A stretch of DNA of 44,097 nt. Source: Gammaproteobacteria bacterium (GTDB lineage Bacteria; Pseudomonadota; Gammaproteobacteria; Ga0077536). Each line of letters opens with the position of its first letter. Position 1 is the first letter of the stretch. The notes under the pieces are model-generated. The model made no database searches. It was not told the origin of the DNA and worked only from the letters and a program-made list of their open reading frames with translations. Shown piece by piece: positions 1 through 44,097 of the stretch. The stretch is from contig JALRCR010000008.1 in assembly GCA_023257255.1 (NCBI GenBank), forward strand, positions 1-44,097, in the 5' to 3' direction. A program made the translations under genes and the position numbers.

Positions 1-753
1 CGGGTCGGGGTTCGACAGCGCAAAGATATTGCTCGAGGACGAGACAAACGGTCCCACCGCCTGCCGGACTTCCGAAGTCTCCAGGCTTTCACCCGGCTGG
101 GTCAGGTGGAAGGCGGTCATCACCAGCGCGTAGACGTCGGCCGGATTGCGACCGGCGCGTTCCGCACCGGCGCGCACGTGGTCCATCACGAAGTTGATCA
201 GCGAGGGGCTGACCGCGCCGAACAGAATCACGCCGTCGGCGATCTCACCCGCCATTTCAAGGCTCTTGGGGCCGCTGGCCGCGATGTAGATCGGAATCTT
301 GGTCTTGATGTTGTACCAGTCCGCATCCGGATTGAGGAACTTGATCTGACGGTTCCGGCTGCCTTCGGTGTAGTTGGTGGTCTTGCCTTCAAACAGGTCG
401 CGGCAGATGCGGATGTGCTCGCGCATGGAGTCGAGCGTCGCGGCCGGCATGCCCAGCGTGCGGCGGGCCGTGTTACCCGTGCCAATGCCGAGAATCGTGC
501 GGCCCGGGGCGAGTTCGTTGACGGTCGCGATGGAGTTCGCGGTCACCGGCGCGATGCGCGAGGCCGGATTGGTCACGCCGGTACCGAGCGCGATCGTCTT
601 GGTGTTGACCGCGCAGAGGCTCAAGCTCGCGTAGGGGTCGCTGAACAGCATCTGCGAGTCGTACAGCCAGGCATGCGTGAAGCCGTGCTGTTCGGCATAA
701 GCCACATCCTTGTGGATGTGAATGGCGGCGGGAAATACAAAACCGTAATCCAT
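1..753 (-). CDS. LLM-class flavin-dependent oxidoreductase (luciferase-like), C-terminus cut by window edge
   Basis: Read leftward from an ATG at 751-753, the frame stays open for 251 codons to the window edge, so the C-terminus is missing. The protein opens MDYGFVFPAA and shows the bacterial-luciferase TIM-barrel pattern: GTGVTNPASR at residues 57-66, IGTGNTA at 90-96, and a phosphate/flavin-binding stretch around YIAASGPKSLEMAGEIADG at 156-174. Such enzymes use reduced FMN or F420; which one cannot be told from sequence. A GGAGAG ribosome site precedes the start, 14 nt after the stop of the upstream alpha/beta hydrolase, so it is the third gene of a leftward SCP2-hydrolase-LLM operon. Likely role, by inference: oxygenation or reduction of a hydrophobic catabolic intermediate. 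A flavin reductase that could serve it lies about 22 kb away. Confidence 0.88.
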   Translation of the reverse strand, partial: MDYGFVFPAAIHIHKDVAYAEQHGFTHAWLYDSQMLFSDPYASLSLCAVNTKTIALGTGVTNPASRIAPVTANSIATVNELAPGRTILGIGTGNTARRTLGMPAATLDSMREHIRICRDLFEGKTTNYTEGSRNRQIKFLNPDADWYNIKTKIPIYIAASGPKSLEMAGEIADGVILFGAVSPSLINFVMDHVRAGAERAGRNPADVYALVMTAFHLTQPGESLETSEVRQAVGPFVSSSSNIFALSNPDP

Positions 754-767
754 GAGTCTCTCCGGGT

Positions 768-1580
768 TTACTTAACGATGCCGTGTTTGCGGCAGAAATC
801 GATCACAAGGTTGGCGACGAGCTGCGGATCTTCGAACATCGGGTAGTGGCCGATGTTTTTCAGGTGGACAACCTTGCCGTTCTTAAGCAGCCGGCCGGTC
901 TCTTCGGCCAGTTCTTTCGGCAGCCAGAAGTCGTCTTCGCCGCGCACCACCAGCATCGGGCAGGCGACATCCTTCAGCTTGTCGCGCACGTCGTGGGTTG
1001 CCCAGGCTTCCAGATCGCCCACCGCGCTGACCTGCGCGTTACGGTGCTGCCAGCGCAGCTCTTCAATTTGGTCGGCGGTGCAGTTGCGGTTCATCGATTC
1101 AATCGCTGCACGCTCCATCATGTCCTGCCAGCCTGGCGCCCAGGCCGGGTGAATCAGGCCGGACGGCAGCGGGAACGTGGGCGAACGGGCCAGGCCTTCC
1201 ATCGGAATGCCGGCGGCCATTTCCTGCCAGTGGTGGGCGGCGTAATCCAGCGTGATGTCGCCGCCAATCGAGCAGCCGATGATCACGGGGTTTTTCAGCT
1301 TCAGCGTCTTGACGAAGGCGTGCACGAATTCGGCGTGCTCGTGGATGCGGCGGTGCTGCTTCCACTTCACCGGATAGGACCGCGAATGGCCCGGCAGATC
1401 GAGCGCATAGGCGTGGAAGCCGCGCTCGGCCAGCAGCGGCAGCAGGTACTGATATTCCAGCGACGAGGCGCCGGCGGTGTGAATGCAGACGATGGGCTGG
1501 CCTTCGCCGAGTTCGTCGTAGAACGTGCGCGTGCCTTTGACTTTGACGTAATGGCCGCGAATGTCTTCTGGGGTCAACAT
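768..1580 (-). CDS. alpha/beta hydrolase (left-arm module)
   Basis: A 270-residue alpha/beta-hydrolase fold enzyme of normal length. The nucleophile elbow is GCSIGG with Ser104. The acid is probably Asp216 or Asp217 in GEDDFW, and the base His245 in IGHYPMFEDP. The oxyanion region has IHTAG near residues 33-37, and DLPGHSRSYP lies at 61-70. No signal peptide, so it is cytoplasmic. The ribosome site GAGGAG lies just before the ATG, 25 nt after the SCP2-like gene. It resembles the other hydrolase in this region (2849-3709), sharing the HTAG, DLPxHxxS and KNPVI/KPVI-GxSxGG blocks, so the two are probably paralogues. It could cleave an ester, a thioester or a carbon-carbon bond of a ring-fission product; the sequence does not decide. 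Confidence 0.9.
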   Translation of the reverse strand: MLTPEDIRGHYVKVKGTRTFYDELGEGQPIVCIHTAGASSLEYQYLLPLLAERGFHAYALDLPGHSRSYPVKWKQHRRIHEHAEFVHAFVKTLKLKNPVIIGCSIGGDITLDYAAHHWQEMAAGIPMEGLARSPTFPLPSGLIHPAWAPGWQDMMERAAIESMNRNCTADQIEELRWQHRNAQVSAVGDLEAWATHDVRDKLKDVACPMLVVRGEDDFWLPKELAEETGRLLKNGKVVHLKNIGHYPMFEDPQLVANLVIDFCRKHGIVK

Positions 1581-1605
1581 GGGATGTGCTCCTCGGGGTT
1601 CTTGC

Positions 1606-2034
1606 TCAGCGCTGCTTCGCGGCAGCCTGCAGGGTGTAGGCCAGCTGGAACATCGCCTCGGTCAGGCGACCGGACTCCAGCAAATTGCCCTCGGTGCGGA
1701 TGGCCACTTCCATCTCGCCCACGCGTTTCAGTTCCGGGTCGTCGCTGAAGTCGCGCTTGCCCGGGTAGGTCAGGTCGGCCCAGCGGCGCTTGCCGGAGAG
1801 CAGCTGCTTCCAGGCCGCTTCGGTGCCCGAAAACTTGAAGGTGTAACCGAAGGCCGGCACGAAGGTTTCGTGGTCGATGACCTTGCCCCGATAGATTTTG
1901 AGCCACAGGCGGTCCTGATCGACCTCCAGCAACACGGAGCCGTCGAATAGCTGGGTCTGGGTGCGGAAGTCCGCATTCGCGTTCAGTGCCTTCACGAATC
2001 GCGTCTGCAATGCCTCGTTGGCAAGAAACGACAT
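1606..2034 (-). CDS. SCP2-like sterol/lipid carrier domain protein (left-arm module)
   Basis: The start chosen is the ATG at 2032-2034, giving 142 residues (MSFLANEALQ...), because a GGAGAG site sits just upstream; an in-frame extension to 2283 is low-complexity and implausible. The small alpha/beta protein resembles SCP2-type lipid carriers: a strand-rich N-terminal half (FDGSVLLEVDQDRLWLKIYRG) followed by an amphipathic half with W-x-x-L and a G-N-x-L element. SCP2 domains bind acyl-CoAs, sterols or other lipids in a hydrophobic tunnel. It is first in a leftward operon with a hydrolase and an LLM monooxygenase, so it may present a bound substrate to them (inference). Another SCP2-like gene is transcribed divergently. 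Family assignment rests on fold-like patterns and is moderate. Confidence 0.72.
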   Translation of the reverse strand: MSFLANEALQTRFVKALNANADFRTQTQLFDGSVLLEVDQDRLWLKIYRGKVIDHETFVPAFGYTFKFSGTEAAWKQLLSGKRRWADLTYPGKRDFSDDPELKRVGEMEVAIRTEGNLLESGRLTEAMFQLAYTLQAAAKQR

Positions 2035-2316
2035 AGGGTGCTCTCCGGTCTGGAAAATTGGGGGGGCGTCGGGTACCTGATCGGGCGGCCCGCACGCTGC
2101 GCTGCCCGGGCGCCACAGCGCGCTCCGTACGGTCGTGACCGGCGGTGCGACAGCGGCGCGGGCCCGCATTCTCGGCGCCGATCTGCGCCGAACGCAAGCA
2201 CAACGGCAGTCCGCGCGCGGGCTATCGCTTTTGGCGCTAAGGCCTATCGCCGGATGCATGAGCCCGGCCCGGCCGGGCCGCAAAAATCGCCCGAAAATTG
2301 CCCCGTTATCGTTTTT

Positions 2317-2339
2317 TTAGCGAGCGACTATTCCGCTAA
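2317..2339. promoter_or_regulatory. inverted repeat TTAGCG-N11-CGCTAA, possible operator
   Basis: Perfect 6-bp arms separated by 11 bases, just upstream of the rightward promoter candidate. The geometry suits a dimeric repressor or a LysR-type activator. No regulator gene is adjacent; the nearest is the LysR gene at 5573. Binding is not demonstrated. Confidence 0.3.
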
Positions 2340-2361
2340 CCACTAGCCCGGCAGGGCTTGC

Positions 2362-2391
2362 TTGACAGCCTGCAAGGGCGGTTGGTCTACT
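2362..2391 (+). promoter_or_regulatory. sigma70-like promoter candidate for the rightward SCP2-hydrolase module
   Basis: A perfect -35 TTGACA (2362-2367) is followed after 18 bases by TCTACT (2386-2391), which matches 4 of 6 bases of the -10 consensus. It lies 46 bp upstream of the ATG of the rightward SCP2-like gene. Confidence 0.5.
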
Positions 2392-2437
2392 GCGGCGGCC
2401 TCAAGAACCACGCCCTAGATGAAGGGGAGAAAAATCC

Positions 2438-2815
2438 ATGTTTGATACTGCCTGGATGACGCGCTGGCAAAGCGCCGTCAACACCAACGGTCCGATGAGC
2501 TGGCTTGGCAAGCACCTGACTGCCGACATCCTGCTCGGTTTCGGCGACACGCATTTCGTCGTCAACTTCCGCAACGGCAAGGTCGCGAGCTTCACCGACC
2601 AGCTGGGCCCGGAAACCTGCTATCAGCTCGCTCTCAAAGCACCGGCCGAAAGCTGGAGCAAGTTCTGCGAAAAGATGCCGCCCCCGATGTACAACGATAT
2701 CTGGGCGATGGCGCACCCGCTCCACGGCCGGCTGCAGATGGAAGGCGACCAGAAAGTACTCTGGCAGAACATGCGCGCCATGTTCTGGGCCTTCGATCGC
2801 ATGCGCGAAATCTGA
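2438..2815 (+). CDS. SCP2-like sterol/lipid carrier domain protein (right-arm module)
   Basis: A 125-residue protein (MFDTAWMTRW...) preceded by a GGGGAG ribosome site. It resembles SCP2-type carriers: a W-rich N-terminal helix, strands around FVVNFRNGKV, a W-x-x-F turn (ESWSKFCEKM), and a final G-R-L-Q-M-E-G-D strand leading into a C-terminal helix (NMRAMFWAFDRMREI). It has no signal peptide. It is the first gene after the promoter candidate and lies 33 bp before the alpha/beta hydrolase gene, which mirrors the leftward module. The expected function is to carry a hydrophobic ligand for the hydrolase (inference). Sequence similarity to the leftward SCP2 protein looks weak, so the copies are old or independently recruited. 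Confidence 0.72.
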   Translation: MFDTAWMTRWQSAVNTNGPMSWLGKHLTADILLGFGDTHFVVNFRNGKVASFTDQLGPETCYQLALKAPAESWSKFCEKMPPPMYNDIWAMAHPLHGRLQMEGDQKVLWQNMRAMFWAFDRMREI

Positions 2816-2848
2816 ACCCAGCCCGCTACGAATCAAGGGAGAATCCCA

Positions 2849-3709
2849 GTGGCCAAGATTGAACCCATAGTCGGCCGGTATATCTGGGTGCCGTATGAAG
2901 GCACCGAATACCGCATGTATTTTGAAGAAGCCGGTAACCCGAACGGCATCCCGATGATCTGCCTGCACACCGCCGGCACCGATGGCCGCGAATGGCGCCA
3001 TCAGCTGTGCGACGAGCGAATCAATAAAGATTTCCGCGTCATCGCCATCGACCTGCCGCGTCACGGCAAGTCCATCCCGCCCTACGAGTGGTATCAGGAA
3101 AACGAAGAGTACAAGCTCACCGCCAAGTACTACTCCGGCATCATCATGGCCTTCTCCAAGGCCCTCGGCCTCGACAAGCCGGTGATCATGGGCAGCTCGA
3201 TGGGCGGCAACATCTGCATGCATCTCGCGCGCGACTATGAAGATTCCGTCAAGGCGCTCATCGCAGTCGAAGCCTGCGAGTGGTCGCCAGGCTGGCACCT
3301 CGACTGGTTGCGTCACGCCCACGTCCACGGCGGCGAAGTCTGCGCCACCTCGGTGTTCGGCCTGATGGCCCCGCAAAGCCCCGACAAATACCGCTGGGAA
3401 ACCTGGTGGTACTACTCGCAGGGCGGCCCGGGCATCTTCAAGGGGGACCTCTACTTCTACAGCTTCGACCACGACTTCCGTGGCCAGACCCAGAAGCTGT
3501 CCGGCAAGGTCCCGATGTACTACATGACCGGCGTTTACGATTTCGCCTGCACCCCGGAAATGACCGAGGAAGCCGCGCGGAACACCAAGAACTCCGAGTG
3601 CATCATCATGGAAGAAATCGGGCACTTCCCGATGAGCGAAAACCCGGAAGTCTTCAACCGCTACCTCTACCCGGTGCTCGAGAAAATCGTCGCTGCCGAG
3701 AAGAAGTAA
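2849..3709 (+). CDS. alpha/beta hydrolase (right-arm module)
   Basis: A 286-residue enzyme starting at GTG 2849, with AAGGGAG about 8 nt upstream. The fold landmarks are LHTAG at 39-43, DLPRHGKS at 68-75, the nucleophile elbow GSSMGG with Ser117, a likely acid Asp231 (TGVYDF), and His259 in EIGHFPMSENP. The cap region around 140-200 is rich in Trp and Tyr, which suits a bulky hydrophobic substrate. No export signal. It follows an SCP2-like gene by 33 bp and ends in a strong terminator, so the module is two genes long. It resembles the left-arm hydrolase at 768-1580. The actual substrate is unknown. Confidence 0.9.
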   Translation: MAKIEPIVGRYIWVPYEGTEYRMYFEEAGNPNGIPMICLHTAGTDGREWRHQLCDERINKDFRVIAIDLPRHGKSIPPYEWYQENEEYKLTAKYYSGIIMAFSKALGLDKPVIMGSSMGGNICMHLARDYEDSVKALIAVEACEWSPGWHLDWLRHAHVHGGEVCATSVFGLMAPQSPDKYRWETWWYYSQGGPGIFKGDLYFYSFDHDFRGQTQKLSGKVPMYYMTGVYDFACTPEMTEEAARNTKNSECIIMEEIGHFPMSENPEVFNRYLYPVLEKIVAAEKK

Positions 3710-3732
3710 ACGGCGCCGGCCGCAAGGCCGCC

Positions 3733-3768
3733 AACGCCCGACCGCTGCTGCGGCCGGGCGTTTTTTTT
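3733..3768 (+). terminator. rho-independent terminator after the right-arm hydrolase
   Basis: The stem AACGCCCG-A-CCG pairs with CGG-C-CGGGCGTT around a CTGCTG loop and runs into eight T residues. This is a textbook intrinsic terminator, 23 bp after the hydrolase stop. Confidence 0.92.
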
Positions 3769-3859
3769 GCCTCCGCGCCACGCCCTTGCGCCGGGGTCGC
3801 CTGCCTGCATCGGGATTGCTACCCTGCCGGGCCACGCTTGCGTCCTCGAGGCCCACCTC

Positions 3860-5479
3860 ATGACCCTGTCCAGTCGCCGCCCCGGCCAGTTGGCACTGTT
3901 AGCCTGCGCCGCGCTGTTTGCCCTGGCGGCGGGCTATGCGCTGGGCGCAGCTCCCAATCCGGGCTGGTTTTCGGATTCGCTCGACTATCTGCTGCTGGCC
4001 GATTTCTTCCGCGGCCATTTCACCGGTCTGCCCTCGGTGCTCGGCACCGAACTCTTCGGCACCAGCCGGTTTCCGCCGCTTTTTCCGCTGCAGCTTGCAC
4101 TGTCCGGCGTGGGACTCGACACGCCCGAGCGCGCCCGGCTGGTGGTCCTCGCGACCGCGTGCCTGATGCTGCTGGTGGCCAGCGTCTGGCTACGCAAGGC
4201 CACCGGCAGCGCCCTGCTCGCCGCCTGCGTGCTGGCGGGCTCGCTGCTGACGCCACGCTATTTTCTCTTTCTGCTCGAGTTGCAAAGCGAGTTCCTGTAC
4301 CTGCTGCTGTTGATGGGCAGCCTGTATCTGGCGCAGCGGTATCGCGAGGGACGCTGTTCCCTGCTGTTGCTGTGCGCCGTGGCCTCGCTGCTGCCCCTGG
4401 CCCGCATGGCCGGACTGGCGATGCTGGCGGGGCTCACGCTCTGGCTGCTGCTAACCGCGCCCAGATCTGGGCTACGACAGCGCCTGCTCGCCTGCGTCGC
4501 CCTTGGGCTGCCGGCTGCGCTGTGGCTGGGCTATCGACGCATGCTGCCGATCGAACTCGACTACCTGCAGGATCTGGGGCCGGCACAGGGCGGCGTGCCC
4601 GGGCAGCTTGCGGCGATCGTCTCGGCTGCGCCTGCCCGGCTGCTGGGCAGCGTCGTCAATCAGTTTTCCACCGCCCCCGGACCGCTGGTCCGGCTGGCCG
4701 TCGGGCTCATCCTGCTGGCGGCGCTTGCCGGCTGGTGGCAGCGGCTGGGGCAGCGGGAAGTCGATGCGCTGATGCTGCCGTTGGGCATCGGCCTGACGCT
4801 GGTCTGGCCCTACCCGGCAGAGGATGCGCGCCTGATGGCCGTGCTCATGCCCATGCTGATGCTGAGCGCCTGGGCGGGGCTGCGACTGGGCTGCGCTGCG
4901 CTGCCCGCCCTCGCCCGCCGTGCGGCGCCCGCCCACGCCGCCGGCGCGCTGCTGTTCGGGCTGGTCCTGCTGGCCACGGCCTCGACCTGGACCGTGTTTG
5001 TCGCGCGGGCCAGCACCCCGGTAGCCCCGGAACTCGCATCCGGCAAACGGGCGCTGGTGTACTTCACGGCGCCGGAACGGGGCGCCGCCGTCTCGCTGGA
5101 ACTGATGTTGCGGCTTAAGTTTCTGGCGGCGGATGTCCCGCGGCGTGTGCCCCGCGAAGACTGCGTCTGGAGTGCGATGCCGGCGCTGTCTGCCTACTAC
5201 GGCGGTTTCGAAACCCGCTTTCGTCGGCTGCCACGCGGGCTGGGGGCAGGCCCGGAGAGTCGGGGGCGGCTGGCGGGCTGTCGTTACGTGCTCGTGTCCT
5301 ACCTGAACACCGGGGAGGACTTCGGTCCGCTGTATCCGGCGCCAGAAATCCGGACCTTCAGCAAACCACTGCTGGTGTCCAGCATGGACTGGAACGGGCA
5401 GGACACAGTGGCCGCGGCGCTGTTCCAGTTGCTGCCGGACGCCGGGCAGGCGCAGCCCCCGGCCCGCCGCGCGCCCTAG
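3860..5479 (+). CDS. polytopic membrane protein, glycosyltransferase-C-like (ArnT/PMT type)
   Basis: Start taken at ATG 3860 (MTLSSRRPGQ), which leads directly into a membrane segment; longer in-frame starts add an unlikely Pro/His-rich leader overlapping the terminator. The 539-residue protein has about 10 hydrophobic segments. After the first one comes a periplasm-facing loop with an acidic pair (GWFSDSLDYLLLADFF) and FPPLFPLQ, the layout seen in GT-C glycosyltransferases that use polyprenyl-phosphate sugars. The C-terminal 130 residues form a soluble domain. It stands alone between a terminator and the LysR gene. Function is inferred from topology only; another multi-pass envelope protein is possible. 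Confidence 0.65.
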   Translation: MTLSSRRPGQLALLACAALFALAAGYALGAAPNPGWFSDSLDYLLLADFFRGHFTGLPSVLGTELFGTSRFPPLFPLQLALSGVGLDTPERARLVVLATACLMLLVASVWLRKATGSALLAACVLAGSLLTPRYFLFLLELQSEFLYLLLLMGSLYLAQRYREGRCSLLLLCAVASLLPLARMAGLAMLAGLTLWLLLTAPRSGLRQRLLACVALGLPAALWLGYRRMLPIELDYLQDLGPAQGGVPGQLAAIVSAAPARLLGSVVNQFSTAPGPLVRLAVGLILLAALAGWWQRLGQREVDALMLPLGIGLTLVWPYPAEDARLMAVLMPMLMLSAWAGLRLGCAALPALARRAAPAHAAGALLFGLVLLATASTWTVFVARASTPVAPELASGKRALVYFTAPERGAAVSLELMLRLKFLAADVPRRVPREDCVWSAMPALSAYYGGFETRFRRLPRGLGAGPESRGRLAGCRYVLVSYLNTGEDFGPLYPAPEIRTFSKPLLVSSMDWNGQDTVAAALFQLLPDAGQAQPPARRAP

Positions 5480-5572
5480 GCCTTGCCCGCAGCACCGGCC
5501 GTCACCGTAGCCCGGCGCCCGGTCACCGGCTAGGATTGCGCCAGCCCTCGCACTCCGAAGGAAGCCGCGCCC

Positions 5573-6487
5573 GTGAACCTCCGTCATCTGCGCTATTTCG
5601 TGGCCATCGTTGACCACGGTTCGATGCTCAAGGCCTCCGAGGCCCTGTTCGTGGCGCAGTCCGCGCTGAGCCAGCACATGCGCAATCTGGAAGCCGAACT
5701 CGGCGTGCCGCTGCTGTTGCGCACCGGCCGCGGCGTGGTGCCCACCGAGGCCGGCCAGTCGCTGCTGGGGCGCGCGCGCAACATTCTTGAACAGGTGGCG
5801 GAAGCGCAGCGCGCGCTGCGCGAGCAGAGCAACACGCCGCAGGGCAATGTGGGGCTGGGCTTGCCGCCGACCATCAGCGCCATGCTGGTGGTGCCGCTCA
5901 TCATCCGCATGCAGGAAGCCCTGCCGAAAGTCGCGCTGCGCGTGGTGGAAGGCATGAGCGGCTATGTGCTCGACTGGCTGCAGGCGGGCAATGTGGAGCT
6001 TGGACTGCTGTACGGCATCCAGCGGGCGCCGGGCATCGTTGCCACCGCGTTGTACAACGAAGCCCTGTGGTTAATCAGCCCGCCCGACAGTCACCCCGAA
6101 TCAACGGTGCCGTTTGCCGCGCTCGAAGGCTACCCGCTGGTGCTGCCGGGCCGGCAGCACGGGCTGCGCGACAGCATCGACCGGCTGGCGCGCGAGCATC
6201 GCCTGAGCATGAACGTGCGGGTGGAAATCGATGCCCTGTCGCAAATGAAATCGCTGGTCCAGCACGGCATCGGGCACACCATTCTGCCCTGGCATGCGGT
6301 GAGCGCCGAAGTGGCTCGCGGCGAACTGCGCGCCACGCCGATTGTCGAGCCGAGCATCGACCGCACGATCTACATGGCGCAGGCCAGCGACCGGCCCTTG
6401 AGCCCGGCGGCCAGCGCCACCATCCAGATCATCACCGACTGCCTGCACACCTTGACCAGCGCGCCCGACGGGCCAGCGTTGCAATAA
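5573..6487 (+). CDS. LysR-family transcriptional regulator
   Basis: A 304-residue LTTR starting at GTG 5573 with a GAAGGAAG ribosome site. The winged helix-turn-helix occupies about residues 3-60 (MNLRHLRYFVAIVDHGS, SALSQHMRNLEAELG, LLLRTGRGVVPTEAG), followed by the linker helix and a periplasmic-binding-protein-like effector domain from about 92 to 295. The N-terminus and effector domain resemble the NAC/CynR-type branch. LTTRs usually act on adjacent genes; here the candidate target is the catabolic operon starting at 6674 in the same direction, separated by a terminator. The divergent arrangement typical of LTTRs is absent, so the target is uncertain. Confidence 0.93.
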   Translation: MNLRHLRYFVAIVDHGSMLKASEALFVAQSALSQHMRNLEAELGVPLLLRTGRGVVPTEAGQSLLGRARNILEQVAEAQRALREQSNTPQGNVGLGLPPTISAMLVVPLIIRMQEALPKVALRVVEGMSGYVLDWLQAGNVELGLLYGIQRAPGIVATALYNEALWLISPPDSHPESTVPFAALEGYPLVLPGRQHGLRDSIDRLAREHRLSMNVRVEIDALSQMKSLVQHGIGHTILPWHAVSAEVARGELRATPIVEPSIDRTIYMAQASDRPLSPAASATIQIITDCLHTLTSAPDGPALQ

Positions 6488-6528
6488 ACCGATAGCTCAT
6501 AGCTGAAAGCCGTGATGGGCGCTGCCCG

Positions 6529-6562
6529 ATGGGCCCTGCACACTCTGCGACAGGCCCATTTT
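6529..6562 (+). terminator. probable terminator after the LysR gene
   Basis: ATGGGCC (6529-6535) pairs with GGCCCAT (6553-6559), with a further TG/CA pair past a one-base bulge, and the stem ends in TTTT. It separates the regulator from the downstream operon, so that operon should have its own promoter in 6563-6673. I see no strong consensus there. Confidence 0.6.
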
Positions 6563-6673
6563 GCGTGCCCGGGTTGCGGGTGATTTTGTTAGCATGGCGA
6601 CGCCCTGTCCGGGCGTCGGCCAGCGCGCCGCCCGCGTTCCTATCAACCGTTTTCACGAGCAGAAACACCACCC

Positions 6674-7843
6674 ATGAGCACTTCTACCGACCACAGCGAT
6701 ACCGTGGCCCAACTCCGCGACACCGTGGAGCGCGTCTGCAAGGACTATCCCGGCGAATATTGGCGGGCGAAAGACCGGGAACGGGAATATCCCACGGAAT
6801 TTGTGCAGGCCCTGACCGATTTGGGTCTGCTGGCGGCGCTGATCCCGGAGGAATACGGCGGTAGCGGACTGCCGCTGTCGATGGGCGTGGAAATCCTGAA
6901 GGCTATCCACGAATTTGGCGGCAACGCAGGCGCCTGCCACGCCCAGATGTACACCATGGGCACGGTGCTGCGTCATGGCAGCAAAGAGCAGAAAGAACAG
7001 TACCTGCCGCGCATCGCCACCGGCGAACTGCGCCTGCAGGCCTTCGGCGTGACCGAGCCCACCGCCGGCACCGATACCACCAGCATCACCACCATGGCGG
7101 TGCGTAACGGCGACCAGTACATCGTCAACGGTCAGAAAGTGTGGACCTCGCGCGCGCTGCAGTCCGACCTGATGGTGCTGCTGGCCCGCACCACGCCGAA
7201 AGATCAGATCAAGAAGCGCACCGAAGGTTTGTCGGTCTTCCTGATCGACATGCAGGAAGCGAAGAAGAACGGCATGACCATCAAGCCGATTCGCACCATG
7301 CTCAATCACTCCACCAACGAAGTGTTCTTCGACAACGTGCCGATTCCGGCGTCGAGCCTCATTGGCGAAGAAGGTCAGGGCCTCAAGTACATCCTCTCCG
7401 GCATGAACGCCGAGCGCATCCTGATTGCGGCGGAGTGCATTGGCGACGCGCGCTGGTTTATCAAGAAGTCGCGCGACTACGCCTGCGAACGCAAGGTCTT
7501 CGGGCGGCCGATTGGCCAGAATCAGGGCATCCAGTTTCCGATCGCGCGCAACTTTGCCGAAATGCTGTCGGCCAATCTGCTGGTCGACCATGCGGCCCAG
7601 CTCTACGAACAGGGCAAGCCCTGCGGCACCGAAGCCAACCTCGCGAAGATGATGGCCTCGGAAGCCTCGTGGAACGCGGCGGATGTGTGCATGCAGACCT
7701 TCGGCGGCTTCGGCGTGGCCGAGGAATACGACGTGGAGCGCAAGTTCCGCGAAGCGCGGCTGTATCGCATTGCGCCGATCTCCACCAACCTTATTCTGTC
7801 TTTCGTCGCCGAGCACGAGCTGGGCATGCCCCGTTCGTACTAG
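6674..7843 (+). CDS. acyl-CoA dehydrogenase
   Basis: A 389-residue flavoenzyme that makes the alpha,beta double bond in an acyl-CoA and passes electrons to ETF. FAD/substrate motifs: FGVTEPTAGTDTTS (about 124-137), VNGQKVWTS (151-159), RKVFGRPIGQNQGIQFPIA (273-291), and QTFGGFGVAEEYDVER (341-356). The C-terminus reads YRIAPISTN where SCAD-type enzymes have the catalytic Glu in YEGTSE. The base is therefore more likely Glu247 in GMNAERIL, the isovaleryl-CoA dehydrogenase/LCAD position, which favours branched or long substrates. It is first in the operon, followed 26 bp later by an aldehyde dehydrogenase. Confidence 0.94.
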   Translation: MSTSTDHSDTVAQLRDTVERVCKDYPGEYWRAKDREREYPTEFVQALTDLGLLAALIPEEYGGSGLPLSMGVEILKAIHEFGGNAGACHAQMYTMGTVLRHGSKEQKEQYLPRIATGELRLQAFGVTEPTAGTDTTSITTMAVRNGDQYIVNGQKVWTSRALQSDLMVLLARTTPKDQIKKRTEGLSVFLIDMQEAKKNGMTIKPIRTMLNHSTNEVFFDNVPIPASSLIGEEGQGLKYILSGMNAERILIAAECIGDARWFIKKSRDYACERKVFGRPIGQNQGIQFPIARNFAEMLSANLLVDHAAQLYEQGKPCGTEANLAKMMASEASWNAADVCMQTFGGFGVAEEYDVERKFREARLYRIAPISTNLILSFVAEHELGMPRSY

Positions 7844-7869
7844 GCCCTGCGCGCCTCAAGGAGTTCGTG

Positions 7870-9360
7870 ATGTCTGAATTGCCCCGCTTCAATGCCTACG
7901 TCAACGGTCAATGGATAACGCCGTCTGACGGCCGCTACTTCGAGACCGTCAACCCCTACACCGCCAAAGTGTGGGCGGAAGTGGCCCGCTGCACGCCGGA
8001 CGACGCCAACCGCGCGGTGGAAGCCGCGCACGCCGCGTTGACCACCGGCCCATGGGCCAGCATGACCGCCACGCAGCGCGGGGCGATGGTGCACAAGCTG
8101 GGCGATTTGATTCGCGACAACGCGCGCGAACTGGCCGAATACGAAGTGCGCGACAACGGCAAGCTGCTGAACGAAATGCTGGCCCAGTGCAACTACCTGC
8201 CGCAGTGGTTCTACTACTACGGCGGGCTGGCCGACAAAATCGAAGGCGCGGTGATCCCCATCGACAAGCCGGACATCTTCAACTTCACGCGCCACGAACC
8301 CATCGGCGTGGTGGCGGCCATCACGCCGTGGAATTCGCCGCTGTTGCTGCTGTCCTTCAAGCTCGCGCCGGCGCTGGCCGCCGGTTGCACGCTGGTCATC
8401 AAGCCGTCCGAGTTCACCTCCACCTCCACGCTCAAACTGATGGAACTGGTCGAACAGGCCGGCTTCCCGCCGGGTGTGGTGAACGTGGTGACGGGCTTCG
8501 GGGCGGAAGCCGGCGCGGCGCTGGTCGAACACCCCAAGGTGGCGAAGGTGGCGTTCACCGGCGGTACCGAATCCGGCGCATACGTCTACCAGCAGGCGGC
8601 CAAAACGCTTAAGCGCTGCACGCTGGAACTGGGCGGCAAGTCGCCCAATATCGTGTTTGACGATGCGGTGCTGGACGACGCGGTCAAAGGCGCGATTTCC
8701 GGCATTTTTGCCGCCACCGGCCAGACCTGTATCGCCGGCTCACGCCTGCTGGTGCAGGACGGCATTTACGATGAATTTGTGAAGCGACTGGTCGAGTTTG
8801 CGAAAAGCGCCCGCATGGGCAATCCGATGGACACCAGCACCCAGGTGGGGCCGGTGACCACACCCCCGCAGTACGAAAAAATCCTCAAGTACATCGAAGT
8901 CGCGAAAAGCGAAGGCGCCGAAGTGCTGCTGGGCGGCGGCCCGGCGAGCGGGCCGGAATGCGGCGACAGCAAGCTGTTTGTACAGCCGACGATTTTCGGC
9001 GGCGTGCACAACAAGATGCGCATCGCGCAGGAAGAAGTCTTCGGACCGGTGCTGTCGATCATCCGCTTCAAGACCGATGAAGAAGCCGTGGAAATTGCCA
9101 ACGACATCGCCTTTGGCCTCGCCGCCGGCGTGTGGACGCAGTCGATCAAGCGCGCGCTGAAAGTCTCGGCGGCCATTCGCGCCGGCACCATCTGGGTCAA
9201 CACCTACCGCGCCATCAGCTACCTGTCGCCGTTTGGCGGTTACAAGATGAGCGGCCTCGGCCGCGAGAACGGCATCGAAGGCATGAAGGAATACTTGCAG
9301 ACCAAGAGCGTGTGGATTTCGACCGCCGCCGATGTACCCAACCCGTTCGTGATGCGCTGA
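7870..9360 (+). CDS. NAD(P)-dependent aldehyde dehydrogenase
   Basis: Start set at ATG 7870, behind AAGGAG at 7858-7863; a much longer in-frame extension only overlaps the acyl-CoA dehydrogenase gene. The 496-residue product has the full ALDH signature: Asn155 in ITPWNSP, cofactor Lys178 in VIKPSE, GGTESG at 231-236, general base Glu253 in LELGGKSP, and nucleophile Cys287 in ATGQTCIAGSR. The C-terminal FGGYKMSGLGRENG oligomerisation element is intact. Expected reaction: oxidation of an aldehyde to a carboxylate. The alcohol dehydrogenase immediately downstream would supply the aldehyde, and the CoA-transferase after that would activate the acid. Confidence 0.95.
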   Translation: MSELPRFNAYVNGQWITPSDGRYFETVNPYTAKVWAEVARCTPDDANRAVEAAHAALTTGPWASMTATQRGAMVHKLGDLIRDNARELAEYEVRDNGKLLNEMLAQCNYLPQWFYYYGGLADKIEGAVIPIDKPDIFNFTRHEPIGVVAAITPWNSPLLLLSFKLAPALAAGCTLVIKPSEFTSTSTLKLMELVEQAGFPPGVVNVVTGFGAEAGAALVEHPKVAKVAFTGGTESGAYVYQQAAKTLKRCTLELGGKSPNIVFDDAVLDDAVKGAISGIFAATGQTCIAGSRLLVQDGIYDEFVKRLVEFAKSARMGNPMDTSTQVGPVTTPPQYEKILKYIEVAKSEGAEVLLGGGPASGPECGDSKLFVQPTIFGGVHNKMRIAQEEVFGPVLSIIRFKTDEEAVEIANDIAFGLAAGVWTQSIKRALKVSAAIRAGTIWVNTYRAISYLSPFGGYKMSGLGRENGIEGMKEYLQTKSVWISTAADVPNPFVMR

Positions 9361-9429
9361 GCCAGCGCCCACACCCGTTTTAGCACCACGCCCGGCGAAC
9401 AGGCTTCGCGGGCCAGCAGGAGAGATGAG

Positions 9430-10518
9430 ATGAAAGGTCAAATCGCAGTCATGACGGAACCGGGCAAACTCGCGTTCCAGGAATACACCGTGCCGGATCC
9501 GGTCCCGGGCGGGCTTATCGCGCGCATCATCCGCAGCAACGTCTGCGGCACCGAAGTGCATATCTGGTGCGGACATCATCCGGCCAAGCGCAGCGGCGGG
9601 CTGGGCCACGAGGCGGTGGGCATCATCGAGCGCCTCGGCGCCGGCGTGACCACCGACTGCGCGGGTCAGCCGATCAAGGAGGGCGACCGCATCGTCTCCA
9701 CCTATTTCATCCACTGCCGCACCTGCGAGCCCTGCCAGCGCGGCCAGCCGCACCTGTGCGAGAACTGCTACCGCTACTGGGGCCGCAAGCCGGAGGACGA
9801 CCCGCACTTCCACGCCACCTTCGCTACCCACTGGTACATCCACCCGGAACAGGTGTTCTACAAAGTGCCGGACGAAGTCTCCGACCAGGCCGCGGCCAGC
9901 GCCAACTGCGCACAGAGCCAGGTCTACTTCGGGCTGGACATGAGCCATATCACCTATGGCGACAGCATCGTCATTCAGGGCGCTGGCGGACTGGGCCTGA
10001 ACGCGGCGGCCATTGCGCATGAGAAAGGCGCCGAAGTCATCGTGATTGATTCCGTCCCGATGCGACTTGCCGAAGCGAAGAAGTTTGGCGCGCATCACGT
10101 CATCGACATGAGCGGCCTGCCAACGGTCGAAGACCGCGTGGCCGCTGTGCAGCAACTCACCCGCGGTAAGGGTGCGGACTACGTGATGGAAGTCGCCGGC
10201 GTGCTGGCGGCCTTCCCCGAAGGCATGCAGTACCTGCGCTTCGGCGGCACCATGATTTCCATGGGCACCGTGACGCCCGGCAAGACGGTTGCCTACGACC
10301 CGGCCTACGCCGTGCGCCGCGGCCTGACCACGCTGTGCGCGCTGCGCTACCCCGGCCCTTACCTGAAGAAGTCCATCGACTTCCTGCGCGACCAAAAGCA
10401 CAAGTATCCCTTCGACGCCCTGCTCGACCGCGACTACGACATGCAGCATATCGAGCAGGCACTGGACGACTCCGCCGCGCGCACCATCAAGCGCGCCTCC
10501 ATCGTGATGTCGACCTGA
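9430..10518 (+). CDS. zinc-dependent alcohol dehydrogenase (MDR superfamily)
   Basis: A 362-residue medium-chain dehydrogenase. Catalytic zinc ligands include Cys39 (NVCGTEVH) and His60-Glu61 (GHE). The structural zinc site is complete: Cys96, Cys99, Cys102 and Cys110 in CRTCEPCQRGQPHLC. The Rossmann motif GAGGLG is at 184-189, followed by an acidic residue (VIVIDSV) that suggests NAD. GGAGAG precedes the start. An extra 20-30 residue segment after the structural zinc loop (YWGRKPEDDPHFHATFATHW) is seen in sorbitol/threonine-dehydrogenase-like relatives. It sits between the aldehyde dehydrogenase and the CoA-transferase, fitting an alcohol-to-acyl-CoA sequence. Confidence 0.93.
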   Translation: MKGQIAVMTEPGKLAFQEYTVPDPVPGGLIARIIRSNVCGTEVHIWCGHHPAKRSGGLGHEAVGIIERLGAGVTTDCAGQPIKEGDRIVSTYFIHCRTCEPCQRGQPHLCENCYRYWGRKPEDDPHFHATFATHWYIHPEQVFYKVPDEVSDQAAASANCAQSQVYFGLDMSHITYGDSIVIQGAGGLGLNAAAIAHEKGAEVIVIDSVPMRLAEAKKFGAHHVIDMSGLPTVEDRVAAVQQLTRGKGADYVMEVAGVLAAFPEGMQYLRFGGTMISMGTVTPGKTVAYDPAYAVRRGLTTLCALRYPGPYLKKSIDFLRDQKHKYPFDALLDRDYDMQHIEQALDDSAARTIKRASIVMST

Positions 10519-10534
10519 GCGCAGGAGCCTACCG

Positions 10535-11641
10535 ATGGCCGCATTGACCGACATGCTGGTGGTTTCTCTGGAGCAGGCTGTGGCTGCTCCCTACTGCACG
10601 CGCCTGCTGGCCGAGGCCGGCGCGCGCATCATCAAAATCGAGCGGGAAGAAGGCGATTTTGCCCGCGCCTACGACACGGTGGTCAACGGCGAATCGGCCT
10701 TCTTCGTGTGGCTGAACGCCGGCAAGGAATCGCTGATTCTGGACGTCAAACAGCCGGAAGATCTGGCGCTGATGCAGCGGATGATCGCCAAGGCTGATGT
10801 CTTCATCCAGAACATCCGCCCGGGCGCCGTGCAGCGTCTGGGTCTCGGCTGGGAGCAGGTCTCGGCGCTTAATCCCAAGCTTGTGATGTGCAGCATCTCG
10901 GGCTATGGCGAAGCCGGCGAGATTGCCGACATGAAGGCCTACGACTTCCTGGTGCAGGCCGAGAGCGGGCTGGCGAGCCTCACCGGGTCGCCCAACGAAC
11001 CGACCCGCGTCGGCACCTCGGTGTGCGACATCTCGACCGGCCTGACCGCCTACAGCGAGATTTTGCGCGCGCTGCTCGAACGCGGCCGCACCGGTCACGG
11101 CCAGCACGTCGAAGTCTCCCTGTTCGACGTCATGAGCGAATGGGTCGCAGTGCCGCTGGCCTACTACAAATACGCCGGCAAGCGCCTGACCGGTACCGGA
11201 CTCGACCACTCGCAAATCGCGCCCTACGGCGCGCATCGCGCGCGCGATGGCCTGATCATCATCGCCGTGCAAAATCAGCGCGAATGGGCCAATCTCTGCA
11301 AGGTAATGGGCCGGCCGGAACTGGCGACCGACGAACGCTTCAACACCAACCCGCAGCGGGTGCAAAACCGCCCGGCGTTGACCGCGGAAATCGAAGCCTT
11401 CTTCATGCAGCACGACCGGACTGAACTGGCCAAACTGCTGGATACGGGCGACATCGCGTACGGCCGCATCAACTACATGGAAGACGTGTGGCAACACCCC
11501 GCGCTAAAAACCAAGGAAGTGGAATCGCAGGGCAAGCGCGCCACCTTCGTCCGCCGGGTCTGCGACCCGGGCACGGAGGTTCGCGTCGTGCCGGGACTGG
11601 GCGAGCATAGCGCGGCGATCCGCAGCGAGTTTGCAGGCTGA
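10535..11641 (+). CDS. class III (CaiB/BaiF, formyl-CoA-transferase-like) CoA-transferase
   Basis: A 368-residue member of the family III CoA-transferases. Landmarks: the N-terminal SLEQAVAAPYCTRLLAEAGA with IIKIE, the nucleotide/CoA region FIQNIRPGAVQRLGL at 90-104, and the catalytic Asp137 in KAYDFLVQAESGL. The domain-swapped C-terminal part is present (LFDVMSEW near 190). It transfers CoA from a donor acyl-CoA to a carboxylate, or acts as a racemase in some relatives. The Frc-like Asp in QAESG context and the neighbouring aldehyde dehydrogenase favour activation of the acid made by that enzyme. The start follows the alcohol dehydrogenase stop by 16 nt behind a CAGGAG site. Confidence 0.92.
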   Translation: MAALTDMLVVSLEQAVAAPYCTRLLAEAGARIIKIEREEGDFARAYDTVVNGESAFFVWLNAGKESLILDVKQPEDLALMQRMIAKADVFIQNIRPGAVQRLGLGWEQVSALNPKLVMCSISGYGEAGEIADMKAYDFLVQAESGLASLTGSPNEPTRVGTSVCDISTGLTAYSEILRALLERGRTGHGQHVEVSLFDVMSEWVAVPLAYYKYAGKRLTGTGLDHSQIAPYGAHRARDGLIIIAVQNQREWANLCKVMGRPELATDERFNTNPQRVQNRPALTAEIEAFFMQHDRTELAKLLDTGDIAYGRINYMEDVWQHPALKTKEVESQGKRATFVRRVCDPGTEVRVVPGLGEHSAAIRSEFAG

Positions 11642-11705
11642 ATTGCTGGCAGGGGACGGGGCGGTCTGACTGCCCTGTCACATTAAAAACAGAGGGGGAG
11701 CAGAC

Positions 11706-12647
11706 ATGAAATTTTCGACATCACTCGTAGGCGCGCTGGTACTGGCGGCGGGCCTCAACAGCGCGCAGGCCGGCGAAAAGTGGTATCCGTCCAAGTGGGG
11801 CGCGGAAGACGAACTGGGCGCGTTCAACATGAACAGCCCCGAGCGCACGCTGGAAGCCGCCAAGCTGATCAAGACCGGCAAGACCTATCGTCTGGGCATT
11901 GAAACCAACACCAAGACGCCCTCCTACGCCCCGCGCTACTTCCACATCACGGTGTTGACCCCTAACCAGGCGCCGGGCCAGTCACTGGGTGAGAACAAGT
12001 TCAACTTCGCCGACGACATGTTCTCTGGCTGGATGGGCACCGGCTCGCAGCTGGACGGTCTGGGACATGCCGCGATCGACGACGTCTACTACAACGGCAA
12101 GCACGGCAAGGATTTCATCCGCACCGACGGCCTGACCAAGTTCGGCACGCACAACATTCCGCCGGTCGTGACCCGCGGCGTGCTGATCGACATGGCGGCC
12201 TGTAAAGGCACCGACCTCATTCCCGAAGGCACGGCCTACAGCAAGCAGGACATCATCGACTGCGCGGCCAAGCAGAAAACCGAAATCCGCAAGGGTGACG
12301 TGGTGCTCTTCCACTCCGGCTGGCTGAACCTGCTGGGCAAGGACGATGCGCGTTTTGGCAAGGGCGAGCCGGGGCCCGGCAACGAGGCCGCCGAATATCT
12401 CGCGTCGCTGGAGGTGATGGCCGTCGGTGCCGACACCTGGGGCCTTGAAGTCCTGCCCGGCGAAAAGAAGGGCGTGCTGTTCCCGGTGCACCAGACGCTG
12501 CTGGCGAAGCACGGCATCTACATCCTGGAGAACATGGACAGCCGCGAACTCGCCAAGGACAAGGCCTATGAGTTCTTCTTCGCGCTGGGTGCGGCCCGCT
12601 TCACCGGTGCCGTGCAGATGATCATCAACCCCATCGCCATCCGTTAA
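11706..12647 (+). CDS. exported cyclase-family (PF04199-like) metal-dependent hydrolase
   Basis: A 313-residue protein with a Sec signal peptide: MKFSTSLVGALVLAAGLNSA, cleavage likely after AQA near residue 22. The mature part matches the cyclase/kynurenine-formamidase-like family (DELGAFNMNSPE near the N-terminus, TRGVLIDMA, KGDVVLFHSGW). The family metal motif HxGTHxDxxxH is altered: aligned on Asp117 and His121, it reads GTGSQLDGLGH, so the first two His are Gly111 and Gln115. A group of cyclase-family proteins shares this SQxDG form. GGGGGAG precedes the start. It is the only exported product in an operon of cytoplasmic CoA enzymes, so it may hydrolyse a lactone, amide or ester in the periplasm before uptake (inference). 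Confidence 0.85.
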   Translation: MKFSTSLVGALVLAAGLNSAQAGEKWYPSKWGAEDELGAFNMNSPERTLEAAKLIKTGKTYRLGIETNTKTPSYAPRYFHITVLTPNQAPGQSLGENKFNFADDMFSGWMGTGSQLDGLGHAAIDDVYYNGKHGKDFIRTDGLTKFGTHNIPPVVTRGVLIDMAACKGTDLIPEGTAYSKQDIIDCAAKQKTEIRKGDVVLFHSGWLNLLGKDDARFGKGEPGPGNEAAEYLASLEVMAVGADTWGLEVLPGEKKGVLFPVHQTLLAKHGIYILENMDSRELAKDKAYEFFFALGAARFTGAVQMIINPIAIR

Positions 12648-12652
12648 GTCCC

Positions 12653-12686
12653 CGCCGGCGCGACCCGTCTACGGGCCGCGCCGGCG
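12653..12686 (+). terminator. GC-rich hairpin between cyclase and MaoC genes
   Basis: Perfect 10-bp arms (CGCCGGCGCG/CGCGCCGGCG) enclose an inner CCCGT/ACGGG stem. The tail TCCTTGT is poor in T, so this may be a partial terminator or an mRNA-stabilising hairpin. The next gene starts 34 bp further on. Confidence 0.5.
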
Positions 12687-12719
12687 TCCTTGTAACACCG
12701 CGCTATACAGGTTTCAGGC

Positions 12720-13739
12720 ATGAGCAGCATCACCATCGACGGGCCCTATTTCGAAGACTTTACCGTGGGCCAGACTTTCGCCGCCCCTTCGCTGACCGTC
12801 ACCGCCGGCCACGCCGCGGTCTACGGGGCACTGTTTGGCGACCGGATGCGCCTGCCGCTTGACCAGCACCTGTGTCGTCAGGTCACGGGCGATGAGCGCT
12901 GGCTGGCGCATTCGTATCTGGTCGTGCATCTGGCCGCCGGCCAGACGACCTACGCCTCACAGCACGTAAAAGGCAATCTCTTCTACCGCGGGCTGATGCT
13001 GCAGCGGCCGGTGTTTATCGGCGATTCTCTCTACACCACCACCAAGGTGGTGGGCCTCAAGCAGAACAAATCAAAGCCCGGCCGCGATGCGACCGGCATG
13101 GTGGCGCTGGAAATGACCACCGTGAACCAGCGCGACGAGGTGGTGCTGCATTTCTGGCGCTGCCCGATGATCGCCTGCCGCAATCCGGCCGCCGAAACCG
13201 GCCACAACGACGACTTCGGCTGGATCAAGAACAGTTTCTCCAGCGAGGAGTTGCAGGGCGCCCTGCCCCGCGGCTGGCACCTCGGGCCGATGGCAAGCGA
13301 GCTGCCGGGGCTGCGCGCGCCGGTGCTGAAAGCCGGCGATGAGGTCGACGTTGGCCCGCGCGACACCGTGACCTCGGCGCCAGAGCTGGTGCGCATGTCG
13401 CTCAACATTGCCTACACGCATATCGACGCCACCCGCAGCTATCTGGGTCAGCGGCTGGTTTACGGCGGACACACCATTTCCATCGCGCTGGCGCAGGTCA
13501 CGCGCGCCCTGCCCAACCTGCTCAGCATGATTGCCTGGCGCTACTGCGACCATCTGGGCCCGGTGCTGGAAGGCGACATCATCAGCACCCGCTTCAAGGT
13601 GCTGGACGTGGTGGACGCCGCAGCCGGTGGTCGACTGTATGACCTCGACATCGAGGCCTTCGCCACCCGCAAGGACGCCAGCGGTGAATACAAGACCGAA
13701 AAAGTACTGGCCTGGGGTCTGGTGACCTGGGGCGCTTGA
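12720..13739 (+). CDS. MaoC-like double-hotdog enoyl-CoA hydratase/dehydratase
   Basis: A 339-residue protein with two hotdog-like halves. The first half (about 5-150) begins GPYFEDFTVGQTFAAPSLT, followed by TAGHAAVYGALFGD, the usual MaoC entry. The second (about 195-339) contains AYTHIDATRSYLGQRLVYGG, then HTISIALAQVTRALPNL. Double-hotdog MaoC proteins hydrate bulky enoyl-CoAs, for instance sterol side-chain intermediates. A canonical D-x4-H hydratase dyad is not obvious to me; the His in GGHTISIALAQ is a candidate. It is the last gene of the rightward operon and would follow the acyl-CoA dehydrogenase step. Confidence 0.8.
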   Translation: MSSITIDGPYFEDFTVGQTFAAPSLTVTAGHAAVYGALFGDRMRLPLDQHLCRQVTGDERWLAHSYLVVHLAAGQTTYASQHVKGNLFYRGLMLQRPVFIGDSLYTTTKVVGLKQNKSKPGRDATGMVALEMTTVNQRDEVVLHFWRCPMIACRNPAAETGHNDDFGWIKNSFSSEELQGALPRGWHLGPMASELPGLRAPVLKAGDEVDVGPRDTVTSAPELVRMSLNIAYTHIDATRSYLGQRLVYGGHTISIALAQVTRALPNLLSMIAWRYCDHLGPVLEGDIISTRFKVLDVVDAAAGGRLYDLDIEAFATRKDASGEYKTEKVLAWGLVTWGA

Positions 13740-13752
13740 GCGCAAGCGCTCA
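13737..13752. terminator. short dyad spanning the stop codons of two convergent genes
   Basis: TGAGCG-CAAG-CGCTCA is a perfect 6-bp stem with a 4-base loop. Its left end is the TGA of the MaoC gene, and its right end is the TGA of the OpgC-like gene on the other strand. It could act weakly in both directions, but no T-tract follows on either side. Confidence 0.4.
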
Positions 13753-14838
13753 GGCTCGTCGGCGGTCCCGATAGCGCTGGTGCAGCCAGGCCGGCACCGC
13801 CAGCGCGGCGATACAGGCCAACAAGAGGCCGAGCACCAGGCCGTGACTACCGCGCGCGGACAGGGCGTCAAACGCGGGCTGAACCGCGTAGGCCAGCAGG
13901 ATGTGGCCGGAGAAGACTTCCAGCGAGTGCGCGCCCAGCAGCCCCAGAAACGCATTACCGGCGCTGCGCGGATAGCGTGCCAGCAGCAGCGCCCCCAGTT
14001 GCAGCAAGAGCAACACGTTCACTACCCGCCAAGGTCCCAGATTGACCTTATCGAAGCCGGCCAGTAAGGCCGGCGGCGCCGGCAGCCAGCCGTGACGCAA
14101 GGCCAGACAGAGACCCGCCAGTAGCAGACAGATAAGCCCCAGCCCGCGGCGCTGTGCCCACGGCTGCGCAAGCCCCGCCGCCGGCACCGCACAGGCCATC
14201 CCCAGCACAAACAGCAGCTGCCAGGTCAGCGCGTTGGGCCATACCGACTGAATGGGCGACAGCTGGCCCGCGAGCAGCGCAAACGGGTCGACGACCTGCC
14301 CCAGGCCCCACAGCGCGGCGCTGAAGACCAGCACCCAGCCGGCCAGCCCCGGTCGGTGCAAGGCCCGCAAGACGAGCGGTGCGGCCAACAGCAGCAGGAT
14401 GTAACAGGGCAAGACATCGAAGTATTGCGGCCGGTAAATCAGCAGCAGCGTCCACAGCAGGAGGCCCGGCCCGAACTGCGCGGCGTCTGCCGCGCGGGCC
14501 TCCCAGCCTATGGCGCTCGCCAGCCCCAGCATGCCGATGGCAAACGCGCAGGCCAGCGACGACAGGTGATAGGCATAGAGCGTTACCGCCCGTTGCCGGA
14601 TTTTGGCCCAGAGTTGCTGCGGCACCGCCACCAGCCGGCGGTAGGCCAGCGCAAAGGAATAACCCGAGAGCACGAAAAAGCCTTCCATGGCCGAGACAAA
14701 CCCGAAGGTCTCGCTGGTGAACTGCGTAATCCAGACCGGCGCCACGTGGTCCACCGTCATCACCACCAGCAAGAGACCGCGCAGGGTATCGATCCGGGCA
14801 TCGCGGCCCGGCTCGCTACCAGTGGCGACCTGCGACAT
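13750..14838 (-). CDS. OpgC-family / acyltransferase-3-like integral membrane protein
   Basis: A 362-residue protein with about ten membrane segments. The N-terminus ARIDTLRGLLLVVMTVDHVA carries the Arg-(I/L)-D-x-L-R-G and Asp-His features of OpgC/MdoC-type and related acyltransferases, and MEGFFVLSGYSFALAYRR matches the next conserved stretch. OpgC adds succinyl groups to osmoregulated periplasmic glucans; relatives acylate other envelope sugars. It starts 12 nt after the SDR gene on the same strand, so the two are probably co-transcribed, although no chemical link between them is obvious. No opgG/opgH genes are in the window, so the acceptor is unknown. Confidence 0.82.
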   Translation of the reverse strand: MSQVATGSEPGRDARIDTLRGLLLVVMTVDHVAPVWITQFTSETFGFVSAMEGFFVLSGYSFALAYRRLVAVPQQLWAKIRQRAVTLYAYHLSSLACAFAIGMLGLASAIGWEARAADAAQFGPGLLLWTLLLIYRPQYFDVLPCYILLLLAAPLVLRALHRPGLAGWVLVFSAALWGLGQVVDPFALLAGQLSPIQSVWPNALTWQLLFVLGMACAVPAAGLAQPWAQRRGLGLICLLLAGLCLALRHGWLPAPPALLAGFDKVNLGPWRVVNVLLLLQLGALLLARYPRSAGNAFLGLLGAHSLEVFSGHILLAYAVQPAFDALSARGSHGLVLGLLLACIAALAVPAWLHQRYRDRRRA

Positions 14839-14850
14839 GGCGTACCGCGC

Positions 14851-15633
14851 TTAGACGCCGGCGGTGTGGCCGCCGTCGACGGTCATGAGATTACCGTTCA
14901 TGAAGCGCGAGGCGTCTGAGGCCAGAAACACCAGGGCGCCGTCGAGTTCGGCGGGCTGACCAAACCGCTTGGCCGGCACCCGCTGACGCAGACGATCGCC
15001 GGCGGCGCTTGCCAGCCATTCGTCGTTCATCTCGGTGATGAAATAGCCCGGCGCCAGCGCGTTCACCCGAATGCCCTTGACGGCCAGATCGACGCAGAGG
15101 TCGCGACCCAGATTGATCAAGCCCGCCTTGGCCGCGCTGTAGGGCGCCAGATGCCCGATGGCGCGAATGCCAAGAATGGACGCGATGTTGATGATGCTGC
15201 ATTCACGCTGGTCGGCCAGACGCCGTTTGATGACTTCCTGCGCCAGCACCCAGGGGCCGCGCAAATTGGTTTCGTAGACTTCGTCCCACTCCTCGTCGCC
15301 CAGCTTTTCGGGGGCACGGGGCCGGGCGACGCCGGCGTTGTTGACCAATACGTCGATAGGCGCCACGGCCTCGGCCGCTGCGATACAGGCGCGGATGGCA
15401 CTGCGGTCGCGAACGTCCAGCGCGTAGACGTCGCAGAGCCCGCCTTCAGCGCGAATTTCCGCCGCCAGCGCGTGCATTTTGTCGGCCGTCCGGGCCGCCA
15501 TGGCCACCCGCGCACCCGCGCGCGTGAGGGTTTTCGCGAAATGTCGGCCCAGCCCGCTCGAGGCGCCGGTCAACAGGATGTGCTTGCCGGTAAGGTCAAA
15601 CAGCTGGCTTAGAAAAGATTTGGAATCGCTCAT
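14851..15633 (-). CDS. short-chain dehydrogenase/reductase (SDR)
   Basis: A 260-residue classical SDR. Cofactor motif TGASSGLG at 22-29, Arg48 after the second strand (AMAARTADK), suggesting NADPH, NNAG at 98-101, catalytic Ser152, and Tyr165-x3-Lys169 (YSAAK). The C-terminus carries the usual substrate loop and VDGGHTAGV. It resembles FabG-like and gluconate/3-oxoacyl reductases, so the substrate is a ketone or secondary alcohol that cannot be specified. The ribosome site is poor (GAGACC). It is followed 12 nt later by the OpgC-like gene. Confidence 0.93.
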   Translation of the reverse strand: MSDSKSFLSQLFDLTGKHILLTGASSGLGRHFAKTLTRAGARVAMAARTADKMHALAAEIRAEGGLCDVYALDVRDRSAIRACIAAAEAVAPIDVLVNNAGVARPRAPEKLGDEEWDEVYETNLRGPWVLAQEVIKRRLADQRECSIINIASILGIRAIGHLAPYSAAKAGLINLGRDLCVDLAVKGIRVNALAPGYFITEMNDEWLASAAGDRLRQRVPAKRFGQPAELDGALVFLASDASRFMNGNLMTVDGGHTAGV

Positions 15634-15962
15634 GGGCTACGGTCTCGATTGATAAGGTCGACGGTCGGATCAGGGCGCCTGCGGTGCTGTCGCTTGCCGC
15701 AGCCGGCGACGGCCAGCTTGCGCTGGCGCGAACCCTGCCTTCATACACGGCGCGGCGTTGCGCGTCATCAGGCGGCAGCTTTTGATGCGGGTTTTCGGGG
15801 CTAATGTGAGGCCGGGCTGGCCTTCGCCGGGCAGACATCGGCGAGGCAGCGTGCTGACGGCAGGGGCCCGGGCATGTCCTCATAGAGGGCCTGACGTCTA
15901 CGCCGTCCGCGACGGATCAAGACGCGCGTCACGCCCAACGTGACGCGCGTCGCAGGCTCGGC
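15634..15962. other. intergenic region upstream of the SDR gene
   Basis: This 329-bp gap lies between the SDR start and the end of the first DUF1329 gene. It should contain the leftward SDR promoter, but I see no convincing -35/-10 pair. A perfect hairpin at 15921-15951 is the only clear structure; no small gene is supported. Confidence 0.5.
15921..15951 (-). terminator. hairpin after the first DUF1329 gene
   Basis: Perfect 13-bp arms GACGCGCGTCACG/CGTGACGCGCGTC around a 5-base loop, 12 bp beyond the DUF1329 stop. Read leftward it is followed only by TTGATC, so it is a strong stem with a weak U-tract. Confidence 0.6.
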
Positions 15963-17282
15963 CTAGCGACCGGTGACGTTCAACTCGCTGGGCTCGAAGT
16001 CTTTCTGCTTCACGTTCGGCGGGTTGATAACGGTCATCATCTGCAAGGTCGTGCAGTGCATGTTCTGGAGATCGATCTGGGACGCGGTGTCCAGAATGGC
16101 GACGCCCGAACCCTTGTTCTCCGGCAGGTGATAGTCCGGGTGCGCCAGCCCAACCATACCCATTTTCCACAGCACACCCGCCTTGTCGTAGACCTTGCCC
16201 AGCACCGGGAAAGAGGTCTGCGCGTCGACGTAGAAGAAACGCTTGGACAGCGGGTGGTCGGCGCGCACCGGCACGCCCTCAACCACCCACACCTTGCGCA
16301 ACTGCCACTGAACCTTGGGGAAGCAGCCGGAGTGACCGGTGAAGTCCACAAAGCGATAGTCCGAATGCGAGGCTTTCTGCTCCGCCAGTTCGATCTGGTC
16401 GTGGCGATACATCGGCAGCATGACAAAGGACGAACCTTTGTAGCTCCAGGTCATGTCCTTGATACGACCGCTGTAGCCGAGGAAGTCCTCGATCATGATG
16501 TCGCTGCCCAGAAAGGCATCGGTACGCGCGGTGGTCGCCACGCGACGCACCCGGCGCAGCGTGGGCACGTACATCCAGCCCTGCTCGTCGGCGTTATCGT
16601 CAGCGTTATAGAAAATCAGCAGCCGGGTACCGCCCACATCCGCGGGGTCTTCTGCGGTCAAAATAATCGCGTTGAACACGTCGTATTTGTTCTTTTCGAG
16701 CGCCGGCATCGGCTCCACCACGTGACGGTACTTGAAGCGCATCGACGAGGCGGTAAAGGTCAGCACCCGTTCGAGCTTCTGGGCGCGCATGTCGCGGTAA
16801 CCCCAGTACATCTCGGGAATGGCGCCGCTGTCGCCGGCAAAGGCGTAGCGCATGTTCCAGGCCATCTTGTCGCCGACGCGCGGGTCATCCACGCTCGGTT
16901 CGCCGGGGAAGGGCTTGCCGGCGGTGTAATTCATCAGGGAACCCGCGCCCTCGCCCATCTGGGCTTGTCCGCCGTACTGCTGAGTCGCGGCGATGTAGTT
17001 GGCGTGCGGGTCGAAGGACAAGGATTCGCCTACCGGGAGGCTGACCCAGTCCTTGGCAATGAGGTCGGCAAAGTCGGGGTCCAGCAACTGCTTGTATTGC
17101 TCGACGTTGGTGGCGTTGATCACGGTGCCCGGGGGCGGCGACATTTCCTGCACCTGGGCGATATCAAAATCAAAATCGCCCGCGACGGCACCAGTCGACA
17201 CCAGTGCGGCCAGCGCGAGACCGCAGCGAAGCGGCCGACGGAACGGGCCGCGAGCGGCCTTGCTAAGCATTGAAACAAGCAC
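15963..17282 (-). CDS. exported DUF1329 protein, copy 1
   Basis: A GTG start at 17280-17282 is chosen because AGGA lies 8 nt upstream; an ATG 12 nt further in (17268-17270) is possible. The product is 439 residues with a Sec signal (LRCGLALAALVSTGAVAG). DUF1329 proteins (PF07044) have a LolA/LppX-like half-barrel that can hold lipid. Typical blocks are present: NYTAGKPFPGEP, MAWNMRYAF, GWMYVPTLRRVRR, GSDIMIEDFLGYSG and IDLQNMHCTTLQ. DUF1329 genes often accompany DUF1302, YCF48-like and RND genes in degraders of hydrophobic compounds. It is the last leftward gene of the cluster and a divergent paralogue of the one at 18730-20106. Role: periplasmic or outer-membrane lipid handling (inference). 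Confidence 0.85.
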   Translation of the reverse strand: MLVSMLSKAARGPFRRPLRCGLALAALVSTGAVAGDFDFDIAQVQEMSPPPGTVINATNVEQYKQLLDPDFADLIAKDWVSLPVGESLSFDPHANYIAATQQYGGQAQMGEGAGSLMNYTAGKPFPGEPSVDDPRVGDKMAWNMRYAFAGDSGAIPEMYWGYRDMRAQKLERVLTFTASSMRFKYRHVVEPMPALEKNKYDVFNAIILTAEDPADVGGTRLLIFYNADDNADEQGWMYVPTLRRVRRVATTARTDAFLGSDIMIEDFLGYSGRIKDMTWSYKGSSFVMLPMYRHDQIELAEQKASHSDYRFVDFTGHSGCFPKVQWQLRKVWVVEGVPVRADHPLSKRFFYVDAQTSFPVLGKVYDKAGVLWKMGMVGLAHPDYHLPENKGSGVAILDTASQIDLQNMHCTTLQMMTVINPPNVKQKDFEPSELNVTGR

Positions 17283-17372
17283 GTGGGAATTCCTGTGTTG
17301 GTGAAAACGGCGTCGCGTGCCGGCTACCCAGCGCACTGCGACGCGTTTGGTCAAGCTTGCAACGACATAAAC

Positions 17373-17390
17373 GGCGCCACGCTTGGCGCC
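17373..17390 (-). terminator. hairpin between the HEAT-repeat and first DUF1329 genes
   Basis: GGCGCCA-CGCT-TGGCGCC, perfect 7-bp arms, followed leftward by GTTTAT. Likely a weak terminator or processing/stability stem after the HEAT-repeat gene. Confidence 0.45.
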
Positions 17391-17448
17391 GCCGCCGCTG
17401 CCCTCAACCCATAGCCCGGATTATGGCCGCGCTTGGGGGCTGCATGCA

Positions 17449-18609
17449 TCAGGTTTCGATGCCCTCGACATACTGCCCGCCATTCATGTGAATGATTGAC
17501 CAGGCGGCCATGCCACGGATACCCGGGTCTTCGTCGGTCAGAAACGGCTTCAGGAGCGGGATAGCGTTCGCATCCTTGCGCTGTCCGATCATCCAGATGG
17601 TCTGCATACGCACATCGGCTTCGGCGTGGTTCAAGCCCCAGGCATAGACCGAAGTCGCGTCCGCATTGATGAAGCCCCAGGATTCCAGCACGCGGGTTGC
17701 GGCATCGCCCTTCAGCTTGCAGCAGCCGATCAGCGCCTGCGTTAGCTGCAGCGCCATCTTGGGCGGCAGGCGCTTCAGCGCGCCGGCCATCACCGTGGCC
17801 TCCATGGGCGTGCCGTAGCCGATGGTCTGAATGATTCGTCCCTGCGAATCTTCGTCGCCCAGGCCTGCATGGCTGGCCACTGCCGCCAGCGCGACCCGCG
17901 TATCCTTTTCCTTGGCGAGTTGCTTCAAGGCCGACCGCGCGTCCTTGGAGTCCACCAGCCCCAGCGCAACGGCTGCCACTTCACGAATGTCGGCGTTGCC
18001 GGAAGTGGCCGCCTTCACAAAATCTTTGCCCATCTCCTTATGCCCTTCGGCAAGCAGCGCGTAGCTGGCATAGGCCTTGATGACGTTCGAGCTTTTGGGC
18101 TCGGCCAGCAGCTTCTGCAACTCCACCGACTCGTCTGCACCGCGCGCCCGCACCAGCGCCTGCAGAGCATGCCGCTTCACAAAATCGCTTTCCTGATGCA
18201 GTGCCTTGACCAGCAGTTCGCCCATATCGTCACGCGGCACCGAGGCCAACGATTCCGCCATCAAGGCGAGCACTTCGGGTCTCTCGGACGCCGTCTTGAA
18301 CAGCAGGTCAATGCTATTGGGGTGGGTGGCCGTGATCAGCGTATCGATAGCCGAGCGCTGGACCACGGTGTCGTCCACGGTGAGGCAACGCTGCAAGACC
18401 TCGAGCGCCTTGGTGTCGCCGACATCGGATAAGGCGCCAGCGGCGAGAATCCGGTCGTAAATATCTTTCGACGCCATCATCTGTCGCGCCACCTGCACCG
18501 CCTCGTACAGCGTGCGGTCGTGCGTTGGTGGCGCATCGGCGGCGTGGGCCATCGCGGTGGAAAACAACAGCGCGAGGCCGGTCGACCGAATCAGGTTCTT
18601 GATGTTCAT
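17449..18609 (-). CDS. exported HEAT-repeat protein
   Basis: Start at ATG 18607-18609 (MNIKNLIRSTGLALL), with CGGAG upstream; this gives a clean Sec signal ending AMAHAADA near residue 26. The rest of the 386-residue protein is a run of about 30-residue helical hairpins of HEAT/PBS-lyase type, such as RILAAGALSDVGDTKALEVL, REVAAVALGLVDSKDARSAL and VRMQTIWMIGQRKDANAIPL. Such repeats are protein-binding scaffolds, and no enzyme motif is visible. It lies between the two DUF1329 genes on the same strand, so it may organise periplasmic partners of the DUF1302/DUF1329 system (inference). Confidence 0.85.
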   Translation of the reverse strand: MNIKNLIRSTGLALLFSTAMAHAADAPPTHDRTLYEAVQVARQMMASKDIYDRILAAGALSDVGDTKALEVLQRCLTVDDTVVQRSAIDTLITATHPNSIDLLFKTASERPEVLALMAESLASVPRDDMGELLVKALHQESDFVKRHALQALVRARGADESVELQKLLAEPKSSNVIKAYASYALLAEGHKEMGKDFVKAATSGNADIREVAAVALGLVDSKDARSALKQLAKEKDTRVALAAVASHAGLGDEDSQGRIIQTIGYGTPMEATVMAGALKRLPPKMALQLTQALIGCCKLKGDAATRVLESWGFINADATSVYAWGLNHAEADVRMQTIWMIGQRKDANAIPLLKPFLTDEDPGIRGMAAWSIIHMNGGQYVEGIET

Positions 18610-18661
18610 GCGAGCACTCCGTTGGACTGTCATTGTGATCCTCGACAGACGCCAAGGGTTC

Positions 18662-18691
18662 AAAAAAAAACGGGCCGCATACGCGGCCCGT
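18662..18691 (-). terminator. rho-independent terminator after the second DUF1329 gene
   Basis: Read leftward, ACGGGCCGC pairs with GCGGCCCGT around a 4-base loop, then comes a run of nine U. This is a strong intrinsic terminator, so the HEAT-repeat gene needs read-through or its own promoter in the 50 bp that follow. I see none with good consensus. Confidence 0.9.
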
Positions 18692-18729
18692 TCATCAAAC
18701 ATGGCGCCGGTTACCCGGCGCCATTGGCC

Positions 18730-20106
18730 TTAGCGGCCTTCCGTCAGATAGTTCACGTCCAGAATCTTCTTGACCTCGTTCAGGTCGGTCGCCGGAGCGG
18801 CGATACCGCGGCAAGGCACCAGCGTGCCACGCTTGTTCTGAAGGTCGATCACGTTGATGGACTGGAACACGCTGAACTGCGTACCAGCGGGCGTCGGCTT
18901 GGCCTTGAAGGCGCCAGTCTGATGCCCCTGGAACTGCGGGTCTTCGCTCCAGGACTTGGACAGCTGCCACACTTTCCACAGCTTGCCCGCCTTGTCGAAC
19001 GCGTTGGAGTAGTAGCACTCGCCGGTCACACGGTCGATGTGCAGGTACTTCAGCGAGTACGGGTGGTTGGAGCGCTTCGGGGTCTGCTTCAGGATGTCGA
19101 CCTGGCGCAGCGCCCAGTCGTCCTTCATCGCCCAGCCGTTCGGGCCGTAGTAGACCGCGTCGGTGTTGCGCGAACGAGCCACGGCGAGTTCCTTGGCGGT
19201 TCCCACGTATTCCCACTCGTGTTCCAGCGGACGGCCGTTAAAGCAGTAGAAGTCTTCCAGCGTGTGGTCGGTGCCGAGCAGGGAGTCAGACTTCACTTCC
19301 ACCGAAATACGGCGGACGCGACGGAGGCTGGGGATGTACGCCCAGGAGTCGTCAGACTTACGCGGATCGTCGTAGCGCAAGATCAGGAACGCGGTACCCG
19401 CGATGTCGAACGGCGAGGTGAAGCCGGTGTATTCGCGGAACTCGGTGCCCTTGGCGAAGCCTTCGCCGTTGTTGACCTTGTAGTTGGTGTCCGGCAGGTC
19501 AGAACGGTGCGAGAACATCACGCGGCGATACGGGCCGGTGAGCACGCGCTCAAAGCTACCGCCGCCTTCGTAGAACTTGGCGTATTTGCCGCCGTCCTGG
19601 CTCATCACTTCGTGGCCAGAGTGTTCGCCGCCTTCACGGACCCACACCCAGTGCACTTCACCGACCGACAGGCCGGCCAGCTGCCAGCGGAAGTTCCAGT
19701 TCCAAGCCATCTTGGAGCCGTCTTCTTTGCTGCCCGGGGTGAAGGTGGCCGGGTCGAACGGACGACCAGCGGTGTAGTTTTCCAGCGCGCCGTCGGAGGC
19801 GATGGTCGCGGTGCCCTTGAACTTCTCGGTCGCGGCCTGATAGGCCGGGGCCGGGGTCAGGTCGCCCGCGTCCTTAATCTTCACTTCCATGCCGTCGAAA
19901 ATCTGGATTTCCTGATATTCAACCGGGGTGAAGGGCTTGATGAGGTCAGCCTTGTCGAAGGTGATGGTGTCGCCATCAACAAACTGCGGCTGGGCGTCGG
20001 CGTTGGCCTTGATCCACGCGAGGTGGTCTTCCGGCGTATAGGCGTTGGAGACCAGCGGCTGCACAGCGAAGGCTGCAAGCAGTGCCAGACGTAGGGAATT
20101 TTTCAT
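18730..20106 (-). CDS. exported DUF1329 protein, copy 2
   Basis: Start at ATG 20104-20106 (MKNSLRLALLAAFAVQ) behind GAGGAG; the signal peptide probably ends at SNA near residue 22. The 458-residue product shows the DUF1329 blocks ENYTAGRPFDP, MAWNWNFRWQ, DSWAYIPSLRRVRR, GTDHTLEDFYCFNG, ALRQVDILKQTPKRSNHPY and INVIDLQNKRGT. The fold is thought to be a lipid-binding half-barrel of LolA type. It lies 114 bp downstream of the DUF1302 gene, the most usual partner of this family. It shares block order with copy 1, but much of the intervening sequence differs, suggesting separate ligands or positions in one pathway. Confidence 0.88.
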   Translation of the reverse strand: MKNSLRLALLAAFAVQPLVSNAYTPEDHLAWIKANADAQPQFVDGDTITFDKADLIKPFTPVEYQEIQIFDGMEVKIKDAGDLTPAPAYQAATEKFKGTATIASDGALENYTAGRPFDPATFTPGSKEDGSKMAWNWNFRWQLAGLSVGEVHWVWVREGGEHSGHEVMSQDGGKYAKFYEGGGSFERVLTGPYRRVMFSHRSDLPDTNYKVNNGEGFAKGTEFREYTGFTSPFDIAGTAFLILRYDDPRKSDDSWAYIPSLRRVRRISVEVKSDSLLGTDHTLEDFYCFNGRPLEHEWEYVGTAKELAVARSRNTDAVYYGPNGWAMKDDWALRQVDILKQTPKRSNHPYSLKYLHIDRVTGECYYSNAFDKAGKLWKVWQLSKSWSEDPQFQGHQTGAFKAKPTPAGTQFSVFQSINVIDLQNKRGTLVPCRGIAAPATDLNEVKKILDVNYLTEGR

Positions 20107-20187
20107 TAAGTAAGCTCCTCGTTCTCTTGTGTACATTTTAGTTCCGCCCCGCCCGGCTTAGGTTCAAGTCCGGACGGGGAGGAAAGA

Positions 20188-20204
20188 GGCTGCGCGTGGC
20201 AGCC
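20188..20204 (-). terminator. hairpin between the DUF1302 and second DUF1329 genes
   Basis: Read leftward, GGCTGC-CACGC-GCAGCC is followed by TCTTTCC. A 6-bp stem with a short pyrimidine tail suggests partial termination or 3'-end stabilisation of the DUF1302 transcript. Confidence 0.4.
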
Positions 20205-20220
20205 CCTTTTGACCGCTACC

Positions 20221-22527
20221 TTAGAACTGGTACTTCAGCTGCAGGAACACTTCGTCATTGTCGCGCAGCGCGCCAATGCCTTCATGCGCCACACCGAACA
20301 CCGACTGGTTGTACGGGTTGGTACCCGTGGCACCCGGCACTACGAACGAGCCGAACGGGCCCGCATCGTGACGCGCGTTGGTGGTACCACCCCAGATGGT
20401 GTTGAAGCCGCCCTTGATGGACCAGTGGTTGTCGAGCAGCCATTCCACGCTCTGACCCGCCACCCAGGAATTGGAGGCGTCTTCCCACACGATGAAGCCG
20501 ACCGGCTTCACGGTATCGCGGAAGTAGTTCGCGATGTAGAAGAAGGTGGTGATGAAGTTGTGCTCGTCGACGAACATGCCGTCGTGCTTGCCGCCGTCGT
20601 GATCCAGATACCAGGTATCGAAGATCTGCATCGACAGGAAGAACGTGCGGTCCTTGTTCAGCCACTTGATCCAGGTCGGACGGTCAAGACCGATAGACCA
20701 ACGCATAACGTCGCTGGTGTCGGTCCAGTCCGGACGACGGGTGTTGTTCACGAGTTCGTCAACGGTAAATGACGACTCAATGCGGAACACCACACCGGAG
20801 TTGGCTTCAAACCAGTCGAAAGACAGACCGGTCGTGCTGGCCTGCTTGTACTGGATGTCGGTCTGGCCGCCCGGAAGACCGGAAGCAAACCAGAAGTCCG
20901 CCGCGTTGTTGTTGGCAAGCGCAGTGCGGGCCAGTTGAGCCAGCTGCGGGTTGGCCGCACCGTTCGCGTAGGCGTTCAGGGCGTCCTTCGGCGACATTAC
21001 GCGAATCGGGATAACGCCCGGGGTCGCGCCGCTGATGTTGGCCGCAATCGGGCTGACGCCGCCAGAGCCGGAACGCGGGGTGACGCAGCCGGGGGCCGCG
21101 GCATTACGCGCACAGACGAGGTCGTACACCAGCCAGTCCTGCTTGCCCGGACCCGCCGGACCATTCTGACCGTAGCCGGGAGCTGCCAGACCGAGCGCGC
21201 CGTTTGGCACGTTCACGCTGTGGAAGCGGAAGACCGGCACGTCGTTCCAGCCGTAGAACTCGGAAATCGCGACGTGGAACTCGCCAACGCGGAATTCCCA
21301 ACGCAGGCCGGGTTCCGTGTTCTCGATTTTCCATTCCGGACGATCTTCGTAGCTCAGACCCACCGGCTGACCGAAGCCAGACGGCCTGCGGCGGTCGCCC
21401 TTGCCTTTGGAACCGCAGACGTCGCGGGCACCCATGCCGTTGGCGATTGCGGTGGCAGCGGACACGCAGGGTTCAACCGAGAAGTACTCGTTGAAGGCCG
21501 CGAAGGTGGACTTTTCCTTGGCGAAAGGGTGACCCCAGGCCGCGTTCGGCGCACCAAGACCAATGCCCTTGAACTCGTCGAAGTTCCAGATCAGCTGCAC
21601 GGCGTTGTCGGTGGTCGGACCGATGTCGCCGAACTTGCGCTGGATAGACATGATCCACTGCGGAATACGGATGTCTTCAAACGAATCAAAGAAGAAGTGC
21701 TGGCCGAAGTCGACCGGGTTCACCAAATCCTGCAGGCGGAAGAAGTCGGTCTTGCCCCACACGATCTGCTGCTTGCCGACGCGGAACCACCAGTCCCCCA
21801 CCGTCGCGTCTACATAGAGTTCGCGGAACGGATAAAGGTTGTCGACCGAGTCGCCGTTGTTGAGCGCCACTTCCAGCGGGTCAACGTCAACGTTCGTGCA
21901 ACGCTTGCAAGCAAGTTCCTGCTGGCCAAGCGTGGACAGCACGGGGAACGCGCTTTCAGGCGCGATGCCAGAGCCAAGGGTGAACTTGTTCTTGCTCGGG
22001 GTGCGGTTGAGGATGGTTTCGAAGTTACGGTCAATCCAGCCCGGTTCTTCCAGACCTTCGGCAACGATTTTGCCGATACCGCCGGTGTTGTAGGTGTTCT
22101 GACCGGTGCCGCCGAAGAAGCCGCCGACGTAGTCAAAACCACCGTAGCCGACCGGGTCGCTGGTCGCGGTGAACTTGTCGCCCATGTAGGACGGCTGGTT
22201 GCCGCCGTTACCGCGGCCGTTGAACGAGTCGCCGTAGTAATAGGCGGCGTCGAATTCAGGACGGATAACCGTGACGAAGCTCAGGGTGTCGAACGGGCCG
22301 ACGCCGGAGTAGTTCAATTCCGCGTTCAGTTCGAACTTCTGAATCCACTGGGTGAGGTAGGTTTCGCCCGCACCGACGCGCGCACGCGCTTCGGAGCTCA
22401 GCGCCCCCTCAAGTTTCACCTCACCACCGAGTGCATCAATCATGATGCGGGCTTCGGCCGGCGCTGCTACCAGCAGCGCGGTCGAGACCGCCGCACTCAA
22501 TGACAAAGCGCGAAATGTGCTCTTCAT
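20221..22527 (-). CDS. DUF1302 outer-membrane beta-barrel protein
   Basis: Start at ATG 22525-22527 (MKSTFRALSLSAAV) with GGGAGA upstream. The 768-residue precursor has a signal peptide ending at AEA near residue 26. The mature protein is rich in alternating strands with Tyr/Trp girdles and ends in LQLKYQF, the C-terminal aromatic typical of BAM-inserted barrels. Blocks such as FRELYVDATVGDWWFRVGKQ, IVWGKTDFFRLQDLVNPVDF and NHWSIKGGFNTIWGG match the DUF1302 family (PF06980). Family members accompany DUF1329 proteins in degraders of steroids and other hydrophobic compounds and are suspected transport pores. A CxxC (ACKRCT) in an extracellular-type loop is unusual for a barrel. It is first in the leftward cluster, with a long leader. 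Confidence 0.9.
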   Translation of the reverse strand: MKSTFRALSLSAAVSTALLVAAPAEARIMIDALGGEVKLEGALSSEARARVGAGETYLTQWIQKFELNAELNYSGVGPFDTLSFVTVIRPEFDAAYYYGDSFNGRGNGGNQPSYMGDKFTATSDPVGYGGFDYVGGFFGGTGQNTYNTGGIGKIVAEGLEEPGWIDRNFETILNRTPSKNKFTLGSGIAPESAFPVLSTLGQQELACKRCTNVDVDPLEVALNNGDSVDNLYPFRELYVDATVGDWWFRVGKQQIVWGKTDFFRLQDLVNPVDFGQHFFFDSFEDIRIPQWIMSIQRKFGDIGPTTDNAVQLIWNFDEFKGIGLGAPNAAWGHPFAKEKSTFAAFNEYFSVEPCVSAATAIANGMGARDVCGSKGKGDRRRPSGFGQPVGLSYEDRPEWKIENTEPGLRWEFRVGEFHVAISEFYGWNDVPVFRFHSVNVPNGALGLAAPGYGQNGPAGPGKQDWLVYDLVCARNAAAPGCVTPRSGSGGVSPIAANISGATPGVIPIRVMSPKDALNAYANGAANPQLAQLARTALANNNAADFWFASGLPGGQTDIQYKQASTTGLSFDWFEANSGVVFRIESSFTVDELVNNTRRPDWTDTSDVMRWSIGLDRPTWIKWLNKDRTFFLSMQIFDTWYLDHDGGKHDGMFVDEHNFITTFFYIANYFRDTVKPVGFIVWEDASNSWVAGQSVEWLLDNHWSIKGGFNTIWGGTTNARHDAGPFGSFVVPGATGTNPYNQSVFGVAHEGIGALRDNDEVFLQLKYQF

Positions 22528-22563
22528 TGTGTTGTCTCCCATTTTTCCCTCTTAACAGATCAC

Positions 22564-22581
22564 CCCGGTCCAAAAACCGGG
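22564..22581 (-). promoter_or_regulatory. leader hairpin CCCGGT-N6-ACCGGG, overlapping a longer-range repeat
   Basis: This local stem lies about 40-55 nt upstream of the DUF1302 start. Part of it also belongs to a 10-bp inverted repeat, GGTCCAAAAA (22567-22576) with TTTTTGGACC (22621-22630). The two pairings cannot form at once, which is the layout of a switchable RNA leader, although no U-rich terminator is evident. Confidence 0.4.
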
Positions 22582-22650
22582 TGTATTCACACCATCGCCA
22601 GGCCGGTGCCCTTGCCGCGTTTTTTGGACCTGTTACCGCGATTGGGCAGT

Positions 22651-22662
22651 GACAGATCTGTC
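22651..22662. promoter_or_regulatory. 12-bp perfect palindrome GACAGATCTGTC, candidate operator
   Basis: A perfect palindrome in the divergent gap, five bases from the larger dyad at 22668-22690. Palindromes this size often bind dimeric regulators; no cognate regulator is adjacent. Confidence 0.4.
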
Positions 22663-22667
22663 GAGCA

Positions 22668-22690
22668 CGGATGGACCCCGATTCCATCCG
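22668..22690. promoter_or_regulatory. dyad CGGATGGA-N7-TCCATCCG, candidate operator
   Basis: Perfect 8-bp arms around a 7-base spacer, centred in the DUF1302/flavin reductase divergent gap. The arm size and half-site spacing suit a TetR- or GntR-like dimer. The protein that would bind is unknown. Confidence 0.45.
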
Positions 22691-22963
22691 AGTGTGGCAT
22701 AGCTGTTGTAAATCGTAAACACTCATTTCCGCGTTAAACCGATTTCGGCCAGCCATGTTGTACGGACACCACAAAGTGGCGCGGAAGCGATTTACCCTGT
22801 GGCCACCCACCGCGCCTGAAGGGTGCGGATTTGTCGGTCGGCGCGGCTCAGGCCGGGGCGCAATTTTCGCGATAGGCGACCTTCGTGCCGGCATGTACCA
22901 TGCGGCGCCGTACGTATCCGGGCGCGAATGCGCCATCCCACCTTTTCAGATGACGGGGTTCTC

Positions 22964-23458
22964 ATGTCTAGCTTCTCTGCCGACGAATTTCGCAAAGCCT
23001 GCGGCGCCTGGGCCAGCGGCGTTTCCATCGTGACCACCCGGGACACCGACGGGAAACCCTACGGGCTGACGATGAACGCGGTGACCTCGTTGTCGCTCGA
23101 CCCGCCGCTGTTCGTGATCTGCGTCGACAACAAGTCCGAGACGCTCGAACCGATGAAGCGCAGCCGGCTCTTTGCCATCAATATTCTGGCCAGCGACCAG
23201 CAGGCCCTGTCCAACGGCTTCGCCAAGAAGAATCCGGACAAGTTTGCCGAAGTGTCCTTCGAATGGGGGATTATCGGGGCGCCCCTGTTGACCGGTCGCC
23301 TTCTTGGGCTGGAGGCCGAAGTCACGGCCATCTACCCGGAAGGCGATCACCATATTTTTGTAGGAAAAATAGTGAGTTTGACGCCTTCGACCGATCCTGC
23401 GGCGGCGCCGCTCCTGTATTACCGCGGCCGCTACGCGGCGCTGGAAGCGGCGGGCTAA
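22964..23458 (+). CDS. flavin reductase (FMN-binding split-barrel, HpaC-like)
   Basis: Start at ATG 22964 (MSSFSADEFRK), which gives the usual 164-residue size; in-frame upstream sequence is Arg/Pro-rich and not family-like. Family blocks: FRKACGAWASGVSIVTTRD, GLTMNAVTSLSLDPPLFVIC (the FMN-binding strand-loop), SRLFAINILASDQQALSNGF, HHIFVGKIVSL and LLYYRGRYA near the C-terminus. These NAD(P)H:flavin oxidoreductases supply FMNH2 or FADH2 to a partner monooxygenase. No oxygenase is adjacent; the LLM-class enzyme at 1-753 is the only flavin-oxygenase candidate in the window. It is transcribed divergently from DUF1302 and precedes the YCF48-like gene. Confidence 0.92.
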   Translation: MSSFSADEFRKACGAWASGVSIVTTRDTDGKPYGLTMNAVTSLSLDPPLFVICVDNKSETLEPMKRSRLFAINILASDQQALSNGFAKKNPDKFAEVSFEWGIIGAPLLTGRLLGLEAEVTAIYPEGDHHIFVGKIVSLTPSTDPAAAPLLYYRGRYAALEAAG

Positions 23459-23478
23459 ACAACTCGTTCCGGATTGTC

Positions 23479-23508
23479 TTGTCTGCACGGAAGGCTTGTT
23501 GCTATGGT
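23479..23508 (+). promoter_or_regulatory. weak sigma70-like promoter candidate for the YCF48-like gene
   Basis: TTGTCT (4 of 6 matches), an 18-base spacer, then TATGGT (4 of 6). It lies 84 bp upstream of the chosen start, in the 133-bp gap after the flavin reductase gene. Confidence 0.35.
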
Positions 23509-23591
23509 ACGGGCAGATACGAGGGGGGAAGCTGGCCACCGCAGAGCCGGTTTCTATCGCTGATTTCAGAATAACCGTGAAGGCTCGCACG

Positions 23592-24830
23592 ATGCAGAAT
23601 TGCGCTAAACGTCCCACCATCAAATCCCTGTTGCCCGCACTTCTGCTGGCCTCCAGCACCTCGGCTTTCGCAGCCAGGGAAGAACTGCCGGACAACCGGA
23701 CTCCGCTGGTTCTGGATTTCACTACCGCCACCTACCTCCCCGGTGAAAATGGCGTCCTGGTTGCCGGTTTGCACGGCCTGCTAGGCACGCTGCAGGTTAG
23801 CGAGAGCGGTGAAGCCACGCTTAAGAAGTTCGAAGCGGACGAAAACATCGATTTCACCACCGTCGAGAAGCTCACCGACAGCGAAGTGCTGCTGGGATCT
23901 TCCACCGGCCACATCTTCCTCTTCGACGGCAAGAGCAAGCCGGCTGACCTCGGCAAAATCACCGAGTTCGAAGAACCGGTGCTGGATATCGCGGTGTCCA
24001 ACGGGCAGGCCTGGGCGGTGGGCGCCCGCGGCATGTTGGCAAAGAGCGCTGACGGCAAGAAGTGGGAAGTGGTGACGATTGCCGAAATCACCCAGCCCGA
24101 AATCAAGCTGCCAGCCACCAATGCCAGCGAATGGTACTTCGGCGTCAGCAACCTGCTGGCCGATACAGTCAAGCTGACCGCCACCAAGGGCGGCGCTCCG
24201 CTGGTCGCTGATACCGACTACACCCTGTATCCGGACGAAGGTTTCATTCAGATCGCGAACGATCTGGACGCCGAACCTGCGCCGTCAATTGCCTTCAAGT
24301 TCCAGCCGGGTCCGGCTTTCAAGATCGGCGACGTCTCCTGGAACGTCGTGATGTTTGACGGCCAGAACGTCACGCTCGCCGGTGAGTTCGGCATGATCGT
24401 GCAGAGCAGCGACGGCGGCCAATCCTGGACCCGTCGCGACGCCGTGCTGACGCCGAAAGAGCCGGAACAGCCTTACTGGATTACGGGCTCCAATCAGGGC
24501 AGCAACATGTTGCTGGTCGGTGCGGCCGGTGCGGTTCACAAGAGCGTCGACGGTGGCGTGACCTGGAATCGCCTGCCGGCACCCAGCGCGGAAGGCCTGT
24601 TTGGCGTGACCATGCTGCCCGACGGTACGCCGGCGGTGGCCGGTGCGGTGGGCATGATCGGCCTCTATCAGGGCGAGAAGTGGGAACTGGCCGACCGTAC
24701 CAAACTGCAGCTGCTGTCCTGGTTGAAGAACCCGGTTGCGATGCCCGACGGTTCCCTGCTGCTGCTGGGTGGCCGCCAGACCGTGATCCGTTACAAAGAC
24801 GGTGCCTGGTCGCGGGTGACGGTGAAGTAA
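23592..24830 (+). CDS. exported YCF48/BNR-repeat beta-propeller protein
   Basis: Start at ATG 23592 (MQNCAKRPTIKSLL), with GAAGG upstream; the signal peptide ends at AFA near residue 27. The mature part of the 412-residue product has propeller repeats of YCF48 type, with the sialidase/BNR-like S-x-D-x-G-x-x-W motif: AKSADGKKWEVV, VQSSDGGQSWTRR and HKSVDGGVTWNRL. Family members near DUF1302/DUF1329 genes are annotated as photosystem II stability-like factors, but the bacterial proteins have no link to photosynthesis. They are probably periplasmic assembly or partner proteins. It ends in a strong hairpin. An RND transporter gene, often found next to this family, is missing in the window. Confidence 0.85.
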   Translation: MQNCAKRPTIKSLLPALLLASSTSAFAAREELPDNRTPLVLDFTTATYLPGENGVLVAGLHGLLGTLQVSESGEATLKKFEADENIDFTTVEKLTDSEVLLGSSTGHIFLFDGKSKPADLGKITEFEEPVLDIAVSNGQAWAVGARGMLAKSADGKKWEVVTIAEITQPEIKLPATNASEWYFGVSNLLADTVKLTATKGGAPLVADTDYTLYPDEGFIQIANDLDAEPAPSIAFKFQPGPAFKIGDVSWNVVMFDGQNVTLAGEFGMIVQSSDGGQSWTRRDAVLTPKEPEQPYWITGSNQGSNMLLVGAAGAVHKSVDGGVTWNRLPAPSAEGLFGVTMLPDGTPAVAGAVGMIGLYQGEKWELADRTKLQLLSWLKNPVAMPDGSLLLLGGRQTVIRYKDGAWSRVTVK

Positions 24831-24854
24831 GCCGTCCCACCGTAGTGGATGAGG

Positions 24855-24885
24855 ATGCGGCGCCTTCGGGCGCCGCATCTGTTTT
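24855..24885 (+). terminator. hairpin with UUCG loop after the YCF48-like gene
   Basis: ATGCGGCGCC-TTCG-GGCGCCGCAT, a perfect 10-bp stem closed by the stable UUCG tetraloop, then CTGTTTT. This is a good intrinsic terminator. Confidence 0.85.
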
Positions 24886-24913
24886 CAGCCCCCGAAATGC
24901 CGAAGGAGCTTTC

Positions 24914-26392
24914 ATGTCTACCCCGCCCCGTCTTGCGAGCGCCGTCATGGTCACGACCGGCACGGCTGAAAATTTTCGCGTGCTGCTGGTCCAGCGCTCC
25001 ACCGAACTGAAATTCTTCGGCGGTTACTGGGCTTTCCCGGGCGGTGCCTCCGAAGCCATGGACCGCACAGCCGCGACACTCGCAAGCCTGAGCTGCGGCG
25101 TGCGGGAGTTGCTGGAAGAGACCTGCCTGCTGCCGGACGCCCTGGGTCTGGATCTGGGCGACGCTAACGCGCTGCTGGCCATCGCCGCCGATGACAACAG
25201 CGCGCGGGCGCGCTGGCACGAGGCCATCGCGGCCGTCCAGCAGAGCGGTTCGGTGACCGAGGTCTGTCGCATCACCACCCCGGCGCACAACCCTATCCGC
25301 TTCGCCACCGATTTCCTGCGTCTGCATCAGCGCGACGCCGGACCGCCCACGCTGGATGGACGCGAGCTCGTTGACTGGTGCTATCTCACGCCGGCCGAGG
25401 CGGTAGCCCGTTGGCAACGGGGCGAAATGCCCATCGCCCCCCCTACCCTGCTGTTGCTCGAATTGATGGCCGCGCATGGACCGGAACAATTTGTCGCACC
25501 GGCCCGCGAAGCCGCGGCCAGTTTTGATGCGGGTAGCTTTCACCCGGCGCGCTTTTCGCCGGGCATTTTCACCGCACCTGTCGCCACCCCGACCCTGCCG
25601 CCGGCCACCACCACCAATTGCTACATCGTGGGGACGCACGATCTGTATGTGGTCGACGCAGCGGCGGTTCATGCCGAAGACCAGCAACGTCTGATCGATA
25701 AACTGGAAAGCCTTTGTCGCGACGGTGCGCGTGTCTGCGGCCTCCTGCTGACGCATCATCATCGCGACCATACCGGTGCGGTGGCCGTCCTGAGTCGGCA
25801 CTTCAAGGCGCCGGTACGCGCGCACGCGCTGACCTATGCCCAATTGCCCGATCCCGACTATATCCGCGGCGAGCCCCTCGCCGAGGGTGACATCATTCCG
25901 CTGGGCGTCGCGCCCGATGGCACGCCGGGCTGGCATCTGGAAGTCATGCACACGCCGGGTCATGCGCGTGATCACCTGTGTTTTATTGATAGCCGTTACC
26001 GCGCGGCAATCGTGGGCGACATGCTCTCAACCATCTCCACGATCATCATCGACCCGCCAGAAGGCCACATGGCGACCTACCTGCGCGAACTCGAGCGTCT
26101 GCTCGCGCGCCCGATGACCACGCTCTATCCGGCGCATGGGCCTGCGCATCGCGACGGACATGCGCTGCTCCGGCAGTTCATCGCGCATCGACGGGGACGC
26201 GAACAAAAGGTCATTGCGGCGCTAAGCCAAGCCCCGCAGTCGCTGGAAGCCTTGCTGCCGAATGCATACGGCGACGTGGCGCCGGCGGTCTATGGCGCGG
26301 CCTTGCGCTCCTTGCTGGCCGGTCTGGAAAAGCTGGCCGAGGACGGCGTTGCGCGCGAAACCGCAGACGGCGACTGGCTGCTCGCGACCTGA
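24914..26392 (+). CDS. NUDIX hydrolase - metallo-beta-lactamase fusion
   Basis: Start at ATG 24914 with AAGGAG upstream, 492 residues. The N-terminal domain (1-190) is NUDIX: FPGG at 41-44 and RELLEE at 64-69. Spacing between the two is longer than the standard NUDIX box, as in NUDT19/NUDT7-type CoA diphosphatases. The C-terminal domain (about 225-492) is a metallo-beta-lactamase fold: His281, His283, Asp285 and His286 in THHHRDHTG, His350 in HTPGH, Asp369 in VGDM and His408 in YPAHG, followed by an LACTB2-like winged-helix tail. LACTB2 relatives cut RNA; other MBLs hydrolyse thioesters. The fusion could link CoA-ester hydrolysis with CoA breakdown, but this is inference. Confidence 0.88.
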   Translation: MSTPPRLASAVMVTTGTAENFRVLLVQRSTELKFFGGYWAFPGGASEAMDRTAATLASLSCGVRELLEETCLLPDALGLDLGDANALLAIAADDNSARARWHEAIAAVQQSGSVTEVCRITTPAHNPIRFATDFLRLHQRDAGPPTLDGRELVDWCYLTPAEAVARWQRGEMPIAPPTLLLLELMAAHGPEQFVAPAREAAASFDAGSFHPARFSPGIFTAPVATPTLPPATTTNCYIVGTHDLYVVDAAAVHAEDQQRLIDKLESLCRDGARVCGLLLTHHHRDHTGAVAVLSRHFKAPVRAHALTYAQLPDPDYIRGEPLAEGDIIPLGVAPDGTPGWHLEVMHTPGHARDHLCFIDSRYRAAIVGDMLSTISTIIIDPPEGHMATYLRELERLLARPMTTLYPAHGPAHRDGHALLRQFIAHRRGREQKVIAALSQAPQSLEALLPNAYGDVAPAVYGAALRSLLAGLEKLAEDGVARETADGDWLLAT

Positions 26393-26402
26393 AGCGGGGC
26401 GC

Positions 26403-26990
26403 TTAGCGCCGCGTGATTTCCGCGTGACGGAAACAGCACGCGAGATGGTCGTTCACCAGTCCCGTCGCCTGCATGTAGGCGTACGCGATGGTCGGGCCAA
26501 AAAAGCGGCAGCCGCGGCGTTTGAGATCTAAGGACAGGGCCTCCGCCGCCGGACTGCACACCGGCACATCGGCGTGCGTGCGCCTTGGCAAGATCACCGG
26601 CACGCCCTCTACGAAGCGCCAGACGTACGCATCAAAACTGCCAAATTCTCGCTGGATTTCGCAAAAAACGCGGGCATTCCCCACCGCCGCCGCCAGCTTG
26701 CCGCGATGCCGGATGAGACCCGCATCCAGCACCAGCTGGTCAATCTGCTGCTCGGTGTAGGCGGCGACCACGTGCGGGTCGAAGTCGGCGAAGGCCCGGC
26801 GGTAGGCGGCGCGCTTCTTCAGCACCGTGTACCAGCTCAAGCCGGCCTGCGCCGACTCCAGAATGAGAAACTCGAAGAACACCCGGTCGTCGTGCACCGG
26901 CACGCCCCACTCGAGGTCGTGGTAAACGACGTCCTCGGGTCGTTGCGCGCTGACCCACTGGCAGCGGGTCAGCGTGAGATCGGGCGTCAC
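26403..26990 (-). CDS. tag: DNA-3-methyladenine glycosylase I
   Basis: A 195-residue Tag enzyme of normal length, which removes 3-methyladenine from alkylated DNA. Signature elements: RCQWV at the N-terminus with zinc ligand Cys10, YHDLEWGVP with His24, FEFLILESAQAGLSW with the catalytic-region Glu45, and NDHLACC near the end, holding the remaining zinc His and Cys. KKRAAYRRAFADFDP also fits the family. It is convergent with the NUDIX-MBL gene (10 bp between the stops) and appears unrelated to the catabolic genes around it. Confidence 0.95.
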   Translation of the reverse strand: MTPDLTLTRCQWVSAQRPEDVVYHDLEWGVPVHDDRVFFEFLILESAQAGLSWYTVLKKRAAYRRAFADFDPHVVAAYTEQQIDQLVLDAGLIRHRGKLAAAVGNARVFCEIQREFGSFDAYVWRFVEGVPVILPRRTHADVPVCSPAAEALSLDLKRRGCRFFGPTIAYAYMQATGLVNDHLACCFRHAEITRR

Positions 26991-27012
26991 GGGGATTCTC
27001 TAGTTCCGTGCC

Positions 27013-27783
27013 TTAGCGCGGCGGTAGCCGGCTTGCCGCATCCAGACGCACCGACTCACCGTTGAGGTAGGGGTTGTCGATCATCGCCAGCGCGAGCTTG
27101 GCGTATTCCTCCGCCAGACCGAAGCGCTTCGGATATTCAATTTGCATCTGGATGCCTTCCCGCACCTTGTCGGGCAGGCCGCGCATCATCGGGGTTTCGA
27201 ACAGGCCCGGCGCGATGCAGTTGCAACGAATGCCGTCGCGCGCCAAATCCCGCGCCACCGGCAGCGATAAGCCCACCACGCCCGCCTTGCTCGCGCCGTA
27301 GGCCGCCTGCCCCATCTGGCCGTCCCAGGCGGCAATGGAAGCCGTATTGACGATTACACCGCGCTCACCGCTGATGCCCTCGGGCGCATTGCGGATCATC
27401 TCGACTGCCGCGAGCCGCAGCACGTTGAAAGTGCCAATGAGATTGACGTTGATGATGCGCTGGAAGTGATCGAGCGCGTGGGGTTCGCCTTTGCTGACGG
27501 TCTTCGCCGCGCTGCCAATGCCTGCGCAGTTGATGCAGATGTGAATCGCGCCGAAGGCCGCCATGGTGGCCGCGATGCCGTCTTTGACCGCCTGCTCGTC
27601 GGCCACGTTGACGCGGCAATAAATCGCGGCCTCGCCGAGTTCGCTGGCCAGCGCCTTGCCGGCGTCGTCGCTCAAATCAAAAATGGCGACGCGCGCGCCT
27701 GCATTGACCAATGCCCCGACCGTCGCCCGGCCCAGACCCGACGCGCCCCCGGTGACCACCGCCACCTTGCCTTGCACCTGCAT
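27013..27783 (-). CDS. SDR, 3-hydroxyacyl-CoA dehydrogenase type II (HSD10-like)
   Basis: Start at ATG 27781-27783 behind GGGGAG; 256 residues. It matches the HSD17B10/type II 3-hydroxyacyl-CoA dehydrogenase subgroup: [11 protein letters not shown] at 11-21, Asp36 after the second strand, which favours [13 protein letters not shown] at 86-95, Ser149, Tyr162 and Lys166 (YGASK), and the specific C-terminal stretch [14 protein letters not shown], then NPYLNGE. This subgroup oxidises 3-hydroxyacyl-CoAs, often branched ones, and also hydroxysteroids. It lies opposite the glutathione transferase gene and next but one to a thiolase, so it can supply the third step of beta-oxidation. Confidence 0.92.
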
Positions 27784-27881
27784 CAGAAATTCTCCCCAAG
27801 TTGTGATTAGCGGCCCGTATGATAGCCGCAGCACGCCCCGCCCACACCGCTTGCGGCGCCTCGCCGCTCAGGAGTTTTGCC

Positions 27882-28511
27882 ATGCTGCTTTACGACTTTG
27901 AACTCGCCCCCAACCCGCGCCGCGTCCGCATGTTTCTGGCTGAAAAAGGCATTGAGATGCCGCGCGTGCAGGTCAATCTGCGACAGGGCGAACAGTTCCA
28001 CGCGCAGTTCATGCGGGATAACCCGGCGATGATCGTGCCGGCGCTCAGCCTCGACGACGGCACGCTGCTCACCGAGACCATGGCCATCTGCCGTTACCTC
28101 GAAGCGCTGCACCCGACGCCGTCCTTGTTTGGCGTCGATGCCAAAACGCAGGCGCTGGTCGAAATGTGGAGTCGTCGCGCAGAATTTGAAGGCTTCATGG
28201 CGGTGGCCGAAGCGCTGCGCAACTCGGTCGAACGGTTCAAGGATCGGGCGCTGCCCGGTCCGCGCAACTATGCGCAAATCCCGGCACTGGTGGAGCGCGG
28301 CAAAGCGCGTGCTGCGGGGTTTTTCGAGGATCTGGAGGCAGGCCTGGCCGGCAAGACATGGCTGGCCGGTGAGGCCTTCAGCGTGGCCGACATCACCGCC
28401 TTTGTGGTGGTGGAGTTTGCCGGCTGGGTGGAGGTGCAGCCGACGCCCGCCCAGACCAACATCGCCCGCTGGCGGGCCGCGATAGCAGCCCGGCCCAGCG
28501 CCAGCGCCTGA
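27882..28511 (+). CDS. glutathione S-transferase family protein
   Basis: Start at ATG 27882 with CAGGAG upstream; 209 residues. The N-terminal thioredoxin-like domain reads LLYDFELAPNPRRVRMFLAE, then NPAMIVPALSLDDGT with the cis-Pro, and LTETMAICRYLE, whose Glu-Thr (often Glu-Ser) binds the glutathione gamma-glutamyl group. The C-terminal all-helical domain contains WLAGEAFSVADITAFV, the N-capping Asp motif of GSTs. The active-site Ser/Tyr is not obvious, as ELAPNPRR stands in its place. Possible roles are detoxification or glutathione-linked catabolism. It is divergent from the HSD10-like gene with 98 bp between them. Confidence 0.93.
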   Translation: MLLYDFELAPNPRRVRMFLAEKGIEMPRVQVNLRQGEQFHAQFMRDNPAMIVPALSLDDGTLLTETMAICRYLEALHPTPSLFGVDAKTQALVEMWSRRAEFEGFMAVAEALRNSVERFKDRALPGPRNYAQIPALVERGKARAAGFFEDLEAGLAGKTWLAGEAFSVADITAFVVVEFAGWVEVQPTPAQTNIARWRAAIAARPSASA

Positions 28512-28538
28512 GGCTGACGCCAGACCGTCTGTAAAGGC

Positions 28539-29720
28539 CTAGAGCAGTTCCAGCGCCACGGCGGTGGCTTCCCCACCGCCGATGCACAAGCTGGCCACAC
28601 CGCGCTTCAGACCGTGGTCTCGCAGCGCGTGGATCAGCGTGACGATGATGCGCGCACCGGAGGCACCGACCGGATGGCCCAGGGCGCAGGCACCGCCGCG
28701 CACGTTCAGCTTCTCGTGCGGAATCTTGAGGTCATGCATCGCGGCCATCGCCACCACGGCGAAGGCTTCGTTCACTTCAAACAAGTCCACATCGTTCACC
28801 GTCCAGCCAAGGCGCTTGAGCAGTTTGTCGATGGCCGACACCGGCGCGGTGGTGAACCAGCCCGGCTCCTGCGCGTGCGTCGAGTGCCCGAGAATGCGGG
28901 CCACCGGCGCCAGACCCGCCGCTGCGGCGCGCGACCCGGAGGTCAGCACCAGCGCGGCCGCGCCGTCGGAAATCGAGCTTGAATTGGCGGCAGTCACCGA
29001 GCCGTCTTTGGCGAAGGCCGGACGCAGCGTCGGGATTTTGTCGAGCTTGGCTTTCAGCGGCTGCTCATCGGTATCGACCACGCGACCGTCTTTGCTGCCC
29101 GGAATGCTGACCGGCGCAATTTCGGCCTTGAAGTGACCGCCCGTGATGGCTTTCTGGGCGCGCTGCAGCGACTCGATCGCGTAGTTGTCCTGCGCTTCGC
29201 GCGTGAAGCTGTACTTGCGCGCGCAGTCTTCGGCGAAGGTGCCCATCAGGCGACCGCGCTGGAAGGCGTCTTCGAGACCGTCGAAGAACATGTGATCCAG
29301 CACTTCACCGTGGCCGAGGCGCAGACCGCTGCGCATCTTCGGCAGCAGGTAGGGCGCGAGCGTCATGTTCTCCATCCCGCCCGCGACCACAATGCCGGCG
29401 GAGCCCGCGACGATGGCGTCGGCGGCCATCATCACGGCCTTCATGCCGGAGCCGCACATCTTGTTGACCGTCGTCGCCTCGACATGCTGGCCGAGGCCGG
29501 CGCCGATGGCGGCCTGACGCGCCGGGGCCTGGCCGAGGCCGGCGGGCAGCACGCAGCCCATGATTACTTCTTCGACCGATTCGGGGGCGACCTTCGCGCG
29601 CTCCAGGGCGGCCTTGATGGCCACCGAACCCAGAACCGGCGCGGGCACCGTGGCCAGATCGCCCTGCATCCCACCCATCGGGGTCCGGGCAAGCCCGACC
29701 ACCACTACGCTGTCTTGCAT
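28539..29720 (-). CDS. acetyl-CoA acetyltransferase / 3-ketoacyl-CoA thiolase
   Basis: A 393-residue thiolase of standard length. Nucleophile Cys89 in VNKMCGSGMK, the NEAFAVVAM block, GHPVGASGAR with the catalytic His, and CIGGGEATA with the second Cys near the C-terminus. The residues are those of degradative or biosynthetic acetoacetyl-CoA thiolases (MMAADAIVAGSAGIVVAGGMENM). It would cut 3-ketoacyl-CoA to acetyl- or propionyl-CoA, the final beta-oxidation step. It is a single gene behind AGGAA, convergent with the GST gene and upstream of the divergent LhgO operon's end. Confidence 0.95.
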   Translation of the reverse strand: MQDSVVVVGLARTPMGGMQGDLATVPAPVLGSVAIKAALERAKVAPESVEEVIMGCVLPAGLGQAPARQAAIGAGLGQHVEATTVNKMCGSGMKAVMMAADAIVAGSAGIVVAGGMENMTLAPYLLPKMRSGLRLGHGEVLDHMFFDGLEDAFQRGRLMGTFAEDCARKYSFTREAQDNYAIESLQRAQKAITGGHFKAEIAPVSIPGSKDGRVVDTDEQPLKAKLDKIPTLRPAFAKDGSVTAANSSSISDGAAALVLTSGSRAAAAGLAPVARILGHSTHAQEPGWFTTAPVSAIDKLLKRLGWTVNDVDLFEVNEAFAVVAMAAMHDLKIPHEKLNVRGGACALGHPVGASGARIIVTLIHALRDHGLKRGVASLCIGGGEATAVALELL

Positions 29721-29785
29721 GATCTCGTTCCTCGCAAAAAAAATCGTTCTAGCAGCGGGAGTCTAACGGCGCCCGCGCCGCCGCA

Positions 29786-31003
29786 CTAGCCGGCGGGCCC
29801 GCCCAGCAGTCGTCCTACAATCTCGCTGGCGATAGGCAGCGCCGCGGTGGCCGCCGGCGACGGCGCATTGCAAACGTGCAGGCTACGCGCGGTCTGGCGG
29901 AGCAGAAAATCGTGGATCAGCTGGCCCTGCGGCGAGACGGCCTGGGCGCGGATCCCCGACGGCCAGGGCGTAAGGTCCTCCAGCCTCAGTGCCGGGCAGT
30001 AGCGCCGCGCGGCGTCCAGGTAGCGCTGCGGCGACAACGCGCAACCCAGTTCGCGCAGGCCCGCCGCCGGATAGCGCGCCAGTAGCCGCCAAAGGCCGGC
30101 ATAGCCCGCCATGTCGCGCAGATCCCGCCAGTTGCAGCCCGCCTTGCGATAGTCCTCGCGCGCCAGTGCCAGCATGGCGCTGGGCCCCAGCGTGACGCTG
30201 CCGTCGATCATGCGCGTGAGATGGATGCCCAGAAACGGCAGCGCCGGATCGGGCACCGGATAGATCAAATGCCGCACGATGCCGGAGTGGCGATCGGGCA
30301 GCCGGTAGTAGTCGCCGCGAAACGGCACGATGGCAAAGTCGGGCACCAGCCCGCTGGCGCGCAGCAGGCGGTCGGCTTGCAGGCCCGCGCACACCACCAG
30401 CCGTTGGGCGCTGATTGCGCCGCGAGCGGTCTCGACGCGGACCCGGTCGGCGGATTCGCGGATGCCGAGCACCTCCGTGCCGAGTTGCAGTTCGCCGCCG
30501 TCGGCCTGAATGCGCCGCGCCAGCGCCGCGCACAGCCCGGGGTAATCAACGATGCCCGTTTCGCTTACCAGCAGCGCCGCCACGCCGGCAATTGCCGGCT
30601 CTTCGGCCTGCACTTCCGCGCCCTCCAGCCAGCGCACGGGTGCGCCGTTCCGGCCCGCACGCTCGGCCAGCGCCCGCAGACGCGGCACCTCTGAAGGATC
30701 GACCGCGACGATCAGTTTCCCGCATTGTTCGAAAGCCACCTCGTGCTCGCGGCAAAAGGCGATGGTCGCTTCAAGGCCTGCCCGGCACAGACGCGCCTTC
30801 AGGCTGCCGGGCTCGTAGTAGACGCCGGCGTGAATCACCCCGCTGTTGTGCCCGGTCTGGTGGGCGGCGACGCGGTCGGCCTTGTCCAGCACCACGACAC
30901 TCGCGCCCGGAACGCGCTGTTGCAGCGTCCTCGCGGTAGCAAGCCCGACAATGCCGGCGCCAATGACGAGGAAATCGGCGGTGGACTCGCGGGTGATGCT
31001 CAT
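29786..31003 (-). CDS. lhgO: L-2-hydroxyglutarate oxidase/dehydrogenase
   Basis: A 405-residue FAD enzyme of the DAO family. GAGIVG Rossmann motif at 15-20, then HQTGHNSGVIHAGVYY at 48-63, which is diagnostic of LhgO/L2HGDH. PFRGDYYRLP and the C-terminal NAPSPAATAALPIA also fit. It oxidises L-2-hydroxyglutarate to 2-oxoglutarate and passes electrons to oxygen or quinone. It begins 9 nt after the GlcD-like flavoenzyme gene and is third in a leftward operon behind that gene and an unknown protein. Having oxidases for both 2-hydroxyglutarate enantiomers side by side is uncommon. Confidence 0.9.
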   Translation of the reverse strand: MSITRESTADFLVIGAGIVGLATARTLQQRVPGASVVVLDKADRVAAHQTGHNSGVIHAGVYYEPGSLKARLCRAGLEATIAFCREHEVAFEQCGKLIVAVDPSEVPRLRALAERAGRNGAPVRWLEGAEVQAEEPAIAGVAALLVSETGIVDYPGLCAALARRIQADGGELQLGTEVLGIRESADRVRVETARGAISAQRLVVCAGLQADRLLRASGLVPDFAIVPFRGDYYRLPDRHSGIVRHLIYPVPDPALPFLGIHLTRMIDGSVTLGPSAMLALAREDYRKAGCNWRDLRDMAGYAGLWRLLARYPAAGLRELGCALSPQRYLDAARRYCPALRLEDLTPWPSGIRAQAVSPQGQLIHDFLLRQTARSLHVCNAPSPAATAALPIASEIVGRLLGGPAG

Positions 31004-31012
31004 GGCGCGCGC

Positions 31013-32422
31013 CTAACCGACCAGCTTGCCGGGGTTCATCAAGCCGACCGGATCCAGCGCCTGCTTCAGGCGCTGCATCAGTTCTATCGACAGCGGGCTT
31101 TCGCTGGCGTGCAGCAGATCGCGCTTCAACTTACCCACCCCGTGCTCGGCGCTGAAGCTGCCGGCCAGCGCGGTCGCCGCGCCGTGAACCAGCGCGGAGA
31201 TGGCCGCACCGTGGCGGGCCTTGAAGTCTTCCGCCAGCGCGCCAGCCGGGGCCAGCACATTGAAATGCAGATTGCCGTCGCCAATGTGGCCGTAGACCGA
31301 CAGGCGCGCCTCTGGCCACCGCTGGCGGATGCCTGCCCGCGCTTCTGCCTCCAGCGCAGGCAGCGCGGACAGCGGCACCGAGACGTCGTGTTTAATCGAG
31401 CCGCCCAGCGTTTTCTCGGCCGGCGGAATGCTTTCACGCAGGCGCCACATGGCGCGCCGCTGGGCGTCGCTGGCGGCCAGCACCACCTCGCCGATTTCAT
31501 CCCGCGCCAGCGCGCTGCCGAGGGTGTTTTCCAAGGCCTCGCGCAGCGCGTCGTCCGCCCGTCCGCTGACTTCCAGCAGCACGAACGCCGGGGCACCCGT
31601 CAATGGCGGCGCGGGCATGCCGGGCAGGCCTGCGACCAGTGCCAGCGATTCAGCGGTGAGGTATTCGAAAGAGGTCACGTTGTCGCCCAGCGCTTCCCGC
31701 AGGCGGGACAACAAGTTGCAGGCGGCCGCCAGATCGGACACCCCGACCCAGGCCGTCTCTTTTGCCGCCGGACTGGGAAACAGCTTCAGCACCGCGGCCG
31801 TGATGATACCCAGCGTGCCCTCCGCGCCCAGAAACCACTGCTTCAGGTCGTAGCCGGTGTTGTCTTTGCGGAGCGCCGTCAAGCCCTCCCACAGCCGCCC
31901 ATCCGGCAGCACCACTTCCAGTCCCAGCACCAGTTCACGCGCAGTGCCATAGCGCAGCACCGCAAGACCGCCGGCATTGGTCGACAGCACGCCGCCAAGC
32001 TGGCAGGTGCCCTCCGACCCCATGCTAAGCGGAAACAGCCGGGCCACGCCGGCAGCGGCGGCCTGCAACTCGGCCAGCGTGACCCCGGCTTCCGCCGTCA
32101 GCGTGAAGCCCAGCGGATCCACCGCGCGAATTTGTCGCAAGCGCGAGAGCGAAATCACCACTTCGCGGCCGGATTCGTCGGGTGTGGCGCCCCCGCAATA
32201 GCCGGTGTTCCCGCCCTGCGGCACCATCGGCAGCTGGAAGTCGGCACAGATCCGCACCGCAGCCGCCACCTCGGCAGCATCGCGCGGCCGCAGGACCGCC
32301 AGCGTACGGCCGTGATACAGCCGACGTTCGTCGTGTAGATAGGGCTCAACCGCAGCGTCGTCGGTCAGCACCGACGCCTCGCCCAGACACTCGCGCAGGC
32401 GCGCGAGTGCGGCGGCGGTCAT
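31013..32422 (-). CDS. FAD-linked 2-hydroxyacid dehydrogenase, D-2-hydroxyglutarate-dehydrogenase/GlcD-like
   Basis: A 469-residue VAO/PCMH-type flavoprotein. The FAD domain has PQGGNTGYCGG at 68-78, SMGSEGTCQLGGVLSTNAGG and LKQWFLGAEGTLGIIT. The C-terminal FAD-oxidase domain carries GHIGDGNLHFN with metal ligands His379 and His386, and SAEHG with Glu426 and His427. The layout matches D-2-hydroxyglutarate dehydrogenase and D-lactate dehydrogenase relatives; pairing with lhgO favours the former. Its ATG overlaps the stop of the unknown gene upstream by 4 nt (ATGA), so the two are translationally coupled. Confidence 0.88.
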   Translation of the reverse strand: MTAAALARLRECLGEASVLTDDAAVEPYLHDERRLYHGRTLAVLRPRDAAEVAAAVRICADFQLPMVPQGGNTGYCGGATPDESGREVVISLSRLRQIRAVDPLGFTLTAEAGVTLAELQAAAAGVARLFPLSMGSEGTCQLGGVLSTNAGGLAVLRYGTARELVLGLEVVLPDGRLWEGLTALRKDNTGYDLKQWFLGAEGTLGIITAAVLKLFPSPAAKETAWVGVSDLAAACNLLSRLREALGDNVTSFEYLTAESLALVAGLPGMPAPPLTGAPAFVLLEVSGRADDALREALENTLGSALARDEIGEVVLAASDAQRRAMWRLRESIPPAEKTLGGSIKHDVSVPLSALPALEAEARAGIRQRWPEARLSVYGHIGDGNLHFNVLAPAGALAEDFKARHGAAISALVHGAATALAGSFSAEHGVGKLKRDLLHASESPLSIELMQRLKQALDPVGLMNPGKLVG

Positions 32423-33342
32423 GTCAGGCGACCGCAGTTCGCGGCCGCGTAAGCGTCGCAGCGATCGAGAAAATTACGGGTGGTCTTGGGCATCGGGACG
32501 CGCGCGAAGGCCACCCATTCAACGATTTTCTTGCCTTCCCGAATGATGTCCAAACCGCGAGCGCCGCACTCGCTGCCCCCCTGATCAGCCAGCGGTTCGA
32601 AGTGGTACAACTCATCGCCAGTCGCCACAAACTCGGGCCAGACGTTGAAAATCGACGGGTCGGTTTTCATGGTTTCGCTTTCCAGTTTCGCGGCCTGCGC
32701 ATAGGCCACGATGCACTGGCGGATCCCGCGGAACTGCGCCAGCGGTGCGAAGGTTTCGATCAGCTTGTCGGCAATCTGGTCGATGGCCGTCATGGTCAGC
32801 GCGATTTTGATGTAGCGGCTTTCGTAGAAATCCGCGATCGGCATGTAGAAGGCTTTTAGCGGCTCGCCCCAGAGTTCGTCCAGACCTTCTTCGCCGCTGT
32901 AGTGGCGCACCTGTTTACCCAGATCGAAGGCTTCGAGAAAACAGGCTTCGCATTCGCGCAGCAGTTCGTTGTCGTAGTGGATTTCAATCCCGCGCTGACG
33001 CAGTTCGAACAGGATGTTGAAGATGTCGGAACCGCGATTCAGCAGCGCTCCCGCCAGCATCGCCGCATTCACGCGCCGTCGCCGGGGTTCGGTCTGACGG
33101 TTGTAGGCTTCCCGGGCGTGCTTCAGCTTGTAGCCCGGCGTATTGATGCCGGATTCGGTGTGGTGGAAGACCCGCTTCGTGAGCTGATCGATCAGTTCGC
33201 GGCGGGCCACTTCTTCGTTCTGCGGCACGTCGTAAAACCTGATCCAGTAGCCATCAAACCAGATGCATCGCTTGCCATCGACCTCGCGAATCGTCCCGTT
33301 TGGAACGAGGGTGGTCATGCTTGCGGGCATCTCGGCCTTCAT
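32419..33342 (-). CDS. protein of unknown function, first gene of the LhgO operon
   Basis: Not recognised. The ATG at 33340-33342 (MKAEMPASMTTLV) has GGAGA 8 nt upstream; a second ATG at 33358-33360 is also plausible. The 307-residue product is soluble and largely helical, with a charged block (REAYNRQTEPRRRRVNAA) near residue 90-110, an acidic/aromatic stretch around DNELLRECEACFLEAFDLG, and many Tyr and Glu residues. No signal peptide, membrane segment or metal motif is clear. It is translationally coupled to the GlcD-like gene, which implies a role with those flavoenzymes, such as a partner subunit, an electron-transfer adaptor or a pathway enzyme. None of these can be chosen from sequence. 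Confidence 0.75.
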   Translation of the reverse strand: MKAEMPASMTTLVPNGTIREVDGKRCIWFDGYWIRFYDVPQNEEVARRELIDQLTKRVFHHTESGINTPGYKLKHAREAYNRQTEPRRRRVNAAMLAGALLNRGSDIFNILFELRQRGIEIHYDNELLRECEACFLEAFDLGKQVRHYSGEEGLDELWGEPLKAFYMPIADFYESRYIKIALTMTAIDQIADKLIETFAPLAQFRGIRQCIVAYAQAAKLESETMKTDPSIFNVWPEFVATGDELYHFEPLADQGGSECGARGLDIIREGKKIVEWVAFARVPMPKTTRNFLDRCDAYAAANCGRLT

Positions 33343-33583
33343 CTGGGATTCTCCGGACATACAGCCTCGATCCTGGACAACGATGAGGGGTAGGCGGCGG
33401 TCGGGGGACCGGACCCGTCTGTCTGCGGGGCTGGCCCCGCGCCGTGTTGGGCGCCGATCATACAAACAAGCGGCGCCGGCCGGGATAGCCGGCCGGCGGA
33501 TATTTCCGCATCGCACCATCTAGCTTCAAGCCCATGCCCTCGTGCTATAAGCGACGCCCCTAGCCGCTTCCGGGAGCGCCCCG

Positions 33584-34030
33584 ATGACCAGCACCACCCA
33601 GCCTGCCGCCGTGACCCGCGCCGCATTCGGTCACTTCCTGTCGATTCCGCTGCGCTGGAACGACATGGACCCCTACCGCCACATGAACAACGCGCGTTAT
33701 CACGCGTTTTTCGACTCGGTCATCATGCACTACCTGACGGTGGTCGGTGGCTTTGATCTGCTGGACGGCCCGGTCGTGCCCTTCACGGTCGAGAACTGCT
33801 GCCGTTTTCATCGCGGCTTTGCTTTTCCGGATGTCGTGGAGGCCGGGCTCAGCGTGGCGCGCCTTGGCAACAGCAGCGTGCGTTACGAGATGGGGCTGTT
33901 CCGCGCGGGTGATGAGGCCGTCTACGCCACCGGCTATTTTGTGGACGTGTTCGTGGACCGCATCAGCAACCAGCCCCAAGCCATTCCGGCCGCAATCAGA
34001 GCCCATCTGGCCCGTCTTTGCGCGGCCTGA
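33584..34030 (+). CDS. hotdog-fold acyl-CoA thioesterase (4HBT-like)
   Basis: A 148-residue single-hotdog protein. RWNDMDPYRHMNNARYHAFF (about 25-44) is the YbgC/4HBT-type active-site region with its Asp, the following long helix and the N-terminal hydrophobic strand. VVPFTVENCCRFHRGFAFPD and YATGYFVDVFVDR complete the sheet. It would hydrolyse an acyl-CoA to acid and CoA. It is transcribed in the same direction as the racemase gene, 55 bp upstream of it, and opposite to the LhgO operon. It may release CoA from a dead-end acyl-CoA. Confidence 0.85.
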   Translation: MTSTTQPAAVTRAAFGHFLSIPLRWNDMDPYRHMNNARYHAFFDSVIMHYLTVVGGFDLLDGPVVPFTVENCCRFHRGFAFPDVVEAGLSVARLGNSSVRYEMGLFRAGDEAVYATGYFVDVFVDRISNQPQAIPAAIRAHLARLCAA

Positions 34031-34085
34031 TGCCGCTAGAATCGGCCGCACCGTTTACCACCACCGCGAGCGAGGAGCGCTGTCC

Positions 34086-35243
34086 ATGGGACCATTGCAA
34101 GGCGTAAAAATTGTTGAGTTTGCCGGCATCGGGCCCGGCCCCCTGTGCGGCATGATGCTGGCGGATCTGGGCGCCGAGGTGCTGCGCATTGACCGCAAGA
34201 ATCCGGTCCGGCACTACGCCGGACAGAAATGGGATTCCTATAACCCCGGCCGCTTTGGCGTGCTGAATCGCGGCAAGCAATCGGTCACCCTCGACCTCAA
34301 AAGCCCCGACGGCATCGCCGCCGCGCTGCGGCTGATTGAACGGGCAGACGCGCTGATCGATCCCTTCCGTCCGGGCGTGATGGAAAAACTCGGGCTCGGT
34401 CCCGAGGTCTGCCTTGCGCGCAATCCCAAACTGGTCTTTGGTCGCATGACCGGCTTTGGTCAGGACGGTCCGCTGGCGTTGGCCGCCGGCCACGATCTCA
34501 ACTACATCGCGCTGTCCGGCGCCTTGCACATCATCGGCCGCCCCAACGAGAAACCCGTGCCGCCGATCAACTACGTCGGCGATTACGGCGGCGGCGCCTG
34601 CATGCTGGCGCTGGGCCTGACTGCGGCGCTGTTTGAAGCGCGCGGCTCAGGCAAAGGTCAGGTGATTGATTGCGCGATGAGCGAAGGATCGGGCGTGCTC
34701 GCCGCCATGATGTACGGCATGCACGCGCAGGGCGCCTGGCAGCCGAAGGGTCGCAATCGCATCGACGGCGGCGCGCACTTCTACGACGTTTACGAGTGCA
34801 GCGACGGCAAGTTCATCACCCTCGCGCCGGCCGAACCGCAGTTCTACGCCCTGCTGCTCGACCTGCTGGACATCCACGACGAAGACCTGCGGAAGGAGCA
34901 GATGAACGTCGACCGCTGGCCGGCATTCAAGGCCCGCTTCGAGGCGATTTTCAAAACCCGCACGCGGGACGACTGGTGCGCGTTGCTGGAAGGCACCGAC
35001 GTCTGCTTCGCCCCGATGCTCGACTTCGACGAAGCGCCACAGCACCCGCACAACGTGGCGCGCAAGGCGTTCATCGAGATCGACGGCGTGACCCAACCGG
35101 CGCCCACGCCGCGCTTCAGTCGCACCGTCAACGAAGTGCGCGGAAGGCCGCCGGAAGCCGGCGAAAACAACCGCGAAGCCCTGGCTGCCTGGGGCTTCGC
35201 GGGTGCTGAAATCGAGGCGCTGATCGCGAACGGAACGGTCTAG
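34086..35243 (+). CDS. alpha-methylacyl-CoA racemase (family III CoA-transferase fold)
   Basis: Start at ATG 34086 behind GAGGAG; 385 residues. The family III fold opens with VKIVEFAGIGPGPLCGMMLADLGA. Racemase-specific residues line up with the M. tuberculosis MCR enzyme: His136 (AGHDLNY), Asp166 (YVGDYGGG) and Glu250 (APAEPQFY), equivalent to its His126, Asp156 and Glu241. The AEPQFY block separates racemases from true CoA-transferases. It interconverts 2R- and 2S-methylacyl-CoA, which beta-oxidation of isoprenoid or sterol side chains requires. Its stop is 4 bp from that of the convergent acyl-CoA ligase. Confidence 0.92.
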   Translation: MGPLQGVKIVEFAGIGPGPLCGMMLADLGAEVLRIDRKNPVRHYAGQKWDSYNPGRFGVLNRGKQSVTLDLKSPDGIAAALRLIERADALIDPFRPGVMEKLGLGPEVCLARNPKLVFGRMTGFGQDGPLALAAGHDLNYIALSGALHIIGRPNEKPVPPINYVGDYGGGACMLALGLTAALFEARGSGKGQVIDCAMSEGSGVLAAMMYGMHAQGAWQPKGRNRIDGGAHFYDVYECSDGKFITLAPAEPQFYALLLDLLDIHDEDLRKEQMNVDRWPAFKARFEAIFKTRTRDDWCALLEGTDVCFAPMLDFDEAPQHPHNVARKAFIEIDGVTQPAPTPRFSRTVNEVRGRPPEAGENNREALAAWGFAGAEIEALIANGTV

Positions 35244-35247
35244 CGTC

Positions 35248-36888
35248 TCAGGCGGAGGCGTCTGGCAGCCGGTAGTCTGCGAGACGCTTGCGCAGTTCGA
35301 GCTTGCTCAGCTTGCCGGTAGCGGTGTGCGGCAGTTCGTCGACAAAGACCACATCGTCAGGCAACCACCATTTGGCAACGCGCTCGCCCAGCCAGCTAAT
35401 CAAATCTGCCGGCACGACGGCGACGCCCGACTTCTTCACCACCACCAGCAGCGGGCGCTCCTGCCACTTCGGGTGCGGCACGCCGATCACCGCCGCCTCC
35501 GCCACTGCCGGGTGACCCATCGCGGCGTTTTCCAGATCGATCGAACTGATCCATTCGCCGCCCGATTTGATCACATCCTTGGCCCGGTCGGTGATCCGCA
35601 TGAAGCCGTTGGGGTCGATGCTGCAGATGTCGCCGGTCACAAACCAGCCGTCCGCTTCGTGCGCGCCGCCCTGCCCGTCCAGGCGGTAATAGTCGCGGCA
35701 CACCCACAGTCCACGCACTTTCAGGGCGCCTACCTGTTGACCGTCCCACGGCAGTTCACGGTTGTCTTCATCGGTGATCTTGAGTTCCACACCGGGCAGC
35801 GCACGGCCCTGACTGAGCAGTTGCTCGCTGCGCGCCGCGCCGCCGAGCGCAGCGGTCTCCGGCGTATCGGCGTTCACGGTGCCCAACGGGCTCATTTCCG
35901 TCATGCCCCAGGCGTGGAGCACCTTCACCCCATGCCGGTCGCGGAAGGCTTCGATCATCGACAGCGGACAGGCCGAGCCGCCGATTACAAAACGCGACAA
36001 GGGGGCGAGCGAGCGCCCGGTCTGTGCAGCGTAGTCGAGCAGCGGTAAACAGACCGTGGGGACGCCGGCCGAGACCGTCACGCCTTCGCCGGTGATGAGG
36101 TCGGCCAGCACCTCGGGCGCCGAGAGCCGGGGACCGGGGAATACCAGCTTCGCGCCCACCAGCACCGCCGCAAAAGGCAGTCCCCAGGCGTTCACATGGA
36201 ACATCGGCACAATCGGCAGCACGCCGTCATTGGCCGAGAGATTGACGGCGTCGGGCAGCGCCGCGGTGTAGGCCATCATCACCGCCGAACGATGGTTGTA
36301 GAGCACACCCTTGGGATTGCCGGTGGTGCCGGAGGTGTAGCACAGGCCGCTCGCGGTGCGTTCGTCCAGCGCTGGCCACTCGAAATCGTCGCGCTGGCCG
36401 GCCAGCAGGGTTTCGTAGCAGTGGACGTTGGGTAACGAGGTCGCGGGCATGTGCGCAGCGTCGGTCATCACGACATACCCCCGCACGCCGGGGCACTGCG
36501 CGGCAATGGCTTCCAGCTTGCCCACAAACGCCAGGTCCACGAACACAAACTCGTCCTCGGCGTGGTTGATGATGTACTCGATCTGGGCGTCGAACAGCCG
36601 CGGATTGATGGTGTGACACACCCTGCCACTGCAGGAAATGGCGTAGTACAACTCCATGTGGCGATAGTCATTCCAGGCCAGCGTGCCGACGCGGGCGTCG
36701 GGGCTTGCCCCCAGCGCGCCGAGCGCGTTTGCCAACTGCCGCGCGCGCCGGAAGCAGTCCGCATAGGTGTAGCGGTGTAGCGGGCTATCGGCGGTCACGG
36801 AAACAATCTGCCGGGCGGCATGGGAGCGCTCGCCGTGACGCATGATCATCGTCAGCGTCAGGGGCATGTCCATCATCAAACCTTGCAT
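35248..36888 (-). CDS. AMP-forming medium/long-chain acyl-CoA ligase
   Basis: Start at ATG 36886-36888 ([12 protein letters not shown]) with GAGAG upstream; 546 residues. ANL-superfamily motifs: P-loop [11 protein letters not shown] at 184-194, the WGMTEMSP adenylate motif near 330, [23 protein letters not shown] (hinge) and catalytic Lys526 in [28 protein letters not shown] fits the medium- and long-chain FadD-like branch. It makes acyl-CoA from a free acid using ATP. It is convergent with the racemase gene and divergent from pyrC. With the racemase and thioesterase, it forms a compact acyl-CoA activation and epimerisation cluster. Confidence 0.94.
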
Positions 36889-36970
36889 GGGGCAACTCTC
36901 GCTGGGAAATGCCCGCATTCTAGCCGCGCTGGCCTGCCCGCCCATACGGGCTGCGTGCTAGAGTCCGGCC

Positions 36971-38020
36971 ATGACCACGTTAAGCCTGACTCTGCGCCGT
37001 CCTGACGACTGGCACGTTCACTTGCGCGACCAGCAGATGCTGGCCGCCGTTCTGCCGCACACCGCCCGCCAGTTCGGCCGGGCCATCGTGATGCCTAACC
37101 TGAAGCCGCCGGTCACCACCACGGCGCAGGCAGCAGCCTATCGACAGCGGATTCTGGACGCCCTGCCCGCCGGCCTCGACTTCATGCCGCTCATGGCCTG
37201 CTATCTGACCGAAACCATCGACCCGGATGACCTCGCCCAAGGGCACGCGGCCGGCATCCTGACCGCGGCCAAGCTCTATCCGGCGGGGGCGACCACCAAC
37301 TCCGACGCCGGCGTACGCGACCTCGTTCGTATCTATCCGGTGCTTGAGCGCATGCAGAAAATCGGCATGCCGCTGTTGATTCACGGCGAAGTGGTGGATG
37401 CCGAAATCGATGTCTTTGACCGCGAGGCGGTGTTTATCGAACAGCACTTGATCCCGCTGCGCGCGGCTTTTCCGGCCCTGAAAATCGTCTTCGAGCACAT
37501 CACCACCCGCGAGGGCGTGCAGTACGTGGAAACCGCCGAGGGCCCGACCGCCGCCACCATCACGCCGCATCACCTGATGATCAACCGCAACGCCATGTTC
37601 GAGCGCGGCATCCGTCCGCACATGTACTGCCTGCCGGTGGCCAAGCGGGAAGTGCACCGGCTCGCGCTGCGGGCCGCCGCCACGTCGGGCAATGCGCGGT
37701 TTTTTCTGGGCACCGACTCCGCCCCGCATCTGCGGCACCTGAAAGAGCATGACTGCGGCTGCGCGGGGGTATTCAACGCCCCGGATGCGCTGGCCTGCTA
37801 TGCGCAGGTGTTTGACGAAGAACAACGGCTCGACCGGCTGGAAGGCTTTGCCTCGCTGTTCGGCCCGGCCTTCTACGGCCTGCCGGTGAATGACGACAAA
37901 ATTACCCTGCTGAAAAACGCGCTGGAAAGCGCGGAGAACTGGCCGACGCCAGACGGTCCGGTGCGCTGCTTCGAACCACCCGGTGGGCTCCACTGGCAGG
38001 TCGTACGCGACTACGTCTGA
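36971..38020 (+). CDS. pyrC: dihydroorotase, type II
   Basis: A 349-residue enzyme of pyrimidine synthesis that cyclises carbamoyl-aspartate to dihydroorotate. The binuclear zinc site matches E. coli PyrC shifted by one: His15 and His17 in DWHVHLRD, carboxylated Lys101 in AAKLYPAGATTNSDAG, His138 in IHGE, His176 in FEHITT, and Asp249 in GTDSAPH. Length is normal. It is followed 10 nt later by bioA in the same direction, so the two may share a transcript although the pathways are unrelated. Confidence 0.97.
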   Translation: MTTLSLTLRRPDDWHVHLRDQQMLAAVLPHTARQFGRAIVMPNLKPPVTTTAQAAAYRQRILDALPAGLDFMPLMACYLTETIDPDDLAQGHAAGILTAAKLYPAGATTNSDAGVRDLVRIYPVLERMQKIGMPLLIHGEVVDAEIDVFDREAVFIEQHLIPLRAAFPALKIVFEHITTREGVQYVETAEGPTAATITPHHLMINRNAMFERGIRPHMYCLPVAKREVHRLALRAAATSGNARFFLGTDSAPHLRHLKEHDCGCAGVFNAPDALACYAQVFDEEQRLDRLEGFASLFGPAFYGLPVNDDKITLLKNALESAENWPTPDGPVRCFEPPGGLHWQVVRDYV

Positions 38021-38030
38021 GGTCGCCAGC

Positions 38031-39317
38031 ATGTTGACTGCGGACGCGCTCATCGCGCTCGACCGGGCGCACGTCTTTCACCCCTACAGCACGTTTATCA
38101 ATCCGCCACCGGTATTCCCGGTCGCCAGCGCGCGCGGCGTGCGCATCACGCTATCTGACGGCCGGGAACTGATCGACGGCATGTCGTCATGGTGGTCGGT
38201 CATTCACGGCTACAACGCGCCCGCCATCAACGCCGCCCTGCACGATCAAATCGAGCGGATGTCGCATGTGATGTTCGGCGGTCTGACCCACGAACCGGCG
38301 GTGCTGCTGGCCGAAACGCTGGCCCGCATCACGCCCCCCGGACTTGAGGCGGTGTTCTTCGCCGACTCGGGCTCGGTGTCGGTCGAAGTGGCCATCAAAA
38401 TGGCCCTGCAATGCCAGATTTCGCGCGGCAAGCCCGCCAAGCGGCGCCTGCTGACGGTGCGCGGCGGCTACCACGGCGACACCTTCGGCGCGATGGCGGT
38501 CTGTGATCCGGTGACCGGCATGCATTCGCTGTTCACCGGCAGCCTGAGCCAGCAGTTGTTTGCACCGCGGCCCGCCGTCCGGTTCGGCGAGGAATGGTCG
38601 AACGCCGACATCGCGGAACTTGCCACTCTGCTCGTGGCGCAGGCCGACGAGATCGCCGCCGTGATCGTCGAACCGATTGTGCAGGGCGCAGGCGGCATGT
38701 GGTTTTACCACCCGGCCTGGCTCACCGCGCTACGCGCGCTGTGCGATGCGCACGATGTGCTGCTGATCGCGGACGAAATCGCGACCGGCTTCGGGCGCAG
38801 CGGCAAGCTCTTTGCCTGCGAACACAGCGACGTGGCGCCCGACATTCTCTGCCTCGGCAAAGCCCTGACCGGCGGCTACATGACGCTCGCGGCGACGCTC
38901 ACTACCCGCGCGGTCGCGGAGAGTATCTCCAGCGGCGAGCCGGGCGTGTTCATGCATGGACCAACCTTCATGGCCAACCCGCTCGCCTGCCGCGCGGCGC
39001 TGGCCAGCATTGAATTGCTGCTGGCCGGCGACTGGCAGGGTCGCGTCGCGGCAATCGCGCGCGGCCTGCAGGCGGGGCTCGCGCCCTGCCGGGAGCTGCC
39101 GCAGGTGGCGGATGTGCGGGTGCTGGGCGCGATCGGGGTGGTGGAACTCAAACGGCCCGTCGATATGCGGACGATCCCCGAGGCCTTCGTCAGCCGCGGG
39201 GTGTGGGTTCGTCCCTTCGGTCGACTGGTCTACGTGATGCCGGCTTACATCATGAGTCCCGACGATCTGGCAACGCTCTGTCGCGCGATCGTCGAGGTCG
39301 TTCACGCGCTGGACTAG
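38031..39317 (+). CDS. bioA: adenosylmethionine-8-amino-7-oxononanoate aminotransferase
   Basis: A 428-residue class III PLP aminotransferase in biotin synthesis. It starts at ATG 38031; ribosome-site match is weak (GAGG within ctgaggtcgcc). BioA-specific features: HVFHPYS at 14-20, GMSSWWSVIHGYNAP at 50-64, HVMFGGLTHEPA at 79-90, and FFADSGSVSVEVAIKMA. PLP-site residues are Asp248 (IADEIATGFGRSG) and Lys277 (LGKALTGGYM). No other bio genes are in the window. Its TAG shares the palindrome CTAG with the stop of the convergent ald gene. Confidence 0.96.
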   Translation: MLTADALIALDRAHVFHPYSTFINPPPVFPVASARGVRITLSDGRELIDGMSSWWSVIHGYNAPAINAALHDQIERMSHVMFGGLTHEPAVLLAETLARITPPGLEAVFFADSGSVSVEVAIKMALQCQISRGKPAKRRLLTVRGGYHGDTFGAMAVCDPVTGMHSLFTGSLSQQLFAPRPAVRFGEEWSNADIAELATLLVAQADEIAAVIVEPIVQGAGGMWFYHPAWLTALRALCDAHDVLLIADEIATGFGRSGKLFACEHSDVAPDILCLGKALTGGYMTLAATLTTRAVAESISSGEPGVFMHGPTFMANPLACRAALASIELLLAGDWQGRVAAIARGLQAGLAPCRELPQVADVRVLGAIGVVELKRPVDMRTIPEAFVSRGVWVRPFGRLVYVMPAYIMSPDDLATLCRAIVEVVHALD

Positions 39318-40426
39318 GCCGCCAGATCCGCCGGTGCGTGGGCGAGGCCAAGCGCCTCTGCGACCGCCGGATGCACCAGCTGCCCCCGACACACGTTGAG
39401 CCCGCGCGCGAGGTGCGGGTCGGCACGCAAGGCCGCCTGCCAGCCCGCATCCGCAAGTTTCAGCACAAACGGCAGGGTGGCGTTGTTGAGTGCGTAGGTC
39501 GAAGTGCGCGGCACGGCGCCGGGCATATTTGCCACGCAGTAATGCACCACGCCGTCGACGATGAAGGTGGGCTCCGCATGGGTGGTGGGCCGTGAGGTCT
39601 CGGCGCAGCCGCCCTGATCGATCGCCACATCCACGATGACGCTGCCCGGCTTCATCTTTTGCAGCAGTTCGCGGGTGATGAGTCTGGGCGCCGCAGCGCC
39701 CGGCACCAGCACCGCGCCGATCACCAGATCGGCTCGGGTCGCGTAGTGTTCCAGCGTCTCGCGCGTCGCGTAAATGGTGTTGAGCCGGCTGCCAAACTCG
39801 CCCGCCAGGCTGCGCAGTCGCGGCAGCGACTGGTCGAGGACCGTGACCTGCGCTTCCAGCCCCAGCGCCATGCGGATGGCGTTACCGCCGACCACCCCGC
39901 CGCCAATCACCAGCACCTCGGCCGCCGCCACGCCCGGCACACCGCCCAGCAGCAGGCCCGCGCCGCCCATGACTTTCTCCAGACAGCGCGCACCCGCCTG
40001 CACCGCGAGGCGCCCGGCCACTTCGCTCATGGGCGCCAGTAGCGGCAGGCTGCCATCGGCGGCAGTCACAGTTTCGTAGGCAATGGCGGTCGCGCCGCTC
40101 GCCATCAGGCCGCGCGCCTGTGCGGGGTCGGCGGCGAGGTGCAGATAGGTGAAGAGGACGTGATCGGCGTTCAGCAGGGCGACCTCGACCGGCTGCGGCT
40201 CTTTGACTTTCACGATCAGCTGCACGCCGGCGAAGACTTCCGCCGCCGTGTTCGCGATGGCGGCGCCGGCCGCGCGATAAGCCTCATCGCCCGCCCCGAT
40301 GCCGACGCCGGCGCCGGTCTCGACGAGTACCCGATGGCCGCGCGCCGTCAGTTCGCGCACGCTGGCAGGGGTCAAGCCGACCCGAAACTCGTTAGCCTTG
40401 ATTTCGCGTGGTACGCCAATATTCAT
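39314..40426 (-). CDS. ald: alanine dehydrogenase
   Basis: Start at ATG 40424-40426, behind CCGGAGG; 370 residues. [20 protein letters not shown] is the family N-terminus. Catalytic Lys75 (VKVKEP) and His96 (TYLHLA) are in the standard positions, and the NAD motif GGGVVG is at 175-180. It interconverts alanine with pyruvate and ammonia. It is divergent from an Lrp/AsnC-family gene, the classic arrangement of ald with its AldR/Lrp regulator. Confidence 0.97.
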
Positions 40427-40563
40427 CGCTGCCTCCGGGGGCCGTGTCTGGGATGGGCTTAGCCTAGACAGGCTGGCGCCGCAGGTGCTTGCAATCTGCG
40501 ACTTCATACGGCGTTATTCACAATCTATTGCCGAGTTTTTTTAGTTTGGCGCAGGAATCTTCC
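40427..40563. promoter_or_regulatory. divergent ald / Lrp-type regulator control region
   Basis: A 137-bp gap whose right half (40500-40560) is AT-rich for this genome, as expected of an Lrp-type binding region with divergent promoters. A small dyad AGCCT-N4-AGGCT is at 40461-40474. Exact promoter elements are unclear. Confidence 0.5.
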
Positions 40564-41055
40564 ATGACCATGCATTTCGACCGGATTGACCGAGCCATTT
40601 TGAGCGCCCTGCAGCGCGACGGACGTAGAAGCAATGTGGTGCTGGCAGAAGACGTCCATCTCTCGGAATCGGCCTGCCTGCGGCGGGTGCGCCAACTGGA
40701 GGATGCCGGGGTGATTGCCGGCTACGTGATGCTGGTAGACCAGCGGCGGGTGGGCTATCCGACCGATGTTTTCGTCCAAATCAGCCTGCACCGGCAACAG
40801 GGTGAGGATCTGGCGCGGTTCGAGGCGGCGGTGAAAGAGGTACCGGAAGTGATGGAGTGCTATCTGATGACGGGCGAAGCCGACTACCTGCTGCGGGTCA
40901 TCGTGGCGGATGCGGCGGATTTCGAGCGCCTGCACACCCAGCACCTGACCCGCTTGCCCGGCGTGGCGCGGGTCCATTCGAGCTTCGCCTTGCGCACGGT
41001 GGTCAAAAAAACCGAAATTCCCGTGCGTGAAAGCGCCGCCCCCGGTCCGCGATGA
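40564..41055 (+). CDS. Lrp/AsnC-family transcriptional regulator
   Basis: Start at ATG 40564 with CAGGA upstream; 163 residues. The N-terminal HTH reads DRIDRAILSALQRDGRRSN, then LSESACLRRVRQLEDAGVI. The C-terminal RAM ligand domain has VFVQISLHRQQGEDLARFE and the VMECYLMTGEADYLLRVIV strand typical of the family. It probably senses alanine or another amino acid and controls the divergent ald gene. Its stop overlaps the ATG of the next gene by 4 nt (ATGA). Confidence 0.94.
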   Translation: MTMHFDRIDRAILSALQRDGRRSNVVLAEDVHLSESACLRRVRQLEDAGVIAGYVMLVDQRRVGYPTDVFVQISLHRQQGEDLARFEAAVKEVPEVMECYLMTGEADYLLRVIVADAADFERLHTQHLTRLPGVARVHSSFALRTVVKKTEIPVRESAAPGPR

Positions 41056-41627
41056 GCACCGCCTACCGTCCGCCGCTGGCGCCCGACGTTGAGCGCGCGC
41101 TGGCGCGTTGGCCCCATGTGCCGGCGGCCTTCGGCTGGCTGGCGCTGGATCGCCGCGGCCGCTGGTCGGTGCCCGACGGCCGGATCACCCATCCGGGCAC
41201 CATCGCCTTCCTGCAAAGCCACTACGGCGCCGATGAACAGGGCCGCTGGTTCGTGCAAAACGGTCCGCAGCGGGCCTATGTCACGCTGGATCTCGCGCCC
41301 TGGGTCTTCAGCCTCGATGGCACGGGGGCCGTGGTCGCGTTCAACGGCCGGCGCATCGAGGCGCCCCGCACGCTGGTCGTCACCGACAGCGGCGACCTGC
41401 TGCTGATGACCGAAATCGGACTCGGCAATGTGCTCGACAAAGATCTTGCCCCCTTCATCGATCAGCTTGGGACGACGCCGGGCGGCGTCTCACCGCTCGC
41501 GGTACTGGCCGGCGAGGCCAGCGCGGCGCTGTGCTACCGGGGGCACATGCTCGCCCTTGAACGGCTGACGTCGGCGGCGCTGCCCGCTCGCTTCGGCTTC
41601 ACGCCGACACCGCAAGCCGCCGCTTAA
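41052..41627 (+). CDS. DUF2946-type protein of unknown function
   Basis: A 191-residue soluble protein, translationally coupled to the Lrp-type regulator by a 4-nt overlap. Blocks such as WPHVPAAFGWLALDRRGRW, then WFVQNGPQRAYVTLDLAPWV and LPARFGFTP, recall proteobacterial proteins annotated as DUF2946 family. No catalytic motif, signal peptide or membrane segment is seen. The coupling suggests it works with the regulator, perhaps in amino-acid metabolism; function is unknown. Confidence 0.75.
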   Translation: MSTAYRPPLAPDVERALARWPHVPAAFGWLALDRRGRWSVPDGRITHPGTIAFLQSHYGADEQGRWFVQNGPQRAYVTLDLAPWVFSLDGTGAVVAFNGRRIEAPRTLVVTDSGDLLLMTEIGLGNVLDKDLAPFIDQLGTTPGGVSPLAVLAGEASAALCYRGHMLALERLTSAALPARFGFTPTPQAAA

Positions 41628-41676
41628 GCCAAGGCCACTCAAACGCCCGGCTTGTGCCATGCGGCTTGCAAACCGG

Positions 41677-41706
41677 TTCATAAGTGCCTGCTCTTACGAA
41701 TACAAT
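41677..41706 (+). promoter_or_regulatory. sigma70-like promoter candidate for the GGDEF-cupin gene
   Basis: TTCATA (4 of 6), an 18-base spacer, then TACAAT (5 of 6). It lies 83 bp before the chosen start, in the 161-bp gap after the DUF2946-type gene. Confidence 0.55.
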
Positions 41707-41788
41707 GCGTTTCAACCCGCGACGCCTCCCCGCAGGCACGCATGGCCTCTCACATTGCCGGATGAGCCGATCAGTCTCAGGAGCAGGA

Positions 41789-43402
41789 ATGGATCCAGAA
41801 GTCCCCAGCACAGCCGCCGCCGGCGAAAGTGTCAAAAAACACGCGCTGGAAACGCTGGTGCGCGACACCAAGCTGGAATGCCTGCTGGGCGCGGGGGGTA
41901 TCTTGCTGGCGGCTTTACTGCTGCGAAACAGCGGCGAAACCCTGATTTTGATCGTCTGGTGCGGGCTCAGCCTTGCGGTTTACCTGACGCGCATGCTGCT
42001 GATCGGCGGGCTGCAATCCCCAGATAGAGAGGCCGAGCCGATGCCGGCGCGGGCGTACGCCATCCTCACCGTGACCGTCGCCATCAGCGGGGCGCTGTGG
42101 GGCGCCGGGCTGGCGCTGGCCCTGCGCTACGGCCCGCCCGAGGTTGGCCAGCAGCTGCTGTTTCTGGGCGTCGGGGTGGTTACCGCCTCGGTGGCCATCC
42201 ACGCCGGCGTGCTGAAACTGACTCAACTCACCGTCGCCACCGTCTTGCTCCCGCCTTTGGCGATTGCCCTGACCCAGCCCTCGCAGACCATGCTGCCAAG
42301 CATCGTGGGCCTGATTTTCGCCAGCACCGCCGCGCTGCTGGGTGCCCGTCAATTGCGCCACCGCCTGACGCAATCCACGCAGGCCATCGAAGAAGCCGAG
42401 CAGTTGCGCAACTATCTCGACCAGCGGCGCAATCAGGTCGAAAAACTGAAAGTTGAAGTCAAGGCCAGCCAGACCAAACGTGACGAAGCCGAACTCGCGA
42501 TGCGCCGGATGGCCGCGGATCTCGGGCTGCTGCAGGGCAAGTCAAAAGCCCTGTCGGACTCGCTGGAACGGCTGTCCCCGATCGACCAGATCACCGGGCT
42601 CGACAACCGTCGGCACTTTGAGCAAACCGCCGAGGCCGAGTGGCGGCGTGCGAGTCGCGAAGGCAAGCTGGTGTCGCTGGTGGTGGTGGAAATGGACGGC
42701 TATGAAGAGTTCATCCAGACCAACAACCGGCAGACCATCGATGCCGTGCTCAAGCGCCTCGGCTTCACCGTGCGCGGCTTTGGCCGCCGGCCGGGCGACA
42801 GCACGGCGCGCTACGACGACTCCCGCATTGCGCTGCTGCTGGCGGGCTGCGATTCCCGCAATGCCGAGCGGATGGGCGAAAACATCCGCAAAAAAATTGA
42901 AACCATCAACCTGCCGCCGCAGGGCCCGGACCGGGTCGCCCGGAATATGTCCGCCCACGTGGGCGTGGCCACCGGCAAGCCGATGCGGGGCGTTGGCGTA
43001 GAAGAACTGTTCAAGCGCGCCGAAGAAGCCCTTTACGAAGCCGGTTTCCACGGGGGCAATCGCGTCTCGGTGCACCGTCCCCTGTCGCGGTTGCGGCTGG
43101 AGCGCTGGGATGCCTCGGCCGATGGCCCCTTGAGCGAGCAAGCCATGCTCCAGAAACTGCTGCTGTGGGGCTATGACACCAAGCGTGACCTGCTCCCGCC
43201 CGCCACCAAAGTCGACCCCCAGTCCTGGGACGATGAAATCGTCCTTGGCATCATGACCGGCGAACTGCGGATTGAAGTCGAAGGCCATGACATGGTGATC
43301 AAGGGTGGCGATTGTCTGGTGATCCCGTCCGGCGTTGAACTCACCCAGGAAGTCATGGGCACGCGCCCGGTCCTGCGGTTCTCGGCGGTCAAACTGCAGT
43401 AA
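41789..43402 (+). CDS. membrane protein with degenerate GGDEF domain and C-terminal cupin-like domain
   Basis: Start at ATG 41789 with CAGGAG nearby; 537 residues. About six membrane segments lie between 30 and 186, then a coiled coil (195-262), a GGDEF-fold domain (264-430) and a cupin-like beta-barrel (460-535). The GGDEF fold is recognisable from ITGLDNRRHFEQ, VVEMDGYEEF with Asp303, and the C-terminal ALYEAGFHGGNRV. The signature is lost, however: the expected RYGGDEF reads RYDDSRI at 341-347, so cyclase activity is unlikely. The cupin part (GELRIEVEGHDMVIKGGD) lacks the usual metal His set. It may be a c-di-GMP or small-ligand sensor with no enzymatic output. Confidence 0.85.
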   Translation: MDPEVPSTAAAGESVKKHALETLVRDTKLECLLGAGGILLAALLLRNSGETLILIVWCGLSLAVYLTRMLLIGGLQSPDREAEPMPARAYAILTVTVAISGALWGAGLALALRYGPPEVGQQLLFLGVGVVTASVAIHAGVLKLTQLTVATVLLPPLAIALTQPSQTMLPSIVGLIFASTAALLGARQLRHRLTQSTQAIEEAEQLRNYLDQRRNQVEKLKVEVKASQTKRDEAELAMRRMAADLGLLQGKSKALSDSLERLSPIDQITGLDNRRHFEQTAEAEWRRASREGKLVSLVVVEMDGYEEFIQTNNRQTIDAVLKRLGFTVRGFGRRPGDSTARYDDSRIALLLAGCDSRNAERMGENIRKKIETINLPPQGPDRVARNMSAHVGVATGKPMRGVGVEELFKRAEEALYEAGFHGGNRVSVHRPLSRLRLERWDASADGPLSEQAMLQKLLLWGYDTKRDLLPPATKVDPQSWDDEIVLGIMTGELRIEVEGHDMVIKGGDCLVIPSGVELTQEVMGTRPVLRFSAVKLQ

Positions 43403-43405
43403 TCC

Positions 43406-43434
43406 GGCGGCGTGCAGCACGCGCCCGCCGCTGT
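43406..43434 (+). terminator. GC-rich hairpin after the GGDEF-cupin gene
   Basis: CGGCGG-CGTG-CAG-CACG with CCGCCG forms an interrupted stem, followed by CTGTTCCTTTGTT. Probably a weak terminator before the prolyl isomerase gene. Confidence 0.4.
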
Positions 43435-43476
43435 TCCTTTGTTCGTTCTCTGTTACCTCTCAGGAGCTCCGTTGAT

Positions 43477-44097
43477 ATGAAATTTCCCCTGCTCGCTGCC
43501 GCCGTTGCGCTAACCCTTGGTTCCAGCCTTGCTAACGCCGCTGGCGGACTGGATACCGACGCCCAAAAAAGCAGCTACGCCATCGGCCTGACCACGGCGC
43601 AAAGCATCGCCCGTCAAGGGGTAGCGATTGATGTGCAGGCCTTCATGCAGGGCGTGAAAGACGCGGTAGAGGGCAACAAGCCGCAGCTGACGCAGGAGCA
43701 GTTCCAGGCGGCGCTGGAGAAGGCTTCCAACGCGGTGAACGACCGCATGAAAGAAGCCGCGAAGGCCAATCTGGACGCCGGTCGCGCCTTCATGGCGAAG
43801 AACAAGTCGGAAGCCGGGGTCACCGAACTGTCCAGCGGGCTCCAGTACAAGGAACTGCGCAAGGGCAGCGGGGCTCACCCGAAGGCGACCGACTCGGTGG
43901 TGGTTCACTACACCGGCACCCTGCTGGACGGCACCAAGTTTGATAGCTCGCGCGACCGCGGCGAACCGGCAACCCTGCCGCTCGACAGCGTGATTCGCGG
44001 CTGGCAGGAAGCCATTCCGCTGATGGCCGTGGGCGCGCGCTGGCAGGTCGTGATCCCGCCGCAACTGGCCTACGGTCCGAAGGGCGCCGGCCCGATC
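43477..44097 (+). CDS. exported FKBP-type peptidyl-prolyl isomerase (FkpA/Mip-like), C-terminus cut by window edge
   Basis: Start at ATG 43477 behind CAGGAG; 207 codons to the window edge. Sec signal MKFPLLAAAVALTLGSSLAN ending at ANA. An FKBP_N dimerisation segment follows (about 25-110: LDTDAQKSSYAIGLTTAQSI, KPQLTQEQFQAALEKAS). The FKBP domain begins near 118 (GLQYKELRKGSG), with VVVHYTGTLLDGTKFDSS, VIRGWQEAIPLMAVGARWQ and IPPQLAYG, the conserved active-site Tyr, Asp, Trp and Tyr. Acts in periplasmic protein folding. The last strand is beyond the window. Confidence 0.94.
   Translation, partial: MKFPLLAAAVALTLGSSLANAAGGLDTDAQKSSYAIGLTTAQSIARQGVAIDVQAFMQGVKDAVEGNKPQLTQEQFQAALEKASNAVNDRMKEAAKANLDAGRAFMAKNKSEAGVTELSSGLQYKELRKGSGAHPKATDSVVVHYTGTLLDGTKFDSSRDRGEPATLPLDSVIRGWQEAIPLMAVGARWQVVIPPQLAYGPKGAGPI

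Follow-up and report, generated by a model that had tools for sequence, protein, structure and literature searches.

An exported HEAT-repeat protein is a fixed extra member of a DUF1302/DUF1329 envelope cluster in one family of the order Ga0077536

Introduction

DUF1302 and DUF1329 proteins still carry the label 'unknown function', though both have been tied to the use of oily compounds. In Castellaniella defragrans, the AmeABCD system comprises a DUF1302 barrel (AmeA), a DUF1329 protein (AmeB), a YCF48/COG4447 protein (AmeC) and an RND protein of the HAE3 family (AmeD). Deletion of ameABCD impaired growth on monoterpenes, lowered the tolerance to apolar monoterpenes and raised the accumulation of Nile Red (PMC6394551). 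In Pseudomonas putida, PP_0765, PP_0766, PP_2018 and PP_2019 are required for the metabolism of Tween 20, and contacts between DUF1302 and DUF1329 and between DUF1329 and RND have been predicted for this system (PMC10866462). A further system that includes an RND protein contains BstC, a helical ring that binds sterols (PMC10942540), and the RND relatives HpnN and BstA are movers of hopanoids and sterols (PMC6394551, PMC10942540).

Ga0077536 is treated as an uncharacterised gammaproteobacterial order. Members with hydrocarbon-degradation genes have been reported from coastal sediments (PMC13410759) and methanotrophy has been considered possible (PMC12636513). A locus from this order is described here in which an exported HEAT-repeat protein accompanies DUF1302, DUF1329 and YCF48-like proteins.

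Gene content of the cluster

The window, the whole stretch of 44,097 nucleotides that was analysed (contig C538), belongs to a MAG of 3.9 Mb in 549 contigs, with a completeness of 87% and a contamination of 6%. A preliminary description had placed six genes in one envelope cluster. All six open reading frames (ORFs) were located again, with Pfam matches exceeding the curated cut-offs. The minus strand carries in a row the genes for DUF1302, DUF1329b, the exported HEAT-repeat protein and DUF1329a, with the flavin reductase and YCF48-like genes divergent from them on the plus strand. The same gene order was found again in 21 loci of the family and the row is thus more than a chance arrangement.

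The DUF1302 gene (ORF 20221-22542, 773 aa; likely gene 20221..22527, likely start MKSTF at 22527) gave a PF06980 match of 63.8 bits spanning its full length. It is followed by DUF1329b (ORF 18730-20136; likely gene 18730..20106, likely start MKNSLR at 20106), a LolA-like protein of a second DUF1329 subfamily (PF07044 117.5 bits, LolA_like 63 bits), and by the HEAT gene (ORF 17449-18702; likely gene 17449..18609, likely start MNIKN at 18609; HEAT_2 101 bits). DUF1329a (ORF 15963-17354; likely gene 15963..17270, likely start MLSKAARG at 17270) closes the row and encodes an exported LolA-like periplasmic protein of the AmeB type (PF07044 211.6 bits, PF17131 LolA_like 62 bits). On the plus strand, the cytoplasmic flavin reductase (ORF 22823-23458; likely gene 22964..23458) matched Flavin_Reduct PF01613 with 134.5 bits, and an HsaB-like model with 130 bits, below the model cut-off of 230. 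The exported YCF48-like beta-propeller of the AmeC type (ORF 23496-24830; gene 23592..24830, likely start MQNCAK at 23592) matched PSII_BNR/YCF48 (PF14870) with 44.9 bits. It is the one YCF48 match in its genome and is related to the YCF48 copies of canonical cassettes. The flavin reductase gene is its conserved partner in the family loci, the YCF48 gene following wherever the contig reaches, and in several relatives the flavin reductase adjoins a luciferase-like monooxygenase (LLM) gene.

N-terminal export signals, read by eye from the likely starts, were found in all products except the flavin reductase: MNIKNLIRSTGLALLFSTAMAHA before ADAPP in the HEAT protein (a signal peptide of about 23 aa), MKNSLRLALLAAFAVQPLVSNA before YTP in DUF1329b and MKSTFRALSLSAAVSTALLVAAPAEA before RIM in DUF1302. 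A sigma-70 scan of the region, uninformative for such a lineage, gave no promoter-like site. Elsewhere in the window, a single plus-strand ORF after YCF48 (24914-26392) combines NUDIX and metallo-beta-lactamase domains, the latter with a winged helix, and an L-2-hydroxyglutarate oxidase gene on the minus strand (29786-31003; NF008726, 552 bits with a cut-off of 299) adjoins a GlcD-like FAD oxidase gene.

RND partner and outer-membrane barrel

The RND partner had been described as absent, which holds for the window and not for the genome. Beyond the window, nine relatives and the genome G010 were found to have an RND gene next to DUF1302, on its upstream side. Homologs of the relatives' in-cluster RND lie in the own genome on contigs C488 (76-77% identity) and, as a second copy, C110 (68%). 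The RND gene of the window's genus thus lies outside the cluster; its loss was rejected. For the in-cluster RND of the relatives the best NCBIfam match was HAE3 (TIGR00921) at 141 bits, short of the 352-bit cut-off, which makes HAE3 the nearest family but no full assignment. These cluster-type RNDs form a clade of their own beside the canonical AmeD-like RNDs (38-41% identity). A different type of RND gene, with a short DUF1329/LolA-like gene directly behind it, was seen on own contig C59 (L022 4254-7368).

As modelled, DUF1302 is an outer-membrane beta-barrel. The AF2 model (pLDDT 65, a moderate confidence) shows many long beta strands, and the Foldseek PDB matches listed were outer-membrane barrels or derivatives of them.

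Two DUF1329 subfamilies

The two DUF1329 genes had been regarded as duplicated, a view that did not hold up: the proteins share 26% identity, fall in separate clades of the tree and represent two old, distinct subfamilies. DUF1329a shares 39-47% identity with homologs outside the family, several of them in canonical cassettes, and clusters with the DUF1329 of canonical YCF48-RND-DUF1302-DUF1329 cassettes; the AmeB-type clade is defined through these cassettes, AmeB itself lying outside the tree. DUF1329b clusters with tandem DUF1329 pairs of own contig C477 and of genome G016. A local duplication was rejected on these grounds. DUF1329b stands between DUF1302 and HEAT in 12 of the 21 family loci and is missing from the other nine. 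The constant pair is thus HEAT with DUF1329a, and DUF1329b is an addition or, less simply, was lost repeatedly. The tandem pair on C477 (L019 7159-12572) has LLM genes on its flanks, and that of G016 (L149 8626-11499) is similar to it.

A conserved terminator-like hairpin

Between DUF1329b and HEAT, a terminator-like hairpin with an 11-bp stem and a T tail was found on the minus strand (18668..18693; fold z -5.8 for the stretch), parting DUF1302 and DUF1329b from HEAT. A hairpin of this type occupies the junction before HEAT in 20 of the 21 family loci. Position and pairing are conserved and the stem sequence is not, with stems such as GGGCCGC/GCGGCCC, GGAGGGC/GCCCTCC, GGCGGAAGG/CCTTCCGCC and GGGAGGC/GCCTCCC among the loci. 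At four other junctions the same type was rare (1/11, 1/19, 1/15 and 0/12, or 0-9%). Since the hairpin is conserved at this junction and rare at the others, RND-DUF1302-DUF1329b and HEAT-DUF1329a-SDR are likely to be separately tuned units. Immediately ahead of the hairpin at 18668-18693 there is another perfect one (GGCGCCGGGTAACCGGCGCC).

The ancestral layout was likely YCF48-flavin reductase, with or without LLM, divergent from RND-DUF1302 and an optional DUF1329b, then the terminator, then HEAT, an optional NUDIX gene, DUF1329a, an optional HSL esterase gene and SDR.

Proposed function

The cluster is probably (at roughly 60%) a lineage-specific variant of the hydrophobe-transport systems of the AmeABCD and PP_0765-0766-2018-2019 type, with an 11-repeat HEAT alpha-solenoid added. 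An HAE3-type RND pump would sit in the inner membrane and the DUF1302 barrel in the outer membrane, with LolA-like DUF1329 carriers and the YCF48 propeller in the periplasm. A hydrophobic substrate would be passed among barrel, carriers and RND, between the outer membrane and the cell. Given the precedent of the two described systems, and by analogy with them, such a passage is the most likely role; that there is transport, in which direction and of which substrate, we infer. The preliminary description had proposed a linked envelope cluster of a type tied to hydrophobic substrates, and to that extent it is supported. Against the variant reading stands the predicted terminator, with which HEAT and DUF1302 would be only partly co-transcribed. 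The fast evolution of HEAT, the low HAE3 score and separate clade of the cluster-type RNDs, and the incompleteness and contamination of the MAG also count against it.

The same parts could serve efflux, a toxic hydrophobic substrate or its intermediates being pumped out as proposed for AmeABCD, with the HEAT protein stabilising a trans-envelope assembly. The reduced tolerance to apolar monoterpenes and the increased Nile Red accumulation of the ameABCD deletion speak for such a detoxifying role (PMC6394551), but the need for PP_0765/0766 in Tween 20 metabolism fits supply rather than tolerance (PMC10866462), and linkage to catabolic genes is compatible with both. Efflux is considered rather unlikely here, though it is the foremost of the alternatives.

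Structure of the HEAT protein

The HEAT protein is predicted with high confidence to be an 11-repeat alpha-solenoid (AF2 model with pLDDT 88.6 and pTM 0.85; 22 helices forming 11 two-helix repeats). In HEAT solenoids the second (B) helix lines the inner face, and HEAT folds bind proteins in most cases. The B helix is more conserved than the A helix in all 11 repeats, and the four conserved Trp are all within the last three. Among structures, the toroidal solenoids of Rpn1/Rpn2 matched best (Z about 15, rmsd 6.4, some 335 residues aligned); this was taken as a shared arrangement only, as Z values of 13-16 are near the level common for helical repeats. BstC was not among the structure matches listed. 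PDB sequence matches were for the most part artificial repeat proteins (alphaRep and other designs) and hence uninformative on function. Assignments as NblB (52 bits, NCBIfam cut-off 300), as phycobilin lyase CpcE (29 bits, cut-off 330) and as TIGR02270 (score far under the cut-off) were rejected.

Under the transport reading, the HEAT protein would be a curved piece in the periplasm, for docking or as a carrier, and would most likely work with the AmeB-like DUF1329a. This partnership is proposed because the two genes stand side by side behind the conserved terminator and the inner-face helices are conserved; contact with any part of the system is likewise a proposal. A more tentative suggestion is that the solenoid, constant within this one uncultured family, represents a periplasmic component of a new class in RND-driven transport of hydrophobes, which may carry substrate or bridge the DUF1329 shuttle and the pump.

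Alternatively, the HEAT protein could itself be the carrier of a hydrophobic ligand, a ring-like helical binder in the periplasm with a role like that of BstC and not a protein scaffold. The conserved inner B helices, the clustered Trp and the toroidal matches are all consistent with it, as is the precedent of a sterol-binding helical ring in an RND-containing system (PMC10942540). Against it, the Z values are little above the arrangement that helical repeats have in common, and HEAT folds mostly serve as protein binders. BstC is TPR-like and was rejected as a HEAT homolog. A carrier function of this kind is judged unlikely.

Distribution and conservation of the HEAT protein

The exported HEAT protein is a fixed extra member of the system across one family of the order Ga0077536. 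Orthologs were found in 22 of the 36 sampled family genomes, plus one fragment at a contig end. A class-level sample of 369 genomes yielded three, all of this family, the remaining matches being partial and set in open frames some 800 aa long. Two strict peptide patterns, which distant forms may escape, were run against 84,980 species genomes and hit 20 HEAT loci, which correspond to genomes of the family. No ortholog was found outside the family in the class sample, in this pattern scan, on plasmids or in canonical cassettes, in the last case even at E 0.01.

Window-type DUF1302 occurs in 23 family genomes and shares the presence pattern of HEAT, contig-end truncations aside: in the two genomes with DUF1302 and without HEAT the DUF1302 gene is cut by the contig end, and in the two with HEAT and without DUF1302 the contig ends close to HEAT. 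Eleven family genomes, four of them at least 95% complete, have neither. In 21 of 21 family loci the gene just upstream of HEAT is DUF1302 or DUF1329b, and DUF1329a follows HEAT wherever the contig continues, sometimes with a NUDIX gene between. The preliminary description had pointed to the exported HEAT protein and had named a HEAT gene not conserved with the cluster as refuting its idea; the neighbourhood survey of these loci found the gene kept with the cluster, and the idea survived.

The HEAT protein might still be a passenger, an unrelated exported protein that stands beside the cluster through shared descent. Its gene lies behind the strong terminator-like hairpin, and it is among the fastest-evolving members of the cluster (71% identity to the closest relative, compared with 93% for DUF1329b). 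However, the order is kept in several genera down to 31-37% identity, HEAT is missing where the cluster is missing, near-complete genomes included, and the gene is under purifying selection (w 0.13-0.27). It persists while RND, NUDIX, esterase, LLM and DUF1329b are variably present. A passenger is thus improbable. Gene-tree congruence was rejected as HEAT-specific evidence, being high for nearly all gene pairs through shared vertical descent.

Catabolic neighbourhood

Downstream of DUF1329a, an SDR dehydrogenase gene on the minus strand (14851..15633) is kept in those family loci whose contigs extend that far. A MaoC-type hydratase gene on the plus strand (12720..13739), convergent with SDR in many relatives, marks the far end of the conserved block. 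Together with an HSL-type esterase, flavin reductase, LLM monooxygenase and CoA-transferase, these are the conserved neighbours in relatives. Such enzymes would suit a route in which an alicyclic or terpenoid ketone is oxidised to an ester, followed by hydrolysis and CoA-dependent breakdown. Export of an endogenous hopanoid- or sterol-like lipid, or its placement in the outer membrane, with the catabolic neighbours incidental, is suggested by the activities of HpnN and BstA (PMC6394551, PMC10942540) but is very unlikely, as these neighbours are not lipid biosynthesis genes.

For the LLM monooxygenase of the cluster, a search of the own genome gave no close ortholog (best match 41% over part of the sequence), and own contig C22 encodes an esterase with 61% identity to that of the cluster. 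About 30 LLM matches are spread over many contigs, which looks high for 3.9 Mb. Outside the family, five loci showed the standard arrangement YCF48-RND-DUF1302-DUF1329 without HEAT, and a Pseudomonas veronii plasmid carries a HEAT-free canonical cassette with phenol hydroxylase genes nearby. In the family member G015 the HEAT cluster coexists with a YCF48-RND-DUF1329-DUF1302 cassette that lacks HEAT.

Comparison with known systems

No description of a HEAT protein in such a transport system was found in the open-licence literature. Three features are new: the HEAT protein is a constant addition, the RND gene lies away from the cluster, and a terminator-like hairpin is conserved. A variant shared by a whole family, in which one periplasmic protein is added, the RND gene can move and a transcription boundary is conserved, offers handles on which parts travel together, which DUF1329 is the core one and what the HEAT protein partners with. 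It also links a specific envelope route to an uncultured order reported to have genes for hydrocarbon degradation (PMC13410759).

BstABC of Methylococcus capsulatus likewise pairs an RND-family protein of the inner membrane with a periplasmic protein that is all-helical and ring-like (PMC10942540), but BstC is a TPR-like TRAP T-component and not a HEAT protein, and the system was described without DUF1302, DUF1329 or YCF48. The P. putida system also has DUF1302 and DUF1329 at one locus, with transporter and periplasmic protein at another, and these split loci resemble the placement of RND on another contig here. It differs in that a HEAT protein was not reported there and in its known substrate, Tween 20. 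Compared with AmeABCD, the locus has in addition the exported HEAT protein, a second DUF1329 subfamily and the flavin reductase. The four Ame-type genes are not contiguous: YCF48 is read divergently, a different contig carries RND, and HEAT and the hairpin are inserted between DUF1302 and DUF1329a. The AmeABCD-type parts themselves are all represented, namely DUF1302, the LolA-like DUF1329a of the AmeB clade, an exported YCF48/COG4447-like protein and, elsewhere in the genome, an RND with HAE3 as its best, sub-cut-off match, and in both cases degradation genes adjoin.
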